From: Candidatus Jettenia caeni
GTDB taxonomy: Bacteria > Planctomycetota > Brocadiia > Brocadiales > Brocadiaceae
Direction of reading: 5' to 3'
DNA length: 64,000 bases
NCBI GenBank assembly: GCA_000296795.1
Contig: BAFH01000003.1
Location: 1,779,290-1,843,289, forward strand
The position numbers were made by a program, and so were the translations under genes. Of the stretch, positions 1-64,000 are shown one piece after another. Every line of letters begins with the position of its first letter. The stretch's first letter is position 1. Under the pieces are notes generated by a model. The model saw only the letters and a program-made list of their open reading frames with translations. It had not been told where the DNA came from and did no database searches.

Positions 1-1
1 A

Positions 2-217
2 TTTGGATGCGCATTTTCTGTTTTTTATGGTGATGGTGAATATGTTTCTTCAAATTTCGAAAGAGAACTGTTTGGAGTAAAAACAGACTTAACTTACGAT
101 ATTAATAAGAACTTACGTGCGGATCTAGCCTACTCTTACTCAGATTTAAGCTCTAATATTGAGACTACTGAATACGAAAAAAATACTATCTTCTTAGGAT
201 TAATCGCAGAGTTTTAA
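2..217 (+). CDS. C-terminal end of an outer-membrane beta-barrel protein (partial)
   Basis: The reading frame enters from the left edge and runs 71 codons to TAA at 215-217. The residues alternate polar and hydrophobic as in beta strands (for example DLTYDIN, LRADLAYSYSDL, NTIFLGLIAEF). The chain ends in Phe, the usual C-terminal signature of outer-membrane barrels recognised by the Bam machinery. The start lies outside the window, so length and family cannot be judged. Its place just upstream of the exopolysaccharide genes would suit an outer-membrane partner of the secretion locus, but that is only inference from position. Confidence 0.6.
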   Translation, partial: FGCAFSVFYGDGEYVSSNFERELFGVKTDLTYDINKNLRADLAYSYSDLSSNIETTEYEKNTIFLGLIAEF

Positions 218-316
218 TATAATAAAAAATTAATTAAAGACTCTATATACAAAATTCCAATTCCCTTTGTCATTCCAAGGTAAGTGAGAATCCTGATAAA
301 ATAATATCTTCCATCA

Positions 317-337
317 CGGACAAACGGAGTTTGTCCG
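317..337. terminator. Stem-loop after the beta-barrel gene
   Basis: Arms CGGACAAA (317-324) and TTTGTCCG (330-337) pair perfectly around a 5-base loop, 100 bases past the upstream stop codon. There is no T-run after it. It may be a factor-dependent terminator or a REP-like hairpin. Confidence 0.35.
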
Positions 338-450
338 CACCACTCTGTATATCAATTTACCTATGTATTGATTGTGAACCCTTTGAGCATAAAAAGTTCT
401 TCCTAAAAAATAGCCATAAAATCCTCAAAATTTTTACTTCTCCTTGCTGT

Positions 451-498
451 GTGACATGTCACGCCTTTGTGACATGACACAGAAGCGTGACATGTCAC
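451..498. repeat. Triple GTGACATGTCAC palindrome array, copy A
   Basis: Three 12-bp palindromic units start exactly 18 bases apart: GTGACATGTCAC (451-462), GTGACATGACAC (469-480, one mismatch) and GTGACATGTCAC (487-498). They are separated by 6-base spacers. Degenerate copies of the same triple arrangement occur at 16236-16270, 25613-25659, 29382-29427 and 38881-38908, always between genes. The units resemble a shortened CRP/FNR-type site (TGTGA...TCACA with a 4-base centre), but the shared flanking sequence of several copies argues for a dispersed repeat element. Confidence 0.8.
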
Positions 499-827
499 GT
501 TTTCCGTGTTTCATTTTAGTAATCTCTTGTTTTGTATTCATACCATCTATACTATTCCGCATGTAATCCGTACGAAAATCCAAATCCGTAAAAAATACTA
601 TCGCAAGACCTTTTTCCTGTGTCTATCCTTTGATAGCCGTTCCGTCTTTCTGTGTTTTCTGTCATAATTATCCGTACTTCATATGAAAACAACCTGCTAA
701 GGTAGCATTTTCTATTTCATTGTTCTCTCCTGCCACAATAAATGACACTTATTTCTCTATGTTTTTTGCGATCTAAAGGTGTGCAGAAATTTGCTATTAA
801 AAATAAAACAATCAATTTCCACATTCC

Positions 828-857
828 TTGAGATATTGGCATATATTTTTCTATATA
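828..857 (+). promoter_or_regulatory. Sigma-70-like promoter upstream of the EPS operon
   Basis: TTGAGA at 828-833 is followed after 18 bases by TATATA at 852-857. Transcription would start near 864. This would place a possible TTG start codon at 828 inside the promoter and favours a translation start at 888 or 921 for the first EPS gene. Recognised by eye only. Confidence 0.4.
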
Positions 858-920
858 CTCTCTCAAGTAATTAAAAAAATTTTTTCAATGTGTTTTTCAC
901 TGTGTCATATTAATAGTGCT

Positions 921-2327
921 ATGTTAAAAGAACATTATGTCATATTCAGAGGTCTGATGACGTTTTCAGACATGTGTATAGTCTTCGCGACTTTCTTTTT
1001 AGGATTTTACTTAAGAAAGCATCCTAATGGTTATTATCAGATGAGTGATTATCTTATCCTTATACCTATACTCCTGATTATTTGGGGAGTCCTTTTGTAC
1101 TGCTTTGGAATGTATAATTCCTTCAGAACCAAACATATATCAGATGTCTTATTTATTGTAATTGAAGCAGCTCTTGTTGGATGTAGTCTTTTTGGAAGTT
1201 TCATCTTTATCACAAAAATGAATTCCGTTAGCAGACTCCATATCGTTTACTCATTTCTCTTCGCAGTAATGTTTATAAGTATTGAAAAAATTGCTCTCAT
1301 ACAATTTTTTCGGTATCAACGGAAAAAAGGTTTTAATACAAGGAACATTTTAATCGTTGGAACAGGTGTAAGGGCGCAACATCTTATCAATTTAATTAGC
1401 AATCATCCTGAATGGGGAATCAGGATAATTGGTCTCGTCGATAATGATACAACAAAAATAAACACGATGATCTGTGGATACAAAGTAATCGGATCCTTTA
1501 ACGATGTAAGTGATATTCTTCATAATTGTGTTGTCGACGAGGTTATATTTGTTGTTCCACGCTCATGGCTAAGCAAGATTGAAAAGATAATGTCTATGTG
1601 TGAGATAGAAGGATTAAAGGTAAGTGTAGCGCTTGATTTATTTGAACTTAAATTATCAAAGGCAAAATATAGTAATTTGGAAAAGCTTCCTCTGCTTACC
1701 TTTGAGAGTACTCCCGATAAATTATTGCATCTTTTTATTAAGCGATTATTTGACTTAGGTGTTTCTACAACTGCCCTTATAGTATCATCGCCAGTTTTTG
1801 CATTAGCTGCTATAACGGTAAAAATGACATCAAGAGGTCACATCTTTTTTAAACAGCAAAGATGCAGCCTGAATGGCAGAACATTTACCATGTATAAGTT
1901 CAGAACAATGGTTGAAGACGCCGAAAGCAAACTCAACGATCTTCTTAAATATAATGAAATGAAAGGCCCTGTCTTTAAAATGAAAAACGATCCCAGAGTA
2001 ACGAGGGTTGGAAAATTTTTAAGAAAATTTAGTATAGACGAACTGCCGCAATTATGGAGTGTATTTAAAGGTGATATGAGCCTGGTGGGCCCAAGGCCTC
2101 CCATTCCGAATGAAGTAAGTAAATATGAGCCCTGGCAACGAAGACGGCTCAGTATGCGACCAGGTTTAACATGCCTTTGGCAGGCATACGGAAGAAATAA
2201 GATAACTGATTTTAACGAATGGATGCGGCTGGACTTAACGTATATTGATAACTGGTCGCTCTGGCTTGATTGTAAAATATTATTAAAAACATTACCGGTA
2301 GTGTTGTTTGGAGTAGGAGCAAAATAG
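921..2327 (+). CDS. Undecaprenyl-phosphate sugar phosphotransferase (initiating EPS transferase)
   Basis: This is a polyisoprenyl-phosphate hexose-1-phosphate transferase of the WcaJ/PssY type. It would start the exopolysaccharide repeat unit by moving a sugar phosphate onto the membrane lipid carrier. The N-terminal third has four hydrophobic segments. A Rossmann-like CoA-binding domain follows near residue 140 (NILIVGTGVRAQHL). From about residue 275 comes the bacterial sugar transferase domain, with a membrane-entering helix and the motifs KFRTM, DELPQLW and SLVGPRPP. ATG at 921 was chosen because the first membrane helix follows shortly after. The frame is open up to a TTG at 828, and an ATG lies at 888, but no site has a clear ribosome-binding site and 828 overlaps a promoter-like sequence. 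It heads the EPS operon. Confidence 0.9.
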   Translation: MLKEHYVIFRGLMTFSDMCIVFATFFLGFYLRKHPNGYYQMSDYLILIPILLIIWGVLLYCFGMYNSFRTKHISDVLFIVIEAALVGCSLFGSFIFITKMNSVSRLHIVYSFLFAVMFISIEKIALIQFFRYQRKKGFNTRNILIVGTGVRAQHLINLISNHPEWGIRIIGLVDNDTTKINTMICGYKVIGSFNDVSDILHNCVVDEVIFVVPRSWLSKIEKIMSMCEIEGLKVSVALDLFELKLSKAKYSNLEKLPLLTFESTPDKLLHLFIKRLFDLGVSTTALIVSSPVFALAAITVKMTSRGHIFFKQQRCSLNGRTFTMYKFRTMVEDAESKLNDLLKYNEMKGPVFKMKNDPRVTRVGKFLRKFSIDELPQLWSVFKGDMSLVGPRPPIPNEVSKYEPWQRRRLSMRPGLTCLWQAYGRNKITDFNEWMRLDLTYIDNWSLWLDCKILLKTLPVVLFGVGAK

Positions 2328-2409
2328 ATTCAAAATTGGAAAATCAAATACCGAATAGTTTTAATCACGCCTTGATTTTTGTATTACTCTTTCATGGGGG
2401 GTAAAGAAA

Positions 2410-3249
2410 TTGAAAAACATATTCATAAGTTTGTTGATATTTTCTAGTGTGTTTATAGTACCGGCATTCAATTATGCTGATGAATCTACAAAACAATATA
2501 CCGTTGGGGTAGATGATGTACTTGAGATAAGTGTGCTTGGACATGATGAACTAAAAACGGTAGCACATGTCGCATCAGATGGGGCGATATCTTTTCCCTA
2601 TGTAGGGGTGCTTTATGTGAAAGGCATGAGCCTTTCAGAAATAGAAAAGGAACTATCGAAAAAGCTCTCAGGCGGTTACATAAAGTATGCTGTAGTATCG
2701 GTGACCCTATCAAGTTATAAGAGCATGAAGTTTTTTGTGTACGGTGAAGTCGGAAGCCCGGGGAGGTTTGATCTCGAAGATAATATCACCGTATTAAAAG
2801 CTATCTCAGCAGCCGGTGGTATTACTCCAGACGGCCTTTATGGCAATATAAAATTGAGGAGGAAACAGAAAAATAAACCCGGATACAAGGAAATCAATAT
2901 AAATCTAAAAAACACAAAAGAGAGTCATCTCCATGCAGACATGCCTATTGAAAGCGAAGATATAGTGATTGTAGAGCGTAGCAATAGTTTTTTTGTCTAT
3001 GGTGAGGTTTTAAAACCAGGTAAATTTATTCTTGAGGAAAATACTACAGTCCTTAAGGCTATATCTCTTTCCGGAGGTTTTGCAAAATATGGTTCTCCTG
3101 ACAGGGTTAAGATACTCAGGACAGAACAGGGCAAATCAGGGTATAAAAGTATCAAAGTTGATATGAAAGGCGCTGTAAGTGGTCAAATAGGAAAAGATAT
3201 TCTTTTAGAACCAGAAGATATAGTAATTGTATTAGAAGGAATTCTTTAG
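2410..3249 (+). CDS. Polysaccharide export protein with two SLBB repeats (Wza-like)
   Basis: A periplasmic or outer-membrane secretin-like protein for exopolysaccharide export. The start is TTG at 2410 behind a G-rich ribosome-binding site (GGGGGGTAAAG). The first 23 residues form a signal peptide ending near FNYADES, without a lipobox Cys. A Poly_export domain follows (about residues 28-105, YTVGVDDVLEISVLGH). Two SLBB repeats come next (about 110-155 and 195-240); each contains FFVYGEV followed by PG+F and TTVLKAIS or ITVLKAIS, so they are an obvious duplicate pair. At 279 residues it is shorter than E. coli Wza and lacks the C-terminal amphipathic helix, so another outer-membrane partner may be needed. 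Its stop is 9 bases from the next start. Confidence 0.9.
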   Translation: MKNIFISLLIFSSVFIVPAFNYADESTKQYTVGVDDVLEISVLGHDELKTVAHVASDGAISFPYVGVLYVKGMSLSEIEKELSKKLSGGYIKYAVVSVTLSSYKSMKFFVYGEVGSPGRFDLEDNITVLKAISAAGGITPDGLYGNIKLRRKQKNKPGYKEININLKNTKESHLHADMPIESEDIVIVERSNSFFVYGEVLKPGKFILEENTTVLKAISLSGGFAKYGSPDRVKILRTEQGKSGYKSIKVDMKGAVSGQIGKDILLEPEDIVIVLEGIL

Positions 3250-3258
3250 GGGATTACC

Positions 3259-5028
3259 ATGAATTTGAATTTTTCAGGAAGTACGTTACGAGACTATCTC
3301 AGGATTATATTCGGGCACAAGACTGTAATCATCAATACGCTGGTGATCATCATGATAAGCGTCTTAATTGGTCAGGAGCTTAAGACTCCCGTTTATCAAG
3401 CTCAGGTTAAGATGTTAGTTTCGGCAGAAAAACAATTTGAGAGCCCCTATTATAGAGTTTTAGAAGGCTATCAACATATGACTCAGAATGAGATTGTATT
3501 CTCAAATCCTGTAATTGAACGTGCCGTTAAAGTGCTTAAGCTCCACGAGCGCCCGAGCGATTATGAACTAAATTACTGTTCTGCATTTAAAGCATGGTTG
3601 ATTCATGTAAAAGAAAAATACCTGGCGAATTTAAAGCCTAACTGGCTGACAGATCTTCAACAAAAGAGACTAGAATCAAAACATATTTCACCTGAACAAG
3701 AGCGGGCGTATGCCTTCCGGATGAATGTTGAAAATTTAAAAACTACGATAACCGTTGAACCAATAAAAGATACAAACATATTTACCATAGGCGCTACTGA
3801 TTTTGATCCTGTAGCAGCAGCTACGATTGCCAATGTGGTAAGCCGTTCATATATTATTTTTGATCTTGAACAACAATTGGCACAACTTCAACTGCAATAT
3901 GAGAAAAAACATCCTATAATCATACAATTGAGAAATGAAATCGATAAGATGACGAGAAATCTTGCGGGCGATACACTTCCCGATTTAGAGGCAATCGGGC
4001 CTGCAACTGTTAAGGTTATTGAGCAAGCACAGATCCCTCTCAGGCCAATAGGAATAAGCAAGCGTATTACTATGGTTATTGCGCTTTTTATGGGTTTATT
4101 TGTGGGAGTTATGCTTACATTTGGGCTTGAATATATTGATCATACCCTTAAGTCTCCGCTTGATGTAGAGACATTTCTCAATGTACCGCTTTTGGGTTCT
4201 CTCCCACGGAAAGGGTTTAAAGATAAAAAGTTAATTAAGGATAAAAGGAGGACAACCCCTCTTGCGCAGTTTTATCAGAACCTTTCCGATCGGGTACAAA
4301 TATTGATGAAAGAGAAAAATGTAAGGTCTATTTTGATAACAGCCTCTTCACCTTCTGACGGTTCCACAACTATTATCGCTAATCTGGGTAATTTCTTATC
4401 CAATAAAGCAGGTCATAAAGTACTTATCATAGATGCTAACTTAAAAACTCCAACTATGCATAAAATATTTAAAATCTCAGATAGCCCGGGTCTCGTTGAT
4501 ATTATGGAAGGAAGAAGTACTTTTGAGAAGGCCGCTTACCCTGTAAGTCACAATTTAACGGTTTTGCCTGCCGGCAAAACTTTCAATAATTCAAATACTG
4601 TGGTGAATTCTGAGATGTCTGAAGATATAGTTACCGGTTATGCAAATGTACTGGAAGGAAAAGTTTCTTTAAATAATAAAAAAAATAAACAGACAAGTCC
4701 TAAATTAACGGTTTTACCTGCCACCAGATCCACATTTAGTTCAATTGCCGCCTTAGATTCCTATAAGATGCTCGATGTAATCAACATAGTGAAAGAACAA
4801 TACGATATTGTTCTCGTTGATTATGCAAACCTGAAAAATGTTAAAGATGTTTATGTCCTTTCTTCTTATTTAGACGGAGTTGCCCTGGTTGTTAGTGAAG
4901 GGAAAACCCGTCGCCATGTTATAAAAGCCTTATTATCACCATTGGAACAAAAGAAAGCTAATTTTCTTGGCGTCATATTGAATAACCGCTCATTTGCCAT
5001 CCCAAAATTGCTTTACGAAAGATTGTAG
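3259..5028 (+). CDS. Wzz/BY-kinase-like chain-length protein with degraded ATP site
   Basis: It has the architecture of the inner-membrane co-polymerase/tyrosine autokinase family: a Wzz domain with membrane helices near residues 21-40 and 270-288, then a cytoplasmic P-loop domain from about 345. The Walker A stretch reads ASSPSDGSTT (362-371), so Ser stands where the nucleotide-binding Lys is expected. The A' motif reads IIDANLKTP, with Asn for the second Asp. There is no Tyr cluster at the C-terminus. A segment containing LTVLPA occurs twice (433-438 and 483-488), suggesting an internal duplication. The protein probably regulates chain length or export without kinase activity. The ribosome-binding site is AGGGGATTACC before ATG. 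It overlaps neither neighbour. Confidence 0.85.
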   Translation: MNLNFSGSTLRDYLRIIFGHKTVIINTLVIIMISVLIGQELKTPVYQAQVKMLVSAEKQFESPYYRVLEGYQHMTQNEIVFSNPVIERAVKVLKLHERPSDYELNYCSAFKAWLIHVKEKYLANLKPNWLTDLQQKRLESKHISPEQERAYAFRMNVENLKTTITVEPIKDTNIFTIGATDFDPVAAATIANVVSRSYIIFDLEQQLAQLQLQYEKKHPIIIQLRNEIDKMTRNLAGDTLPDLEAIGPATVKVIEQAQIPLRPIGISKRITMVIALFMGLFVGVMLTFGLEYIDHTLKSPLDVETFLNVPLLGSLPRKGFKDKKLIKDKRRTTPLAQFYQNLSDRVQILMKEKNVRSILITASSPSDGSTTIIANLGNFLSNKAGHKVLIIDANLKTPTMHKIFKISDSPGLVDIMEGRSTFEKAAYPVSHNLTVLPAGKTFNNSNTVVNSEMSEDIVTGYANVLEGKVSLNNKKNKQTSPKLTVLPATRSTFSSIAALDSYKMLDVINIVKEQYDIVLVDYANLKNVKDVYVLSSYLDGVALVVSEGKTRRHVIKALLSPLEQKKANFLGVILNNRSFAIPKLLYERL

Positions 5029-5102
5029 CTCAGTTGAATAGGCGTTTTCGGTGTGAATGTATGCTATAAAAATCTTTAAGAAGAAAGGTAAAAAGTAAAG
5101 CA

Positions 5103-6926
5103 ATGTCTGGTATAGCCGGAATAGTCTCACCAGCAAACAGAGAAGACCTGGAAGTATGTATTCAGACTATGATTCAACTTATGACGCATAAGAGTTGGCA
5201 TAAGATACAAAAATCAATCATGCCAGGCGCCGGTGTTGCTACGATCTCTGTGAATGACCAAAAAACCATTTCGGAGCAAAAGGGTACGGCGCTAACTGTG
5301 ATTGGCGAGATATTTGATCAGGACAAGCTCAGAACAATGCTTTTGGAGAGCGGATACCGTGATACATCTCGTAATATAAGCGATATATTGCTGGGACTTT
5401 ACCTTCAATTTGGTGTTGAGTCCTTGTGTGGCCTTAACGGGCTTTACCTGATTAGTATTTGGGAAGATGACTATAAAAGGTTGACAATCATTAATGATAG
5501 GTACGGTTTTAGAAAGCTCTATTACTGGCTTTTCAAAGACAAGTTCATGTTTGCTTCTGAGTATAAATCATTGATCTGGCATCCTCAGTTTAACAAGAAG
5601 ATTAATGAGGTTGCTCTGTCTGATTTTTTATCAGTAAACTATCTCCTTGATGATCGTACTTTTTTCGAAGATATAAAGGTTTTCCCACCTGCCAGTATCA
5701 TGACATATCAGGAAGGACAAAATACTTTTCATCGTTACTGGGACTATGAGTTTCATACCGGAGAGACAAAAAAGAGTAAAGAATATTATATAGATGAGTA
5801 TGCGCTAAGAGTTAAAGAGGCTGTCAGAAAAAGGTGTAAAGAGAATATGTGCTTGCCTATAACAGGTGGTTTCGATTCCAGGACACTTGCGGCTATGGCA
5901 GGGCAGTACTTGAAATTTCCAAAGATAGTTACCTGTACAGTCGGACATAAACATTGTTATGATGTTCGATTTGGTAGAAGTATTGCTAAAAGTTTGGGAT
6001 ACAGCCACACCTTTATTCCCATTGACCATGGGTATATAGAAACCTATGCGGATAAAGGTATTTGGGAATTAGAGGGATTAAATTGTTTCGCATTTTGGAT
6101 TTTTGCTCTTTGCTCATTCCTGGAGGAAAATAAGAGCGAGTCTGTTATGTGCGGCTTTCTCGGTGATTGTCTCTCAGGTGCGCATCTGTTTCCATTATTA
6201 TGGGAAGCGGCAGATTCAGAAAAGGCAGTTGAGCTATTATACGATACCTTTTTTAACACGACCTTTAAAGATAGGGAACTGGCAATACTCTTAAAACCAC
6301 ATATCTATAGAAATGTAAGGGGAGAAAGTTTTGCCTCTGTAAAAAGATGTTTTAACACCTTACACACAGATAATATATTGAATAAGTGTACTTATGTTGA
6401 CCTTCACCAAAGACAGAGGCGATATATTTCATTTCATATTGAAGCTCTGGGGCAATTTTCTGAAGTTCTGGAACCTTTTACTGATAATGAATTCATTGAT
6501 TTTGTGCAAGGTATTCCTGTGGAAATGAAGCGCGGCCAGATGATCTATAAAAAGATGATTGCGCAATATTTATCCAAAGTTAAACAAGTTCCAACAACGA
6601 TAACAGGCTTACCAATAGACACCTCTCAATCTTATGAGGCAGCGTTTAAATTATGGCATCGCTTCTATAGCAGGGTACTTCCCAGGCTGACTGCCGGAAA
6701 ATTAGGACATAATTATAAGCATTATATTCATGAAGCATGGCTAAAGAACACCTTAGAGAATTTTGTAATCTCTACCTTGAAACAGAAAGAATATCTGGAA
6801 GATTATTTTAATATTGATGTTGTAAATAATCTTGTTGCAGATCATATGTCAGGGAAAAGAAATGCTTATATGAGGATTTGTGTGTTGATGACCTTCTTGC
6901 TTTGGAGAAAACGATTTTGCTCGTAA
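5103..6926 (+). CDS. Asparagine-synthetase-like protein lacking the glutaminase Cys
   Basis: This has the two-domain layout of AsnB: an N-terminal class II glutamine amidotransferase (about 1-190) and a C-terminal ATP-pyrophosphatase synthetase domain (from about 235, PPi-loop TGGFDS near 255). The N-terminus reads MSGIAGI, so the catalytic Cys2 is replaced by Ser and glutamine hydrolysis should be lost. The synthetase loop is a variant of SGGLDS with Arg following. Length (607 residues) is normal for the family. Such proteins recur in polysaccharide loci, where they may amidate a sugar acid or use free ammonia, but no substrate can be named. The start ATG has only a weak AAGAAAGG upstream. 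It lies in the EPS operon between the chain-length protein and a GT2 gene. Confidence 0.85.
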   Translation: MSGIAGIVSPANREDLEVCIQTMIQLMTHKSWHKIQKSIMPGAGVATISVNDQKTISEQKGTALTVIGEIFDQDKLRTMLLESGYRDTSRNISDILLGLYLQFGVESLCGLNGLYLISIWEDDYKRLTIINDRYGFRKLYYWLFKDKFMFASEYKSLIWHPQFNKKINEVALSDFLSVNYLLDDRTFFEDIKVFPPASIMTYQEGQNTFHRYWDYEFHTGETKKSKEYYIDEYALRVKEAVRKRCKENMCLPITGGFDSRTLAAMAGQYLKFPKIVTCTVGHKHCYDVRFGRSIAKSLGYSHTFIPIDHGYIETYADKGIWELEGLNCFAFWIFALCSFLEENKSESVMCGFLGDCLSGAHLFPLLWEAADSEKAVELLYDTFFNTTFKDRELAILLKPHIYRNVRGESFASVKRCFNTLHTDNILNKCTYVDLHQRQRRYISFHIEALGQFSEVLEPFTDNEFIDFVQGIPVEMKRGQMIYKKMIAQYLSKVKQVPTTITGLPIDTSQSYEAAFKLWHRFYSRVLPRLTAGKLGHNYKHYIHEAWLKNTLENFVISTLKQKEYLEDYFNIDVVNNLVADHMSGKRNAYMRICVLMTFLLWRKRFCS

Positions 6927-6962
6927 ACAGTAACGATACTATGGTAAAAATCTGAAATAATA

Positions 6963-7943
6963 ATGAATACGCTACGAAAAGAAAATATTGCAACGTTCAA
7001 CAGCCAGTTACCTATTTTCCCAACAGTTTCAATCATTGTTCCTGTTTATAATGCTGAAAAAAACATTGATACCCTTATAGCGTCTTTACTTAATTTAGAC
7101 TATCCAAAAGAGCTACTCGAAATTATTCTTGTTGATAATAATTCAGACGACAGAACGAAAGAAGTAATAAGGAGATATCCCGTCAAACTATTGGAGGAAA
7201 CGAGGATACAAAGCTCTTATGCGGCAAGGAATAAGGGAATCAAAAACGCAAAACATGAGATCCTGGCTTTTACTGATTCTGACTGCATGGTTACCCCTCA
7301 ATGGGTGAGAGAAGGAGTTACCACGTTAATTTCCAAATCGGCTGATTTAGCGGGAGGAAGAGTTGCATTTATCTATTCAAAACAAAAAACGGCTGCAGAA
7401 TTGTACGATTCAATAACGAATCTGCATACCGAATCATCTATAGAAAGAATGAATGCTGCAACAACTGCAAATTTATTGGTAAAATCATTTTTATTTGAAC
7501 GTATCGGATTATTTCCCGACTCAGTTACATCCGGTGGTGATATTCAATGGACCTCCAGGGCCACAAGAGCTGGTTTTATCCTCACTCATGCCCCCGAGGC
7601 AATCGTTTATCATCCAACACGGCGCTTAAAAGAATTACTCAAAAAAGATTTTCGTGTTGGCGCCGGCCTCCTTGGCGTTTTTGTAAATACAAAAAAACCA
7701 CTGCCAGGCATTGTCTTTTCTCTGGCAAAGTTATTTTTCCCACGGCGTTTATCCTCTCTGCGAAAGGCAGCCAGGGAAAGAGGTGTAATAGATGCGGATG
7801 AAAAAATATTCCGTCTCTGGTGTATCTCATATGCGTGCAACATCTCAAGGATTTTAGGGATATTGAGTTCAGTCGGTAGTATCTATAGAAAGAAAAATAA
7901 AATACCGTCAAACCTTATATTAAAAAACAATACACCCTTATAA
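6963..7943 (+). CDS. Glycosyltransferase family 2
   Basis: A GT-A fold transferase expected to add one sugar to the lipid-linked repeat unit on the cytoplasmic face. The GT2 opening is seen at about residue 20 (FPTVSIIVPVYNAEKNI), the nucleotide-binding VDNNSDD near 58, and the DXD-like metal motif FTDSDC near 102. The C-terminal part (PRRLSSLRKAARERG) is basic and may touch the membrane. At 326 residues it is the usual size for a soluble GT2. It lies 36 bases after the AsnB-like gene and 17 bases before the polymerase-like gene, so it is probably co-transcribed. Donor and acceptor cannot be inferred. Confidence 0.88.
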   Translation: MNTLRKENIATFNSQLPIFPTVSIIVPVYNAEKNIDTLIASLLNLDYPKELLEIILVDNNSDDRTKEVIRRYPVKLLEETRIQSSYAARNKGIKNAKHEILAFTDSDCMVTPQWVREGVTTLISKSADLAGGRVAFIYSKQKTAAELYDSITNLHTESSIERMNAATTANLLVKSFLFERIGLFPDSVTSGGDIQWTSRATRAGFILTHAPEAIVYHPTRRLKELLKKDFRVGAGLLGVFVNTKKPLPGIVFSLAKLFFPRRLSSLRKAARERGVIDADEKIFRLWCISYACNISRILGILSSVGSIYRKKNKIPSNLILKNNTPL

Positions 7944-7960
7944 GAACGGATTAGGAGAGC

Positions 7961-9319
7961 ATGATAACAACTTCGCTTCATACAGGTCTTAAAATTTTTC
8001 TTATATTCATAGCATCTTTAATTACCTCCTTCCTTGGTGGATATATTTTCTCTCTTTCTATTCCCATATATTTTTATGCGGCATTTTTTGCTTTTTTATC
8101 TATTATTCTTACCTTTTTTATACAACCATTTGCAGCTTTTGTTATTCTCCTTTTTATCCGGCCACTCATTGATCCACTTTCTAAATATGGTATTGGCCAG
8201 AGTGTAAACTTATTGGCGATATTCAGTATTCTTTACATTTTGTTCTTAGTTATCGTTTTATCGAACGATAAACAAAAATCATGGAAGCCCTGTATATCTG
8301 TCTACTTCTATTTCTATCTTTTTATCTCGGTTCTTTCTTTCATTAATATAGATGATTTTAATACCGGGGTAACCTTTTTTTTCAAACTGTGCAGCCTTAT
8401 AGCAATATACGTATTAGCGTATCATCTCGTACAAAATGAACGTGATGCACATAAGATATTTCTTACCGTTGCCTTATCTTCAGTAATCCCCATTGGAAAT
8501 GGTTTTTTACAGTATGCTATGGGCACTGGAGTACAGCAGGGTATGGACCCAACGCTTCGTATTAATTCAACATTTGTCCTTTCGAATCCATACGCAATGT
8601 TTTTGTGTATCATCATATTTGTACTCATCCATTTACTCTTTTTCCAGAAATCCATCTCGAAAAAGTTCAATGTGGTACTCTGTGGATTGCTTTTCCTCGC
8701 AGCAATCTCTCTTGTGCTCACCTATACCCGTGCTGCATGGTTTGCTTTTTTGATTGGATTGATTATTTACTCAATAAAAGAGAAAAGGCTGAGAATATAC
8801 CTACTCTTTATGGGTATTCTCTGCGTAGCGCTATTATACGATCAGATTATCGAACGTTTCTCCGATTTATATACCCCAAGAAAGTATGGAACGAACAGTT
8901 TGGTATTCAGGATGGACCTTGCAGGGCAGTTATTGAGAAACGCATTTCCTAAACATTACTTTCTGGGATTCGGTCTTGGCACGAGCGAATATGTTGCTTT
9001 CAAATATACAACGTATCCATTACCCCCACACAACGATTTTCTCCGCATTCTCATAGAATCGGGAACCATAGGCTTGATCTGTTTCCTTATATTCTTTTAC
9101 ATGAATTTTAAGTATTACTTTAATAAAATCAGGATGTATCCTGCCCGTTCTTATAATGTCTTTATGCTGGTATTATTATCAGTCTATGTCGTTGCCTCAC
9201 TTGGTCAGAACATATTCTTTTTTGTCACAACAACGGGATATGTCTTCTGCTTTTTAGGGGTAACTCAAAAATTAAATGATATGCAAGACCTCCATGAAAA
9301 AAGTCCTGTTACTATCTGA
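7961..9319 (+). CDS. O-antigen ligase/polymerase (Wzy/WaaL) family membrane protein
   Basis: A polytopic inner-membrane protein (452 residues, roughly eleven to twelve hydrophobic segments). The Wzy_C signature is visible in SLVLTYTRAAWFAFLIGLI and, after a periplasmic loop, PHNDFLRILIESGTIGL. In a Wzx/Wzy locus it is the best candidate for the repeat-unit polymerase, though a ligase role cannot be excluded by sequence. The start has AGGAG three bases upstream. Its last codons overlap the next glycosyltransferase by 26 bases, suggesting translational coupling. Confidence 0.85.
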   Translation: MITTSLHTGLKIFLIFIASLITSFLGGYIFSLSIPIYFYAAFFAFLSIILTFFIQPFAAFVILLFIRPLIDPLSKYGIGQSVNLLAIFSILYILFLVIVLSNDKQKSWKPCISVYFYFYLFISVLSFINIDDFNTGVTFFFKLCSLIAIYVLAYHLVQNERDAHKIFLTVALSSVIPIGNGFLQYAMGTGVQQGMDPTLRINSTFVLSNPYAMFLCIIIFVLIHLLFFQKSISKKFNVVLCGLLFLAAISLVLTYTRAAWFAFLIGLIIYSIKEKRLRIYLLFMGILCVALLYDQIIERFSDLYTPRKYGTNSLVFRMDLAGQLLRNAFPKHYFLGFGLGTSEYVAFKYTTYPLPPHNDFLRILIESGTIGLICFLIFFYMNFKYYFNKIRMYPARSYNVFMLVLLSVYVVASLGQNIFFFVTTTGYVFCFLGVTQKLNDMQDLHEKSPVTI

Positions 9320-10325
9320 ACTGTTTGTTCCACCCTATGATGAAGGTATGAAGGTGACAGCATTAAACCTCCTTAAGGGGATTAAGCACCATGTGGATTG
9401 TATTGGATTAGGGCCTTGTGAGGACGAGAATGGTCTTATCCAGCCTACCGCAATAAGCAAGATTCTGTATTCAAAAAGATTACGTAAGGAGATAAACCGT
9501 CAGAAACCTGATTTCATTTTTTATATTCCCGAAGCATCAGCAACACTTCACAGTTTTATACGTTACCGGGTCCTTCGCTTTATTTCAAAAGGGGCTGGAA
9601 CCGCTATGGTTGCCTTACAAAACAGGGAATATTCATCTTTAACACAAAGGATTATTACGTTTATTAATCCTCATACACTCTTTGTTCCCTCAACCCTTAT
9701 GTCGGATATATTTAAAAAGATTGGAATTGATACGCACTTACTGTCCGCAGGGGTTGATATTGAAAAATTTACTCCTGTTTCTCCTGAAACGAAATATGCT
9801 TTACGGGAAAAGTATCAAGTTCCTCAAGATAAATATATTATTTTACACGTCGGCCATATTCGCGCATCGCGGAATGTAAAGATGTTTCTCAGCCTTATCG
9901 ATCAACCGGAAATGCAAGTGCTTCTCGTTGGCAGTACATCAACCCCTCAGGAAGATGAATTAAAAAGAGAATTACGCCAGGCGGGGATTCTGATTATCGA
10001 TAAATTTGTACCAGAAAACCAGGAACTCTATCAACTCGCTGATTGTTACGTGTTTAACGTAAGAGAAAGAAGCGGCGCTATGGAGTTCCCTATATCTGTG
10101 CTTGAGGCAATTGCCTGTAATTTACCGGTGTTGACTACTCCATTCGGAAGTTTGCCGGAGAATTTTCCTGCTTCAGATGATTTCCGGTATTTTACTACCT
10201 CTGAAGAGCTAAAGAATGAACTGCAAAATATGCGGAATTGTATTTCAAAAACCAGAGAAAGAGTAGAAAAATTTTCCTGGAAGAACGTAGCAAATCAACT
10301 TTTGGGGAAGTGCAGGGTACTATAA
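9294..10325 (+). CDS. Glycosyltransferase family 4-like
   Basis: A GT-B fold glycosyltransferase. The N-terminal domain starts MKKVLLLSELFVPP. The C-terminal nucleotide-sugar domain begins near residue 170 (YIILHVGHIRASRN) and carries the E-x7-E-type region (MEFPISVLEAIACNLPV). ATG at 9294 was preferred over 9276 because the family usually begins with this hydrophobic strand. The gene overlaps the polymerase gene by 26 bases, and its TAA shares one base with the next ATG (TAATG), so the genes are tightly coupled. The protein is slightly short (343 residues). Confidence 0.85.
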   Translation: MKKVLLLSELFVPPYDEGMKVTALNLLKGIKHHVDCIGLGPCEDENGLIQPTAISKILYSKRLRKEINRQKPDFIFYIPEASATLHSFIRYRVLRFISKGAGTAMVALQNREYSSLTQRIITFINPHTLFVPSTLMSDIFKKIGIDTHLLSAGVDIEKFTPVSPETKYALREKYQVPQDKYIILHVGHIRASRNVKMFLSLIDQPEMQVLLVGSTSTPQEDELKRELRQAGILIIDKFVPENQELYQLADCYVFNVRERSGAMEFPISVLEAIACNLPVLTTPFGSLPENFPASDDFRYFTTSEELKNELQNMRNCISKTRERVEKFSWKNVANQLLGKCRVL

Positions 10326-11011
10326 TGGCCAGACAATCTTTATTCATATGTTTTATTGGTATTGATGGCTCTGGTAAAAGCTCTCAGGCCCAATTGCTGC
10401 AAAAGCATCTTAACGCATCAGGAATCGCTGCCGTGTATACCTGGAGTCGATGGGAGCCATACCTGTTGAAACCATTTATCAGGAGGTTTAAAGGATTACG
10501 TACTACACCTGAAGCAATGGCATCAAATATTCCAAATCTTCAAAAGAAAAAACGGAGACTTTTACGGAATCCCATCGTCTTGTGGTTGTGGTTGAATATA
10601 GCGCTATTTGACTATTATTTCCAGGCGAAGCGAAGGGTATTTGGTCTTATGAATAAAAACACCATCGTAATATGTGATCGATACCTATTCGACTTTATGG
10701 TAGATCAGGCGGTGAATATGGGTAAAAAAGCTGAAGGGTTGAAACACATTTTTCGGTTAGTTTTAACCCGATTATTCCCTTTGCCCGATTTACTCTTTAT
10801 TTTAGATGTAGAGCCGGAAAAGGGCTATCAGAGAAAACAGGATGGTACAAGGCTGGAATATTTAATGGAAAGGCACGAACTGTACCGCTATTACCGGCAT
10901 TTACCTAATGCTACTCTTATTGATGCCAATAACTCCTTCGATATGGTTGCACACCAGATAACAAAGCGTACGATGACTTTTTTAAAGGAGCAAGGTATTA
11001 TCAATGGCTAA
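10325..11011 (+). CDS. Thymidylate-kinase-like P-loop protein in EPS operon
   Basis: The N-terminus carries a perfect P-loop in the thymidylate-kinase setting (FIGIDGSGKSSQAQLL). Later come the DR motif (VICDRYLFDFMVD, near residue 120) and a LID-like RKQDGTRLE. These are hallmarks of dTMP kinase-fold phosphotransferases. It is embedded between a glycosyltransferase and a phosphodiesterase-like gene and is translationally coupled to both: its start shares a base with the upstream stop, and it overlaps the downstream start by 8 bases. A role in the polymer pathway, such as phosphorylating a sugar or lipid intermediate, seems as likely as nucleotide synthesis. The frame is open upstream to 10238, but ATG at 10325 places the P-loop at the usual position. 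Confidence 0.8.
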   Translation: MARQSLFICFIGIDGSGKSSQAQLLQKHLNASGIAAVYTWSRWEPYLLKPFIRRFKGLRTTPEAMASNIPNLQKKKRRLLRNPIVLWLWLNIALFDYYFQAKRRVFGLMNKNTIVICDRYLFDFMVDQAVNMGKKAEGLKHIFRLVLTRLFPLPDLLFILDVEPEKGYQRKQDGTRLEYLMERHELYRYYRHLPNATLIDANNSFDMVAHQITKRTMTFLKEQGIING

Positions 11012-12449
11012 GGTAATGGTTATTGGTATAGACGGACTAGATCCTGATCTTATTCATACATGGCAAAATGAACTGCCATCATTCAGAAAGATCATGGGTG
11101 AGGGGTATGCCGGTAAGATAGAATCAGTTTTTCCACCCGACTCTGTCTCGGCATGGGCAACCATCTTTACCGGAAAGACCCCAGCTCAACACGGTATCAT
11201 GGAACATGTCAGCTACCTTGATAATGGCAGTACCCATATCAATATCTCTAACATGATCGGCAAAACCTTCTGGGATTTTGCAGGTAAAGCGGGGAAAAAA
11301 GTTTGTGTGGTTAATCCTTTTTTTGCGTATCCTGTTTGGCCTGTCAATGGTGTCATGATTAGCGGTCCGGTGTTTATGAAAGGAGATGTTCAATCCTACC
11401 CATCAAATATCCTTTCAAAGGAAGATATGCCGGATATTGGAGGAATTACCGATTTTCCAAATAAAAACAAGCTTGCTGAGTTTATTGAAAAAAACAGAGC
11501 GGATATTAAAAGGCTTTATCATTTCTCAAAGGAGCACTTTCGTAAGGATACTTATGATTTATGCTTTGTTACCTTTTTACAATTAGACAGAATACAACAT
11601 TTTCTCTGGCGGTATACAGACCCGGAAGATTGTACGTATCCTGGCCCAAATAACTATCGTGAGAGTATTAAGGAATTTTACCAATTGTTTGATGAGATAA
11701 TCGGGCGGTTTATGGAGAATCTTGATAATCAAACAACTCTCATGATAATCAGCGATCACGGACATGGAAGACGGTGTACGAAGGTATTAAATATTAACGA
11801 AATTCTCCGAAGGGCAGGGTATGTAAAATCGAGAGTAGGCCGTTGTAAATATTTGGATCTAAAGTATCTGGCAGAGAAGGCTAAGCTGGAAACATTAGAG
11901 GCAGTCTACCACCTTAACCTGGAAGATCTCATGTTTGCCATAACAAGGTATATTCCGAATCGTAAGGCGTTAAAAAAATCTACCTTTATTACGAATACTA
12001 CCACAAGCCTTGCCAGTACTTCAGTCTTTGCCGGTACCAATCCCTACGGAGGCATAACAATTCACCGAGAAAATATGAAGCAGACCGGAATGGATTATGA
12101 GGCTTTCCGCCTTGAGGTTATACGCTTGTTACAGGATTTTAAGGATGAAAGAACGGGGAAACGGCCATTTGTGTGGTTAAAATGCCGCGAGGATATTGAT
12201 CAGGGGCCCTTTTTAGATATCTACCCGGACATACTTTTCGAGCTTGAAGAATCATATGGGGTAAACTGGGCGCTGCACACGAAAATTACCAGAGTAAATA
12301 CGACACATAAGAAAATATCCGGCGGGCATAGGTACCATGGCTTTTACGGTATTCTTAACTCCAAAAATATAACGGGAAAAGAAAGGATTGTAGATATAGC
12401 TTCTACTATTCTCAATATTTTACAGACTCCGGCAGATGAAAAATCCTGA
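11004..12449 (+). CDS. Alkaline-phosphatase-superfamily nucleotidase/phosphodiesterase-like protein
   Basis: The protein begins with the metal-binding strand VMVIGIDGLDPDLI and has the nucleophile region SVSAWATIFTGKTPAQHG, followed by a second metal site at ISDHGHGR (near residue 250). These are typical of the type I phosphodiesterase/nucleotide pyrophosphatase branch of the alkaline phosphatase superfamily. No signal peptide or membrane segment is seen, so it seems cytoplasmic, acting on a nucleotide, nucleotide-sugar or phospho-intermediate. It overlaps the kinase-like gene by 8 bases and runs up to the Asp-box gene. The pairing of a kinase-like and a phosphatase-like protein suggests a phosphorylated intermediate, which is inference. 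Confidence 0.8.
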   Translation: MAKVMVIGIDGLDPDLIHTWQNELPSFRKIMGEGYAGKIESVFPPDSVSAWATIFTGKTPAQHGIMEHVSYLDNGSTHINISNMIGKTFWDFAGKAGKKVCVVNPFFAYPVWPVNGVMISGPVFMKGDVQSYPSNILSKEDMPDIGGITDFPNKNKLAEFIEKNRADIKRLYHFSKEHFRKDTYDLCFVTFLQLDRIQHFLWRYTDPEDCTYPGPNNYRESIKEFYQLFDEIIGRFMENLDNQTTLMIISDHGHGRRCTKVLNINEILRRAGYVKSRVGRCKYLDLKYLAEKAKLETLEAVYHLNLEDLMFAITRYIPNRKALKKSTFITNTTTSLASTSVFAGTNPYGGITIHRENMKQTGMDYEAFRLEVIRLLQDFKDERTGKRPFVWLKCREDIDQGPFLDIYPDILFELEESYGVNWALHTKITRVNTTHKKISGGHRYHGFYGILNSKNITGKERIVDIASTILNILQTPADEKS

Positions 12450-12477
12450 TAGCAAAACACTTTTATGGAGAGCTATG

Positions 12478-14745
12478 ATGCAGAAAAATAGTGACAGTGC
12501 TGGTATAAAAAGATTGCTTTCCTTGACACAAGGAATTTTCGGGAGAAGAAATCCAGGCATCGCAGTCATTTTTGTGATGCTGATCGTGGCAGAAATGGTT
12601 TTTTATGGAATTATCCCGTTTTGTCTTGCTGCAGATGAAAAGATTACGTGGAAATTGATTGGTCCGGGAGATGCTGATCAGGTAACTTCTCTGTCAGTAG
12701 GTGAAGATGGTTCTGTCTATGCAGGCACAGATATTGGCGGCGTCTATTATAGCAGTGACCAGGGAGAAAGCTGGTTTCCTATAAATAACGGGATTAAAAA
12801 TTATGATATCACAACACCTGTGATTATTGATCCAAAAGACAAAAAGAAACTGTATGTTGGAACACGAGGCGGCTTTTATAAATCAACTGATGGCGGAGTA
12901 ACGTGGAAGTCAGTATGGAAAGGTATTGGGTCCCCACAGTCTGGGTCTTTATCTGCCTGTATTGGATCTCTTGTTTTACACCCCGAAGATAATCGTATCC
13001 TGTATTTAGGATTCGGTTACCGGCCAAGCACGGAAGGCGGGCCTGTCATAAAGAAGATTAGTTGGGGTAGCGATATCTATATGAGTAAAGATGACGGAGA
13101 AACCTGGAAGTCAAGCTTTTCTCCTGGTTTTTCTCCTGATGAAGAATTGAAAGTCCGCCATATGGTTATTGACTATAAAAATACCAATATCATGTATGTT
13201 GCAACGAATGAAGGTCTGTTAAAGAGTCTTGATGCCGGTAAAACATGGAGAAATATCCTGAATACTGCAGTACGGCATGTTGCAACGCACCCAAATGATT
13301 CCCGTATGATTTACCTTGCTGCCGGGCCCGAAGGAGTTTTTAAATCTGACAATGGCGGTGAATCCTGGGAGAAAAAGAATTCCGGGTTACATTTTATAAA
13401 AACGAAGTCAAAACATACCGATAATTATGCACAAATACTTATTGATAAAAAGAATACGAAGGTCATGTATGCGATAAATAGTACCTGGGGAGAAAGCGGG
13501 GGTGTATATAAAAGTGTAGATAACGGAGATACCTGGATTAAGGTTACAAAATGGAACGGCCCGTTGGGCGGTAAAGGTAACGTTGAAATAGCATGGCTGG
13601 AATTAAGCCGGAAAGTTAATGCAATCGCCTTAGACCCCAGGAATAGCGAGAGGATATATATTGGAACATCAAGATATATTTACCGGTCCGATAATGGAGG
13701 AGCAACCTGGAAGCAATTAATTTCAAAAGAAGTTTCCCCGGGCAGATGGACTCACAGAGGTATAAATGTGTTTGGCCATACACACGTTGTAGGTATAGAT
13801 CCAAAAGATCATAACCATCTCTATGTCGGCACCGCAGATCATGGCTTAGTTCTAAGCGATGATAATGGAAAAAGTTGGTATGCTTCCGTAAAGGGTATGA
13901 AGTATAAAGACGATATCTTTGATGTCGCTGTAGATCCCAAAAAACCTAATATCGTTCATGTTATCAATGCAAAAGGACTTAAAATCGCCGGTTTTGCAAC
14001 CAGTTCTGATTATGGAAATACCTGGGTTCAAAGAACTGAAGGACTTCCCGATAACACCCTGTTCAATACAATCTTAATCAACCCTTATCATACAGAAATA
14101 ATCTTTATTGGTGGTAAACCAGGTATTTATAAGAGCGAAGACAAAGGCATAAGCTGGATAAAAAAGGATACTGGTTTACCTCGTGAAATAAGAGTACAGA
14201 AGCTCGCCTATCACCCTGAGAAAAAGAGCACCCTCTACGCCGCAACAGATGATGGGTTGTATAAGAGTGACAATGATGGAAATTCCTGGGTTAAAACCTA
14301 TAAGAATTCTCTGCGAATAGCTTCTCTTGCTATAGATCCTCGCCAACCTGAACATCTCTATGCAGGAGTGGTGAGGAGTAAAAATGGCCCTGGTGGCGTT
14401 TATAAGAGTTCAAATGGCGGTAAGACATGGACACAAATTTTATCAGGCCCAACGAGAATTGAGTCCGTGGCAGTAGTGCCTTCAGTTCCTTCAGTAATTT
14501 ATGCTGCTTCTAACGATCATCAATACCACGATGAGAGCTCGGGAGAAGGAGTTTTCAGGAGTGTAAATGGGGGAAAGACATGGGAAAATATCAATAACGG
14601 TTTGCCTGTGCTCCGTGCCTTCAATATCAATGTGAATCCATCTCCGCCACACGAGGTTTATCTTTCTGCGAATGGAAGCGGAGTCTATGTTACAGGAGAT
14701 CCGGTCATGGACTTTTCTTCTCATAAAAAAGGTAACCGGGAATAA
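12478..14745 (+). CDS. Secreted or anchored Asp-box beta-propeller protein (GH74/VPS10-like)
   Basis: It contains about 13 Asp-box repeats (S-x-D-x-G-x-T/S-W), for example SSDQGESW, STDGGVTW, SDNGGATW and SVNGGKTW. They are spread over some 700 residues, enough for two beta-propellers. The opening GTDIGGVYYS recalls GH74 glucanases, though catalytic residues cannot be assigned by eye. A hydrophobic segment near residues 30-50 (IAVIFVMLIVAEMVFYGIIP) ends in CLAADE, consistent with a signal peptide or anchor. The start 12478 is chosen because GGAGAG sits at proper distance; ATGs at 12436 and 12475 are alternatives. In an EPS operon it may cut, modify or bind the polymer outside the cytoplasm. 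Confidence 0.8.
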   Translation: MQKNSDSAGIKRLLSLTQGIFGRRNPGIAVIFVMLIVAEMVFYGIIPFCLAADEKITWKLIGPGDADQVTSLSVGEDGSVYAGTDIGGVYYSSDQGESWFPINNGIKNYDITTPVIIDPKDKKKLYVGTRGGFYKSTDGGVTWKSVWKGIGSPQSGSLSACIGSLVLHPEDNRILYLGFGYRPSTEGGPVIKKISWGSDIYMSKDDGETWKSSFSPGFSPDEELKVRHMVIDYKNTNIMYVATNEGLLKSLDAGKTWRNILNTAVRHVATHPNDSRMIYLAAGPEGVFKSDNGGESWEKKNSGLHFIKTKSKHTDNYAQILIDKKNTKVMYAINSTWGESGGVYKSVDNGDTWIKVTKWNGPLGGKGNVEIAWLELSRKVNAIALDPRNSERIYIGTSRYIYRSDNGGATWKQLISKEVSPGRWTHRGINVFGHTHVVGIDPKDHNHLYVGTADHGLVLSDDNGKSWYASVKGMKYKDDIFDVAVDPKKPNIVHVINAKGLKIAGFATSSDYGNTWVQRTEGLPDNTLFNTILINPYHTEIIFIGGKPGIYKSEDKGISWIKKDTGLPREIRVQKLAYHPEKKSTLYAATDDGLYKSDNDGNSWVKTYKNSLRIASLAIDPRQPEHLYAGVVRSKNGPGGVYKSSNGGKTWTQILSGPTRIESVAVVPSVPSVIYAASNDHQYHDESSGEGVFRSVNGGKTWENINNGLPVLRAFNINVNPSPPHEVYLSANGSGVYVTGDPVMDFSSHKKGNRE

Positions 14746-14780
14746 ACCCAGAGTTAATTTTTCAGAGTAAGGGAATAAAA

Positions 14781-16037
14781 ATGAATATCCTCCAGGTTAA
14801 TAAATTTCACTACTTACGCGGTGGAAGTGAAAGAGTCTACTTTGGGACAGCAGACATCTTGGAAAAACACGGGCATACCGTAAAATTTTTTTCTATGTCT
14901 CATCCGGAAAACATACCGTGTGAGACTTCAAAGTATTTCATGCCTGATGTAGATTTAAACACAAACGATGGCAATCCCATGAGTCAGCTCAAAATAGCCT
15001 TCCGTATTTTGTATTCTTTTGAGGCAAAGAAGCGCATTTCCCGCGTGTTGGATCAATATCCGGCAGATATTGCCCACTTACATAATATCCATCATCAAAT
15101 TTCTCCATCGATCCTTCATGAATTGAGAAGCAGGAAGATACCTATTGTTATGACACTCCATGATTATAAGATGGTATGTGGCTCATACTCACTCATTGCT
15201 GACGAGAAAATTTGCGAGGATTGTAACAGAGGAAGATATTTCAGTGCAATTCGCAAACGCTGCATAAAAGATTCACGCACAAAAAGTGTTCTTGCTGCGG
15301 TAGAGATGTACCTACACCATACACTTCTTGATATATATGGTGCCGTAGACGTTTTTATTTCTCCAAGCCTGTTTCTTAAAAATAAGTTACAGAAAATGGG
15401 ATTTAAAAAACCTATTATTCATTTGCCTAATTTTGTAATGAATTTTGAAGATGTCAGGAGCGAACCAGAAGACAACGGAAGCAGGAAAGAAAAGTCTTTA
15501 GTTTATTTTGGAAGACTTTCGCCTGAAAAAGGGTTATCAACGCTCATGAAAGCAGTGAAAATTTTACAAGCAAAAGATGGAATCAGGATAAAGGTTAAAA
15601 TTATAGGGGAAGGACCTCTTAAAGACGTGCTTGAAAAAAATGCTGAAGAGCTTAACCATGTCCAATTCTTTGGGTATATGAGAGGGCAATCGCTTTATCA
15701 TGAAATCAAAAAAAGTACCGTTGTTGTTCTTCCCTCGGAATGGTATGAAAATAATCCCATATCGGTTTTAGAGGCATTTGCTTTGGGTAAACCGGTAATT
15801 GGAGCCAGGATTGGCGGCATACCGGAATTGGTTAAAAATAATGTTACAGGATTAACTTTTGAATCCGGGAATGTTGACGACCTTGTCGAAAAGATTACGG
15901 CCATGCTGGAGAGTTCTGACAGAATTATACACATGGGAGAAAATGCAAGACTATTTGTAGAACGGGAATTGAATGCTGAAAAATATTATCAAGAACTTAT
16001 GAAAATCTATCAATCAGTAATAAGAAAAAACCGATGA
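14781..16037 (+). CDS. Glycosyltransferase family 4 with Cys-containing insert
   Basis: A GT-B glycosyltransferase with the N-terminal glycine-rich start KFHYLRGGSERV. The C-terminal domain includes VYFGRLSPEKGL, KIIGEGPL and the donor-binding PISVLEAFALGKPVIG. Near residues 133-175 there is a Cys-bearing insert (VCGSY, CEDC, RCIKD) seen in a subgroup of GT4 enzymes and possibly metal-binding. A good ribosome-binding site (AAGGGAATAAAA) precedes the ATG. It is the last gene before a 616-base gap, so the first transcription unit may end here. Confidence 0.88.
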   Translation: MNILQVNKFHYLRGGSERVYFGTADILEKHGHTVKFFSMSHPENIPCETSKYFMPDVDLNTNDGNPMSQLKIAFRILYSFEAKKRISRVLDQYPADIAHLHNIHHQISPSILHELRSRKIPIVMTLHDYKMVCGSYSLIADEKICEDCNRGRYFSAIRKRCIKDSRTKSVLAAVEMYLHHTLLDIYGAVDVFISPSLFLKNKLQKMGFKKPIIHLPNFVMNFEDVRSEPEDNGSRKEKSLVYFGRLSPEKGLSTLMKAVKILQAKDGIRIKVKIIGEGPLKDVLEKNAEELNHVQFFGYMRGQSLYHEIKKSTVVVLPSEWYENNPISVLEAFALGKPVIGARIGGIPELVKNNVTGLTFESGNVDDLVEKITAMLESSDRIIHMGENARLFVERELNAEKYYQELMKIYQSVIRKNR

Positions 16038-16182
16038 GGAGAACTATTGCCTGTGTAAAAAGTGGTTTATCTTAACCCAACCAGGATAGTAGTAACGTTT
16101 TCTCTGTAGTAGTAAACTTAGTTTTCTTCCCCTCTTCACTTGCCAAATAATATTATAGCGACACAGTATTGACACCTCACAC

Positions 16183-16202
16183 TTACTCAAAATTTTGAGT
16201 AA
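16183..16202. promoter_or_regulatory. Perfect 20-bp palindrome
   Basis: TTACTCAAAATTTTGAGTAA reads the same on both strands. Its symmetry and size fit a dimeric regulator site, while the AT-rich centre could also form a small cruciform. No T-run follows. Function unproven. Confidence 0.4.
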
Positions 16203-16235
16203 CTACATGTATCTCTTCCCTCATGTATCCTGTCT

Positions 16236-16270
16236 CACTTTTGTTGCATTACACTTCTGTGTCATGTCAC
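16236..16270. repeat. Triple palindrome element, degenerate copy B
   Basis: The best unit is GTGTCATGTCAC (16259-16270), preceded by degenerate units with spacers ttttgt and ttct. Upstream lies CCCTCATGTATCCTGT, which matches the flank of copies C and D read on their opposite strand (CCCTCATTCCTGT and CCCTTCATTCCT). This shared flank links it to the same dispersed family. Confidence 0.5.
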
Positions 16271-16653
16271 ATGTCCTGATCATTTTCATGGTTTTATCTT
16301 TGTCTGTTTCTGCGTGTATAAGAGATCTAAATCAGAGAAAGGCAATACAAAATTCCTCTTGAGATACTTCTTTTCTCTGTATTCTCATATCCATCCTGCA
16401 AAAGCTATGTCTTGGTTCAGTATTTGCACTTCTTCCTTTCATTCTCTTGACACAATTCACTGCTCATCGACAGGAGAACAATCTGTAGCATAACGTTTTT
16501 TTGACACAATATGAATTATACATTGGCAGAGCAAAAGTATCATATTCGATCGTATATTCAGGGAATTCAGGAAATGCATACGAAAATACTTCATTCTCAT
16601 GTGTTGATAAAAACAGGGAAGATTTAAAAAAAGGACTTATTAAGAATTTAAAA

Positions 16654-17880
16654 ATGAATGTTTTAATTGGAATTTTAATGTATCCACCGGACTTCACCGG
16701 GGCGGGTTTAAGAATTCACAGATTGTACTCTAACTTGCGGAAAAAGGGAGTAAACAAGGTCTATGTTATTACGAATAGCATAAATAAAACCGAGAAGAAA
16801 ACAAGAACGTATGATGGTATAGAGATCATCTACATTGGTTGTAACAAATATGCCGGAAGGCAAACGCATATAGGAAGAAAGTTCCTGAAGACTATGTTTG
16901 TTTTGCGAATATTTTTTAGAACCACGATAACATTTTTAAAACTTCAGTCTGAAGTTGATATCATTCATACCGTTGATTCAAGTTGGCTCTCTAGTTTAAT
17001 AGGTTGGTATGCCTTTTTAGTGAAAAAGCCTCTGGTAAAGGAGATTGTTTCGTTAGGTATGGACGATCCTCTAACACTTCAAAAAACGAAACTCCCTCTT
17101 TTAAGATATTTTTTCTTATTTCCATTTCATTACGCCAGGTTAGTTATCGTGATATCTCCACCGTTAAAAGACGCATGCACAGCCTATGGTTTACCGGCAG
17201 ATAAAATCTGGTGCAGATTTAATCCAATCTATCTGGATAGCTTACATGAGGAGAACGATACGAATATTGTTTCAAGATATTTAGACTTTTCTGCCCGCAG
17301 GATTTTGTGGGTTGGGGTTATCATACGAAGAAAGAATCTTGAATTTCTCTTAAATGCAGCATTCTATCTGAAAGGAAAAATTCAATTACTCATCGTAGGG
17401 CCACACCCTGATGAGGAGTATTTCCGTGAAATTATATCTTTATCGGAAACGATTACTCAGGAAACAAACGGCAGGATCAAAATTTCATTTTTAGGCAGAA
17501 TAGACGACAGGAAAGAATTGGTTGCCCTGTATAAGAACTCACATTTATTTTGGTTCGCTTCACATAATGAGGGATTGGGTAATGTTGTCATTGAATCCTT
17601 ACTCTGTGGAACACCCATTGTGACTTTGCCCGTGAATAATATTATGAACTATGTAATTCAAAATACCGAAGATGGCGAAGTTGTGAATACCGATGATCCA
17701 AGGTATTTTGCGGATATTGTAAACATATGTTTACATAATAATATTTATCACAGAGATCAAATAGCTGAGAGAGCAAAAAAAAGATTTAATCATGATCAGA
17801 TTGAAAATGAATATGTATTCAAGTTTTACGATATTATGAGATTAAAAATGACCGATAAGTATACTGAAAAATCCCTGTAA
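16654..17880 (+). CDS. Glycosyltransferase family 4/1
   Basis: A GT-B enzyme whose N-terminus MNVLIGILMYPPDFTGAG is the typical first strand and glycine loop of this group. The C-terminal domain has ARRILWVGVIIRRKNLEF, LLIVGPHPDEEY and the donor-binding acidic motif NEGLGNVVIESLLCGTPIV. The frame continues upstream to a TTG at 16501, but those 51 residues do not look like a GT4 domain, so ATG 16654 was chosen despite a poorly spaced AAGGA. It opens a second gene block with the radical SAM gene 27 bases downstream. Confidence 0.85.
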   Translation: MNVLIGILMYPPDFTGAGLRIHRLYSNLRKKGVNKVYVITNSINKTEKKTRTYDGIEIIYIGCNKYAGRQTHIGRKFLKTMFVLRIFFRTTITFLKLQSEVDIIHTVDSSWLSSLIGWYAFLVKKPLVKEIVSLGMDDPLTLQKTKLPLLRYFFLFPFHYARLVIVISPPLKDACTAYGLPADKIWCRFNPIYLDSLHEENDTNIVSRYLDFSARRILWVGVIIRRKNLEFLLNAAFYLKGKIQLLIVGPHPDEEYFREIISLSETITQETNGRIKISFLGRIDDRKELVALYKNSHLFWFASHNEGLGNVVIESLLCGTPIVTLPVNNIMNYVIQNTEDGEVVNTDDPRYFADIVNICLHNNIYHRDQIAERAKKRFNHDQIENEYVFKFYDIMRLKMTDKYTEKSL

Positions 17881-17907
17881 AGGAAGAGAAATAGAAAGTG
17901 AGATATC

Positions 17908-18936
17908 ATGGAAGCAGCGATAATTACAACGTACCGGTGTCCGAATAAATGTTATATGTGTAATGTCTGGAAGCATCCCACAAAAAGAGAAGAGGAATTC
18001 AAGCCATCGCTCTTAGAGAAACTTCCCTCTCTTGAATTTGCCAATGTCACAGGCGGAGAGCCATTCTTAAGGGATGATATTGAAGAGATTATCTCTGTAT
18101 TACGGAAGAAAGCAAAAAGAATTGTAATGAGCACCAACGGGTATTTTACTCAAAAAATTTTAGCAATAGCACAAAAGAACAAAAACATTGGCATAAGAAT
18201 AAGCATTGAAGGTTTGCCTGCTGCTAATGATGAACTCAGAGGAGTCAAAGATGGTTTTGACCATGGATTAAGGACACTGCTTGAGCTTCAGAGGCTTGGG
18301 TTTAAAGATATAGGGTTTGGTATTACCGTATCTGACAGAAATGCTAAAGATATGATTGAATTATATCAATTAGCCAAGACGATGAACGTTGAATTTGCAA
18401 CTGCAGCGGTGCACAACTCATACTATTTCCATAAATACGATAATGAAATACAGAAAAAGGAGGAGGTAATCACCTGTTTCGAAGAGATCGTAAGAGATTT
18501 ATTAAAAAGCAAAAAGATTAAAAACTTGTACCGGGCCTATTTCAATTACGGATTAATTAATTATATCAGGGGAAACAAGAGATTGCTTCCCTGTGAAGCA
18601 GGAACAGAGAATTTCTTTTTAGACCCCTGGGGTGATATCAGACCTTGCAACGGGATGGAAGAAAATATTTGGTTTGAGAGTATGGGTAATCTGAAGGAAA
18701 AATCTTTCGAGGAAATATGGCGCGGAGAGAAGGCAAAGCAGATAAGAGAAAAGGTAAAGACCTGTCCCAAGAATTGCTGGATGATCGGCACTGCTGCTCC
18801 TGTTATGAAGAAATATTTCATAAAACCAACTGCCTGGATAATAAAAAATAAGATGAAAACCGATAGGGGAAAAGGAAGGGGATTTGGAAGTTTGGCATTG
18901 GGAAAAAATAATAAAGTACAAAGCTGCATAAACTAA
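17908..18936 (+). CDS. Radical SAM protein with SPASM-like C-terminus
   Basis: The radical SAM cluster motif lies at the N-terminus (TTYRCPNKCYMCNVW, Cx3CxxC). It is followed by the glycine-rich NVTGGEPFLRDD that positions S-adenosylmethionine. The C-terminal part has a SPASM-type Cys set (LPCEAG, DIRPCNGM, KTCPKNCW), which would hold one or two auxiliary 4Fe-4S clusters. It lies between two GT4 genes in the EPS locus, so it may modify a sugar, lipid or peptide linked to the polymer, but no substrate is visible. At 342 residues it is typical of the MoaA/PqqE-like class. No precursor peptide gene was found next to it. Confidence 0.85.
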   Translation: MEAAIITTYRCPNKCYMCNVWKHPTKREEEFKPSLLEKLPSLEFANVTGGEPFLRDDIEEIISVLRKKAKRIVMSTNGYFTQKILAIAQKNKNIGIRISIEGLPAANDELRGVKDGFDHGLRTLLELQRLGFKDIGFGITVSDRNAKDMIELYQLAKTMNVEFATAAVHNSYYFHKYDNEIQKKEEVITCFEEIVRDLLKSKKIKNLYRAYFNYGLINYIRGNKRLLPCEAGTENFFLDPWGDIRPCNGMEENIWFESMGNLKEKSFEEIWRGEKAKQIREKVKTCPKNCWMIGTAAPVMKKYFIKPTAWIIKNKMKTDRGKGRGFGSLALGKNNKVQSCIN

Positions 18937-19003
18937 AACAATCTCGTGATAAAAACGGAAATAAGAGAATCTCCAAATAAACCTATTCAAGAAAATTATA
19001 TCC

Positions 19004-19228
19004 ATGATAAAAATTACTGCTCTTGGCGACCGTGACTCTTCCCCTGTTCAAGAAGGAATTGAAACAGATCGTGTAAATTTATATTTTCAACTGATCAGAA
19101 GGAGAAGAAGAAAAAGACTTGATGAGCCAAAGATAAAAATTGTTGTTCTCGGCACTCGTGGCTTTCCTCATGTCCAGGGTGGTATAGAAGCACATTGCGA
19201 AAATCTTTATCCTCAACTTGTCAAAAAA
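19004..19228 (+). repeat. Tandem duplication of glycosyltransferase N-terminus
   Basis: The first copy begins at 19004 and the second at 19130, a period of 126 bases joined by a basic linker (RRRRRKRLDEP). Both encode the beta-strand and glycine-loop start of a GT4 domain. Homology extends about 33 codons in each copy. Confidence 0.75.
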
Positions 19229-20266
19229 GGTTATGAGATAATCGTTCTAACGAGAAAGCCGTATGTTAATCCGGATATTGGTATATATAAAGGGATTAAG
19301 TTAATTCCTTTACCATGTCCAAAAAATAAATTCCTCGAAACATTCCTTCATACCTTTATCGGAGTTCTCGTTGCCAAGAAGTTTTCTCCCGATATACTGC
19401 ATATCCATGCTATAGGACCTTCGTTATTTACACCACTTGCCCGTCTCTTAGGCCTCAAGGTAATCATGACAAATCACGGACCGGATTATCAAAGAAAAAA
19501 ATGGGGTAAACTGGCAAGAGGTGTCTTAAAACTCAGTGAAAAATCCGGTAGTACATGGGCTAACGATATCATATGTGTATCTGAGACTATTGCACATCAT
19601 GTGAAAAGAAAATATAACAGATATGTAAACATCATTCCCAATGGGGTAACAATAACGAAAATTGCGCAAAGTAGCGCTATTCTAAGAAACTACGCTTTGA
19701 CGAAAGGTCGGTATATATTATCCGTAGGCCGCTTTGTGCCTGAAAAAGGTTTCCACGACCTTATTGAAGCATTTAACCAGATTTCGACTTCTATCAATCA
19801 GTCTTCAGGCAATACCTGGAAATTAGTTATCATCGGCTGCGCTGACCATGAGGATAGATATAGTATACGTTTAAAAGATCAGGCAGATAAAAATAACAAT
19901 ATTATTTTAACAGGATTTCTGACGGGAGAATCACTACAAGAATTCTATAGTCACGCAGGGCTTTTTGTAATCCCTTCCTATTACGAAGGATTGCCTATTG
20001 TGTTACTAGAGGCTCTGAGCTATGGTTTATCCTGCATTGCTTCAGATATTTCTGCCAATAAGAATGTAAAATTATCCGGGAACAGATTTTTTAAGGCAGG
20101 AGACGTTAAGGGGCTTGCTGAAAAAATACAAGAATATCTCGATAAGCCCTTATGCGAGGAAGAGAAAAAAGGACAAATAACTATGATAGCAGAAAGATAT
20201 AATTGGGATACCATCGCGCATAAGACCGCTAACGTGTATAAGGGTATAATGAATGGTAAACGATAA
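19004..20266 (+). CDS. Glycosyltransferase family 4 with duplicated N-terminal segment
   Basis: From residue 43 this is an ordinary GT4 enzyme: IKIVVLGTRGFPHVQGGIEA at the N-terminus, SVGRFVPEKGFHDLIEAF and YEGLPIVLLEALSYGL in the C-terminal domain. Before it, residues 1-33 are a decayed copy of the same segment (IKI-x-LG-x-R ... VQ-x-GIE ... NLY-x-QL), offset by exactly 42 residues (126 bases). The two DNA copies share roughly two thirds of their bases. The first copy has lost the glycine loop (DSSP for GFPH), so the functional domain should be the second copy. ATG at 19004 has no clear ribosome-binding site, and no good in-frame ATG lies between the copies. Confidence 0.82.
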   Translation: MIKITALGDRDSSPVQEGIETDRVNLYFQLIRRRRRKRLDEPKIKIVVLGTRGFPHVQGGIEAHCENLYPQLVKKGYEIIVLTRKPYVNPDIGIYKGIKLIPLPCPKNKFLETFLHTFIGVLVAKKFSPDILHIHAIGPSLFTPLARLLGLKVIMTNHGPDYQRKKWGKLARGVLKLSEKSGSTWANDIICVSETIAHHVKRKYNRYVNIIPNGVTITKIAQSSAILRNYALTKGRYILSVGRFVPEKGFHDLIEAFNQISTSINQSSGNTWKLVIIGCADHEDRYSIRLKDQADKNNNIILTGFLTGESLQEFYSHAGLFVIPSYYEGLPIVLLEALSYGLSCIASDISANKNVKLSGNRFFKAGDVKGLAEKIQEYLDKPLCEEEKKGQITMIAERYNWDTIAHKTANVYKGIMNGKR

Positions 20267-20489
20267 ATCACTTGCCGCAGTTCCTCTTATCGAGCTTTTT
20301 AAAATCCAACCTATTACGAAAAGATAAAATTCACCAATGATGTTTGTCTGCCAATCACCACCAGGAAACGGCTTCTATCCAAAAATATTGAAATTTTTTC
20401 TCCGTGGCTTTATATATCTTTGTGGCATACAAATTCAATAAAGGCCAAAATTTTCTTCCTGGCTGTTTTCCAATAATTCCTTTAAAGAT

Positions 20490-22136
20490 TTAATCGCGTT
20501 GTATGGATACATTGAGTGTCTTTCCAACGCTTGGCAGGCGCAATTTTAAACAGTCTTCAGTCATAGACTTTGCATGTAAATATTGATAGATCTTTAATGT
20601 TTGCGGCTGCCATCGGTTTGTTTCAATGGGAATCTCTTTTATCAATCTAAAGGGGCCGGAATTAAGGTAGGATCGTAACTCCTTATGAATTTCAATTCCT
20701 GTCCAATCCTCTTTTTCTACTACGATATATGATATGCCATATTTATCGAAAATCCTCTTAATATCATCATGTGAATGGGCATGAATCTTGAGCCAATGTC
20801 CTGGGGTAATCGATGAAGAAGTAAGAAGTTTATCTCCCCGCAGCACATACATGGATTTTTTTTCATCCAGCACCCGCATTAAATAGATAAAGTAATTTTT
20901 GTGGCGACCATCAAAGAAGATTGTAGATGTCTTATTTTCCCGTAGTATATAATGAACGGCTTCATCATAGCCCCTGATATAGAATAGGGGTTTTTTGTAA
21001 ATATATGATATCTGATAAATCACAATAGCCACTAAAACAATTACATGAATAAGGTAACAAATTTTATATTTTTGAAGATATACAATGGGTAATGCTGCGA
21101 ACAAACAAAAGGCCGGTATCCAGAAAATTGGATATCGGTCAGTTTTAGCATTGAGAAATGTGAAAAAAAGGTATACGCTCATAATTGAAAGAATAAAATA
21201 CATGCAACGATTATCACGTTTCCAGATTGCCCATCCAAAACCTGTACCACAGAGAATCATGAAAGGCCAGGTTAAATGGCTGTTTACCAGCACAAAAAAA
21301 TAGAGTCTCAAATTTTCCCATGATAATCTGGAATGCTTCGTATACGCAATAGACTGATCTATGTTCTGGTCTCCAAGCCAAAAGGTAATTATGGCGAGAG
21401 GGGTAAGCAGAAATACCGCAATTATGCCAGCAATCCAGGTCTCTTTGCGTTTTATAAAGCTTGTGAATTGTCTTCTGACTATGAGATACAGGATAAACCA
21501 TAGTACGATAAAAACGGCTGTTTGTTTAGTCCATACGGTGAGGCTAAAAGTGATTGCCGTGGTATAGAGATAAGCTGATTTTCCGTTTTCTAGAAAACGA
21601 TAGAAGAGGTATGCAGTGAGCATGGCCATAGATAACACGGGAATTTCGGCCATTGTGTACCATTCCCATTGAACCAGATAAGGTGTCGTTATGAGTAATA
21701 GTGATGCCCAAAAGGCAGTATGCGTGTCGAAGATGCGCTGGGTAAGTTTAAACCAGGCGCTTACTCCAATGAGAGCAAAAAGCAAAATAGCTAAGCGACT
21801 ACTCCAGATGTTAATGCCGAATACAGCGTTAAACATCGCTTCAATACAGGGGAAAAAAGGGGGGTGATAGCCGATACTTATAGCAGGATATCTGGCATAA
21901 TAATGGGTTGTAAAATCATAAATATTACTTATCGGCATTTCTCGCAGGAAATCAAGAATGAATGCGCCATCCATTAAATGCCGTTCTGCATCTGCGAAAC
22001 CGCTGACCGTGGGGTCGTAAATTCCACGCAATAAGAGAACTGACATTATCAGGAGAATCAAGATAAGGCTTATCCTGTCTTTTCCTGTTTGACCCATGCA
22101 CCCGTTACGCTGTTTAGAAAATAAGTTCGGTATCAT
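20490..22136 (-). CDS. GT39-type membrane glycosyltransferase (ArnT/PMT-like)
   Basis: A polytopic integral membrane glycosyltransferase of GT-C fold using a polyprenyl-phosphate sugar donor. The N-terminal periplasmic loop after the first helix has the acidic start (GFADAERHLMDGAF), followed by ISIGYHPPFFPCIEAMF. About ten further hydrophobic segments follow, and a soluble C-terminal domain begins near residue 390. ATG at 22136 was chosen because AGGAGG lies 10 bases upstream; a TTG at 22145 is too close to that site. It runs opposite to the first EPS block and may add a side-chain sugar on the periplasmic face. Confidence 0.82.
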   Translation of the reverse strand: MIPNLFSKQRNGCMGQTGKDRISLILILLIMSVLLLRGIYDPTVSGFADAERHLMDGAFILDFLREMPISNIYDFTTHYYARYPAISIGYHPPFFPCIEAMFNAVFGINIWSSRLAILLFALIGVSAWFKLTQRIFDTHTAFWASLLLITTPYLVQWEWYTMAEIPVLSMAMLTAYLFYRFLENGKSAYLYTTAITFSLTVWTKQTAVFIVLWFILYLIVRRQFTSFIKRKETWIAGIIAVFLLTPLAIITFWLGDQNIDQSIAYTKHSRLSWENLRLYFFVLVNSHLTWPFMILCGTGFGWAIWKRDNRCMYFILSIMSVYLFFTFLNAKTDRYPIFWIPAFCLFAALPIVYLQKYKICYLIHVIVLVAIVIYQISYIYKKPLFYIRGYDEAVHYILRENKTSTIFFDGRHKNYFIYLMRVLDEKKSMYVLRGDKLLTSSSITPGHWLKIHAHSHDDIKRIFDKYGISYIVVEKEDWTGIEIHKELRSYLNSGPFRLIKEIPIETNRWQPQTLKIYQYLHAKSMTEDCLKLRLPSVGKTLNVSIQRD

Positions 22137-22288
22137 TTTTCGCAATCCTCCTGATTAAGAAATAATGGTATAATCGTTACCTTAGTATAAGGTGGTATGG
22201 ACAAAGGATACAGAAAACCTTCCGGGCCGTCTCTCCACGTTTGTTCGCGCATAATGTTTATGTAAGAACGGGAAATTACATTGTCCGT

Positions 22289-23917
22289 TTATACAACTTT
22301 TTCATGATATTCTTCCTCAATATTAATACTCCATAAATTATCTTTTGTTTTTATTCCTTTTATAATATTTTCTACGGCAACCATTGCTGACATCATTGAA
22401 TGATCCTGATTGTTGTAACGATGCATACCATTTCGGCCAATAAGGAATAGGTTATCAATCGTTTCCAGATATTCAATGATCTCATATAAATAATCATAAC
22501 TGCCAGTATATGATGGATATGCCTTCGGTACTCTTACAACACAACCGTCTTTTACCTCATGTGAGTCAATAAAATTAATCTTCTCCAATTCTCCAATGCA
22601 AAATTGGAGGAATTCTTTGTCTGACATACACCATAATTCATCTCCTTCATTACAAAAATACTCTAATCCTAACCAGATATCATTTTCATGTGAAACCATA
22701 TAGGGGCTCCAGTTATTAAAGATCTGAATTCTGCCTAACTTCACGTCTTTCTCCTGGACATATATCCAATTATCCGGAATGATATTACCCATTGTGCGGT
22801 GTTTCGTAGTATTTTTGACTTTTAACCTGTGTATTAAGATTCCTGCAGTCATGAAATCCCTGTAAACAAGTCTTGAGGCAATGTCTCGTATGTTTTTGTC
22901 GGGCACAGGATGTATCCGTGCTATCAGATCTTTTATTGGTATTGATGAAAAAAAGTAATCGGCATTTTCCTCAAATATATTTCCTGTTATGGTATCTCTG
23001 ATTCTTATACCCTGAACACGGTTGGCGTCGATTATAATATTTACAATCTCATGGTTCGTCTTAATTACGCCCCCGTTTTTACTTACTATGTCTGCAACGG
23101 TTTCCCACATCTGACCAGGTCCGTATTTCGGGTAAAGAAAGCTCTCAATGAGCGATGTCTCTGTGTCTTTTTGTGCAATATCCTTTTTTTTTCCGGTAAA
23201 CACCCTTTTTATGGCATGAGTTATTGCGGTAAATACGGAAAGTCCCTTTACTCTTTGTGCGCCCCATTTTGCACTTATTTTCTGACAGGTTACACCCCAT
23301 ACTTTCTCTGTGTAATCCTTAAAGAAAGTATGGTACAGCTCTTTACCAAACCGTGAAATGAAAAAATCTTCTAAATTTCTTATCTCTTTTTTTGGAAGAA
23401 AGTTTACCATGAAAAGACTACAGGTTATTTTTATTGTTTTTCTGAGCCCTAAATTTTTTACAGTTTGTAATTTCAAGGAAAGGGGATAATCATAAAACTT
23501 GCGCAAATAAAAAATTCTCGATATTCGATTTCTATGAAGAAGAACCTTATCTTCTTTCTCAGGATTCGGAGGATTTACCATAAGTGCATCGCTTTCTTTT
23601 ATCTTTCTGTATTTTGATGTATTTGCAACAGGAATTTTTCGTCTTAATAGTAAATCATCTTTTGCCGGAGCGCCCTGTATGGGGAGAATATTGCACCACC
23701 AATCCATAATTTTGCTCGATTTTGAGAAGAAGCGGTGCCCGCCAATGTCTATTCGGTTCCCCTTATAGTTGACTGTTTTTGAAATACCACCAATTTCCCT
23801 GGTTGCTTCGTATACCGTGGGCGCTATATCTGTCTTATCAAGCAGTTCATACGCTGAGGTTAAACCTGCCGGGCCAGCGCCAAAGATAAGTGCTTTTTTC
23901 GAATGTATTCCTGGCAT
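22289..23917 (-). CDS. FAD/NAD(P)-binding amine-oxidase-like oxidoreductase
   Basis: The N-terminus has the dinucleotide-binding fingerprint [18 protein letters not shown] and then [13 protein letters not shown] and [12 protein letters not shown], as in the protoporphyrinogen-oxidase/UDP-galactopyranose-mutase-like family commonly found in polysaccharide clusters. The C-terminal flavin motif is seen near [18 protein letters not shown]. At 542 residues it matches that EPS-associated group. It may oxidise or isomerise a sugar or lipid-linked intermediate; the exact reaction is unknown. It follows a GT2 gene on the same strand, 28 bases away, and is likely co-transcribed with it. Confidence 0.8.
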
Positions 23918-23945
23918 ATAAAATCACCGGTAAAAAATTCATGAA

Positions 23946-25406
23946 TTAATGTTGTCGCATGTGAAGCTTTTTTGTGGAATAAATTATCCAACAAACCATA
24001 AAAGTTCCACTACTATAAAGGTAATAAAGCACATGTGAAAAAATGGCCAACAGTAAAAACTTAAAACCCCTTAATTTGAAAAAAAATCGGTATAATTGAC
24101 TGTTCAGTAATAAGATATTCATGGTAGTTAAGACAAAGGCGAAATACAGGGCTGCCGCAGAAGGGAGTAGGTTGTATCCCAGATTACTGCGGGATGCGAT
24201 ACCAGATAAGGTAACAACCATGCCTGCTGTAATGATAAAGACAATCCGTATCATGACATTCCGATGCCAACTTCTGGTTTTTATGTTCGGTATTTTCACA
24301 TAGAAGATAACAAAATTGATGAGGAGAAATAAAATAAGAATGAAAAACTTTAGATGATAATAAAATGAAGTATTGGGAATACATGCAAGGAGTTTCTGAT
24401 TAAAAAAGAAAAAAGTCAATAAGGTAAATGCAAATCCGGAAACGATGAAAAATACCAGAGGAAGTAAAAATTTTAAATGTCTTCCCTTGTGCCAAAGTTG
24501 AAGGATACGAGTGTAAGAAACAACAAAATTAGCGCCAAGAAAAAGAGCTACTCCCGATAGCTTGATATAATAATAAAAAGACCCTATGGGGATATGGGAA
24601 AAGAGTTTATATTCAAGCAAAAAGAATATTCCAAGCCCTATAAGAAGTCCGACACAAAGTGCACTCACTAAATGACTTTTTTGGAAGTTTAATCCTTTCG
24701 GCATCTCCTGCGATTGGAGGATTAAATTTGCCCAGGGAACTGCGCGGCAAAAAATATCTGTATAAAGTAAAGAATAAAAACTCCATTTCTTTAAATGTTT
24801 TACCTGGAGTTCTTTTACCAGTAAGATTTTGTAACCGCATTTCCTTATCCTAAGGCCAAGTTCTACATCTTCAATAGATGGCTTTGGATACTGCGCAGCA
24901 TCGAAGCCTCCGGCTTTATGAAACACTTCTTTTCGGATTGCACCACATCCCGCCCAGAAGGTATGAGCATTATGGTAGGAAGTTTGGTGAATAAAATGAT
25001 GGAAAAGGTTCTTATATTGAGAAAAGAAGTTGATAGCTGATGGTTGATTATCATATGATCCAAATAATGCTCCAATTTCGGAATTGTTTAAGAATTTGGA
25101 TACAACACAGCTAAGGGAATTCAGATGTATGACTACATCTGAATCCACAAAGAAATAAATATCGCCCCTGGCATTCTGTGTACCAACATTTCTCGCTGCT
25201 CCAGGTCCCGATTGTTTATTCATACGGACAACCCGGACTCCTGCCTGCCGGGCTATCTGCGGACTCTCGTCTGTAGAGGCATCATCGACAACAATTATCT
25301 CGTAGTGAGGATAATCTGAAGATTTGATAGCATCCAAACACCTGGAAAGAAATTGACTACAATTATACGCTGGAATTATGATGGAGACGAGGGGGTTTTT
25401 GTGCAA
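23946..25406 (-). CDS. Glycosyltransferase family 2 with C-terminal membrane domain
   Basis: Residues 1-230 form a GT2 domain: PLVSIIIPAYNCSQFL, the VVDDASTDESP loop, the metal motif FFVDSDV and the late GGFD...EDVELGLRIRK. Residues from about 255 to the end hold roughly seven hydrophobic helices. This looks like a processive or membrane-tethered transferase. The start appears to be TTG at 25406; the nearby ATG upstream is out of frame. It is divergent from the flippase gene, with copy C of the palindrome element in between. A gene of this layout usually works on lipid-linked glycans at the inner membrane. Confidence 0.82.
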   Translation of the reverse strand: MHKNPLVSIIIPAYNCSQFLSRCLDAIKSSDYPHYEIIVVDDASTDESPQIARQAGVRVVRMNKQSGPGAARNVGTQNARGDIYFFVDSDVVIHLNSLSCVVSKFLNNSEIGALFGSYDNQPSAINFFSQYKNLFHHFIHQTSYHNAHTFWAGCGAIRKEVFHKAGGFDAAQYPKPSIEDVELGLRIRKCGYKILLVKELQVKHLKKWSFYSLLYTDIFCRAVPWANLILQSQEMPKGLNFQKSHLVSALCVGLLIGLGIFFLLEYKLFSHIPIGSFYYYIKLSGVALFLGANFVVSYTRILQLWHKGRHLKFLLPLVFFIVSGFAFTLLTFFFFNQKLLACIPNTSFYYHLKFFILILFLLINFVIFYVKIPNIKTRSWHRNVMIRIVFIITAGMVVTLSGIASRSNLGYNLLPSAAALYFAFVLTTMNILLLNSQLYRFFFKLRGFKFLLLAIFSHVLYYLYSSGTFMVCWIIYSTKKLHMRQH

Positions 25407-25612
25407 CGTTAAATCTAAACTCCATTATAGTATAGAGAATCTACCCTCCCGTACAACTCTATGAATATTATTGATGTAAATCACAAATCGGTAAATCTGC
25501 CGGATTTTATAGAAAATTATATGCCAAAATATCAGAGAAGTAAGAAAAATAGTTAAATTGTATTCTGATAACGGATATCCATGTAATTTTAACCAAAAAT
25601 GTATACGAAATA

Positions 25613-25659
25613 TGTGCCGTGTCACATAAGTGAATACCACAGAGATGTGACACGGCACA
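25613..25659. repeat. Triple palindrome element, copy C
   Basis: Two perfect 15-base inverted arms (25613-25627 and 25645-25659, containing GTGCCGTGTCAC and GTGACACGGCAC) enclose a 17-base centre with a third degenerate unit (GTGAATACCAC, 25630-25640). The outer units have changed in a compensatory way, keeping the pairing. On the right it is followed by AGGAATGAGGG and TACTACG, shared in part with copy D. Confidence 0.75.
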
Positions 25660-25752
25660 CAGGAATGAGGGTAATGAATACTACGAACGGAAAGAGTTAT
25701 GGGCAAGACTTGAATGGCAAATCCTTTGCGGCCTTTTTTAAACAAACTTCGA

Positions 25753-25782
25753 TTGATATGAGAAGGATTTAAAGGGTATATT
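25753..25782 (+). promoter_or_regulatory. Possible flippase promoter
   Basis: TTGATA (25753-25758) and TATATT (25777-25782) lie 18 bases apart. Transcription would start at or next to the ATG at 25790, implying a leaderless message, in line with the lack of a ribosome-binding site. Eye recognition only. Confidence 0.3.
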
Positions 25783-25789
25783 TGTTCTC

Positions 25790-27091
25790 ATGAATATTTC
25801 TAATACTAGAGACCTTATAAGATCCGGGATAATAAAGCGCCTCACTTTGATGTTTACCGGAAATATCTTTGCCGCAGGCCTGGGATTCTTAGCAGTGCTC
25901 ATAATCTCAAGAGAATTGAGTGTAAGTGATTTTGGGCTTTTCAACATGGCAATATCAGTCATACTCATCTCTTCCCGCTTGTCAACTCTTGGCATGGATA
26001 CTACCATGATAAAATTTGCCTCTTCATATTTAATCCTCAAAAAAAAGGCCGAAGTTAATTACGTGCTGAGAACAATTTTTCTTGTAAGGATCATAATAAG
26101 TTCTATCCTTGCTCTTGTAGTGTTCATTGCATCTGAAATAGTATCAACAAAAGTCTTTTACCATCCAGGTTTAACTTCACTTCTTAAATTAGCAGCTTTT
26201 GGCGGCTTAACTTTTTCTCTGTTAAATTATTTAAAATCCGTACTTCATACATATCAATTATTCAGAAAATCCGTTATCCTGCAGATTTTTATTGATTTGG
26301 GTAAGCTATTTACCGTGATAGTTTTAATATGGTATTTAAAAATGAGCGTTTTTATTGCTGTTGCAATTTTTGCTTTCATTCCTGTATTAGGCATCTTTCT
26401 TGGGTTTAAAAATATCTGTCCTGTATTCTTTTCAGAAAAAAAACCTATACAGAATCTCTTCAAACAACTTTTTTCTTATAGTAAATGGATGTTTGTAAGC
26501 AATACGTGTAATCTTATACTTCCGTATGTTGGTATCTTTATGATCTCAAGGATGTTGAGTAGCGAGGCTGCGGGTATCTATGGGTTGGCAGTTAATCTTA
26601 CCTACATCTTTCCAATAATTATTTATTCTTTACACTCCGTACTGTTGCCGAAAGTATCCAGGTTTCGGGAAATAGCACAATTTGAAAAATATATAAGAGA
26701 TGCTTTAAAGGTTTCACTTTATATGGGGATAATAATTGTCCCCTTCTTATTTTTCTCCCATGCTGTTATACAATTCTTTTTTGGTTCTCGATATCTCGGC
26801 GCCGTTCCCGTTTTTAACTGGTTTTTGTTAAGTTACACTATCCTCACCGTTAATACTACTCTCCATGTAGCACTATACTCTATGAGTAAGCCTTACATAA
26901 TAGCTATAGCCGATGTGGTGAATTTGATGGTAATGATCATCGGGTGTTATATCCTCATACCCCTTTTTCATGCTGTGGCCCCAGCCCTCCTTATGTTGAT
27001 TATCCATGCAAGCAATTTGGGTTTTTTTTCTCTGTATATTTTAAAGAACATACGTACGGGGACCATTCTATTTCACAATACACATTATTAA
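25790..27091 (+). CDS. Wzx-type oligosaccharide flippase
   Basis: A 433-residue polytopic membrane protein of the MOP/MATE-like polysaccharide biosynthesis family. It has about 12 to 14 hydrophobic helices and the family opening (LMFTGNIFAAGLGFLAVLIISRELSVSD...FNMA). It should flip the lipid-linked repeat unit from the cytoplasmic to the periplasmic side before polymerisation. It is the only flippase seen and so the likely partner of the Wzy-like protein at 7961. The start has no obvious ribosome-binding site. It converges with the GT2 gene ending at 27122. Confidence 0.88.
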   Translation: MNISNTRDLIRSGIIKRLTLMFTGNIFAAGLGFLAVLIISRELSVSDFGLFNMAISVILISSRLSTLGMDTTMIKFASSYLILKKKAEVNYVLRTIFLVRIIISSILALVVFIASEIVSTKVFYHPGLTSLLKLAAFGGLTFSLLNYLKSVLHTYQLFRKSVILQIFIDLGKLFTVIVLIWYLKMSVFIAVAIFAFIPVLGIFLGFKNICPVFFSEKKPIQNLFKQLFSYSKWMFVSNTCNLILPYVGIFMISRMLSSEAAGIYGLAVNLTYIFPIIIYSLHSVLLPKVSRFREIAQFEKYIRDALKVSLYMGIIIVPFLFFSHAVIQFFFGSRYLGAVPVFNWFLLSYTILTVNTTLHVALYSMSKPYIIAIADVVNLMVMIIGCYILIPLFHAVAPALLMLIIHASNLGFFSLYILKNIRTGTILFHNTHY

Positions 27092-27121
27092 ATTATATCA
27101 GAATGAATCATTATCAGTTTC

Positions 27122-28006
27122 TTAATCTTTCGCATAGCTAACGCATTCCCCGAGAGACCAGGAAATAAGGCCTAAAGTAAACAAAGGTAAAACCTTTAAA
27201 AAAGACAAAAGGTAAATCCTGTTTTTGAAATTGATAAACCCTATTTTGAAGAAAAGCTTCAGGGTAATAAGGGGAGAGAAAATTACATACAGAAACCTTC
27301 TCGATCGGGAAAATCTTTGACTTGTGATGCGTACCCGAGCAAAAGATTGACCATGATGATATTCATGGAGTAAAAATTTACTCAAGTTATCGATATTATG
27401 ATGAAAAATAAGGATAGAGGGTACAAATCGCAAGCGATACCCTTTTTGCTCTAATCGCCAATGATATTCAGTATCAGAGCAATACGTTCCTTCTATAAAG
27501 GCGCCATATTTTTTAAAAACTTCTCTTTTATAAGACATATTTGCCCCGGCAATATCCCGTAACCATTTCGCATGGAGAGAAGGCATCCACTGGCTAAATT
27601 CGCAAAAGTAAGCTGCCCAGCCAACATAGCTTGCAGGATTTCCATTTGCAATAGCGCCCCCTATGGCCACATGAGCGGACTGATGGGCTTTAATAATCTC
27701 ATTGACCCAGTTGCTATCAGCTCTGCAATCCGCGTCAATAAAAGCAATAACCTCTCCTTTCGCCACAGAAATACCAAAGTTGCGTGCATCCCCGCAATAT
27801 TTCCTTTCCTGAAATTTATATACATTAACCTTGGGAAACCTTTCCTTAATAAATTTAGCCGTGTTATCATCAGGAGAACTATCAACAATAATTATCTCAA
27901 AGTCTTTATCGGATACTTGATCTTCTAAAGATTTGAGACAATCTTTTATTGTCTTCTCTGAATTATAGGAAGCTATGATTACTGACAATGGATATTTCTC
28001 AGGCAT
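27122..28006 (-). CDS. Glycosyltransferase family 2
   Basis: A soluble GT2 enzyme of 294 residues. It starts PLSVIIASYNSEKTIKDCL, has the VDSSPDDNT loop and the DXD-like AFIDADCRAD near residue 90, and shows the late cluster YCSDTEYHWRLEQKGY typical for acceptor binding. The C-terminal 40 residues contain a hydrophobic stretch that may bind the membrane. It follows another minus-strand GT2 gene. Sugar specificity cannot be read from sequence. Confidence 0.87.
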   Translation of the reverse strand: MPEKYPLSVIIASYNSEKTIKDCLKSLEDQVSDKDFEIIIVDSSPDDNTAKFIKERFPKVNVYKFQERKYCGDARNFGISVAKGEVIAFIDADCRADSNWVNEIIKAHQSAHVAIGGAIANGNPASYVGWAAYFCEFSQWMPSLHAKWLRDIAGANMSYKREVFKKYGAFIEGTYCSDTEYHWRLEQKGYRLRFVPSILIFHHNIDNLSKFLLHEYHHGQSFARVRITSQRFSRSRRFLYVIFSPLITLKLFFKIGFINFKNRIYLLSFLKVLPLFTLGLISWSLGECVSYAKD

Positions 28007-28082
28007 ACAATAGTCTTATAGCAATTGCATATTCAATATGGATAAAGTAATGTCCATTCATACTGGATGTAACCCTCAGATT

Positions 28083-28976
28083 TTAAAAATTGTTTTGCTG
28101 TTTTTCCTTTCTTTTTCGTTCCGTTAGCTTAACGAGCAAGCCGTATATACCTCCCCGTAAAAGAAAATAAGGTATATGAATAAAAAAGTAATAGGGAATG
28201 AAAACCAATAAATGCATTAATTTGGCATTCAGTAGCTCAAAGAGAAAAAGGTTCCTGAGGAGAAGGTAAGCCCTGCGGAAGATAAATTTATTCATTGTGG
28301 AGGCATTCTTATGCCATACCCGTGCTTCTTTCACTACTACAACCCGAAAACCTTTCTGTGCTGCTCTGACATTGAAATCTGTTTCTTCAAAATAGACCCC
28401 ATATATCGTTTGGAACGATCCGATCTTTTTAAAAACTGATGTCTTTATAAGATTTGAACAGCCTAAGATAGAATCGACCTTAGCTATTTCATCGCCTTTA
28501 TTCCTGAAAATATCGCGTCCACATTTCAGTTTTTTTAGTCTTCCGGTCCAAAAATTTATCTTGTAACCAATATTGTCTATCGTTTCAGGATTGCTATAGG
28601 AATATACAACCGGGGCTATAACACCTATATTCTCATCCTGTTGCCCCACCTCAATGAGTCTTTTTAAAGAATCTTTCTCGACCGCAACATCATTATTGAA
28701 TACCCAGATATAATCTATTTCTCTCTCCATGCCATAAGCAATACCTTGATTTACCGCTCTTACATAGCCAAGGTTCCTCTCATTCTCTATAAGAGAAACC
28801 TCCGGATAATAAAGAGATACTGCCGCCTGAGAACCATCGTTCGATTTGTTATCGATGACCAATATTTTACAATTATCTTTTGGATAATTTAGCTTCATTA
28901 TTGAGGCGAGGCATTCTAAAAGATCATCTTTACCATTCCAGTTGACAATAGCTATCAGAACCGAGGGTATATCCAT
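28083..28976 (-). CDS. Glycosyltransferase family 2, rhamnosyltransferase-like
   Basis: GT2 domain beginning PSVLIAIVNWNGKDDLLECL with VIDNKSNDGS and the metal motif WVFNNDVAVE near residue 95, as in the WbbL-like/rhamnosyltransferase group. A later FEETDFNVRAAQKGF supplies the acidic acceptor motif. The C-terminus has two hydrophobic segments. The frame is open upstream to ATGs at 29000, 29015 and 29069; none has a ribosome-binding site, and 28976 puts the domain at the usual distance from the N-terminus. It probably starts the last EPS transcript, read towards 27122. Confidence 0.85.
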   Translation of the reverse strand: MDIPSVLIAIVNWNGKDDLLECLASIMKLNYPKDNCKILVIDNKSNDGSQAAVSLYYPEVSLIENERNLGYVRAVNQGIAYGMEREIDYIWVFNNDVAVEKDSLKRLIEVGQQDENIGVIAPVVYSYSNPETIDNIGYKINFWTGRLKKLKCGRDIFRNKGDEIAKVDSILGCSNLIKTSVFKKIGSFQTIYGVYFEETDFNVRAAQKGFRVVVVKEARVWHKNASTMNKFIFRRAYLLLRNLFLFELLNAKLMHLLVFIPYYFFIHIPYFLLRGGIYGLLVKLTERKRKEKQQNNF

Positions 28977-29381
28977 AGTATAGGAAGTAGTGCCATACAT
29001 AATTTTTTTTGTCATTATTGAGTTTAAGACATTTCTGAGAGGCAAAAAGAGTATGGTTATAAAATGCAATTAAATTCTCTTACATGCCGGATAACTGCCA
29101 GACCTTTGATGAAGAAAAAAATATGCCAAGATAAGCATAAGATGGGAAAAATACCTAAGTTTTATTAGCAAATCTTTATAAATTTTGCATCAAAATGCAT
29201 GATACTGTAGCACAATTTATTTCATAAGTAATTTATTTGTTTAATCTTATTACACAATAGTATCTGTTATTTTCATGCATCATGAAATAAAATAAAATAC
29301 CGTAATATCCATTACTTTTCTGGTGCAATGAAGAAGCAAACCATATAGGGTAACTATGAGATTATCAAAAATATGAAAAGT

Positions 29382-29427
29382 GCGACATGTCGCATACGTG
29401 TGATATCACAGGAGTGTGACATGGCAA
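29382..29427. repeat. Triple palindrome element, copy D
   Basis: Three units spaced 17 bases: GCGACATGTCGC (29382-29393), TGTGATATCACA (29399-29410) and GTGACATGGCAA (29416-29427). Several changes are symmetrical, so each palindrome is preserved. The right flank AGGAATGAAGGGG...TACTATGCGG resembles that of copy C. Confidence 0.65.
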
Positions 29428-29465
29428 AGGAGAGGAATGAAGGGGTTCGTATACTATGCGGTATA

Positions 29466-29500
29466 GGGGTGAGGAAGATCCAAAAGACCTTCCTCACCCC
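29466..29500 (-). terminator. Strong hairpin downstream of the Cys-rich gene
   Basis: GGGGTGAGGAAG (29466-29477) pairs perfectly with CTTCCTCACCCC (29489-29500) across an 11-base loop. It lies 74 bases past the stop of the minus-strand gene. No T-run follows on that strand, so termination strength is uncertain. Confidence 0.55.
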
Positions 29501-29573
29501 ATGTTAATCTTTTCTATGCTCTGGAAGTATGGAATACGTAATTCTGTAAACCTGATACTACTAAGATTGAATA

Positions 29574-30350
29574 CTATTTAGCCTGTTTTTGGGTTTTCTT
29601 TGATTCATTTTTACATATTGGGCATACCAGGTAATTTTCATCGCAGGTCTCACACTGTTGAATAAGCCATTCCTTTGGTTCCTTCTTACAATCAGGACAT
29701 TTCATTTTCCAGTCTATGGGATGATATGCTTTTCCCTTGATAGGTCTTACCCGCTCTGTTTCACATTTGGGGCACTTACTTTCTATCGATCCGGATTCTA
29801 AACCTCCTTTAGCCTTTTCCTGTTGTGCTTTACAAATTGAGCATGCCAGGAAATCTTCACCACAGGTATCGCAATGCTGAATGATCATCTCTTCCGGTTT
29901 TTGTTTACAGTCAGGACATTTCATTTTCCACTCTACGGGATGATATGCCTTTCCCTTAATAGGTCTTGAGCGTACTAATTTGCATTTGGGACACTTGCTT
30001 TCCATTGTCGTGGCATCTAGCTCAGCAGAAGCTTTTCGACACGCGGGGCATACAAGAACGTCTTTTCCACATTTATCACAATGATGAACAGCATCTCCTG
30101 ATACTTCATTTTTACATTCGGGACAAACCATGGTCTTGGGTAAAAGTAACCCTCTTTTCCCTGGGCTTAAACTCTTTTCTTTACAGGACGGGCAAATGAG
30201 AGTCTCTTCATCTGTTGTGGCTTGTTCAGTAACTACAGTTCTTCTCCCTGGTTCTTCCTCTGAGTAAACAAGATTATCCAGCCAGGTTACCAAACTAAAA
30301 AACGCAACTACAGAAGCAATTGCAATTCCTAAAACTTTTTTATTCAACAT
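29574..30350 (-). CDS. Secreted Cys-rich protein with tandem four-CxxC modules
   Basis: Not a family I can name. A signal/anchor segment (residues 1-30, LNKKVLGIAIASVVAFFSL) is followed by three tandem modules, the second and third nearly identical. Each of these has ESKCPKC, RPIKGKAYHP, WKMKCPDC, QHCDTC or QQCETC, and a last CxxC (ACSIC or VCPIC). That gives four CxxC pairs, enough for two zinc or iron sites per module. The CxxC pairs lack the following His, so these are not haem c sites. A good ribosome-binding site (GGGGGTTGAAAAG) supports the start. A one-module paralogue is encoded at 61797-62147. Proximity to cytochrome genes suggests a periplasmic metal or redox role, unproven. Confidence 0.75.
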   Translation of the reverse strand: MLNKKVLGIAIASVVAFFSLVTWLDNLVYSEEEPGRRTVVTEQATTDEETLICPSCKEKSLSPGKRGLLLPKTMVCPECKNEVSGDAVHHCDKCGKDVLVCPACRKASAELDATTMESKCPKCKLVRSRPIKGKAYHPVEWKMKCPDCKQKPEEMIIQHCDTCGEDFLACSICKAQQEKAKGGLESGSIESKCPKCETERVRPIKGKAYHPIDWKMKCPDCKKEPKEWLIQQCETCDENYLVCPICKNESKKTQKQAK

Positions 30351-30525
30351 CTTTTCAACCCCCTTTCTACGCTTAAAAGTCTAAAATAGGATACAGGTAC
30401 TCTACAAGATGGTAAAGCGAGAAAATAGTATTTGAAAAAAGGAAACATGAAAAGGAATAATAAAAAATTCTTATGTTTAATATGGTATCGTCTAAAATCA
30501 GATCATAACATTGCAAGTAAGAGTA

Positions 30526-30554
30526 TATCTAATCTTTTTTATAAAAATTGTCAA
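30526..30554 (-). promoter_or_regulatory. Sigma-70-like promoter of the Cys-rich gene
   Basis: On the minus strand a perfect TTGACA (30554-30549) is followed after 17 bases by TAGATA (30531-30526). This would give a leader of about 170 bases before the ATG at 30350. Confidence 0.4.
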
Positions 30555-30642
30555 CAAATTTATTTTAAGTAAACTATTAATAAATACTTATTGTTTGCTT
30601 TTTATTCGTGCCCATTCGTGGCTGAAATAGTACTTTATCGGG

Positions 30643-32151
30643 TTATTTTCTTTTTGTTTGAATCAAATCCCGTATTTTATTCAGGGTTGTTGTTAATTCC
30701 CACCAGCCGTTTTTAAATGCAGCATAGTCAGGTCCTTCCATAGCGGATGCGTATCGTACTGAATTAGCGTAGAACAGCCATTGTCTTATCCACAGATGTT
30801 CAATTTCTTCGTCAAAAGGATTCGATGCATCTGCCAATCCTTCTTTCCATGCTTTCAAAAGTAATTGTGTAGCAGATGAAACCATCTTGTCTGTTTCAAC
30901 TATTGTATCGTTCAATCTGTCAAAGTGTTTATTAGCCCAATCTGTACTGTGACAACCCTGACAAACCTTCTTCATTTCAGTTTGCCGCCGCATCTGTTCG
31001 TTCTCATCAATAAGGTACTCAGAGGCCAATTCACCGGTAAGACTCGTGGGAAGGGATTGACCTTCCTTGTTTTTGATACTATAGGTTCTGCCATCTTTGG
31101 GTTGTGGATGGGAATAGATAAGTCCGAAAATCCTTACCCACAACCTTGCGCCGAAATCATGGGTTCTTGGTACAATTACCTTGCTGTCAGGAGTAGCTAT
31201 GAGGCTGTTATGGCAGGTAGCACATGTAGGAGCCTGAAAATCTTTACCAACTCTCCAGGGAACGTTATTCCAATTCCATTCATGCTGGTTTGAGGAGAAA
31301 ATATTCCCATGTTTACTCTCATGGTAAATGTTAAAGGCCGGTACATCCGGTTCGATATGGCATTGGGAGCATGTGTACGGTTTTCTGGCTATCTCTATTG
31401 AGAAGCTGTGTCTTGGATGGCATGAGGTGCATGATCCGCGGCTCTCATCCGGATTAATCCTTCCGACACCCTGATTTGGCCAATTTGTAAGATCAGGGAC
31501 GTATATATCACCCATGCCGGAGGATATCTTTTTCATTCCAAGAACGGTAACTCTGGTTCCATGACAGGCATAGCAACTCTCTGCTTTTGCGCTATCTGAT
31601 GCATTGAGGTGAATTATTTTATCATCTTGTATCTCTTTTGTACTTACAATTGCTTCAACAAGGCTATGATACTGAGGATTCTTTTGAAGATTATCCAATG
31701 CATAGGCCTTCTTGCTAACAGAATACTGGTCGGCTTCTGCAGAATGACAAATCTTACAGTCATTGGGAGATACAATTACGTTGATTTTGAATCCGAAATG
31801 CTCAAAATTGTCCTTGTGTGCAGAAGGATTCTGACTGTGGCACTCATAACAGCCAACGGCCACTGTCTGTAAGGATTCTGGTATTATTTCGCTTGAAATC
31901 CTTCTTTCTAGTGCAGGTTTTTTAAGCGCTCTTTCCGGGGTTGTTTTTGAATGCCTGCTTCTCAGCCAGTCTTCTACTATTCCGGGGGTATAATTTTTGT
32001 GACATATTATACATACCTGAGTCTGTTCGCTTAAATCGGGTGGGGGGGAGATCGCCTTTCTTTCGTCGGAAAACGTTTTCGATGGGTATGCAAAGGTATA
32101 TACAAACAGCAAGGTTAAACAAAATGCGTGAATAAATATTTGCTTTATCAT
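30643..32151 (-). CDS. Octaheme c-type cytochrome, hydroxylamine-oxidoreductase-like
   Basis: Eight CxxCH motifs (CIICH, CYECH, CKICH, CYACH, CTSCH, CSQCH, CATCH, CQGCH) are spread from about residue 47 to 400. A helical C-terminal region follows (QWLFYANSVRYASAM, GPDYAAFKNGWWEL), the layout of the HAO-like octaheme family. In anammox bacteria such paralogues oxidise hydrazine or hydroxylamine or reduce nitrite; which applies cannot be told here, and whether the cross-linking Tyr is present needs an alignment. A signal peptide (IFIHAFCLTLLFVYTFAYPS) directs it to the periplasm or anammoxosome. ATG 32151 has GGAG seven bases upstream and is preferred to 32169. It sits 76 bases downstream of the ATPase gene on the same strand. 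Confidence 0.85.
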   Translation of the reverse strand: MIKQIFIHAFCLTLLFVYTFAYPSKTFSDERKAISPPPDLSEQTQVCIICHKNYTPGIVEDWLRSRHSKTTPERALKKPALERRISSEIIPESLQTVAVGCYECHSQNPSAHKDNFEHFGFKINVIVSPNDCKICHSAEADQYSVSKKAYALDNLQKNPQYHSLVEAIVSTKEIQDDKIIHLNASDSAKAESCYACHGTRVTVLGMKKISSGMGDIYVPDLTNWPNQGVGRINPDESRGSCTSCHPRHSFSIEIARKPYTCSQCHIEPDVPAFNIYHESKHGNIFSSNQHEWNWNNVPWRVGKDFQAPTCATCHNSLIATPDSKVIVPRTHDFGARLWVRIFGLIYSHPQPKDGRTYSIKNKEGQSLPTSLTGELASEYLIDENEQMRRQTEMKKVCQGCHSTDWANKHFDRLNDTIVETDKMVSSATQLLLKAWKEGLADASNPFDEEIEHLWIRQWLFYANSVRYASAMEGPDYAAFKNGWWELTTTLNKIRDLIQTKRK

Positions 32152-32227
32152 AAGACATCTCCTTCTCATAAGATAATTACAAAAATGGTACTCTTTATAG
32201 TACTCTTTGCAGTTTACCCCTCATCGT

Positions 32228-35200
32228 CTATTTCTTCCTTATAAAACATTTTATTATTTCCATAAGAATGAATGTAAGAGAAGAAAATCCGAAGATGGCT
32301 ACCCAATCTTCTAATCCTAATAAGGTTATCTTGAAGATATCATGAAAGTAAGGGATGTAGATAACAGACATCTGCATAGCTAACGAAAGCGCAATTGCCA
32401 ATAACAGTTTTTTATTGGTAAAAACACCGATTCTCAAGAGCGAGTGAGTAGCATTTCTGCAGTTAAATGAGTGAAACAACTGTGAAATAACTACAACAAA
32501 GAAGGCAATCGTTCTGGCGTGTGCAATATCACCATCTAATCCGTAAGGTATTACTTTGTCGGTAAACCAATCATTATAGAATGCGAGAAGGAATGGAATG
32601 CCTCCATACAATACATAGAGATAAGCCAAAAGGGTGCTGAATGCTATAAGAAAACTCTGTAATAGGATCAATGCAAAAAATCTTTTATCCATGAATCGTT
32701 TTGCTGAGCCTCTGTCTGGCAGGTTTATGGCACGGGAACCTGCTGTATCAGCGCTTAATGCCAATGCCGGTAATATATTTGTTACCATGCTTATCCATAG
32801 TATGTGCAAGGGAAATAATGGCGCCGGGAGTTTGAGAACTAAGGCAAAGAGTATAGCCAGAATCTCGCCGGCATTGCAGGAAAGCAAGTAGTGGATAGGC
32901 TTTCGTATGGTAGCATACATACTATTTACTTCGTCAACAGCTATTTTTGCCACTTCGGCAGCTGCAACACCCACAGGTACTTCTACTCTTCTCATAAAGA
33001 GTTTTATTATTTCCATAATAATAAACGTAAGAGAGGAAAATCCAAAGATTAAAATCCAATCTCCGGGTTCCAAAGGTATTACCTTAAAAATAGTATCGAA
33101 ATAAGGGATATAGATAATACTCACTTGCATGGCTAATGAAATCCCAACTGCCAGAAGAAGTTTTTTGTTGGTAAAAGGCCCGATTGCGAATAATGAACGT
33201 CTTGCGTTCCGGCAGTTAAATGATTGAAATAGTTGTGAGATAACCATGACACAGAAGGCAATCGTTCTGGCCCGCACAATATCACCGTCGAATTCGTAGG
33301 GTGCTGTTTTACCGTTAAACCAGTTATTATAGAATGTTTCGAATGCCGCATCAAATCCATACAACACATAGAGATACGCCAGGAGGGTACTGAATGTTAT
33401 GAGGAAGCCTTGTAATACAATTAATTTACCAAGACTTCTGTCTATGATTTGTGCTGTTGATCTTCTGGCCTGCCTTCTCATAATATGCGGATCTACGGTA
33501 TCTACACCTAATGCTAATGCCGGTAATCCATCGGTTGCAATGTTGATCCATAGTATCTGGATTGGAAATAGGGGGAGGGGGAGATTGAATAAGGAGGCGA
33601 AGAGCATGGTCAATACTTCACCGGCATTACAGGAAAGCAAGTAGTGGATAGACTTTTTAATGTTATCGTAGATACCTCTTCCTTCTTCAACAGCCGCTAC
33701 AATAGATGCAAAATTATCATCGGTTATAATAATATCAGATGCCTCTTTAGTAACATCCGTACCGGTAATACCCATAGAGATACCGATACTTGCCTCTTTC
33801 ACAGCAGGGGCGTCATTTACCCCATCCCCGGTCATAGCAACAACGGCGCCTTGTTTCTTCCACGCCCTTACGATCCGGATCTTATGCTCAGCAGAAACTC
33901 GTGCATACACGGCTATCTTTGGCACTTCTTTTTCTAAGGTTTCATCAGAGAGGGTATCTAATTCCATTCCATCGATAACCTTTAAGTTTTCTTTCAGAAA
34001 TCCCAATTCTTCTCCGATTGCACGTGCAGTATTCCTATGGTCTCCCGTAATCATAACCGTTGTTATACATGCCCTGTGACAGGTGACAACAGCATCTTTG
34101 ACTTCCGGCCGGGGAGGGTCAATCATAGCTACAAGTCCGGCAAAGATCATATCCTTTTCAATCGTATCAGGGGTTGGTTTCTCAGGCAGGTGGTCAAGTG
34201 TCTTGAATGCTATACCAAGAACGCGTAAAGCAGCCCCGGCCATCTTGTTGTTTTTATCCAGGATAACACGGATATCCTCTTCTGTTAAATTCCTTACGTT
34301 CCCCTCGACATAGATCTTTGTGCAATCCTTTACAATAACGTCCGGAGCTCCTTTGGTAAAAACAAGGAACTCAGGCGGCATACTTCTCATCGTTGACATC
34401 TTTTTCCGGTCGGAATCAAAGGGAATCTCTGATATCAGGGGAAATTTTTTTTCTAATGCTTCTTTACAAACATCTGCCTTAGCTGCAGCGCTAATAATAG
34501 CGCCCTCCGTAGGATCTCCAATGATTTTCCACGCACTATCTATTTTTTTAAGATGGGCATTATTACACAATACACCGATTTCAAGGACCTTCCTGAGTGT
34601 TTGATGATCAGTTTCTGAAAGGGGTATGCCCCGATAGGAAAAGTCTCCTATCGGGGCATACCCTGTTCCCGAAATATCAAAGGTTTTACCATTGGCAAAT
34701 ATCTTCCTGATGGTCATTTCATTTTGAGTGAGCGTACCTGTTTTATCTGAGCAAATGACATTAGCACAACCCAGTGTCTCCACCGAAGGTAATTTACGGA
34801 TTAATACATGCCGCCTTACCATACGCTGTACCCCCAGCGCTAAAGCTATTGTTACTATGGCAGGGAGGCCTTCGGGAATAGCAGCAACGGCAAGGCTGAC
34901 TGATATGAGGAATGCCTCCAGTAATGGACCTTTCCTCCATATCTCTAAAAAGAAAACGAGAGCTACAATCCCTAAACATACATACACTAACTTTCTTCCA
35001 AATACTTCAAGCTTATGCTGGAGGGGGGTTGCCTCCTTTCCTGCCCCTTGAATGAGACTTGCAATTTTACCCAATTCGGTATGCATCCCCGTTGTTACAA
35101 CAATGCATTTGGCTTTCCCATTCGTTACCGAGGTGCCCATAAACACCATATTTTTTCTGTCTCCAATAGGCAAAGAGGGGTCGGGAAGAGGTTCTGCAGA

Positions 35201-35731
35201 CTTGGTGACCGGCGTCGATTCTCCGGTGAGGGATGCTTCCTGGGCACTTAAACTATAGGAAGAGTATAATCTTCCATCGGCAGGGACATAGTCACCGGCA
35301 TCCAGAAGAACGATATCCCCAGGTACAACGTCCCGTGAAGGGATAGAATGTATTTCGCCATCCCGTGTTACCCGTGAAAAAGGCGCCGATAGCTTTTGCA
35401 AGGCTGCAAGAGATTTTTCAGCACGGTATTCCTGGATAAACCCAATAATGGCATTGATAATAACGATAGCAATGATGGCTAATGCATCATCCCATTCTTT
35501 TAAAACTCCGGAAACTATGGCAGCCGCAATCAATATTAGTACAATAAAGTTATTAAATTGTCCCAAAAAAAGCATAAAAGGAGATACACCTTTTTTTTCC
35601 TCCAATTGGTTATGCCCGTATTTTTCAAGCCTATTTTTGACCTCGGCATGGCTAAGGCCTGTATCGGCGTTAGTCTCCAGTTTCCTTATTACCTCATCAG
35701 CCTGCATAGTATACCAGTGTGTGTTACCCAT
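32228..35731 (-). CDS. P-type cation (Ca2+-type) ATPase with duplicated C-terminal membrane domain
   Basis: Residues 1-915 form a complete P2-type ATPase: N-terminal cation-ATPase domain, phosphatase TGES, M4 PEGLPA (Glu near 287), phosphorylation site DKTGTLT (Asp 329), hinge [10 protein letters not shown], and M5/M6 with NAGE (702-705) and NIATDG (Asp 734). After this the protein repeats the M5-M10 block: residues 943-1167 match 692-916 without a gap, at a period of 251 residues. The second copy keeps NAGE but has SMVTNI, so Asn and Asp of M6 are Ser 981 and Asn 985. The usual length is about 900 residues. It likely pumps Ca2+ or a similar cation; the extra block may be regulatory. GAGG and AGGA precede the ATG. 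Confidence 0.9.
32231..32905 (-). repeat. ATPase membrane-domain repeat, copy 2 (ligand-poor)
   Basis: It encodes residues 943-1167, running to the stop codon. Similarity extends upstream into the segment [15 protein letters not shown], a decayed version of [17 protein letters not shown]. The copy remains hydrophobic and in frame, but the key M6 Asp is Asn. Confidence 0.88.
32984..33658 (-). repeat. ATPase membrane-domain repeat, copy 1 (functional-looking)
   Basis: It encodes residues 692-916, helices M5-M10 of the cation ATPase, with the ion ligands NAGE and NIATDG intact. It aligns with copy 2 (32231-32905) at a constant offset of 753 bases. Stretches are nearly identical in DNA, for example GGAAAGCAAGTAGTGGATAG in both. 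Confidence 0.88.
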
Positions 35732-36265
35732 TATTCCTATCCTCTGGAAATAGTGAATTCTTTAAAGGTTAAAAATCTTTTTTCTATTACCGTATTTTAT
35801 TATTTCCATGATGATAAATACAAGAAAAGAAAATCAAAAGGCTATAAATCTGCTTCTCATAAAAGAGTTTATACTTTTTCTCTTCGTAAAGGAGGGTCTG
35901 ATTGGCGGATTGCTCATGAGACAGGCTTTGTGCAAATGCTAATCTGCTATGAGAATTTTTTATTTACATAGTCAAATTAGGTATTAAAATTGAAAAAAGA
36001 GGATTGATGATTTTTTCGTACCCAGTCTTTTTAGAGTTGTTCAAAAAACTGTTACCATTAAGAAGGGGGTGGATCCACTTCGCTTAGTTCATCATGCTTG
36101 ATGTATTAGAGCTTCAATCCTGCAGGGTAACCCTTCCGGATTGCTCTCCCGTGTGCATATTCAGGCAGAGAGCAAGGCTAAAGCCTTGCCCTACCTTTTG
36201 ATAAGAGATAAAAGGAACCGAGCGAAATGAATCCACCAAACTGAAACTGAATTTAGTGGTTCGTT
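35732..36265. other. Intergenic region with MITE-like element
   Basis: About 530 bases lie between the ATPase start and the stop of the YHS gene (both minus strand). The right half is a composite repeat with inverted ends (36068-36237). A plus-strand frame to 35971 crosses the ATPase start and has no protein character. Confidence 0.5.
36068..36237. mobile_element. MITE-like element with 23-bp inverted ends
   Basis: The ends (36068-36090 and 36215-36237) are inverted repeats matching at 19 of 23 positions, starting GGTGGATCCACTTCGCTTAG on the left. Inside lie a 60-base block (36112-36171) that recurs at 61581-61640 and a hairpin GCAAGGCT/AGCCTTGC (36172-36189) that recurs in shorter form at 59251-59268. 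There is no coding capacity. Confidence 0.5.
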
Positions 36266-36625
36266 TTAATACCCGCCACTTTTACGTTGCGGTGTGGTTT
36301 CTGTCTGTGTATAGGAGTCAGGATCTTTTTTGAATGTTTTCTTGCACTGTTCTGAACAGAAATAGTAAGTTTCTCCGTCATGCTCTTCTGACGGTGCCTT
36401 TTTTATATTGCTTACTTCCATATTACATACAGGATCTTTAGCAGCCCCGCTTTCTTCACTTTCCATCCCTGCTTTTGTTTGAATTATGTATCCATTTGAC
36501 TCATAGCGGTTCTGTTTACTCTCAGCTTCATAAATCCCGTATGCCCATGTAACCGTACTCATATAAGCGCCACCGAAAACTATAACAAAAACCGGTATTA
36601 AAGTTCTTCGTAAGATAGTATTCAT
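36266..36625 (-). CDS. Secreted YHS-domain protein
   Basis: A 119-residue protein with a hydrophobic N-terminal segment (RTLIPVFVIVFGGAYMS). The YHS domain begins at DPVCNMEVS and ends YYFCSEQCKKTFKKDPDSY near residue 105. The Cys residues of YHS domains usually bind a metal such as copper or zinc. ATG at 36625 has a strong GAGGAGG site. Its location next to a cation ATPase and cytochromes would fit periplasmic metal handling, but the link is positional only. Confidence 0.82.
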   Translation of the reverse strand: MNTILRRTLIPVFVIVFGGAYMSTVTWAYGIYEAESKQNRYESNGYIIQTKAGMESEESGAAKDPVCNMEVSNIKKAPSEEHDGETYYFCSEQCKKTFKKDPDSYTQTETTPQRKSGGY

Positions 36626-36863
36626 CGTGTAGCCTCCTCTTAAAAATTATTAAAGATTTAAATAACCTTTGCATTGTAATTGGAGAGCAAATTATATACC
36701 AACCATAAAGGTAAATTCACGTTACTACAGTATTCAACAATATGTCAAATAGAATTAGTGGATCAAATAGCATGCATTATTATTAATAAGAGTATATTCC
36801 CTGTATTCGGCTCCCTGTCTTATAGATTTTTATTTTGTACTTGTTAAGCATTATGCTACAATC

Positions 36864-36878
36864 TGGCACTTACTATGC
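36864..36878 (+). promoter_or_regulatory. Sigma-54-like promoter before cstA
   Basis: TGGCACTTACTATGC matches TGGCAC-N5-TTGC except for one base (ATGC for TTGC), with the GG and GC 12 bases apart as required. It ends 36 bases before the GTG start of cstA. One match in 64 kb could be chance. Confidence 0.3.
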
Positions 36879-36914
36879 TCACTTACCATTGACCATTATA
36901 AAAATTATCAAAGT

Positions 36915-38855
36915 GTGAAGATATCAACGATAATTCTTACGGTAACTGCGATTATAGGCGCATTTGCACTTGGAGTAGTTACTCAGGTACTCTGGCCATC
37001 AGAAAAGGTTAACGCACTCTGGCTTATTATTGCCGCCGCATGTTTCTTCATAATATCGTATCGTCTGTATGGCGCATTTCTTGCAGCAAAGGTGCTGAGT
37101 CTCGATGATAGAAGAATACCCCCTTCAAAAAGATTAAGAGACGGCAGGGACTATCACCCTACTCACAAATGGGTACTGTTTGGTCATCATTTCGCAGCAA
37201 TTGCAGGGGCTGGTCCATTGATAGGTCCGGTACTTGCAGCGCAATTCGGATATCTTCCGGGTTTTTTGTGGATATTGATAGGAGCGTCACTTGGCGGCGC
37301 TGTTCATGACACGGTTATTCTTGCAGCATCGGTAAGGAGAAACGGCAAGTCACTGGCACAGATAGCCGGCGATGAGGTTGGCCCGCTTACCGGGATTACA
37401 GCAGCAATAGCAATCTTATTTATTATCATCGTTGCACTGGCAGGGCTGGGTCTTGCTGTTATCAATGCCCTCTCCCACAGCGCCTGGGGCGCATTTACCA
37501 TAGCTGCAACAATACCTATAGCGCTGTTTATGGGACTGTATCTCTACAAAATCAGGTATGGAAGGATAGCAGAAGTCAGTATTATTGGTGTTATTCTTTT
37601 GGTGTTGGCTGTCTTTTTTGGCAGTTATATCCCTGGATCTGGTCTTGAGCCATATTTTAATCTGGACAAAAAACTCCTTGTCTTTCTGATGGCTCTTTAT
37701 GGTTTTATTGCATCGGTTCTTCCCGTCTGGATGCTTCTCTGCCCCAGAGATTATCTTTCTACCTATATGAAAATAGGGACGGTTATACTCCTTGCGCTTG
37801 GTGTACTATTCCTGGCGCCTAATATCCATATGCCCGCCGTTACAAAATTTGTTCATGGTGGTGGTCCAGTAATACCGGGAACGCTATTCCCATTTATGTT
37901 CATAACTATTGCATGTGGGGCACTCTCTGGTTTCCATTCTCTTGTTGCGTCAGGTACTACTCCAAAAATGATTGAAAATGAGTCTGAGATAAAGATGATA
38001 GGTTTTGGCGCTATGCTTGTGGAAGGATTTATCTCGGTGATTGCTATTATTGCCGCAACGATATTGATGCCGGGAGATTATTTTGCGATTAATACTCATC
38101 TATCATTTGATGAATTGGCACGGCTGGGTTTTCCCATAAATCATATTATTGAACTTTCCGAAGACGTAGGTACCAATATTGCCGGAAGACCGGGAGGCGC
38201 AGTTTCTCTTGCAGTCGGTATGGCTTCAATATTTTCAAGCCTTCCAGGTATGAAAACCCTTATGCCGTATTGGTATAACTTTGCGCTCATGTTCGAGGCC
38301 CTTTTTATTCTTACAACCGTTGATACAGGAACCAGGGTAGCCAGGTTTATTGTCCAGGAACTGGGTAGTCATGCGTACCGTCCTCTGGGAAGAACAAACT
38401 GGATTCCCGGAACAATACTCTCAAGCTTTCTTGTAGTAGGATCATGGGGTTATCTCATCTATTCAGGGAATATATCAACCATTTGGCCGATGTTTGGCGT
38501 TGCAAATCAACTCCTTGCGGCGATTGCCTTCTGTGTGGGTACAACGATCATAATAAAGATGAATAAACTCAAATATGCCTGGACAACATTTCTGCCTATG
38601 GTATTTATGTTTGTTACCACCTTTACGGCATCTTACAAACTCTTTTTTGATTTTATTGAAAAATCAGCCTCATCGGCAATACGATCTGAAGCACTTACCT
38701 TTCGGTTTGATGCCATCCTCATTGCCGTCATGGTAACCCTTGCCATAATTACCCTCTTTGATTCGATTCATAAGTGGTATGGTTATCTATCAGGAAAAAG
38801 AAAGATGATAACAACTGAGGTTATTGAATGGATTCACCATGCAGAAACATCTTAA
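36915..38855 (+). CDS. cstA: Carbon starvation protein A (CstA-family transporter)
   Basis: An integral membrane protein of 646 residues with about 16 to 18 hydrophobic helices. Strong family motifs are DGRDYHPTHKWVLFGHHFA, AGAGPLIGPVLAAQFGY and GAVHDTVILAASVRRNG. In other bacteria CstA and its relative BtsT import pyruvate or small peptides during carbon starvation. The start appears to be GTG at 36915, without a clear ribosome-binding site. A possible sigma-54 promoter lies just upstream. No CstA-associated small DUF466 gene is seen next to it. Possibly monocistronic. Confidence 0.9.
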   Translation: MKISTIILTVTAIIGAFALGVVTQVLWPSEKVNALWLIIAAACFFIISYRLYGAFLAAKVLSLDDRRIPPSKRLRDGRDYHPTHKWVLFGHHFAAIAGAGPLIGPVLAAQFGYLPGFLWILIGASLGGAVHDTVILAASVRRNGKSLAQIAGDEVGPLTGITAAIAILFIIIVALAGLGLAVINALSHSAWGAFTIAATIPIALFMGLYLYKIRYGRIAEVSIIGVILLVLAVFFGSYIPGSGLEPYFNLDKKLLVFLMALYGFIASVLPVWMLLCPRDYLSTYMKIGTVILLALGVLFLAPNIHMPAVTKFVHGGGPVIPGTLFPFMFITIACGALSGFHSLVASGTTPKMIENESEIKMIGFGAMLVEGFISVIAIIAATILMPGDYFAINTHLSFDELARLGFPINHIIELSEDVGTNIAGRPGGAVSLAVGMASIFSSLPGMKTLMPYWYNFALMFEALFILTTVDTGTRVARFIVQELGSHAYRPLGRTNWIPGTILSSFLVVGSWGYLIYSGNISTIWPMFGVANQLLAAIAFCVGTTIIIKMNKLKYAWTTFLPMVFMFVTTFTASYKLFFDFIEKSASSAIRSEALTFRFDAILIAVMVTLAIITLFDSIHKWYGYLSGKRKMITTEVIEWIHHAETS

Positions 38856-39300
38856 CAGTACATGTGCCATATCATATTCTCATATGTCTCACCTTTGTGA
38901 CATGTCACACGTTCACCACACCGCATTCTTATAAACCTATTGCTGTATAGCGTTTTTACCTTATAAAGAAATAATATGGAAAATTTGCTATTCATGCTAT
39001 ATTCAGGTATAGCCGTCCTTTCAATGCATTATTAAAAGTATTTATGATGTAACATCTTACCCCTTTAAGACCGCAATAAACGATACCGAATTTTTCTATT
39101 CTTCTGTAGTATCAAGAATTCAGGAATCTCCTATTAGCGCAATTAAATTTTGTTATTTTTCTACTCCTTCTTTACTTTGGTACATTTTTTTCTCATGTGT
39201 TTTCATAAAACGTTCATAAAAGGGATACTATGGTCTGTCCGGAGGTATTCTTTTATAAATTAATTTTACAATAAGCAAGGTCGGGAGGAAGTAAAAAGAT
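38856..39300. other. Intergenic region with palindrome copy E
   Basis: 445 AT-rich bases between cstA and the repeat-protein gene. Apart from the palindrome element at 38881-38908 no gene or clear promoter is recognised; a GGAGG lies 12 bases before the next ATG. Confidence 0.5.
38881..38908. repeat. Triple palindrome element, copy E
   Basis: One perfect unit GTGACATGTCAC (38897-38908) is preceded by a degenerate unit ATATGTCTCAC (38882-38892) and followed by ACGTTCACCACAC. The spacer CCTTT before the perfect unit resembles that in copy A. It lies 25-53 bases past the cstA stop. Confidence 0.6.
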
Positions 39301-41793
39301 ATGAATCATAAAAAATTATTAGCAAGGTTAGCAAGCGCATATTTCATCGTAATTCTTATAAGCCTTTTCTGTAGTAATATCAATACCTCTCAGGCAGCAT
39401 GGGTTAAAGGCGCTGTGGATGCTCCGAAATGGTTTTCTGAGTTTCAAAGACATTCTTCTCGGGCAATTGCAATTGACTCCTATAAACGACCTCATGTTGT
39501 TTATGGAGGGGATCACCTTTACTATGCATACCATAACGGTAATACCTGGATTTATCAGACAGTAGATGTATCACCGGGGGTAGGGCAGTATGCCTCCATA
39601 GCAATTGACGCGTCAGGCAAAGTACATATAAGCTATTACGATGCAACGTATGGTAACCTTAAATATGCTACCAATAAATCCGGCCCCTGGATAAAAACTA
39701 CTGTAGACAGTACCGGCGACGTGGGGAGCCATACCTCAATAACGGTTGATTCATTAAATAAGGTGCATATCAGTTATCTTTATTTTGATTCTACTGCGGA
39801 AGAAACTAAGCTTAAATATGCCACCAATAAATCTGGCTCCTGGATAAAGACCATCCTTGGTAGCGGGGGTTGGGATAATTCCATAGCAGTTGATAAATCA
39901 GGCAAGGTACATATATGCTATCAAGAGGCTAGTGATATCCTGGAGACCAATCTTCTCAATTATGTTACCAATACATCAGGTTCATGGGAAATCGTAGCTA
40001 TAGGCAACTTTGGTATGTTCTCTTCAATAGCAATTGATACGGCGGGTAAGATACATATCAGTTATTATAATGAATCTCATGGCGATCTTAGATATGCTAC
40101 CAATAAATCCGGTGTATGGGCAACAGAGATCATAGATAATAGCGGGATAAGTGTAGGTATGTTTACCTCCTTAGCACTCGATACGTCCGGCAAGGCGCAT
40201 ATCAGCTATTACGATGGTTATCCTAATTCTAACCTTAAGTATGCTACCAATAAGTCAGGCTCATGGATAAAAACTACTATGGATAGCTACGGGGATGTTG
40301 GTTGGTTTACCTCGTTAACGCTTGATACATCAGGTAAGGCTTATATTAGCTATTACGATGATTCCAAAGGTTACTTTAAATATGCTACCAATAAGTCAGG
40401 CTCATGGGTAAAAACTATTATGGATAAGAATGGGATTGTAGGTGAATATACCTCCTTAGCGATTGACACAGCAGGCAAGATGCATATCAGTTATTATGAT
40501 TGTTTTAAACGTGACCTTACCTATGCCACCAATAAATCCGGCTCATGGGTGAAAACTATCGTCGACAGTTACGGAGATGTAGGCCGGTACAACTCCATAG
40601 CGCTTGATACTGCAGGTAAAGTACACATCAGCTATTGTGATAATTCTAAAAACGACATTAAATATGCTACGAATACATCTGGCTCATGGGTAAAAACCGT
40701 TGTGGATAATACGGATGTAGGTCCATATACCTCTCTAGCAGTTGACTCATTCAGTAAGGTTCATATTAGCTACTATGATTTTAATAACGACAGTCTTAAA
40801 TATGCTACCAATAAATCCGGTGCATGGGTAAAGAAAACTCTGGAGCATGGAGGAATATGGTCATCTATAGCCGTTGATACTTCAGATAAAATACACATCA
40901 GCCATTATTATTCCGGTCTTACATATACGACCAACAGATCTGGCACATGGGCAAGCACCCTTGTGGAGGGTATTACGCTTATGGGTTTCTCTACCTCTAT
41001 GGCAATTGATACCTATGGTAAGACGCATATCAGTTATACCAATGGCGATCTCAAGTATGCTACCAATAAATCCGGTGCATGGGTAAAAACAACCGTTGAC
41101 AGTGCTGCAGATTCAGTAGGTGATTATAACTCAATAGCAGTAGATACATCCGGCAAGGCACACATTAGTTATTATGATGAGAGTACTGATAATCTTAAAT
41201 ACGCTACGAATAAATATGGCAATTGGTCTAAAGCAATCGTGGACTCACATGGGTCTTTAGGATTATATACCTCCATAGCGCTGAATGCGTCAAATAAGGT
41301 ATACATCAGCTACTACGATTTGAGTAATGGCGATCTCAGGTATGTTACCGATGCCTCTTCCTTATCTCCATCAGACTTGTATGTAAAAGAGACCGAAGAT
41401 AGTGCAGGTGCGGAGGTTCCCGATGAGGATACTATCTCCGATACGACATCAGGTATTATGCAAGTCGGCTATCATGGGAATGTTGGCGATAAATCTAACT
41501 CCACCACCACGTATTCAATTTCCGGATATATCCTGGATGAAAACGGATTTCCAATAGAAGGTGTAAAACTGAATCTTGGAATAAGAGGACATATCGATAC
41601 TACAAAATCAAATATGAATGGGTTCTTTGAGTTTAAAAATTTACGGAAAGGTATTTATCGCATTACAGCGGAAGAAAACAGTTATAAAAAATACACACGG
41701 GAGATAAAACTTCTCAGAAAAGAAGAAAAAAGTATGGTCATCAAATTGATTAAGAAAAATAAAGAGAAGTATGATATAGCTTTACAGTATTGA
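39301..41793 (+). CDS. Secreted protein of about 14 propeller-like repeats plus carboxypeptidase-regulatory-like domain
   Basis: A signal peptide (LASAYFIVILISLFC to SQAAW) is followed by some 14 repeats of about 42-48 residues. Each carries SLAIDTSGK, HISYYD, LKYATNKSGSW and a VKTTVDS-type stretch. The repeats resemble beta-propeller blades, and 14 would suit two seven-bladed propellers. The last 110 residues form a carboxypeptidase-regulatory-like beta sandwich (YSISGYILDENGFPIEGVKL to YRITAEENSYKKY), often found in surface proteins. There is no catalytic motif and no sorting signal. The function is unknown, with adhesion or matrix binding plausible. The repeats are similar at the DNA level, so copy number may vary between strains. 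The hairpin after the gene has been invaded by an IS. Confidence 0.75.
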   Translation: MNHKKLLARLASAYFIVILISLFCSNINTSQAAWVKGAVDAPKWFSEFQRHSSRAIAIDSYKRPHVVYGGDHLYYAYHNGNTWIYQTVDVSPGVGQYASIAIDASGKVHISYYDATYGNLKYATNKSGPWIKTTVDSTGDVGSHTSITVDSLNKVHISYLYFDSTAEETKLKYATNKSGSWIKTILGSGGWDNSIAVDKSGKVHICYQEASDILETNLLNYVTNTSGSWEIVAIGNFGMFSSIAIDTAGKIHISYYNESHGDLRYATNKSGVWATEIIDNSGISVGMFTSLALDTSGKAHISYYDGYPNSNLKYATNKSGSWIKTTMDSYGDVGWFTSLTLDTSGKAYISYYDDSKGYFKYATNKSGSWVKTIMDKNGIVGEYTSLAIDTAGKMHISYYDCFKRDLTYATNKSGSWVKTIVDSYGDVGRYNSIALDTAGKVHISYCDNSKNDIKYATNTSGSWVKTVVDNTDVGPYTSLAVDSFSKVHISYYDFNNDSLKYATNKSGAWVKKTLEHGGIWSSIAVDTSDKIHISHYYSGLTYTTNRSGTWASTLVEGITLMGFSTSMAIDTYGKTHISYTNGDLKYATNKSGAWVKTTVDSAADSVGDYNSIAVDTSGKAHISYYDESTDNLKYATNKYGNWSKAIVDSHGSLGLYTSIALNASNKVYISYYDLSNGDLRYVTDASSLSPSDLYVKETEDSAGAEVPDEDTISDTTSGIMQVGYHGNVGDKSNSTTTYSISGYILDENGFPIEGVKLNLGIRGHIDTTKSNMNGFFEFKNLRKGIYRITAEENSYKKYTREIKLLRKEEKSMVIKLIKKNKEKYDIALQY

Positions 41794-41837
41794 TAATATG
41801 GATAGAGAAAGGAAAAGGACAACCACCCTCCCATCAA

Positions 41838-43551
41838 GAGACTGTGTCGTAATTATCAAAATTTTTTATAAAAAAGCGGACTCTCGGAGAGATAAAGAAT
41901 GCGGGATGTGATAGAATATACCCCTAAAAAGGAGGTGGAATAATGGCATATCGATATGGGAATCGTTATCAAATAGCATTATTACCCAAAAGCATCGAGG
42001 ACTATGTTGGTCCCGATGACCCGGTAAGGGTATATGATGCGTTTGTTGATGCACTGGATTTGAAAGAACTTGGTATGGAGATGAATCCTCATAAAGTTGG
42101 TAACACAGAGTATGATCCCCGGGTCATGCTCAAATTATTTGTCTACGGCTATTCGTATGGATGGAAGAGTTCCCGGAAACTCGAGAGAGCTCTGTATCAT
42201 AATGTATCGTTTATCTGGCTTCTGGGAGGACTTACTCCTGATCATAAAACCATAGCGGAGTTTCGCCGTAAGAACACAGAAGCCCTTAAAAGAATTCTCA
42301 AGCAATGTACTCGGATGTGTATGGAATTAGACTTACTCGATGGCAATGTACTCTTTGTAGATGGAACAAAGATCAGGGCAAATGCATCTCGTACGAGAAA
42401 TCACACAAAGCACCACTACGAGGAACACTTGGCAGAGGTTGATAAGCGGATAGATGAACTGCTTGAGGAATGTGAACGAATTGATGAGAAAGAGAAAGAA
42501 CAGGGTTCATGGATAAAGCTGGAGAAAGAGCTGGTAGAGAACGAAGAGTATCGTACCCGGATACGGGAGATGTTGAATCGATTTAAAGAGGAAGAGGAAA
42601 AAGGGAAAAGGCCGAAAACGATAAACCAGACCGATCCGGAGAGTGCCCTGATGAGAAGCGTACAAGGTTCCCATGCGAGCTATAATGTGCAAAGCGTTGT
42701 GGATGAGAAGCATAGTCTTATTGTGCATGTTGATGCCGTCAGCGAGACGAGTGATGTAAACCAATTTGCCCATCAGATTACTCAAGCGGAAGAGGTGACC
42801 GGGAAGGGATGTAAGGTTGGATGTGCAGATGCAGGCTATGCAGATACCGAAGAGCTCGAGAAGATAGACCGGAGGGGGACAACAGTCATAGTTCCATCGC
42901 AGCGGCAAGCACTGCATAATCCAGAAGAAAAGCCCTTTGGTAAGGATAAATTTGTCTATGACAAAGAGCACGACTGTTACTGGTGTCCGGAAGGGCAGAA
43001 GCTCGTGTATGAAGGGAAACACGAGGGAGACAAAAAGATAGCATACCGGATACCGGATGCTGTCGTGTGTAAGAAGTGCAAGCAGTATGGTCAGTGTACA
43101 GATTTCCCGAGGGGGAGAAAGATAGTTCGGTTATCTCAGGAAGAGGTCAAGGAGAAACTGGAGAGGCAGTATGAGCACCCAGAGTCTCAAGAGATCTACA
43201 AGAAACGGAAGGCACGGGTTGAACATCCGTTTGGTCATATCAGGAGGAATCTGGGGATGACGAGCTTTCTGGTACGGGGACGAGAAGGAGCACGGGCGGA
43301 GATATCAGTCGCAGCAACCTGTTTTAATATCGTACGAATGATTACGTTACTGGGAGGTGTGAGAGAGCTTATAGGAGGATTCATGGCATTGCAGAGCTAA
43401 GAGATTGAGGGAAGATGCCTCATTATCTACAGGGTATGAAAAAAACGATGTCTTTTTGAGACACATATGCAGATCATGTTTCACCGAGAGTATTTTTCTC
43501 TCTGATTAAAGAACGAATCCAACCCTTTCTGGGTAATTATGACACAGTCTC
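41838..43551 (+). mobile_element. Complete IS1182-like insertion sequence, 1714 bp
   Basis: Terminal inverted repeats of 18 bp (GAGACTGTGTCGTAATTA at 41838-41855 and its complement at 43534-43551) differ at one position. A 4-bp direct repeat TCAA flanks the element (41834-41837 and 43552-43555). It contains a single intact transposase gene, so it may still be active. The insertion point is the loop of a hairpin, in line with the palindromic target choice described for this family. Confidence 0.85.
41943..43400 (+). CDS. IS1182-family DDE transposase
   Basis: A full-length 485-residue transposase. The N-terminal domain (YQIALLPKSIEDYVGPDDPV, then LFVYGYSYGWKSSRKLERAL) is the family helix-turn-helix region. 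The DDE triad is readable as VDGTKIRANAS, CADAGYADTEEL and RARVEHPFGHIR-like (KARVEHPFGHIRR). A Cys cluster near 350-380 (CYWCPEG, CKKCKQYGQC) is usual for the group. A strong AGGAGG site precedes ATG 41943. The reading frame is intact, without frameshift. Confidence 0.93.
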   Translation: MAYRYGNRYQIALLPKSIEDYVGPDDPVRVYDAFVDALDLKELGMEMNPHKVGNTEYDPRVMLKLFVYGYSYGWKSSRKLERALYHNVSFIWLLGGLTPDHKTIAEFRRKNTEALKRILKQCTRMCMELDLLDGNVLFVDGTKIRANASRTRNHTKHHYEEHLAEVDKRIDELLEECERIDEKEKEQGSWIKLEKELVENEEYRTRIREMLNRFKEEEEKGKRPKTINQTDPESALMRSVQGSHASYNVQSVVDEKHSLIVHVDAVSETSDVNQFAHQITQAEEVTGKGCKVGCADAGYADTEELEKIDRRGTTVIVPSQRQALHNPEEKPFGKDKFVYDKEHDCYWCPEGQKLVYEGKHEGDKKIAYRIPDAVVCKKCKQYGQCTDFPRGRKIVRLSQEEVKEKLERQYEHPESQEIYKKRKARVEHPFGHIRRNLGMTSFLVRGREGARAEISVAATCFNIVRMITLLGGVRELIGGFMALQS

Positions 43552-43607
43552 TCAAGGGAGGGGAAAAAGTCGCCGAAGGCCTAATTTAATGTTTAGGAAT
43601 TTCAATG

Positions 43608-43910
43608 TTAATGAAAATGGTTTTTAAACATACGGTTTAGAGCGGTATTGGGGTTAAGGTTTTTGATTTTGGGTTTTAGTTCATGGAAAAGATAAACCTT
43701 TCCCTGTTTATTTGTGTAATGTACTGGGATCATAAAGCCAGTATGACAGATATCACACTCTTCTTTGATAGGGCAAAGAGGATCACAGGCATTTTTAGTC
43801 TCCAGTAGACGTACCTCTCGTGGTAAGAGATGGAACTCATAAGAACAATACGTGCATCGAACCAGGACAGGCTGTTTCTTTTTCTTAGAGAAGAAGGGGA
43901 AAATACCCAT
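43608..43910 (-). CDS. Small zinc-ribbon protein beside IS91-like transposase remnant
   Basis: A 100-residue basic protein starting MGIFPFFSKKKKQPV. Its Cys pairs CTYC, CDPLC, CPIKEEC and CDIC suggest a zinc ribbon. One pair happens to read CDICH, but without a signal peptide haem attachment is unlikely. The start at 43910 has AAGGAG seven bases upstream and overlaps the transposase end by 26 bases, so it was probably coupled to the transposase in the intact element. No known function; likely an accessory protein of the IS91-like element or cargo. Confidence 0.55.
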   Translation of the reverse strand: MGIFPFFSKKKKQPVLVRCTYCSYEFHLLPREVRLLETKNACDPLCPIKEECDICHTGFMIPVHYTNKQGKVYLFHELKPKIKNLNPNTALNRMFKNHFH

Positions 43911-44614
43911 GAGCAATCTCCTTGTGTTGAGTGATAAGAGAGTCAGAAGCAAATACGGCGGATTGTAAAACCATACGGGTCTTACACCGGGGGCACAAGA
44001 GAGGGTCATACCGGTAAGTAGTCCGGATCATATCCCTCCAGGAGAGAGAAACCTTGCCGGTGATAACCCGGTTCATCTTCAGGAGGTTATAGACAAGGGG
44101 TAAGAGTTTTCCCCGAAGTTTATGGGATAAGAATCCGTAGTAACGAATGTTTCGAAAGTGTTTATCGGGGATATGACAGATAAGCCGGGCAATAAATTCA
44201 AGTACCGGCAGAGTCATAATCTCTTGTGTTTTGGTGGAATGGTCAAGGTACTCGTAAGTAACTGATGTGCCATCATAGTCTTTGATGCGAGTTTCACCGA
44301 TAGGGGGACGCTTGAGATATTTGCCAGGATAGTCAACATGAGCCTTCATACTGTTTGACTGCCCTTTGAGATGGATGACCCATGTTTTCTCAAAGAACTG
44401 AGAAGTCCAGGAGTTAAAGAGGGTAGATGAGGTTAAATGCTTGAGATGAGAAGGGAGCTTGAGAAGCCCTTGTTTAAATTCATTCCGTAAGAGGGTAATG
44501 ATTTTGTATCGCCAGGTGTTTTTGAGGGATTCATGATAGAAGTAGGCTTTGCCGATCCATCGGGTGTGGCAAGGGGAAAGTCCTCCTGCTTTGTCTTTTA
44601 AAACCCAACCTAAT
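43885..44614 (-). pseudogene. IS91-family Y2 transposase, 5'-truncated
   Basis: The remaining part matches the second half of IS91/IS801-type transposases: GGLSPCHTRWIGKAYFYHES, then the Y2 motif YPGKYLKRPPIGETRI, then LPVLEFIARLICHIPDKHF and RNIRYYGFLSHKLRGKL. The C-terminus has a Cys pair (CPRCKTRM). The N-terminal zinc-binding and HUH histidine region is missing: similarity begins just after it, around 44586, immediately next to the carbonic anhydrase stop codon. The frame runs on into the anhydrase gene to an ATG at 44688, but that part is an overlap artefact. The protein would be inactive. Confidence 0.75.
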
Positions 44615-45394
44615 TTAATAACTTTCCTTAACAATTCTGCCATGCTGAGGCTGAATTGGTCTTGCATCTCTCTTAAAAATGGAGGCAAATTTTTCCAATT
44701 CTGCTTTTGATACTTGAATTGGGGTCTTTAAGACAAACCAATTTACAATTTCACTGCAGGGTGGTGTGGTAAGTGAGCCATGATACGTATAATAAGCAGC
44801 AGTATTTTTAGGAAGGATTTGATTTGCATTTATCTTTAAGTCGGTATGTGCATACTCTTTGCCCTGTTCTTTTGGAAAATTACTCCATAAGGTTTTTATG
44901 AAATCATTTTCTTTGCCCTCTTCCATGAATACAGCAATAACAGCTAATTCTCCATGCGCACCCTTATGCACTAAATGTGCTTCCATATCGTAAGATTTTC
45001 CATGTATTTTGTGTTCACTAGGGCAGTGAAAGTGAAACTGTATGAGCTCATACCTCTTGTTACCGATAGATATCGAGCTTCCACACCCGTAATTAATTTG
45101 CATAGTATGTCCATTGTTTATAATTTTCAAAGGGGTTGCATAGTAGTGAAAGTTTATACTATCTAACTTGGCTTTTTGTGTTGTGGAAATACCGATTGGT
45201 GATTGCATATCTCCCAATTTGCATTTGCAATTTTTATGTATGAGATCGCCCCAGTGTTCTGGTCCACACTCACCCTCGTAACTCCAATGTTCTGGTTTAT
45301 TATGTTCATCAGATTCGGCGAATAAAGTCGTTGCGACTATCGATGAAAAGAACAGAAATGTCGATGTTAAAACAAGGTATTTCAGTGTCTTCAT
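44615..45394 (-). CDS. Periplasmic alpha-class carbonic anhydrase
   Basis: It interconverts CO2 and bicarbonate. A signal peptide (residues 1-26, LVLTSTFLFFSSIVATTLFA) sends it out of the cytoplasm. Family motifs are HWSYEGECGPEHWGDL, QSPIGIS, the zinc histidines in QFHFHCPSEHKIHG and MEAHLVHK, and TTPPCSEIVNWFVL. The C-terminus RDARPIQPQHGRIV is complete, although the IS91-like remnant begins directly after the stop. The ribosome-binding site AAGGAGATAAA precedes the ATG. A periplasmic enzyme would supply inorganic carbon to an autotroph. Confidence 0.93.
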   Translation of the reverse strand: MKTLKYLVLTSTFLFFSSIVATTLFAESDEHNKPEHWSYEGECGPEHWGDLIHKNCKCKLGDMQSPIGISTTQKAKLDSINFHYYATPLKIINNGHTMQINYGCGSSISIGNKRYELIQFHFHCPSEHKIHGKSYDMEAHLVHKGAHGELAVIAVFMEEGKENDFIKTLWSNFPKEQGKEYAHTDLKINANQILPKNTAAYYTYHGSLTTPPCSEIVNWFVLKTPIQVSKAELEKFASIFKRDARPIQPQHGRIVKESY

Positions 45395-45701
45395 TTTATC
45401 TCCTTAATAATGGATCATGTAAATGTTATGAAACCTTATCAAAAAGCTAAGACAAGCAAATATCATATGCTTATTTATAGCATTTTCATAAGTCTTTTGT
45501 CAATTACGAAAATTGTCAGATTGACAGTTAGCTACTCTATAGTTATGATATGGGTATCATAAAACAGAGATATGATAAGCGATTGATAAAATATGAATTT
45601 GATTGTAACATTAAACTTGGAGAATCGTAAAGTGTTTCAGTTCCGCGTGCTTACTCAGCAGGACTGAAAAAGTAGTGAATCGGAGGGGAGGAGATTTTGT
45701 G
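45395..45701. other. Divergent intergenic region with promoter
   Basis: About 300 bases separate the carbonic anhydrase and the peptidase, which diverge. The only clear signal is the promoter at 45521-45549 for the plus-strand gene. A GGGGAGGAG ribosome-binding site precedes 45702. Confidence 0.55.
45521..45549 (+). promoter_or_regulatory. Sigma-70-like promoter of the peptidase gene
   Basis: TTGACA (45521-45526) and TATGAT (45544-45549) are separated by exactly 17 bases, the best promoter match in the window. Transcription would begin near 45556, leaving a leader of about 145 bases. TTGTCAGATTGACA just upstream forms a short inverted repeat over the -35 box. Confidence 0.6.
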
Positions 45702-48700
45702 ATGAGGCGCATGGTTTCAAACGGTATTTTTATCATACTATTAACGGGTGTTTTCTTAGCTTTTGCTGTAAATAGTTATGGAGATGAAAAGAATAATGAA
45801 GAGCAATTTTTAAAGAATATCCAGCAGTTAACTAAGCAGGGGAAAAGTGCGGGTGAAGGATATTTTTCTCAGGACGGGAAGTTTCTCATATTTCAAAGTG
45901 AACGAGAGCCAGGGAATCCTTTCTATCAAATCTACATACTGAGTTTTGAAACGGGAGAAACCCATCGGGTTTCTTCCGGAGCGGGTAAAACCACATGCTC
46001 ATTCTTCAGACCTAACTCAGAAGAGGTACTTTTTGCGTCAACTCATTTGGACTCTCAAGCAGAAGCAAAACAGCAGGCGGAAATTGAATTCCGTTCTTCA
46101 GGAAAAAAACGTCGCTTTACCTGGGATTACGATGAGCATTATGATATTTTCTCCGCGCAGCGAGACGGAAGCGCTTTAAAACGTTTAACCGATGCCCCTG
46201 GATATGATGCGGAGGGAGCTTATTCACCTGATGGCAGCAAAATTGTTTTTTGTTCTCTGCGGGATGCCTATCCGGTTGAAAAGCTTTCGTCCAAAGATCA
46301 GAAGCGTTTTGAGACTAACCCCGCTTATTTTGGTGAGATCTACCTTATGAATGCCGATGGCTCAGATCAAAAGCGATTAACCGATTGGCCCGGCTATGAT
46401 GGTGGCCCTTTTTTTAGTCCGGATGGTAAACGGATTATCTGGAGGCATTTTAATGAAAATGGTATGTTAGCCGATGTTTATACTATGCGTTTGGATGGAT
46501 CGGATATACAAAGATTAACCAACTTCGGATCGATGTCATGGGCTCCTTATTATCATCCTTCCGGTGAGTATATAGTCTTTCATTCGAATAAGTATGGATT
46601 TGCTAATTGTGAATTATTCATCGTAGATGTTCATGGTGAAAAAGAGCCTGTACGGGTCACCTTTACTCATAATGTATTTGATGGGTTGCCTGTTTTTTCT
46701 CCCGATGGAAAGCATCTTGTATGGACTTCTGCCCGATCGCCTGCGGGTGAAAGTCAACTATTTCTGGCCGATTGGAATCATGATGCTGCATTGGCAGCCT
46801 TACAGTCAGCATGCGCACAGATTCAGTCTCAACCTTCTCAAATGTTTAACATCCCCGAAAACTCAGGCCGGGGAGATTCTCGTAACTCTTTTCACATCAA
46901 GGAATTACCTACAGAAAAGAGTGCGCAGGGTTTTTCTTCCGAAATTACCACTGCAGATTTGCGTACCTATGTTCAATATCTTGCTTCTGATGCATTGGAA
47001 GGTCGATTAACCGGCACCAGGGGAACTCAAATGGCTGCCGATTATATTGCAGATCATTTTAGGAAAATTGGATTAAAAACCCTCGGCGATAACGGAAGTT
47101 ATTTTCAGGAATTTCCCTTTGTCTCAGGGGTGGAAGTCATTCCCGATAAAAATCACCTCCAGATTATGAAAAAGGGGATGGAAACGATATCATTCGAGAT
47201 AGACAAAGATTTTCGTCCTCTGGCATTCACGGCAAATGGAGAGGTGGAAGGGCAGGTGGTTTTTGCAGGGTATGGATTGTCTGTTCCCGGGAAAGAAGAT
47301 GCTAGCTACGATTCATATAAAGGTGTGGATGTAAGAGAGAAAATTGTTCTCGTGCTTCATTATGTCCCGGAAGAAGTGGACGTTAAAAGACGGCAGGAAC
47401 TTAATCCCTATGCTGGATTACGGTATAAGGCCATGCTAGCCCGTGAACGTGGCGCTAAAGCCCTCCTGGTAGTTACCGGCCCAAAATCCGCAGGTGCGGG
47501 TGAGTTAATACCCCTTACTTTCGATAAAGTCTCAGCTGATTCAGGGATTATTGTTGCTTCAGTAAGTGGTAAAATCGCAGAAGCACTTTTCGCAGGTTCT
47601 GGTAAAAGTCTTGAAGCCATTCAATCGGAATTAGATGTGGAAAATCCTCAGACCGGGGGATGTTTTGAATTACCCGGCATTCAGGTAAAGATATCCACCG
47701 AAATAAAACAGAAGAAAGAGACAGACCGTAATGTCCTTGGTTTTTTACCACCTGGCGAAGGAGTGGAAAGTTCGGAGTATATTTTGATTGGCGCCCATTA
47801 CGATCATATTGGCTACGGAGGGATTGATTCGCTGGCGCGTAAAGGTGAAGAGGGGCAGATTCACAATGGAGCTGACGACAACGCCTCTGGTGTCTCTACC
47901 GTTTTGGAATTGGCTGGTGTCCTGACTGAAGAACAAAAGAAGAATCCTCAGGCAATTCACCGTGGGCTTATTTTTGCTCTCTGGTCAGGGGAAGAGTTAG
48001 GATTAATCGGATCCTCCTATTTTGCCAGACATCCGATCATCCCTTTGAACAATATTATTACCTATATTAATTTTGATATGGTTGGGCGGCTCAACGGGAA
48101 TAATTTAATCGTTCAGGGGGTAGGTTCATCAAATACCTGGCCACAACTCATAAAGAAGTGTAATGGAGATGCCGGGTTTACTCTAAATCTTCAAAATGAC
48201 CCGTATTTACCATCGGATGCAACTACCTTTTACCAGGAAAATATTCCTGTAATAAACTTCTTCACTGGCAGCCATGAGGATTACAATCGGCCTACCGATG
48301 ATCCGGGTACCCTTAATTACGATGGTATGGCAAGAATCGCCGAATTCGCACGGTCTTTAATACTTGATGTGGTTAAAGACCCGGTACGGCCTGATTATAC
48401 AAAGACTAAAATAGGGGAGGAGAGAGCACAACGGCCCCCTCGCAGGAATTATTTGGGAACAATTCCAGACTTTGCTACTGACGGCGTTGAAGGAGTAAGG
48501 ATAAATACTATCAAAGCAGGAGGACCGGCAGACAATGCCGGGCTGAAAAATGGTGATATTATTATAGAACTGGCAGGTCAAAAAGTTACCAATATTTATG
48601 ACTATAATTACGTGCTGGATAGTATAAAAATTGGCAAACCCGTAGAAATAGTGGTGCTCAGGGATAACGAGCGCAAAACGATGACTATCATCCCGATAGC

Positions 48701-48710
48701 ACGAAAATAA
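45702..48710 (+). CDS. TolB-like propeller / M28 aminopeptidase / PDZ protein
   Basis: A secreted three-part protein of about 1000 residues. After a signal peptide (GIFIILLTGVFLAFAVNS) come several WD40-like PD40 repeats (GEGYFSQDGKFLIFQSE, GAYSPDGSKIVF, PFFSPDGKRIIW, PVFSPDGKHLVW). Next is a PA-like insert, then an M28 zinc peptidase with the ligands AHYDHIGYGG, HNGADDNASG, WSGEELGLIGSSYF and NFDMVGRL. The C-terminal PDZ domain includes AGGPADNAGLKNGDIIIEL. All expected metal ligands seem present, so it should be an active aminopeptidase. ATG 45702 was chosen for the GGAGGAG eight bases upstream; a GTG at 45675 is too early. Confidence 0.88.
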   Translation: MRRMVSNGIFIILLTGVFLAFAVNSYGDEKNNEEQFLKNIQQLTKQGKSAGEGYFSQDGKFLIFQSEREPGNPFYQIYILSFETGETHRVSSGAGKTTCSFFRPNSEEVLFASTHLDSQAEAKQQAEIEFRSSGKKRRFTWDYDEHYDIFSAQRDGSALKRLTDAPGYDAEGAYSPDGSKIVFCSLRDAYPVEKLSSKDQKRFETNPAYFGEIYLMNADGSDQKRLTDWPGYDGGPFFSPDGKRIIWRHFNENGMLADVYTMRLDGSDIQRLTNFGSMSWAPYYHPSGEYIVFHSNKYGFANCELFIVDVHGEKEPVRVTFTHNVFDGLPVFSPDGKHLVWTSARSPAGESQLFLADWNHDAALAALQSACAQIQSQPSQMFNIPENSGRGDSRNSFHIKELPTEKSAQGFSSEITTADLRTYVQYLASDALEGRLTGTRGTQMAADYIADHFRKIGLKTLGDNGSYFQEFPFVSGVEVIPDKNHLQIMKKGMETISFEIDKDFRPLAFTANGEVEGQVVFAGYGLSVPGKEDASYDSYKGVDVREKIVLVLHYVPEEVDVKRRQELNPYAGLRYKAMLARERGAKALLVVTGPKSAGAGELIPLTFDKVSADSGIIVASVSGKIAEALFAGSGKSLEAIQSELDVENPQTGGCFELPGIQVKISTEIKQKKETDRNVLGFLPPGEGVESSEYILIGAHYDHIGYGGIDSLARKGEEGQIHNGADDNASGVSTVLELAGVLTEEQKKNPQAIHRGLIFALWSGEELGLIGSSYFARHPIIPLNNIITYINFDMVGRLNGNNLIVQGVGSSNTWPQLIKKCNGDAGFTLNLQNDPYLPSDATTFYQENIPVINFFTGSHEDYNRPTDDPGTLNYDGMARIAEFARSLILDVVKDPVRPDYTKTKIGEERAQRPPRRNYLGTIPDFATDGVEGVRINTIKAGGPADNAGLKNGDIIIELAGQKVTNIYDYNYVLDSIKIGKPVEIVVLRDNERKTMTIIPIARK

Positions 48711-48745
48711 TATCTAAAGATAATTGATTTTGTGGAGGAACAAAG

Positions 48746-49279
48746 ATGATACTTCCATTACAAATTACAGGTCACGACTTAGAGCTCACCGATGCAATAA
48801 AAGCCAATATTCAGGAACATGCTGAGAAGTTAGATAAATATTATAACCATCTCATAAGCTGTAGGATTAGGGTGGAGGCTATTCCTAAGAGATCACTCTA
48901 TAATGTGCATATTGATATGACTGTTCCTGGTAAAGAGCTGGTGGTGAGGCGTGAGCCGAACCAGGATCTTTATTTGGCAATAAGAGATGCCTTCGATGCA
49001 GCTCGCCGCGAATTATCGGATTTTGCCAGGGTGCAGCGGGGCGATGTAAAAAATCGTGAAGGTATACCTCATGCGCGTATATCAAACCTGTTCCTGGATA
49101 ATGGTTACGGTTTTCTTACTACATTGGATGATGGTTTGAACAGGGAAATCTATTTCCACGAGAACAGTGTGCTGAACCATAAATTTAAACATCTGAAGAT
49201 CGGTATGATCGTGCGTTTTAATGAGGAAATGGGTGAAAAAGGACCACAAGCAAGTACGGTAACGGTAGTAGGAAGTTAG
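48746..49279 (+). CDS. HPF/RaiA-type ribosome hibernation domain fused to a cold-shock domain
   Basis: Residues 1-100 match the S30AE/HPF fold (LQITGHDLELTDAIKANIQE, EKLDKYYNHLISCRIRVE, DLYLAIRDAFDAARREL), which binds the 30S decoding site in stationary phase. Residues 115-177 form a cold-shock-like OB fold (NLFLDNGYGFLTT, REIYFHENSVL, GMIVRFNEEMGEKGPQAS) in place of the usual long-HPF dimerisation tail. The two halves suggest RNA binding plus ribosome silencing. GGAGG precedes the ATG by seven bases. It is 35 bases after the peptidase gene and perhaps shares its transcript. Confidence 0.88.
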   Translation: MILPLQITGHDLELTDAIKANIQEHAEKLDKYYNHLISCRIRVEAIPKRSLYNVHIDMTVPGKELVVRREPNQDLYLAIRDAFDAARRELSDFARVQRGDVKNREGIPHARISNLFLDNGYGFLTTLDDGLNREIYFHENSVLNHKFKHLKIGMIVRFNEEMGEKGPQASTVTVVGS

Positions 49280-49388
49280 CTGATAACTACTCAAGATAAG
49301 GTGCAGACTTGATCTGGGAGTGGTCCGAAAAGGTTATCTTTTAAAGGCCGCTGGCGAAATACCAGAATAAAGCGAAAAAATGAGTTAC

Positions 49389-52229
49389 CTATAAAAGCTC
49401 TTCTATCTTTTTTAATCCCTGTTCGATATCTTTCCCCAGATGTATGCGGATCAAACGACGTCCTTTGTTATTGAGAGACCGGAAATCGCCCAATGCCTGT
49501 CCGCGCTGTAAAACCGCAAAACTCCAGGATTCTCCCGGGATTTGAATATCCTTATCGGTATCAGCAGTAAAGAGAATAAATATACCTGTGTCCGGGCCTC
49601 CTTTATGGAGCTGACCTGTTGAATGAAGATATCGTGGACCATATCCTAATGTGGTAGCTACCTTGTAATGGTTGCGAAGTTTATGGCGTAGGGTTTGCAA
49701 TATTCCGTTTTGCTTTGGAGTATATAAAAAATACGGCAATAAGGTAATATAATCCCCGGACCTTGCCAAAGAAAGAAATGTATTAAGGAATTGGCTCAGA
49801 GAATCCTGTTTGATATGGGATAGCCATTTTTGAGAATTATCACAGTAAACAGCCAAACCTTCAGCTTCAACGGCAGGCTTTCCTTCACTGAAGCTCCCTT
49901 TTTGCTTCCATTCGCTCAATAAATCATTCGTATTTTTTTTGCTCTCTGCAACGTTTGGCTCATCAAAAGGATTAATCCCTATAACTGCACCGGCCACAGC
50001 AGTTACTAATTCCCATCGATAAAACTCTGCGCCAAGATTCATCGTATTCCGCAGTTCAATGCGAACAACCGGATGACCAGACTTTTCTAAAGCAAGGAGT
50101 TTCTCTTTTATATTCTTATTTTCCTGATCAATGGTATAGAGGTATATAAATATACGGTCATTGTTGTAGACTTCCGGGGAACCAAGGGGTTCACTAATTA
50201 CCGGCACCAATCCCTGTCCTTCTTTTCCGGTGCTCTCTGCCAGAAGCTGTTCCACCCAACTAGCGAAAGCATCTACAGACTCTGAGAACACAAAGGTTAC
50301 CTTATTTCGGGAATATCGATGACACATACCGAGAAGAGCCCCCAAGGTTGCACCCGGATTGCTTTCTGTTGGAATAGCCGGACCACAACTTAATTGCATC
50401 TGATATGCATTGTCGAGTATAGACAGAATGTCTATTCCAATCAATGCCATCGGTACAAGGCCAAAATAGGACAGGGCAGAATATCTGCCACCAATGTCTT
50501 CCGGATTTTCAAAAGTATACCGGAATCCTTTCGTGTGCGCTTCTTTTATGAGGGAAGAACCTGGATCGGTAATGGCAACAAAATGATTACCGGGGTTTTC
50601 TTTACCAGCCTGCTTAACCTGTTCATAAAAATAGGTATAGAAACACGTTGTTTCCGTTGTAGTGCCTGATTTACTGGAGACGAGGAATAATGTGCTGGTT
50701 ATATTGATTTGTGATTCTACGTCCTGCACAGCAGCGGGGTCTGTGTTGTCGAGAACAATAAGTTGAGGCCAGCCTGTTGCCGATCCGAATGTTTCCCGGC
50801 AAACTTCCGGGCAAAGACTACTGCCACCCATGCCAAGCAAGACCACATGGCTGAAATTGTCGTTCTTGACCTCGTCAGCAAATTTTTTAATACCTTCAGC
50901 TTTCCTGCAAAACTCCCTAATGCTATCGAGCCAGCCAAGCCGATTGCGGATAGACTTTATCTGTTCAGGATCTGATTTCCATAACAATGGATCCTTTGCA
51001 AATAAGCGCTTCGTAAACTGCTGATCATCCATTGAACTATAAATTGCAGGAATTGTTGACCCTAATTCTCCATAGTTAATCGCCTGACGGGCGATGCTAT
51101 GAGTAAGAAATTTCTGGCGCATATGTGCAAGTGTTTTCATAAGAGCATTATATGGGTCGATGAACTTTTGGATGCCTTCGTTGACCAGTTGGCGGGTAAC
51201 AAAATCCAGATCTATACCGACTTTTCTGAGATCACTCAATGTCTGCTGTGTTTTATCGTTATCAGCTTCAACGGAGTTTTTAACAATAATGCCATGATCA
51301 GCAAAGGCTTTAATCGTTACCGCAGGCATGGTGTTTACGGTATTCGGTCCGATAAGAGGTTCTACGTAGCAAAGATCATGATAGAATGGATTTTTAGTGC
51401 TTGTGCTGGCCCACAGTGGGCGCTGAACCCTTGCCCCTTTTTCCACAAGCTTCTCCCATCGGTCCCCGCTAAAAATTCTCTTGAAACTCTGGTAGGCTAG
51501 TTTCGCATTGGCAATGGCTGCTTTTCCCAGTAATTTTTCCGGTTTTGGTGTTTGCTCCTGACTTCGTTCTGGTTTAATCAAATGGCCAAGGAGCTGATCG
51601 GTAAGGGTGTCTATCCGACTGAGAAAAAAACTAGCAACCGAGGTAACATATTGTATCGGTTTGCCTTCTGCCATCCGGCGTTCAAGCGCCCGGATATATG
51701 CATTTGCCACTGCCTCGTAGCTTTCAAGAGAAAATAAAAGGGTAATATTGACATTAACTTCCTTATAGAGCATGCGCTCAATTGCCGGAACGCCGGCAGG
51801 GGTGCCAGGAATTTTAATAAAAACATTTGGACGTTTTACCGCAGTGTACAATCGCATCGCTTCTTCTATCGTGCCTTCGGTATCATGAGCCAAATAAGGA
51901 GATACTTCCAGGCTAACATAGCCGTCAATTCCATCTGAGGCATCAAACACCGGTCTCAGGATATCACATGCATCTTGCACATCCTTTACAACAAGTTCCT
52001 CATAGATTTCTCCTACAGGCCGTTTCTCATCAACAAGGTGTTTAATCTGCTCATCATAATCATTGCTGTTCGATATCGCTTTGTTAAAAATATCCGGATT
52101 TGAGGTAATTCCGCGTAGTCCTTGTTCGGTAACACGTTTTTTCAACTCACCGTTTTTGATCATGCCGCGAGAAAGGTTATCCATCCAATAGCTTTGGCCA
52201 TATTCTATAAGCTTGAGTAATGGATTCAT
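49389..52229 (-). CDS. Bifunctional transaldolase / glucose-6-phosphate isomerase
   Basis: Residues 1-370 are a transaldolase: GQSYWMDNLSR, GLRGITSNPDIF, the Schiff-base Lys in VFIKIPGTPAG and VTSVASFFLSRID. Residues 400-946 are a glucose-6-phosphate isomerase with VVLLGMGGSSLCPEV, VSSKSGTTTET and DPGSSLIKEA. The natural fusion joins sedoheptulose-7-phosphate/erythrose-4-phosphate exchange to the fructose-6-phosphate/glucose-6-phosphate step. AAGGA lies upstream of ATG 52229. It starts 29 bases after the transketolase stop on the same strand, so both non-oxidative pentose-phosphate enzymes share an operon. Confidence 0.93.
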   Translation of the reverse strand: MNPLLKLIEYGQSYWMDNLSRGMIKNGELKKRVTEQGLRGITSNPDIFNKAISNSNDYDEQIKHLVDEKRPVGEIYEELVVKDVQDACDILRPVFDASDGIDGYVSLEVSPYLAHDTEGTIEEAMRLYTAVKRPNVFIKIPGTPAGVPAIERMLYKEVNVNITLLFSLESYEAVANAYIRALERRMAEGKPIQYVTSVASFFLSRIDTLTDQLLGHLIKPERSQEQTPKPEKLLGKAAIANAKLAYQSFKRIFSGDRWEKLVEKGARVQRPLWASTSTKNPFYHDLCYVEPLIGPNTVNTMPAVTIKAFADHGIIVKNSVEADNDKTQQTLSDLRKVGIDLDFVTRQLVNEGIQKFIDPYNALMKTLAHMRQKFLTHSIARQAINYGELGSTIPAIYSSMDDQQFTKRLFAKDPLLWKSDPEQIKSIRNRLGWLDSIREFCRKAEGIKKFADEVKNDNFSHVVLLGMGGSSLCPEVCRETFGSATGWPQLIVLDNTDPAAVQDVESQINITSTLFLVSSKSGTTTETTCFYTYFYEQVKQAGKENPGNHFVAITDPGSSLIKEAHTKGFRYTFENPEDIGGRYSALSYFGLVPMALIGIDILSILDNAYQMQLSCGPAIPTESNPGATLGALLGMCHRYSRNKVTFVFSESVDAFASWVEQLLAESTGKEGQGLVPVISEPLGSPEVYNNDRIFIYLYTIDQENKNIKEKLLALEKSGHPVVRIELRNTMNLGAEFYRWELVTAVAGAVIGINPFDEPNVAESKKNTNDLLSEWKQKGSFSEGKPAVEAEGLAVYCDNSQKWLSHIKQDSLSQFLNTFLSLARSGDYITLLPYFLYTPKQNGILQTLRHKLRNHYKVATTLGYGPRYLHSTGQLHKGGPDTGIFILFTADTDKDIQIPGESWSFAVLQRGQALGDFRSLNNKGRRLIRIHLGKDIEQGLKKIEELL

Positions 52230-52258
52230 AAGTATTTCCTTTTTAGTAAATGTTGATT

Positions 52259-54286
52259 TTATGAAATATTTTTCACAAGATCCTTTGCTTTGGAAACTAC
52301 ATTTTCAACCGTGAAACCATACTGTTTAAAAATATCTTTATAGGGCGCGCTAGCGCCATATTTCGTTATGCCGATACTATCTCCTGTATCGCCAACCCAA
52401 TCCCGCCAGCCCAGAGGAGAGGCAGCTTCAACTGAAAGACGGGCTTTTACGTTCGGAGGTAAAACTTCATCGCGATAGTTTTGTGGCTGTTCCCGAAAAA
52501 GTTCCCAACTCGGCATGCTTACTACACGCGCATCAACACCTCCCAAAGCAAGCTTTTCCTGTGCCTGAAGGATAAGCTGTACTTCTGATCCGGTACCAAT
52601 CAGGATAATATCGGGATGGCTGCCCTTCTCTTTTGATAAGACATAGGCGCCTTTTAAAGTTCCTTTTGCGCTGGCAACTTTGCGGCGATCGAATATGGGC
52701 AAGTTTTGCCGGCTGAGTACTAACATCGTAGGACCTGTCTTGCGTACCATAGCCACACGCCAGGCATATGCAACTTCATTGGCATCAGCAGGACGTATGA
52801 CACACATATTCGGCATAGCCCTTAGTGAGACAAGATGTTCAACCGGCTGATGGGTGGGACCATCCTCACCCAATCCGATAGAATCATGCGTCATAAGGTA
52901 AATTACCGGTAATTCCATGAGCGCTGCAAGCCGTATAGCAGGTCTGGCGTAATCTGTGAAGATAAAAAATGTTGAGGCAAATGGCAGGACGCCCCCATGC
53001 AGAGCAATACCGGAACTCGCACTGCACATTACGTGTTCCCTTACACCCCATGCAATATTGCGGTTGGCATAATCTCCTTTTTCCAGGTAGTTTGAATTTT
53101 TAATCAATGTTTTTGTAGAAGGCGATAAGTCCCCGCTACCACCAATGAGCCAGGGAATTTTACTTGCGAATGCATTCATTACCTTTCCCGATGCATCACG
53201 CGTTGACATAGGCCCGTCAGAGGGTTTAAAATCCGGAATATTTTGGTCCCAATACTGGGGAAGCCGCCCATGGAGAGCCGCCTCAAATCTTTCAGTAAGT
53301 TCCGGATAAATTTTCTTATAGGTACTGAATTTTTCCTGCCATGCTTCTTCTAATTCTCTGCCCCTGACAATGGCTGTATGCATATGTTCGAGTACCTGTT
53401 TTGGGACGAAGAACTTTTCATTCTCAGGCCAGCCATAAAATTTTTTCGTTAATGCAACTTCTTCTTCTCCCAGGGGGGACCCATGCGATTCCGGTGTATC
53501 CTGCATATTGGGTGCGCCATAAGCAATATGTGAACGAACAATAATCAGAGAGGGCCGTTCTGTTTCTTCTTGTGCAAGAGAGAAAGCTTTGGTCAAGGCA
53601 TCGAGATCATTTGCCTTTTCCCCCAGATTTTGCACATGCCAATGGTAACCCTCAAATCGTTTAGCTACATCATCGGAATAGGTTAGTTCAGTAGCCCCTT
53701 CGATGCTAATGTGATTATCATCATAAACCCAAATTAATTTGGAAAGTCCTAAATGTCCTGCGATAGATGCTGCTTCATGAGAAGCACCTTCCATCAAATC
53801 ACCATCACTGCAAAACGCATAGGTAAAGTGATCTACGATTTCATACCCTTTGCGATTAAATACCGATGCAAGGTGTGCCTCGGCAATAGCCATTCCTACA
53901 GAGTTCATGATACCCTGACCGAGCGGGCCTGTGGTAGTCTCGATGCCCGGCGTAAAACGATATTCCGGATGTCCGGGAGTCTTACTATCCCATTGGCGGA
54001 AATTTTTTATATCATCAAGTGACAGATCATAGCCTGTCAGATACAATACAGCGTACTGCAGCATCGATGCGTGACCATTGGATAACACAAAACGATCGCG
54101 GTTAAACCAGTCAGGGTTCCTGGGATTATGTCGAAGAAATCTTGTCCAAAGTATATAAGCTAAAGGCGCTAGCGCCATGGGTGTCCCGGGGTGGCCGGAA
54201 TTTGCTTTTTGTACAGCATCCATAGCAAGGGTACGGATGGTATTAATGCAAAGGTCATCTAAAGGCATGTTATCTAACTCTTTCAT
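52259..54286 (-). CDS. tkt: Transketolase
   Basis: A thiamine-diphosphate enzyme moving two-carbon units between sugar phosphates. The opening [20 protein letters not shown], the ThDP site [20 protein letters not shown], the catalytic [20 protein letters not shown] and [20 protein letters not shown] are all intact. The length of 675 residues is standard. AGGGG sits seven bases before the ATG. The next gene downstream is the Tal-Pgi fusion. In an autotroph of this type it may serve ribose supply and gluconeogenic flux, since no Calvin cycle genes are seen here. Confidence 0.95.
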
Positions 54287-54477
54287 CTCTGTTCCCCTTA
54301 GTTTGGTTTATTCCAGTATGAGGGTGTTTTTCTAGATACTACCATACATAATTTACTTTTCAATTTTCGTTTCGGTGAATAGTATTAAGGTGCTGTCAGA
54401 AGTCTTTATGATGAGTTTATTTTATTTTTATCAAGAGTCAAGGAATAAGTAAGTATAGTATCTATAAAATACAAAAT

Positions 54478-57402
54478 TCAGATTTCAGCTACTGAGCCTG
54501 CGCGTAAATCTGTTTCTTTTTTTACGGTGTTCGGTTGTTTAAAGAGCCAGAAATTGGTTACTCCGGGAATAAGCGATTTTAGTAATACCCTTAATCGTCC
54601 GGCGGCATTAAAAGCCTGCAAATCATTGATTTCAAATTTTTCAACCGTGGCCTCTGTTAAAAACCAATCTTCATAGTCACAATTATATTTAAATCCCAGA
54701 ACTTCCCTGTTTCGAACCCGGGGGAACCGGGTATAACTTTCCAATAACCACCAATAATGTTTTTTCAGATACTCCTGATTTTGGAGATCGGTATCCTGTA
54801 AAGCCGCAACCATAAAATCGATCATTACTTCCCAGACAGCGCCCCAACCGTGGTAAGCATTTTTTCCTAAAAGCTTCCATGGGGAAAGGCTCTTGGGATC
54901 CACGCCGATCTTTTTTTCCCAGGGTGTTAACAGTAATTCGTATCCATTCTTATCGGATAGCATCGGATTCGCCACCGAAAATCCTAAACTTTCTCCATTC
55001 TTATCGATGATAGCCAATCCACCCAGAGAAATTGGCAATTCTGTGGCGAGAATTAGCTCTTCTTCAATCCGCTCTCCCTTCATTGATTGTACAAAGGCTT
55101 TAAAACCAAGATCACTATGGAGGATGGGAATTGGCTTTTTACTTTTGTCGAGAGCCATGGTATACGTGCGAATTACTTTGGGGAACGGATTTCCGTTCGG
55201 AAGGAAGAACCTTTCCTCCAGATACTGGAATTGAAACCGCAAACTATCTTCCCATTTCTTATCGTCCAAAAATTCTTCAGCAGTAAACCAGACCTTACCC
55301 ATACCATGTTCCCTCAGATAATACCCTATCTTCATTTTTTTTAAATCCTGAATGGAATTATCCTGGTTCTCCGGTTCGTTATAAAAGTTTTTTAACCTCA
55401 TTCGCCATTCATCTAACGGGTAAGTAATGAGAAAAGCTTTTTTCGTTTTCGTAACCCAACTTTCTATCTTTTCTTTTATCTTTTCATTCTCGAAGTGGAG
55501 GAAAGATTCTATGTTTTCAAAATTTTCTTCTGGAAAGGAGCGTTTTGTTTTCGCAAGAAAGTCAAAAAGGATATTTTTTTTATGAATATTGTTTTTACAT
55601 AACATCAAAAGGTGGAGCAGATAAGGAACCCATACGGCATTTACATCATAAGGATAGGTTCCCCGGGAAAAGCTATTAACGGCGTCTCTCCAATTGGCAG
55701 AACTAGGATCGTTTTTCCTTTTTAAAGAAATAAGACCATTTCGGTTAATTATATTGAGAACGTTTTTTAAATTCCGAAAGATAACCACCGCATTATTCAG
55801 GAGTCTATCTGGTTTTTGAGAAACAATAGCATAGCGGTTATTGCTATCCGTATAGTTCAAAAATACCTTCATTTCCTCATCATTCATTTCGTTCAGTAAT
55901 TCAAGGGCAGAAATAGCCATAAGAAAGTCTGTATCCCTCATCCGGTAATCATAATGCTCTTCCTTTCCTCTGTGAGTGCGGGAATCTATTTCATGAGCAG
56001 CTTCACCTTGCTGATTAGCACGATTTAACAGTTGTTGTACCATCTTCTGTTGCGTAAGGATCAGAAGGAAAGGTTTGAGCAATACATGGGTGAATACGGT
56101 ATCTCTTCCAAAATACGTCAGATAATTGAATGCGCCGGCAACAACCGTATTATCCATTATTAAAAAAGAAAGGGATCGGTAGGCTATTTCAAGCATATTA
56201 AGCAAAGACATAATTTTTTCTTCAATCAGGTCTCCTCTGCTTTTTGCATCCTGCAAAAGGTGGATAAACTCTAATGTCCTTTTTTGAAAAATATCACTGA
56301 GTTTAACAGGCTTTGGACGGAATCGTTCCCTGGTCGTTTCAACGGTAAATTCGATATCTATCCTGAAAGAAACGCCTGATTTCAGGAGTATGATTTTATA
56401 TACGGGTATCAGTATTTCTACTACTTCTATATCCTTTTTATAAAAATCACAATACTTTTTATAGTGTGGAGGGAGAGATAGAATCTTATATTTTTCAGAC
56501 GCTGGAATAACCCTGATCTCTTTAGCATTTTCAGAGAAATGGCGGAGCCTCAACTGTTTTTCCTCAAACCAATCGGGCCCTTTTTTTGTTATTTGTTTCA
56601 GTAAGTCCCAACCCTTATCGCCCTTGTTCAGATAGCTTTCTACCTCATTGAGCACAAAATAACTGAAAACTTCAGGATGCTCATCTTTCCGGATTTCTAA
56701 ATCTTCGGGGGCGGTATGTTCGAGACCTTTCATAGTAACTTTAAGCCGATAGGTCTCATCAAGGATTGTTTTTTTTATTGTAAGAGATAGACAACCTTTA
56801 TGATGTTCTATTTTCTCATAAGGTATCAGAGGAAAAATAGTAGATGAATCGTCCGCTAAATAACCGAACATATCTTTCAATGCCCTGATATCGGCATTTA
56901 CTTCTATCATTCGCCGCAAATCTCTCAGACTACGCCCATCGCCCAGATAGACCAGGAATTCGATTGGATGATCTCCCTCAACATCCAAATGAAATGAATC
57001 GGTTATTCCATAAGCTATGCTCCCAAGGTTAGAGTCTTTTATTTTGAGGGGGGTAAGTTGTAAGTCTCCTTTTACTGAATCAGGAAAAAAGGGGGAGAAT
57101 TTAAATTGGGCGACAATATTTTTAAACAAGGCCAATAACAGTTCCGATTGGCTATTTCGCGCCCGTATCCTCTTTCCAAATATTCCCGTTTCAGGGTCTA
57201 ACTTTAATACCGTATGATGGGAGACCCATAATCCTTCATAAGAAGCAGCAAAAATTTCCGAGAATTTTTTTCCTGATAACTGAAACCCGATGTCTTTTAA
57301 AAAGCTTAAAATAGTCTTTGGAAAGGCGCCTTCAACATCGTCTACCATCGATTGCTGAAGAAGAGAACTAAGAAAACTATAGTGAGATTGATGATCAAGC
57401 AT
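54478..57402 (-). CDS. Large uncharacterised protein, possibly six-hairpin glycosidase-like
   Basis: No family is certain. The middle of the 974-residue protein reads FNYLTYFGRDTVFTHVLLKP, then GEAAHEIDSRTHRG, then YRMRDTDFLMAISALELLN. This is the pattern of (alpha/alpha)6-barrel glycosidases such as GH15/GH63 and debranching enzymes, where GRDT and a GE..HE segment line the active site. A later RGTYPYDVNAVWVPYLLHLL fits the same fold. There is no signal peptide, so it seems cytoplasmic. ATG 57402 overlaps the Nudix stop by eight bases and is preferred to 57417 and 57477. Near pentose-phosphate genes and a glucan phosphorylase, a role in storage-glucan breakdown is a reasonable guess. Confidence 0.6.
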   Translation of the reverse strand: MLDHQSHYSFLSSLLQQSMVDDVEGAFPKTILSFLKDIGFQLSGKKFSEIFAASYEGLWVSHHTVLKLDPETGIFGKRIRARNSQSELLLALFKNIVAQFKFSPFFPDSVKGDLQLTPLKIKDSNLGSIAYGITDSFHLDVEGDHPIEFLVYLGDGRSLRDLRRMIEVNADIRALKDMFGYLADDSSTIFPLIPYEKIEHHKGCLSLTIKKTILDETYRLKVTMKGLEHTAPEDLEIRKDEHPEVFSYFVLNEVESYLNKGDKGWDLLKQITKKGPDWFEEKQLRLRHFSENAKEIRVIPASEKYKILSLPPHYKKYCDFYKKDIEVVEILIPVYKIILLKSGVSFRIDIEFTVETTRERFRPKPVKLSDIFQKRTLEFIHLLQDAKSRGDLIEEKIMSLLNMLEIAYRSLSFLIMDNTVVAGAFNYLTYFGRDTVFTHVLLKPFLLILTQQKMVQQLLNRANQQGEAAHEIDSRTHRGKEEHYDYRMRDTDFLMAISALELLNEMNDEEMKVFLNYTDSNNRYAIVSQKPDRLLNNAVVIFRNLKNVLNIINRNGLISLKRKNDPSSANWRDAVNSFSRGTYPYDVNAVWVPYLLHLLMLCKNNIHKKNILFDFLAKTKRSFPEENFENIESFLHFENEKIKEKIESWVTKTKKAFLITYPLDEWRMRLKNFYNEPENQDNSIQDLKKMKIGYYLREHGMGKVWFTAEEFLDDKKWEDSLRFQFQYLEERFFLPNGNPFPKVIRTYTMALDKSKKPIPILHSDLGFKAFVQSMKGERIEEELILATELPISLGGLAIIDKNGESLGFSVANPMLSDKNGYELLLTPWEKKIGVDPKSLSPWKLLGKNAYHGWGAVWEVMIDFMVAALQDTDLQNQEYLKKHYWWLLESYTRFPRVRNREVLGFKYNCDYEDWFLTEATVEKFEINDLQAFNAAGRLRVLLKSLIPGVTNFWLFKQPNTVKKETDLRAGSVAEI

Positions 57403-58018
57403 GAAAATTTCTCTCATTTTTTGAGTCTTTCGTTTGACATGATTCTTCTCCTTTCCTTTCAGGACAATCCCATACATTAAAAACTTTTGTAAGCGCTAAA
57501 AGGGCTAATGAATGTCTAAAATTGCCAGCTTGAATTTCATGGCGTATTTCATCAAGGGTTAATGTTGTAACGATAATGTCCTCCTCTTCCTCCAGACACA
57601 TTTCTTCTGTTTGATGAGCATTTTTTGCATGCCAAAAATGACAAATGTTATTCAAAAACGCCGGGTTTGGTTCAACAGAGCCGAGATAATGCCATTCGGA
57701 ACTGGTATACCCTGTCTCTTCTCTCAATTCTCGTATTGCTGCTGTTCTTGAATCTTCTCCCTGGTCAACCATGCCGCCTGGTGTTTCGGTAGTAATCTTT
57801 TCTACACCAAACCTGAACTGTTTTACAACTACAATCTCATCTTTTTGTGTAGTAGCAACAATATTAACCCAATCATTTGCTTCAAAAACTAATCGCTTCA
57901 ATTCTTTTTGGCTTTTTGGATGTTTTAACCAATCAAAGCGCACTTGCAGAATTTTAAAATCCGGTCCTTTTTCTATACGCTGTTTTTGCCAAACCTCTGG
58001 TTTCTTATGTTTATCCAT
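57395..58018 (-). CDS. Nudix hydrolase, ADP-ribose-pyrophosphatase-like
   Basis: The Nudix box is complete: GGMVDQGE, then AAIRELREETGY, about residues 84-107. It coordinates Mg2+ for cleaving a nucleoside-diphosphate-linked compound. The preceding QFRFGVEKITTETPGG and the later LGSVEPNPAFLNN fit the ADP-ribose/GDP-mannose pyrophosphatase branch. At 207 residues it is normal, with a slightly long Lys-rich tail. The stop codon overlaps the following large gene by eight bases, so the two are translationally coupled. The substrate is unproven; nucleotide sugars would suit the context. Confidence 0.85.
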   Translation of the reverse strand: MDKHKKPEVWQKQRIEKGPDFKILQVRFDWLKHPKSQKELKRLVFEANDWVNIVATTQKDEIVVVKQFRFGVEKITTETPGGMVDQGEDSRTAAIRELREETGYTSSEWHYLGSVEPNPAFLNNICHFWHAKNAHQTEEMCLEEEEDIIVTTLTLDEIRHEIQAGNFRHSLALLALTKVFNVWDCPERKGEESCQTKDSKNERNFHA

Positions 58019-58314
58019 ATCTGTATCCCAGGTAATACTTCTTTATCGCCTGTTTTTATGCATAGGAAATTCAAATAAACTCCGTAGTGGCACTAAAGTC
58101 GCCGAAGACCTATTTTAAATAATTATAAGAATTTAATGCAAGGGAAACTATCAATAAAAAGTGAAATAGTACTTATGCAACATGATACTTGCACTCCGAT
58201 ACAGGATATGATAAAATCCCTCACTTATTTATCTCCTTTCTGTTATCTGGCAAATTTCAAGTATTCATCTCATAGTAATTAGGTTATCTTACAAATTCTT
58301 TCTCGAGGGAAAAA
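58019..58314. other. Intergenic region with short repeat
   Basis: Nearly 300 bases between divergent Nudix and SYLF genes. The 17-base sequence AAGTCGCCGAAGACCTA (58096-58112) recurs with one change at 43567-43583, next to the IS1182 insertion. No promoter is clear. GAGGG lies just before the next ATG. Confidence 0.4.
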
Positions 58315-58878
58315 ATGAAAAAAGCACTTGTTAAGAGCTTTATCGCATTAAGCATTACCGTTGTGTTTGCTATGCCTGCATATGCGGGATGGAACCCGCT
58401 TGATGCTGAGACAACAGAAGATCGGGATATTACGAATACACAAGTTGCAGTATCTGTTACAAATTTTAAAAATCACTATCCAGGCTTGAAGGTCTATTTT
58501 GAGAAGGCTTATGGTTACGCCATATTTCCAACCGTTACAAAAGGAGGAGCCGGCATTGGAGCCGCTCATGGCAAAGGAGAAGTCTATGAACAGGGAACTA
58601 TGATTGGTACTGCGAGCCTGGTACAAGTAACTCTTGGTGTTCAGCTTGGCGGCCAGCTCTACAGTGAAATCGTCTTTTTTAAAGATAAAGAAACACTTGA
58701 AGACTTCAAGACAGGTAATCTCAAACTAGGTGCGAGAGCCTCCGCCGTAGCCGCAGCCGATGGGATTTCTCTTGATGCCGACTATAATAATGGTGTTGCA
58801 ATCTTTACTCTAACGAAAAATGGTTTAATGTATGAGGCGGCAATAGGGGGGCAGAAGTTTAAGTTCACACCAAAGTAA
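58315..58878 (+). CDS. Secreted SYLF (YSC84-like) lipid-binding domain protein
   Basis: A signal peptide (residues 1-23, SFIALSITVVFAMPAYA) precedes a SYLF domain: YFEKAYGYAIFPTVTKGGAG, VYEQGTMIGTASLVQVTLGV, GGQLYSEIVFFKDKETLEDF and the glycine/alanine-rich end LGARASAVAAADG. SYLF domains bind phosphoinositides in eukaryotes; the bacterial secreted forms are mostly uncharacterised and often linked to the cell envelope. The C-terminal AIFTLTKNGLMYEAAIGGQK is standard, so the protein is complete at 187 residues. It appears monocistronic. Confidence 0.87.
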   Translation: MKKALVKSFIALSITVVFAMPAYAGWNPLDAETTEDRDITNTQVAVSVTNFKNHYPGLKVYFEKAYGYAIFPTVTKGGAGIGAAHGKGEVYEQGTMIGTASLVQVTLGVQLGGQLYSEIVFFKDKETLEDFKTGNLKLGARASAVAAADGISLDADYNNGVAIFTLTKNGLMYEAAIGGQKFKFTPK

Positions 58879-58964
58879 GATGTTTATTTCCTGTTTGGAA
58901 TTTCAGCGGTAAAGGAGATGGCATGGACAAACTGGTTTGCCCATGCCTAACCCATATATGAGAT

Positions 58965-59225
58965 TTAAGAGGTTGGGGTGGTATATCGTTCGAGAAATTC
59001 CAGATATTCGTATGCTTCCCCGAACGTTTGCCCACACATTTCTTTTGAGGGTATAAGATTTGAACAGACCTTAGGTTTTTCCGGTTTGCCGAAAAGGAGA
59101 CAACGATTATCCGGACCAAGCTGTACACATCGGATACCGGCAGGTTTACCATTTGGCATTCCCGGTATTGGGGATGAAATTGACAGTGCAATACAACAAG
59201 CTCCACAGCCTATTCTACATTTCAC
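58965..59225 (-). CDS. YkgJ/UPF0153-type Cys-cluster protein
   Basis: A short protein starting at GTG 59225 with VKCRIGCGACC (Val read as Met). It continues SPIPGMPNGKPAGIRC, a Cys-bearing NRCLLFGKPEKPKVC and MCGQTFGEAYEYLEFLERY. The eight Cys residues match the zinc- or iron-cluster proteins of the YkgJ group and the E. coli YeiW-like branch. The frame is open to an ATG at 59276, but that extension is made of the GCAAGGC hairpin repeat and is unlikely to be translated. The function of the family is unknown. Confidence 0.78.
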   Translation of the reverse strand: MKCRIGCGACCIALSISSPIPGMPNGKPAGIRCVQLGPDNRCLLFGKPEKPKVCSNLIPSKEMCGQTFGEAYEYLEFLERYTTPTS

Positions 59226-59250
59226 GGAATATCTCTTATTAAAGAGTAGG

Positions 59251-59268
59251 GCAAGGCTTTCGCCTTGC
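59251..59268. repeat. GCAAGGC hairpin repeat
   Basis: GCAAGGC (59251-59257) and GCCTTGC (59262-59268) pair around TTTC. The same REP-like hairpin with one more base pair lies inside the MITE-like element at 36172-36189. It is preceded by AGAGTAGG, and the 36 kb copy is followed by the complementary CCTACC. Confidence 0.55.
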
Positions 59269-59300
59269 TTCCCCACTATGCATGTAAATGAAAACTTTAT

Positions 59301-59786
59301 CTACCTTCCCCATTTACCGTTTATCTCAATTATATCCAGTCTCAACATCCCTAAATTCCTGTATATTTTATCATTCGACAGGGATTCTTGTTTTATTTTG
59401 TCAGGATTTTCTTCCAGATGATATAATAAAATGTCCATTGCGTGTTTCTTTTCTCCTAACGTTTCCACCAGATACATATTTCCCCAGATGATTACCGACC
59501 GGAATTCATGTGCGCAATCGTTCATAATATAGCCTCTATCTTCTATGATGGTTGCACATACATGGGGGTTGTCTTTAATAAATTCACATTTCAAACCTTT
59601 CTGTCTGCTATGGAAATAGAGTGCATTTTTTATTTCATCATAGCCATAGCTCAGCGTAACAATATATGGCTCATTATTTTTGCACATTGCAATCGTAGTG
59701 TATTTTCCCTTTTTTATTATTGCAAGTAATTCCTTCGGTTCCTTTATTTCTCTTTCTTTTTTCTGCAGGTGATATCGCGGTATCAT
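59301..59786 (-). CDS. Pyridoxamine-5'-phosphate-oxidase-like flavin-binding protein
   Basis: A 161-residue split-barrel protein of the PNPOx/NimA-like group. The usual opening is visible (LAIIKKGKYTTIAMC-KNNEP), followed by IVTLSYGYDEIKNALYFHS and GLKCEFIKDNPHVCATIIED, then SVIIWGNMYLVE. It likely binds FMN, F420 or haem, and the true substrate is not known. It lies after the YkgJ-like gene on the same strand, 75 bases away, but there is no firm evidence for an operon. The gene is complete. Confidence 0.8.
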   Translation of the reverse strand: MIPRYHLQKKEREIKEPKELLAIIKKGKYTTIAMCKNNEPYIVTLSYGYDEIKNALYFHSRQKGLKCEFIKDNPHVCATIIEDRGYIMNDCAHEFRSVIIWGNMYLVETLGEKKHAMDILLYHLEENPDKIKQESLSNDKIYRNLGMLRLDIIEINGKWGR

Positions 59787-59868
59787 AAAAAATATTGTAA
59801 CAATTATATAATTTTTTCATCGGTAAAGCTACGTAAACTTTAATATACTTTAAGAAGAGATAAAATAC

Positions 59869-60327
59869 CTATAGGCCAAATTTATCAACCAGATGGACTA
59901 TGACTGATGTATCCTCTTTACCAACTTGAAACTTAACATCATCCCATCTTGGATGGCGCCTTATTTTTTGAACGTCAAGCCTTGAAAACCCAATAGGTTC
60001 CTCCGGTATTCCGAGAATGCCACTTCTTTCTAATTTACCGCTATTATTAAGGTCATGATATGCAGAAAGAGAGTACACCCCTGGCTGTAGGTTTTTAATC
60101 CTATATTTCCTGAAATTCTCAGTAGATTCGATAAGTTGTGCATCTATAGTACTATATCCCTTATCTCTCTTCTCGTGGCATTCTTCACTAGTACACAGTG
60201 AAAATTGGACAGGAGCTTCATTATGATGGGTAAATCTATCCACGGTAATAATTACATCTCCGGCAAAAATTTGCCGAGAAAACAAGATGGATATGAAACT
60301 TAACCAAATTAAGATTATTTTTCTCAT
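59869..60327 (-). CDS. Secreted DUF2141-family protein
   Basis: A signal peptide (MRKIILIWLSFISILFSRQI, then FAGDV) leads into a small beta-sandwich domain. It shows QPGVYSLSAYHDLNNSGKLE and GIPEEPIGFS, the recognisable DUF2141 pattern. The family occurs in the envelope of many Gram-negative bacteria without a known function. Two Cys residues (CTSEEC) may form a disulphide. ATG 60327 has GGAGG eight bases upstream and is preferred over the start at 60345. A gap of about 470 bases separates it from the divergent cytochrome gene. Confidence 0.8.
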   Translation of the reverse strand: MRKIILIWLSFISILFSRQIFAGDVIITVDRFTHHNEAPVQFSLCTSEECHEKRDKGYSTIDAQLIESTENFRKYRIKNLQPGVYSLSAYHDLNNSGKLERSGILGIPEEPIGFSRLDVQKIRRHPRWDDVKFQVGKEDTSVIVHLVDKFGL

Positions 60328-60793
60328 CTTCATTTCCTCCGTCAAGGGTATTTTGTTAAGGTAAAAGAAAGGGGTAATTTGATAACAGAGCGAACCTTTC
60401 GGTCTGTCTTTGCAGGTTTAAAGCCCGTATGCATCAAGCTAAGAATAGTGTTCCAGTTTATTCGGGATATTTCTGTCCGATTCTATCGTTTTCAGGACTA
60501 AGGTCTTATCTTATAGCACGATCTCAAATTATTTTCAAGAAATTAAAAGTTATGAATGGAAATTAGATTTATCATTGTTTTGTCAGTGAATTATTATATC
60601 ATTACAGAAGCAAAATATGATCATCCTTATACCGCTCATACTTTGGAAAAGTGCTATTTATTATCCTATAGCGAGAGGAGTTTTATGGGTAGGGTGAAAA
60701 ATCTTCCCAAATTCATTTATCTGAAAACACCTTCTGAGAATTTTCTACAGTTAATTACCGATTAGAATTATACAGCAAGGAGATTACCTGATA
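60328..60793. other. Divergent intergenic region
   Basis: Between the DUF2141 and triheme cytochrome genes. On the minus strand CAGACCGAAAGGTTCGCTCTG (60378-60398) can fold with a GAAA loop, so the DUF2141 mRNA leader may be structured. A 69-codon plus-strand frame (60556-60765) has no protein character. AGGAG precedes the cytochrome ATG by 11 bases. Confidence 0.4.
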
Positions 60794-61534
60794 ATGAAGT
60801 ATATGATACCGGTTATTATGGTATTGTGTCATTTTATTGTTTTGACCGTCCTCACGGCCCGGGAAACCAAAGATGCTGTGAGTAAACATCTTTTAGTTGA
60901 TACAAAATGTTCCCGATGCCATACATTAAAACGGGTATTCATCATGCCAAGACCTGCAGAAGCATGGAAGAATATTGTGGAAGAAATGAGGGATAAGAAT
61001 CCTGAATGGATTACATCCGAAGAAGCTCAGCAGATTATCAGCGAAATTGTAAGTATATTGCCAGAACGAATCAGGGCTGCAACGAGTGAAAGAAAGGATT
61101 ATGAAGATGCGAGGCTTTTATTTGTAGACCGGTGCACTTCGTGTCACTCCATAAACCGGATTCTTCTGAAAGATAAGACTACCGGGGAATGGAGAGAAAC
61201 TGTTGATCGCATGCAGTCCGAGGCTTCTGAATATATAACCAAAGAGGATGCCAGCCGGATTACACAGTTTTTATCAGAAAGAGCCGATGTGCTGAAAGAA
61301 GACGCCGGAGGCAATATATTTGTTGCGAAGTGCCTTATCTGTCATCCTGGAGAACAGATACTTCTTGAGACGCATGATAGGGATGGATGGGAGAAGATTG
61401 TCAAAAAGATGCAGGTGATAACCCGGGATACACTTCCTTCGGCCAGATTTGGTTACGAGGAGGCCAAATTGGTGGTAGACCTTCTGGTAAAGACTCAGGG
61501 GCCGAAAACAAACAATAATTCCACTCAACCCTAG
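60794..61534 (+). CDS. Periplasmic triheme c-type cytochrome with repeated domains
   Basis: A hydrophobic signal segment (MIPVIMVLCHFIVLTVLTA) is followed by three similar haem domains with CSRCH, CTSCH and CLICH. Each haem motif is followed after about 20 residues by W-x-x-x-V-x-x-M (WKNIVEEM, WRETVDRM, WEKIVKKM) and an acidic alpha-helix (EEAQQIISEI, EDASRITQFL). The Met is a likely sixth ligand of the haem iron. This fits electron carriers of class I type in the periplasm or anammoxosome. The three domains arose by internal duplication. It stands alone, divergent from DUF2141. The partner enzyme is unknown. Confidence 0.82.
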   Translation: MKYMIPVIMVLCHFIVLTVLTARETKDAVSKHLLVDTKCSRCHTLKRVFIMPRPAEAWKNIVEEMRDKNPEWITSEEAQQIISEIVSILPERIRAATSERKDYEDARLLFVDRCTSCHSINRILLKDKTTGEWRETVDRMQSEASEYITKEDASRITQFLSERADVLKEDAGGNIFVAKCLICHPGEQILLETHDRDGWEKIVKKMQVITRDTLPSARFGYEEAKLVVDLLVKTQGPKTNNNSTQP

Positions 61535-61580
61535 CAAATCGGGAAAAAATCTACAAAGAGAAAGAGATAATGTATAGGAA

Positions 61581-61640
61581 CTTCAATTCTGCAGGGCAAC
61601 CCTTTCGGGTTGCTATCCCCGTGCAGATTTTCAGGCAGGG
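61581..61640. repeat. Second copy of the CTTCAATTCTGCAGGG repeat
   Basis: It begins CTTCAATTCTGCAGGGCAAC and includes the stem CAACCC/GGGTTG. It matches 36112-36171 at most positions, ending with TTCAGGCAG in both. Without the inverted ends of the first copy it looks like a fragment or an independent REP unit. Confidence 0.6.
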
Positions 61641-61685
61641 AATTGAGAGTATCTTGTACATCTTCAGATATAGGACAAATAACCG

Positions 61686-61711
61686 TAGGGGCATGTTGCA
61701 ACATGCCCCTA
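61686..61711. repeat. Perfect 26-bp palindrome
   Basis: TAGGGGCATGTTG is followed directly by its reverse complement. It would form a hairpin without loop or a cruciform. No T-run follows. Confidence 0.6.
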
Positions 61712-61796
61712 GTCAAATTTCCATTTATGAGTAGGGTGGATTAAGGCGTTGGTTTTTACGCCGAATCCACCCATACTATTTCTGAAGAAATATATC

Positions 61797-62147
61797 TCAC
61801 CTATTTTTTGCCTTCTTCTGTTCTGCTCTACAAATTGGGCATTCAAGGAAATTTTCATCACATTCATCGCAATGAACTATGAGCATTTCTTTTGGCTCTT
61901 TCTTGCATTCCGGACATTTCATCTTCCATTGTATTGGGTGATATGCCCTTCCCTTTATAGGTCTTACCCGTGTCAATTCGCATTTAGGGCACTTACTTTC
62001 CATGGTCTCTGTTTCAGATTCTCCAGGAACAGTTTCCTTGTGTTTGTGCGGTTTTTCATTGGCATAAGAAAAACTACTTCCCCATACCATCACGCTAACA
62101 GACAGAACCGCAGACGCAACTATTCCTACAAATTTTTTATTCAACAT
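61797..62147 (-). CDS. Secreted Cys-rich protein, single four-CxxC module
   Basis: A one-module paralogue of the protein at 29574-30350. After a signal peptide (MLNKKFVGIVASAVLSVSVM) the module reads ESKCPKC, RPIKGRAYHP, WKMKCPEC, VHCDEC and ECPIC. The spacing is the same as in modules two and three of the larger protein. The N-terminal MLNKK start is shared as well, which confirms common descent. The histidine-rich linker (EKPHKHKE) could add metal affinity. ATG 62147 has AGGAG eight bases upstream; the frame to 62165 is not needed. Periplasmic metal or redox function is inferred only. Confidence 0.75.
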   Translation of the reverse strand: MLNKKFVGIVASAVLSVSVMVWGSSFSYANEKPHKHKETVPGESETETMESKCPKCELTRVRPIKGRAYHPIQWKMKCPECKKEPKEMLIVHCDECDENFLECPICRAEQKKAKNR

Positions 62148-62237
62148 GCTCTCTTCTCCTTTCATAAAAAATTAAATATAAAATACCTTTCAGCAAAAAG
62201 GTATCCTCAAGTCTCATACGAATATACTCTATGGCAT

Positions 62238-62266
62238 ATCGTAATTTGTCTCATCCCTCCTGTAAA
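62238..62266 (-). promoter_or_regulatory. Possible promoter of the single-module Cys-rich gene
   Basis: On the minus strand TTTACA (62266-62261) and TACGAT (62243-62238) are 17 bases apart, each with mismatches to consensus. The leader would be about 85 bases. Confidence 0.3.
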
Positions 62267-62327
62267 GGCTTTTATTACAAAGAGTATCATATAAATACGT
62301 ACTCGGATATGTTCTTAAAGTGTATGG

Positions 62328-62975
62328 TTAGTAATGATTAACTTGGGCCTTTGCAGTCATGAGACCCCAAAGCCAGTTGATTTTGTATCTCTCAACTCTT
62401 ACATTACGGTAACCAGTGCCTCGAAGTAAACGCTCACATGCACTAAGCCCATACATTTTGAAATGTGCACGATTAAACATACGAAGAAATAAATCACAAA
62501 TACGACAGACAATATAATCATCGCACCAATCAGTAATTACGATTCTACCCTGAGGTTTAAGTACACGGGCGATCTCCAATAAACATGCTTCAGGCTTACG
62601 TAAATAGTGAAAGGCGTTACAGGAGACTACTATATCGAAACTTTTTGAGCGGAAGGGCAAATGCTGTGCATTGCCAGTAACAAGATTGCATGTTTTGATT
62701 TGCTTATTGCAAGCAACCTTGATCATTTCTTTGCTGAGATCTATCCCGATTAAATTAACTGAAGGATATTTTATGGAAATTGACCGGAGTAATGCACCTG
62801 TACCACAGCCGATATCCAATACTGTATCAGTTGGTTTAATATCCAATCGCTTTAGTGTTTCTTGAAGGGTTGCGTTGATATAAAAGGCCCAATGCTTATC
62901 ATATTGAGAAGCAAGATTGGCGTATTCATTAATGACAGCGTGCTCATTGTTTTGTGTATGGTTAATATTACCCAT
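62328..62975 (-). CDS. Class I SAM-dependent methyltransferase
   Basis: A 215-residue methyltransferase with motif I VLDIGCGTGALLRSI near residue 55, motif II LIGIDLSKEMI and motif III-like LPFRSKSFDIVVSCNAFHYL, followed by LKPQGRIVITDWCDDYIV. It belongs to the Methyltransf_11/UbiE-like group. The C-terminus is short and hydrophobic. The substrate cannot be inferred. It lies between the Cys-rich gene and the glucan phosphorylase, with only a weak ribosome-binding site before ATG 62975. Confidence 0.85.
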   Translation of the reverse strand: MGNINHTQNNEHAVINEYANLASQYDKHWAFYINATLQETLKRLDIKPTDTVLDIGCGTGALLRSISIKYPSVNLIGIDLSKEMIKVACNKQIKTCNLVTGNAQHLPFRSKSFDIVVSCNAFHYLRKPEACLLEIARVLKPQGRIVITDWCDDYIVCRICDLFLRMFNRAHFKMYGLSACERLLRGTGYRNVRVERYKINWLWGLMTAKAQVNHY

Positions 62976-63037
62976 AATTGATCCGGAATACCGTTATGTA
63001 TTATAAAAAGGAAACTTTTAACTCATGAGGATTTTTC

Positions 63038-64000
63038 TTATATAAAATATGAATTCAAGACATATTGCTGAACCATCCTGTGGGTATTAAAAAATGAGGC
63101 ATTAATGGCAATGGAATGCTGCATGATGCCAATCCATTTATTTCGATTATGGTAGAATATAGGTACTATTATCGTTTCTAATTTTCTATATAGTTCCTCT
63201 GCATCTTTCTTACTATCGTATCCACTATCTATAGTCTCTGGTCCGATAGACCAACCGGTAACACCCTCAATATGACCCTCAATCCACCAACCATCCAAGA
63301 CGCTAAAACTCGGGACACCATTGTGCGTTGCCTTCATACCAGAAGTACCCGATGCCTCATTGGGCCTTTGAGGGGTATTTAGCCAGAGGTCTACTCCCGA
63401 AGTGAGCATTTTCCCCAGTTCCATATCATAATTTTCTAAATATATTATTTTTACTTTGTCTCTTAATCGATTTATATCTGAAAAAATTCTTTTAATCATT
63501 TCTTTCCCGGGCCAGTCTTGCGGGTGAGCTTTACCAGCAAAAACAATTTGAATTTTACCCATAGTATCTGAAATATCAATAAGCCTGTTAATATCAGAAA
63601 ATACCAAATCCGCTCTCTTATAGAGCGTTGCGCGCCTGGCAAATCCAATGGTAAAAGTATCGTAATGAAAACCTGCATTTTCTTCTTTATTTATATAATC
63701 AACGAGAATTCTCTTTGCTTTATCATGTGCTTGCCATATTTCTCTTTTAGGAATATTTAAGGCATATCTCAGACTAAAAGGATCATTTTTCCACCCTGGT
63801 ATATATTTGTCATAAAGCTCCTTAAAACTATCACATGTCCAGGTAACTGAATGCACGCCATTGGTTATGGAATCTATAGGATAGCCAGGAAACATCGATT
63901 TTGAGACATCACCATGTTTTTTTGCTACGCCATTGATATATTTACTTAGATTCAAGGCAAGCAAGGTCGTATTTAGCTTTTCTTCTCCGGCAAGCATCTT
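63038..64000 (-). CDS. Alpha-glucan (glycogen) phosphorylase, C-terminal part, truncated by window edge
   Basis: The frame is open to the right edge, so only about 320 C-terminal residues are seen. GYPIDSITNGVHSVTW, then FARRATLYKRADLVFSD, IVFAGKAHPQDWPGKE and NEASGTSGMKATHNGV are characteristic for the short archaeal/bacterial type alpha-glucan phosphorylase (GT35). The Lys in SGMKA matches the pyridoxal-phosphate-binding Lys. The enzyme releases glucose-1-phosphate from storage glucan. The ATG at 63997 is an internal Met, not the start. Confidence 0.9.
   Translation of the reverse strand, partial: KMLAGEEKLNTTLLALNLSKYINGVAKKHGDVSKSMFPGYPIDSITNGVHSVTWTCDSFKELYDKYIPGWKNDPFSLRYALNIPKREIWQAHDKAKRILVDYINKEENAGFHYDTFTIGFARRATLYKRADLVFSDINRLIDISDTMGKIQIVFAGKAHPQDWPGKEMIKRIFSDINRLRDKVKIIYLENYDMELGKMLTSGVDLWLNTPQRPNEASGTSGMKATHNGVPSFSVLDGWWIEGHIEGVTGWSIGPETIDSGYDSKKDAEELYRKLETIIVPIFYHNRNKWIGIMQHSIAINASFFNTHRMVQQYVLNSYFI

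What the first reader, a model, noticed from the sequence alone, without database searches (positions are those of the whole stretch)
451..498. Dispersed triple-palindrome element (GTGACATGTCAC) in five intergenic regions
Copy A has three 12-bp palindromes at an exact 18-base period. Related triple sets lie at 16236-16270, 25613-25659, 29382-29427 and 38881-38908, all outside genes. Units change symmetrically (for example GTGCCG.../...CGGCAC in C, GCGACATGTCGC in D), as if pairing or dimer binding is under selection. Copies B, C and D also share a flank like CCCTCATTCCT, which suggests a mobile or REP-like element and not merely a regulator site. Three of the five copies lie in the EPS locus or at its edges.
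Basis: partly seen in the sequence, partly recalled or inferred. Interest (0 to 1): 0.7.

Follow-up and report, generated by a model that had tools for sequence, protein, structure and literature searches.

The report
Triple-palindrome switch for anammox surface genes
The repeated triple palindrome is most likely a landing pad where six copies of one activator protein assemble to switch on about 50 genes, many for slime and cell-surface proteins, in bacteria that turn ammonium into nitrogen gas; it is not a mobile repeat.

Summary
The window lies in an anammox planctomycete (genus Ca. Jettenia). GTGACATGTCAC (up to 1 mismatch) occurs at 49 places in the genome against 1 for the reversed control. 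About 55 copies form one 48-bp module: two 12-bp palindromes about 34 bp apart around a shorter one, i.e. six half-sites. Modules lie between genes, usually oriented with the downstream gene. Downstream on the same strand, 49 of 56 have a sigma-54-type -24/-12 promoter (TGGTATATTTTTTGAT or TGGCATAnnTTTTTCT), against 5 of 56 upstream.

The likely binder is a receiver-PAS-AAA+-Fis enhancer-binding protein (4 paralogues here). It follows the module across 59 relatives (p about 2e-10, kinship ignored). Of 20 own enhancer-binding proteins compared, only this kind is present in a module-rich relative and absent from two module-free ones. In Geomesophilobacter and Syntrophaceae most of the few modules sit beside its gene. 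Modules are conserved in place between genera; flanks are unrelated. A mobile/REP-like or CRP/FNR reading is not supported.

Best reading: a hexamer-assembling enhancer for a sigma-54 regulon of exopolysaccharide, surface-protein and signalling genes. Binding and activation are inferred, not shown.

The parts
449..501 (+). Triple-palindrome module A (units 451-462, 469-480, 487-498)
   Evidence: Profile R1, 42.3 bits
837..852 (+). Predicted sigma-54-type promoter of module A, TGGCATATATTTTTCT (-24/-12). It lies inside the mechanical ORF 828-2327, so the true start codon is probably further downstream.
   Evidence: PWM 21.1
828..2327 (+). Downstream gene of A: EPS polyprenyl glycosylphosphotransferase, first gene of the EPS locus
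   Evidence: TIGR03025, 437.5 bits over cut-off; Bac_transf
16223..16272 (+). Module B
   Evidence: R1, 45.5 bits
16413..16428 (+). Weak predicted sigma-54 promoter of B, TGGTTCAGTATTTGCA; a similar site lies at a similar distance from a module in relative G005
   Evidence: PWM 10.8
16501..17880 (+). Downstream gene of B: group 1 glycosyltransferase
   Evidence: Pfam PF00534
25611..25660 (.). Module C, between divergent genes
   Evidence: R1, 31.5 bits on + and 30.8 on -
25715..25730 (+). Predicted sigma-54 promoter of C, rightward, TGGCAAATCCTTTGCG
   Evidence: PWM 14.2
25511..25526 (-). Predicted sigma-54 promoter of C, leftward, TGGCATATAATTTTCT
   Evidence: PWM 18.5
25790..27091 (+). Rightward gene of C: polysaccharide flippase family
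   Evidence: Pfam PF01943
29379..29426 (-). Module D
   Evidence: R1, 41.5 bits
29113..29128 (-). Predicted sigma-54-type promoter of D, TGGCATATTTTTTTCT
   Evidence: PWM 22.5
28083..29069 (-). Downstream gene of D: family 2 glycosyltransferase
   Evidence: Pfam PF00535
38861..38910 (+). Module E (first unit degenerate)
   Evidence: R1, 26.7 bits
39178..39193 (+). Predicted sigma-54-type promoter of E, TGGTACATTTTTTTCT
   Evidence: PWM 20.8
39301..41793 (+). Downstream gene of E: BNR / carboxypeptidase-regulatory-domain protein, surface-type
   Evidence: Pfam PF15892, PF13620

Best explanation
The 48-bp module is an upstream activating sequence (enhancer) for a sigma-54-dependent regulon in anammox bacteria. 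Its three dyads offer six half-sites. Three dimers of a receiver-PAS-AAA+-Fis enhancer-binding protein (bEBP; here C3:1755621-1757324 and three paralogues) would bind side by side and close into the hexameric ATPase. By DNA looping it would then open RNA polymerase-sigma-54 waiting at a -24/-12 promoter, usually about 80-380 bp downstream, and switch on exopolysaccharide, surface-protein, redox and signalling genes, including the activator's own cluster of PAS histidine kinases, an HD-GYP protein and a diguanylate cyclase. Shown here: the module's structure, number, orientation and conservation; the promoter motif downstream; the link to this bEBP by phylogenetic profile, gene neighbourhood and recognition-helix agreement. 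Inferred: physical binding, hexamer assembly, looping, activation, and a kinase input.
For: Number and structure: 49 places against 1 control; outer units 33-34 bp apart in most copies of four genomes. Orientation: 45 of 56 have a same-strand gene next downstream with no opposite gene between. Promoter: unbiased motif finding on downstream DNA gives TGGTATATTTTTTGAT in the -24/-12 register, upstream DNA only T-rich sequence; PWM hits 49/56 downstream same strand, 6/56 downstream opposite, 5/56 upstream same, 13/56 upstream opposite. The same PWM finds sites at 112-136 bp in 7 of 13 modules of G024 (2 more at 178-179) and at 138-144 bp in all 6 positives of 11 in G058. Conservation: six orthologous promoters in G005 keep the module at 62-78% identity against 36-50% in flanks; one promoter, TTGGCACATCTTTTTCT, is unchanged. 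Regulator: 25 of 27 genomes with an orthologue of 63% identity or more have at least 4 module matches, against 4 of 32 without (p=2.3e-10). Of 20 own bEBPs compared, only this kind is in G005 and absent from both G012 and G011. Linkage: Geomesophilobacter's only module is 20 bp after its only homologue; all three Syntrophaceae G059 modules adjoin a homologue, and so do one each in G060 and G061, all with helix RRT(I/L)YR. One rpoN in each of six genomes.
Against: No binding or expression data. The -12 box is often GA or TC rather than the usual GC (31 GA, 16 TC, 13 GC, 12 GT over four genomes). The PWM was trained on this genome's downstream DNA, so its 49/56 is not independent there; the relatives G005, G024 and G058 are the independent check. 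Exceptions to the profile: G038 (10 matches, no homologue found), G003 (4, none), G006 (orthologue, 1 match), G057 (orthologue, 2), G058 (36 matches, different recognition helix). The profile is not corrected for shared ancestry. 2 of 22 own and 3 of 16 G012 bEBPs were not in the comparison, though searched the whole genomes for homologues. Module-promoter distance varies widely in Jettenia (11-540 bp).
Confidence: 0.84

Rival explanations
1. The module is an enhancer of a sigma-54 regulon, but a different protein (another bEBP or a co-regulator) binds it, and the RR-PAS bEBP is only a frequent target of the regulon.
For: Modules lie both before and after bEBP genes, as expected of targets; G038 and G003 have modules but no homologue found; G058 has a different recognition helix.
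Against: In Geomesophilobacter the single module of the genome lies beside the single homologue; none of the other 17 own bEBPs compared fits the G005/G012/G011 profile; G058's palindrome is itself shifted to GTGCCATGGCAC, as expected if helix and site change together.
Confidence: 0.1
2. A REP/MITE-like mobile repeat that happens to lie in intergenic DNA.
For: About 55 dispersed, mostly intergenic copies.
Against: Unrelated flanks except in two true duplications and the promoter region; module kept upstream of orthologous genes between genera; orientation and promoter relation. A transposase was not looked for genome-wide.
Confidence: 0.02
3. An operator of a repressor or CRP/FNR-type regulator acting at ordinary sigma-70-type promoters.
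For: Dyads with TGTGA half-sites resemble CRP-type sites.
Against: Half-sites 4 bp apart, not 6; sites usually 80-380 bp upstream of a -24/-12-like motif; linkage to a sigma-54 activator.
Confidence: 0.03
4. A single-stranded structure (RNA leader or DNA hairpin) with selected base pairing.
For: Units 1 and 3 of copy C are exact reverse complements.
Against: RNAalifold covariation term is 0.04 kcal/mol over 30 copies and only 3-4 bp stems are predicted; no Rfam family in the window; positions 4 and 9 mostly change on one side only.
Confidence: 0.01

Closest known systems
NorR enhancers at norVW of E. coli
   Same: Three adjacent enhancer sites act as a scaffold for a hexameric bEBP upstream of a sigma-54 promoter (PMC2941729; PMC6296734).
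   Different: NorR is a GAF-domain NO sensor with few targets (general knowledge); here a receiver-PAS protein, a different dyad, and about 55 modules in a genome.
PEP-CTERM box / PrsR-PrsK of Proteobacteria
   Same: A bEBP site plus a sigma-54 promoter in long intergenic regions, shared by many surface and EPS-linked genes, found with its regulator by phylogenetic profile (PMC1569441).
   Different: Motif 1 there is a 17-nt motif ending TTTACA, 32-92 nt from the promoter, and the authors found it only in Proteobacteria; PrsR (TIGR02915) is not over cut-off in this genome; modules here occur without an exosortase (G005) and are absent with one (G012).
CbrB targets in Pseudomonas putida
   Same: Three bEBP subsites upstream of a sigma-54 promoter (PMC6296734).
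   Different: CbrB subsites are non-palindromic with variable spacing; here dyads with near-fixed spacing.

Membership tests
sigma-54 enhancer (UAS) of a bEBP regulon | -24(GG)/-12(GC) promoter downstream on the same strand | tested here: met
   Motif in register in 49/56 against 5/56 upstream; GG near invariant. The GC of -12 is often GA or TC, so this part is met mainly in position.
sigma-54 enhancer (UAS) of a bEBP regulon | Dyad site(s) upstream of the promoter at looping distance | tested here: met
   Median 178 bp in G000, 157 in G005, 120 in G024, 141.5 in G058
sigma-54 enhancer (UAS) of a bEBP regulon | Candidate cognate bEBP with AAA+ sigma-54 domain and HTH; rpoN present | tested here: met
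sigma-54 enhancer (UAS) of a bEBP regulon | Protein binds the site and activates transcription | not testable with these tools
   Needs bench work
NorR-type triple enhancer | Three enhancer sites in a row upstream of a sigma-54 promoter | tested here: met
NorR-type triple enhancer | Activator with GAF domain (NorR) | tested here: not met
   Receiver plus PAS in Pfam
PEP-CTERM box / PrsR regulon | PrsR (TIGR02915) over curated cut-off | tested here: not met
   Best in own genome 434 bits against cut-off 502.6
PEP-CTERM box / PrsR regulon | Occurs with an exosortase | tested here: not met
   G005: modules, no exosortase; G012: exosortase, no modules
REP/MITE mobile repeat | Copies share ends or flanks, insert at varied places | tested here: not met
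REP/MITE mobile repeat | RAYT-type transposase in the genome | not tested
CRP/FNR site | TGTGA-N6-TCACA | tested here: not met
   Consensus TGTGA-N4-TCACA in outer units

The most novel reading that the evidence does not exclude
The module is a hexamer template of set geometry: outer dyads of 12 bp, a middle dyad about 2 bp shorter, in one copy of relative G024 a perfect 50-bp palindrome. It serves a global activator of the anammox cell exterior, whose recognition helix and half-site change together between lineages, acting on two classes of sigma-54 promoter in which the -12 GC is replaced by GA or by TC.
Probability: 0.35. Interest if true: 0.72.

Novelty: new member of a known kind. Interest (0 to 1): 0.58.

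Why it matters
In the papers searched here no enhancer motif or regulon of this sort was described for anammox bacteria; absence from that library is weak evidence. The module gives, by sequence alone, a list of about 50 target promoters and one testable activator whose cluster also encodes PAS kinases, an HD-GYP protein and a diguanylate cyclase. Exopolysaccharide and surface proteins matter for granule formation in wastewater treatment (general knowledge). The related module families with shifted half-sites are also a natural data set on bEBP recognition.

Tried and rejected
First guess Bacteroidales from G+C content and genome size: dropped once downstream genes (P460 and other redox proteins) and named hits (Jettenia, Brocadia) showed anammox. 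RNA or hairpin element: no covariation, no Rfam match. REP/MITE: flanks unrelated. PrsR as binder: not over cut-off. PEP-CTERM-only regulon: exosortase does not track modules. Nucleoid-occlusion-like site (prompted by uneven spread in G001): set aside, since orientation and promoters explain the sites; origin and terminus were not mapped. Shared flank CCCTCATTCCT: 5/56 against 2.0 expected. Pattern hits in Providencia and Sorangium: no modules by profile and no homologue; the Providencia, most Sorangium and the Yersinia hits lack the middle unit. The primary NorR three-enhancer paper was not held.

Full report
Observation. GTGACATGTCAC with up to 2 mismatches occurs 10 times in the window against 1.22 expected. 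The window lies in a 4.09-Mb, 4-contig genome where the 12-mer with up to 1 mismatch occurs at 49 places, against 1 for the reversed control. The genus follows: the record of Ca. Jettenia ecosi gives hits at the same coordinates as G002, a same-genus relative. I recall Ca. Jettenia caeni as a 4-contig genome of about this size, but that is memory, not a test.

Anatomy. Aligned copies show one module: GTGACATGTCAC, linker, a shorter middle dyad TGTGAcggCACA, linker, GTGACATGTCAC. Outer units are 33-34 bp apart in most copies of four genomes; A is at 36, and L023 and L018 are odd. Linkers (CACACTTTTGTG) give direction in Jettenia, whereas copy L187 of G024 is a perfect 50-bp palindrome with equal scores on both strands. 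A profile finds about 56 modules in this genome and many in relatives: 40 of 59 genomes with at least one match at E<=0.01, 79-86 matches (both strands counted) in the genus, none in many others.

Not a structure, not a mobile repeat. Covariation over 30 copies is nil. Flanks of 150 bp match only between two pairs of true duplicates and in a set of short blocks, most of them on the downstream side where the promoter lies. Six orthologous promoters in G005, another genus, keep the module at 62-78% identity while the 100 bp upstream are 38-50% and the DNA downstream 36-48% identical. That is conservation in place.

Gene context. Modules are intergenic, rarely between convergent genes (4 of 56), and 45 of 56 point to a same-strand gene. 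One of the exceptions, C3:1912873, is better read on the other strand, where it has a promoter and a concordant gene. Targets include the EPS locus in the window (sugar transferase, glycosyltransferases, flippase), asparagine-synthase-type amidotransferases, LamG/PKD/BNR surface-type proteins, an Slp lipoprotein, a GH20, a P460 cytochrome, a Rieske-DAO protein, a V/A-ATPase-like gene, a histidine kinase, HD-GYP proteins and the exosortase gene.

Promoter. A regex derived from the first sigma-54 scan hit 34 of 56 downstream regions on the module strand, 0 of 56 upstream on the same strand, 1 of 56 downstream and 6 of 56 upstream on the opposite strand; background 0.047 per 700 bp. Unbiased EM on downstream DNA recovers TGGTATATTTTTTGAT in the -24/-12 register; upstream DNA yields only T-rich sequence. 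With this PWM, 49/56 against 5/56; because both regex and PWM come from this genome, the independent evidence is in the relatives: 11/20 in G005, 9/13 in G024 (seven at 112-136 bp) and 6/11 in G058, all six at 138-144 bp. Jettenia sites fall into two main classes, TGGTAT...TTTTGAT and TTGGCATA...TTTTTCT; there is one rpoN in each of six genomes. In copy C promoters lie on both sides, at 25526 (-) and 25715 (+), facing divergent genes.

Regulator. PrsR, the activator of the Proteobacterial PEP-CTERM box, is not over cut-off here. Two modules flank a receiver-PAS-AAA+-Fis bEBP at C3:1755621-1757324. Over 59 relatives, 25 of 27 genomes with an orthologue of 63% or more have at least 4 module matches, against 4 of 32 others (Fisher p=2.3e-10, kinship ignored). 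Within one genus, G005 has 3 copies and 48 matches, G012 has none and 0. Comparing 20 own bEBPs one by one, only this kind is present in G005 and absent from G012 and G011. The recognition helix agrees: SRR(T/S/N)(I/L/V)YRK in module-rich genomes; YNK in module-free G046, G048 and G055; SRSTFYRK in G006 (1 match); IDRKTIYTK in G058, whose palindrome is mostly GTGCCATGGCAC. Exceptions (G003, G038, G057) stand.

Linkage in other phyla. A pattern scan of 84,980 species found pairs in Jettenia, Brocadia, Anammoxibacter, Syntrophaceae and Geomesophilobacter, plus other hits. In Geomesophilobacter the genome's only module is 20 bp after its only bEBP homologue; in Syntrophaceae G059 all three modules lie 8-26 bp from a homologue; in G061 the one module is 27 bp away, and in G060 one of three is 234 bp away. 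Providencia, Sorangium and the Oceanospirillaceae record have neither module nor homologue. I did not compute a chance value for this linkage.

How it would work. Three dimers bind the three dyads, the AAA+ domains close into a hexamer, and looping delivers it to sigma-54 polymerase. This is by analogy with NorR, whose three enhancer sites are essential and scaffold a hexamer (PMC2941729). The neighbouring PAS histidine kinases, HD-GYP and GGDEF genes suggest phosphorylation and c-di-GMP links; this is inference. Sigma-54 control of the cell exterior is an established theme (PMC3162934), and Haft et al. expected further motifs for such systems (PMC1569441).

Verdict. A new member of a known kind: a large sigma-54/bEBP regulon with an unusually regular triple enhancer. 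The link between module and promoter is strong; the identity of the binder is strong but indirect; activation is untested.

Noticed in passing
G001:C1 (same genus, one contig of 3.82 Mb): Modules are unevenly spread: only 10 of 51 lie in 1510-3230 kb (45% of the chromosome). The interval was chosen after seeing the data; origin and terminus were not mapped.
   Followed up: partly
L021 and L028; L035:3839 and L047:7605: Two pairs of modules with identical 150-bp flanks: C2:846885 and C3:1168199, and the two ends of contig C4 (3837 and 1206602), so duplicated regions, the second perhaps the repeat that broke the assembly.
   Followed up: partly
window 36686-36701 (-): A -24/-12-like site TGGTATATAATTTGCT (PWM 16.8) before ORF 36266-36625 with no recognised module, possibly a promoter of another bEBP.
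   Followed up: no
L114 (relative G006): Orthologue of the bEBP (76% identity) with altered recognition helix SRSTFYRK in a genome with a single module match: a possible natural loss or change of specificity.
   Followed up: partly
L141-L145, L147, L148, L156, L157, L159, L161-L163, L166: Paired GTGACATGTCAC at similar spacing in Providencia, Sorangium, Yersinia and a Ruminococcaceae MAG; most lack the middle unit and some look like tandem repeats. What they are was not studied.
   Followed up: no
G000:C3:1896351-1897121 (-): The exosortase gene has a module about 0.8 kb upstream with a good promoter at 105 bp, so the regulon touches protein sorting.
   Followed up: partly
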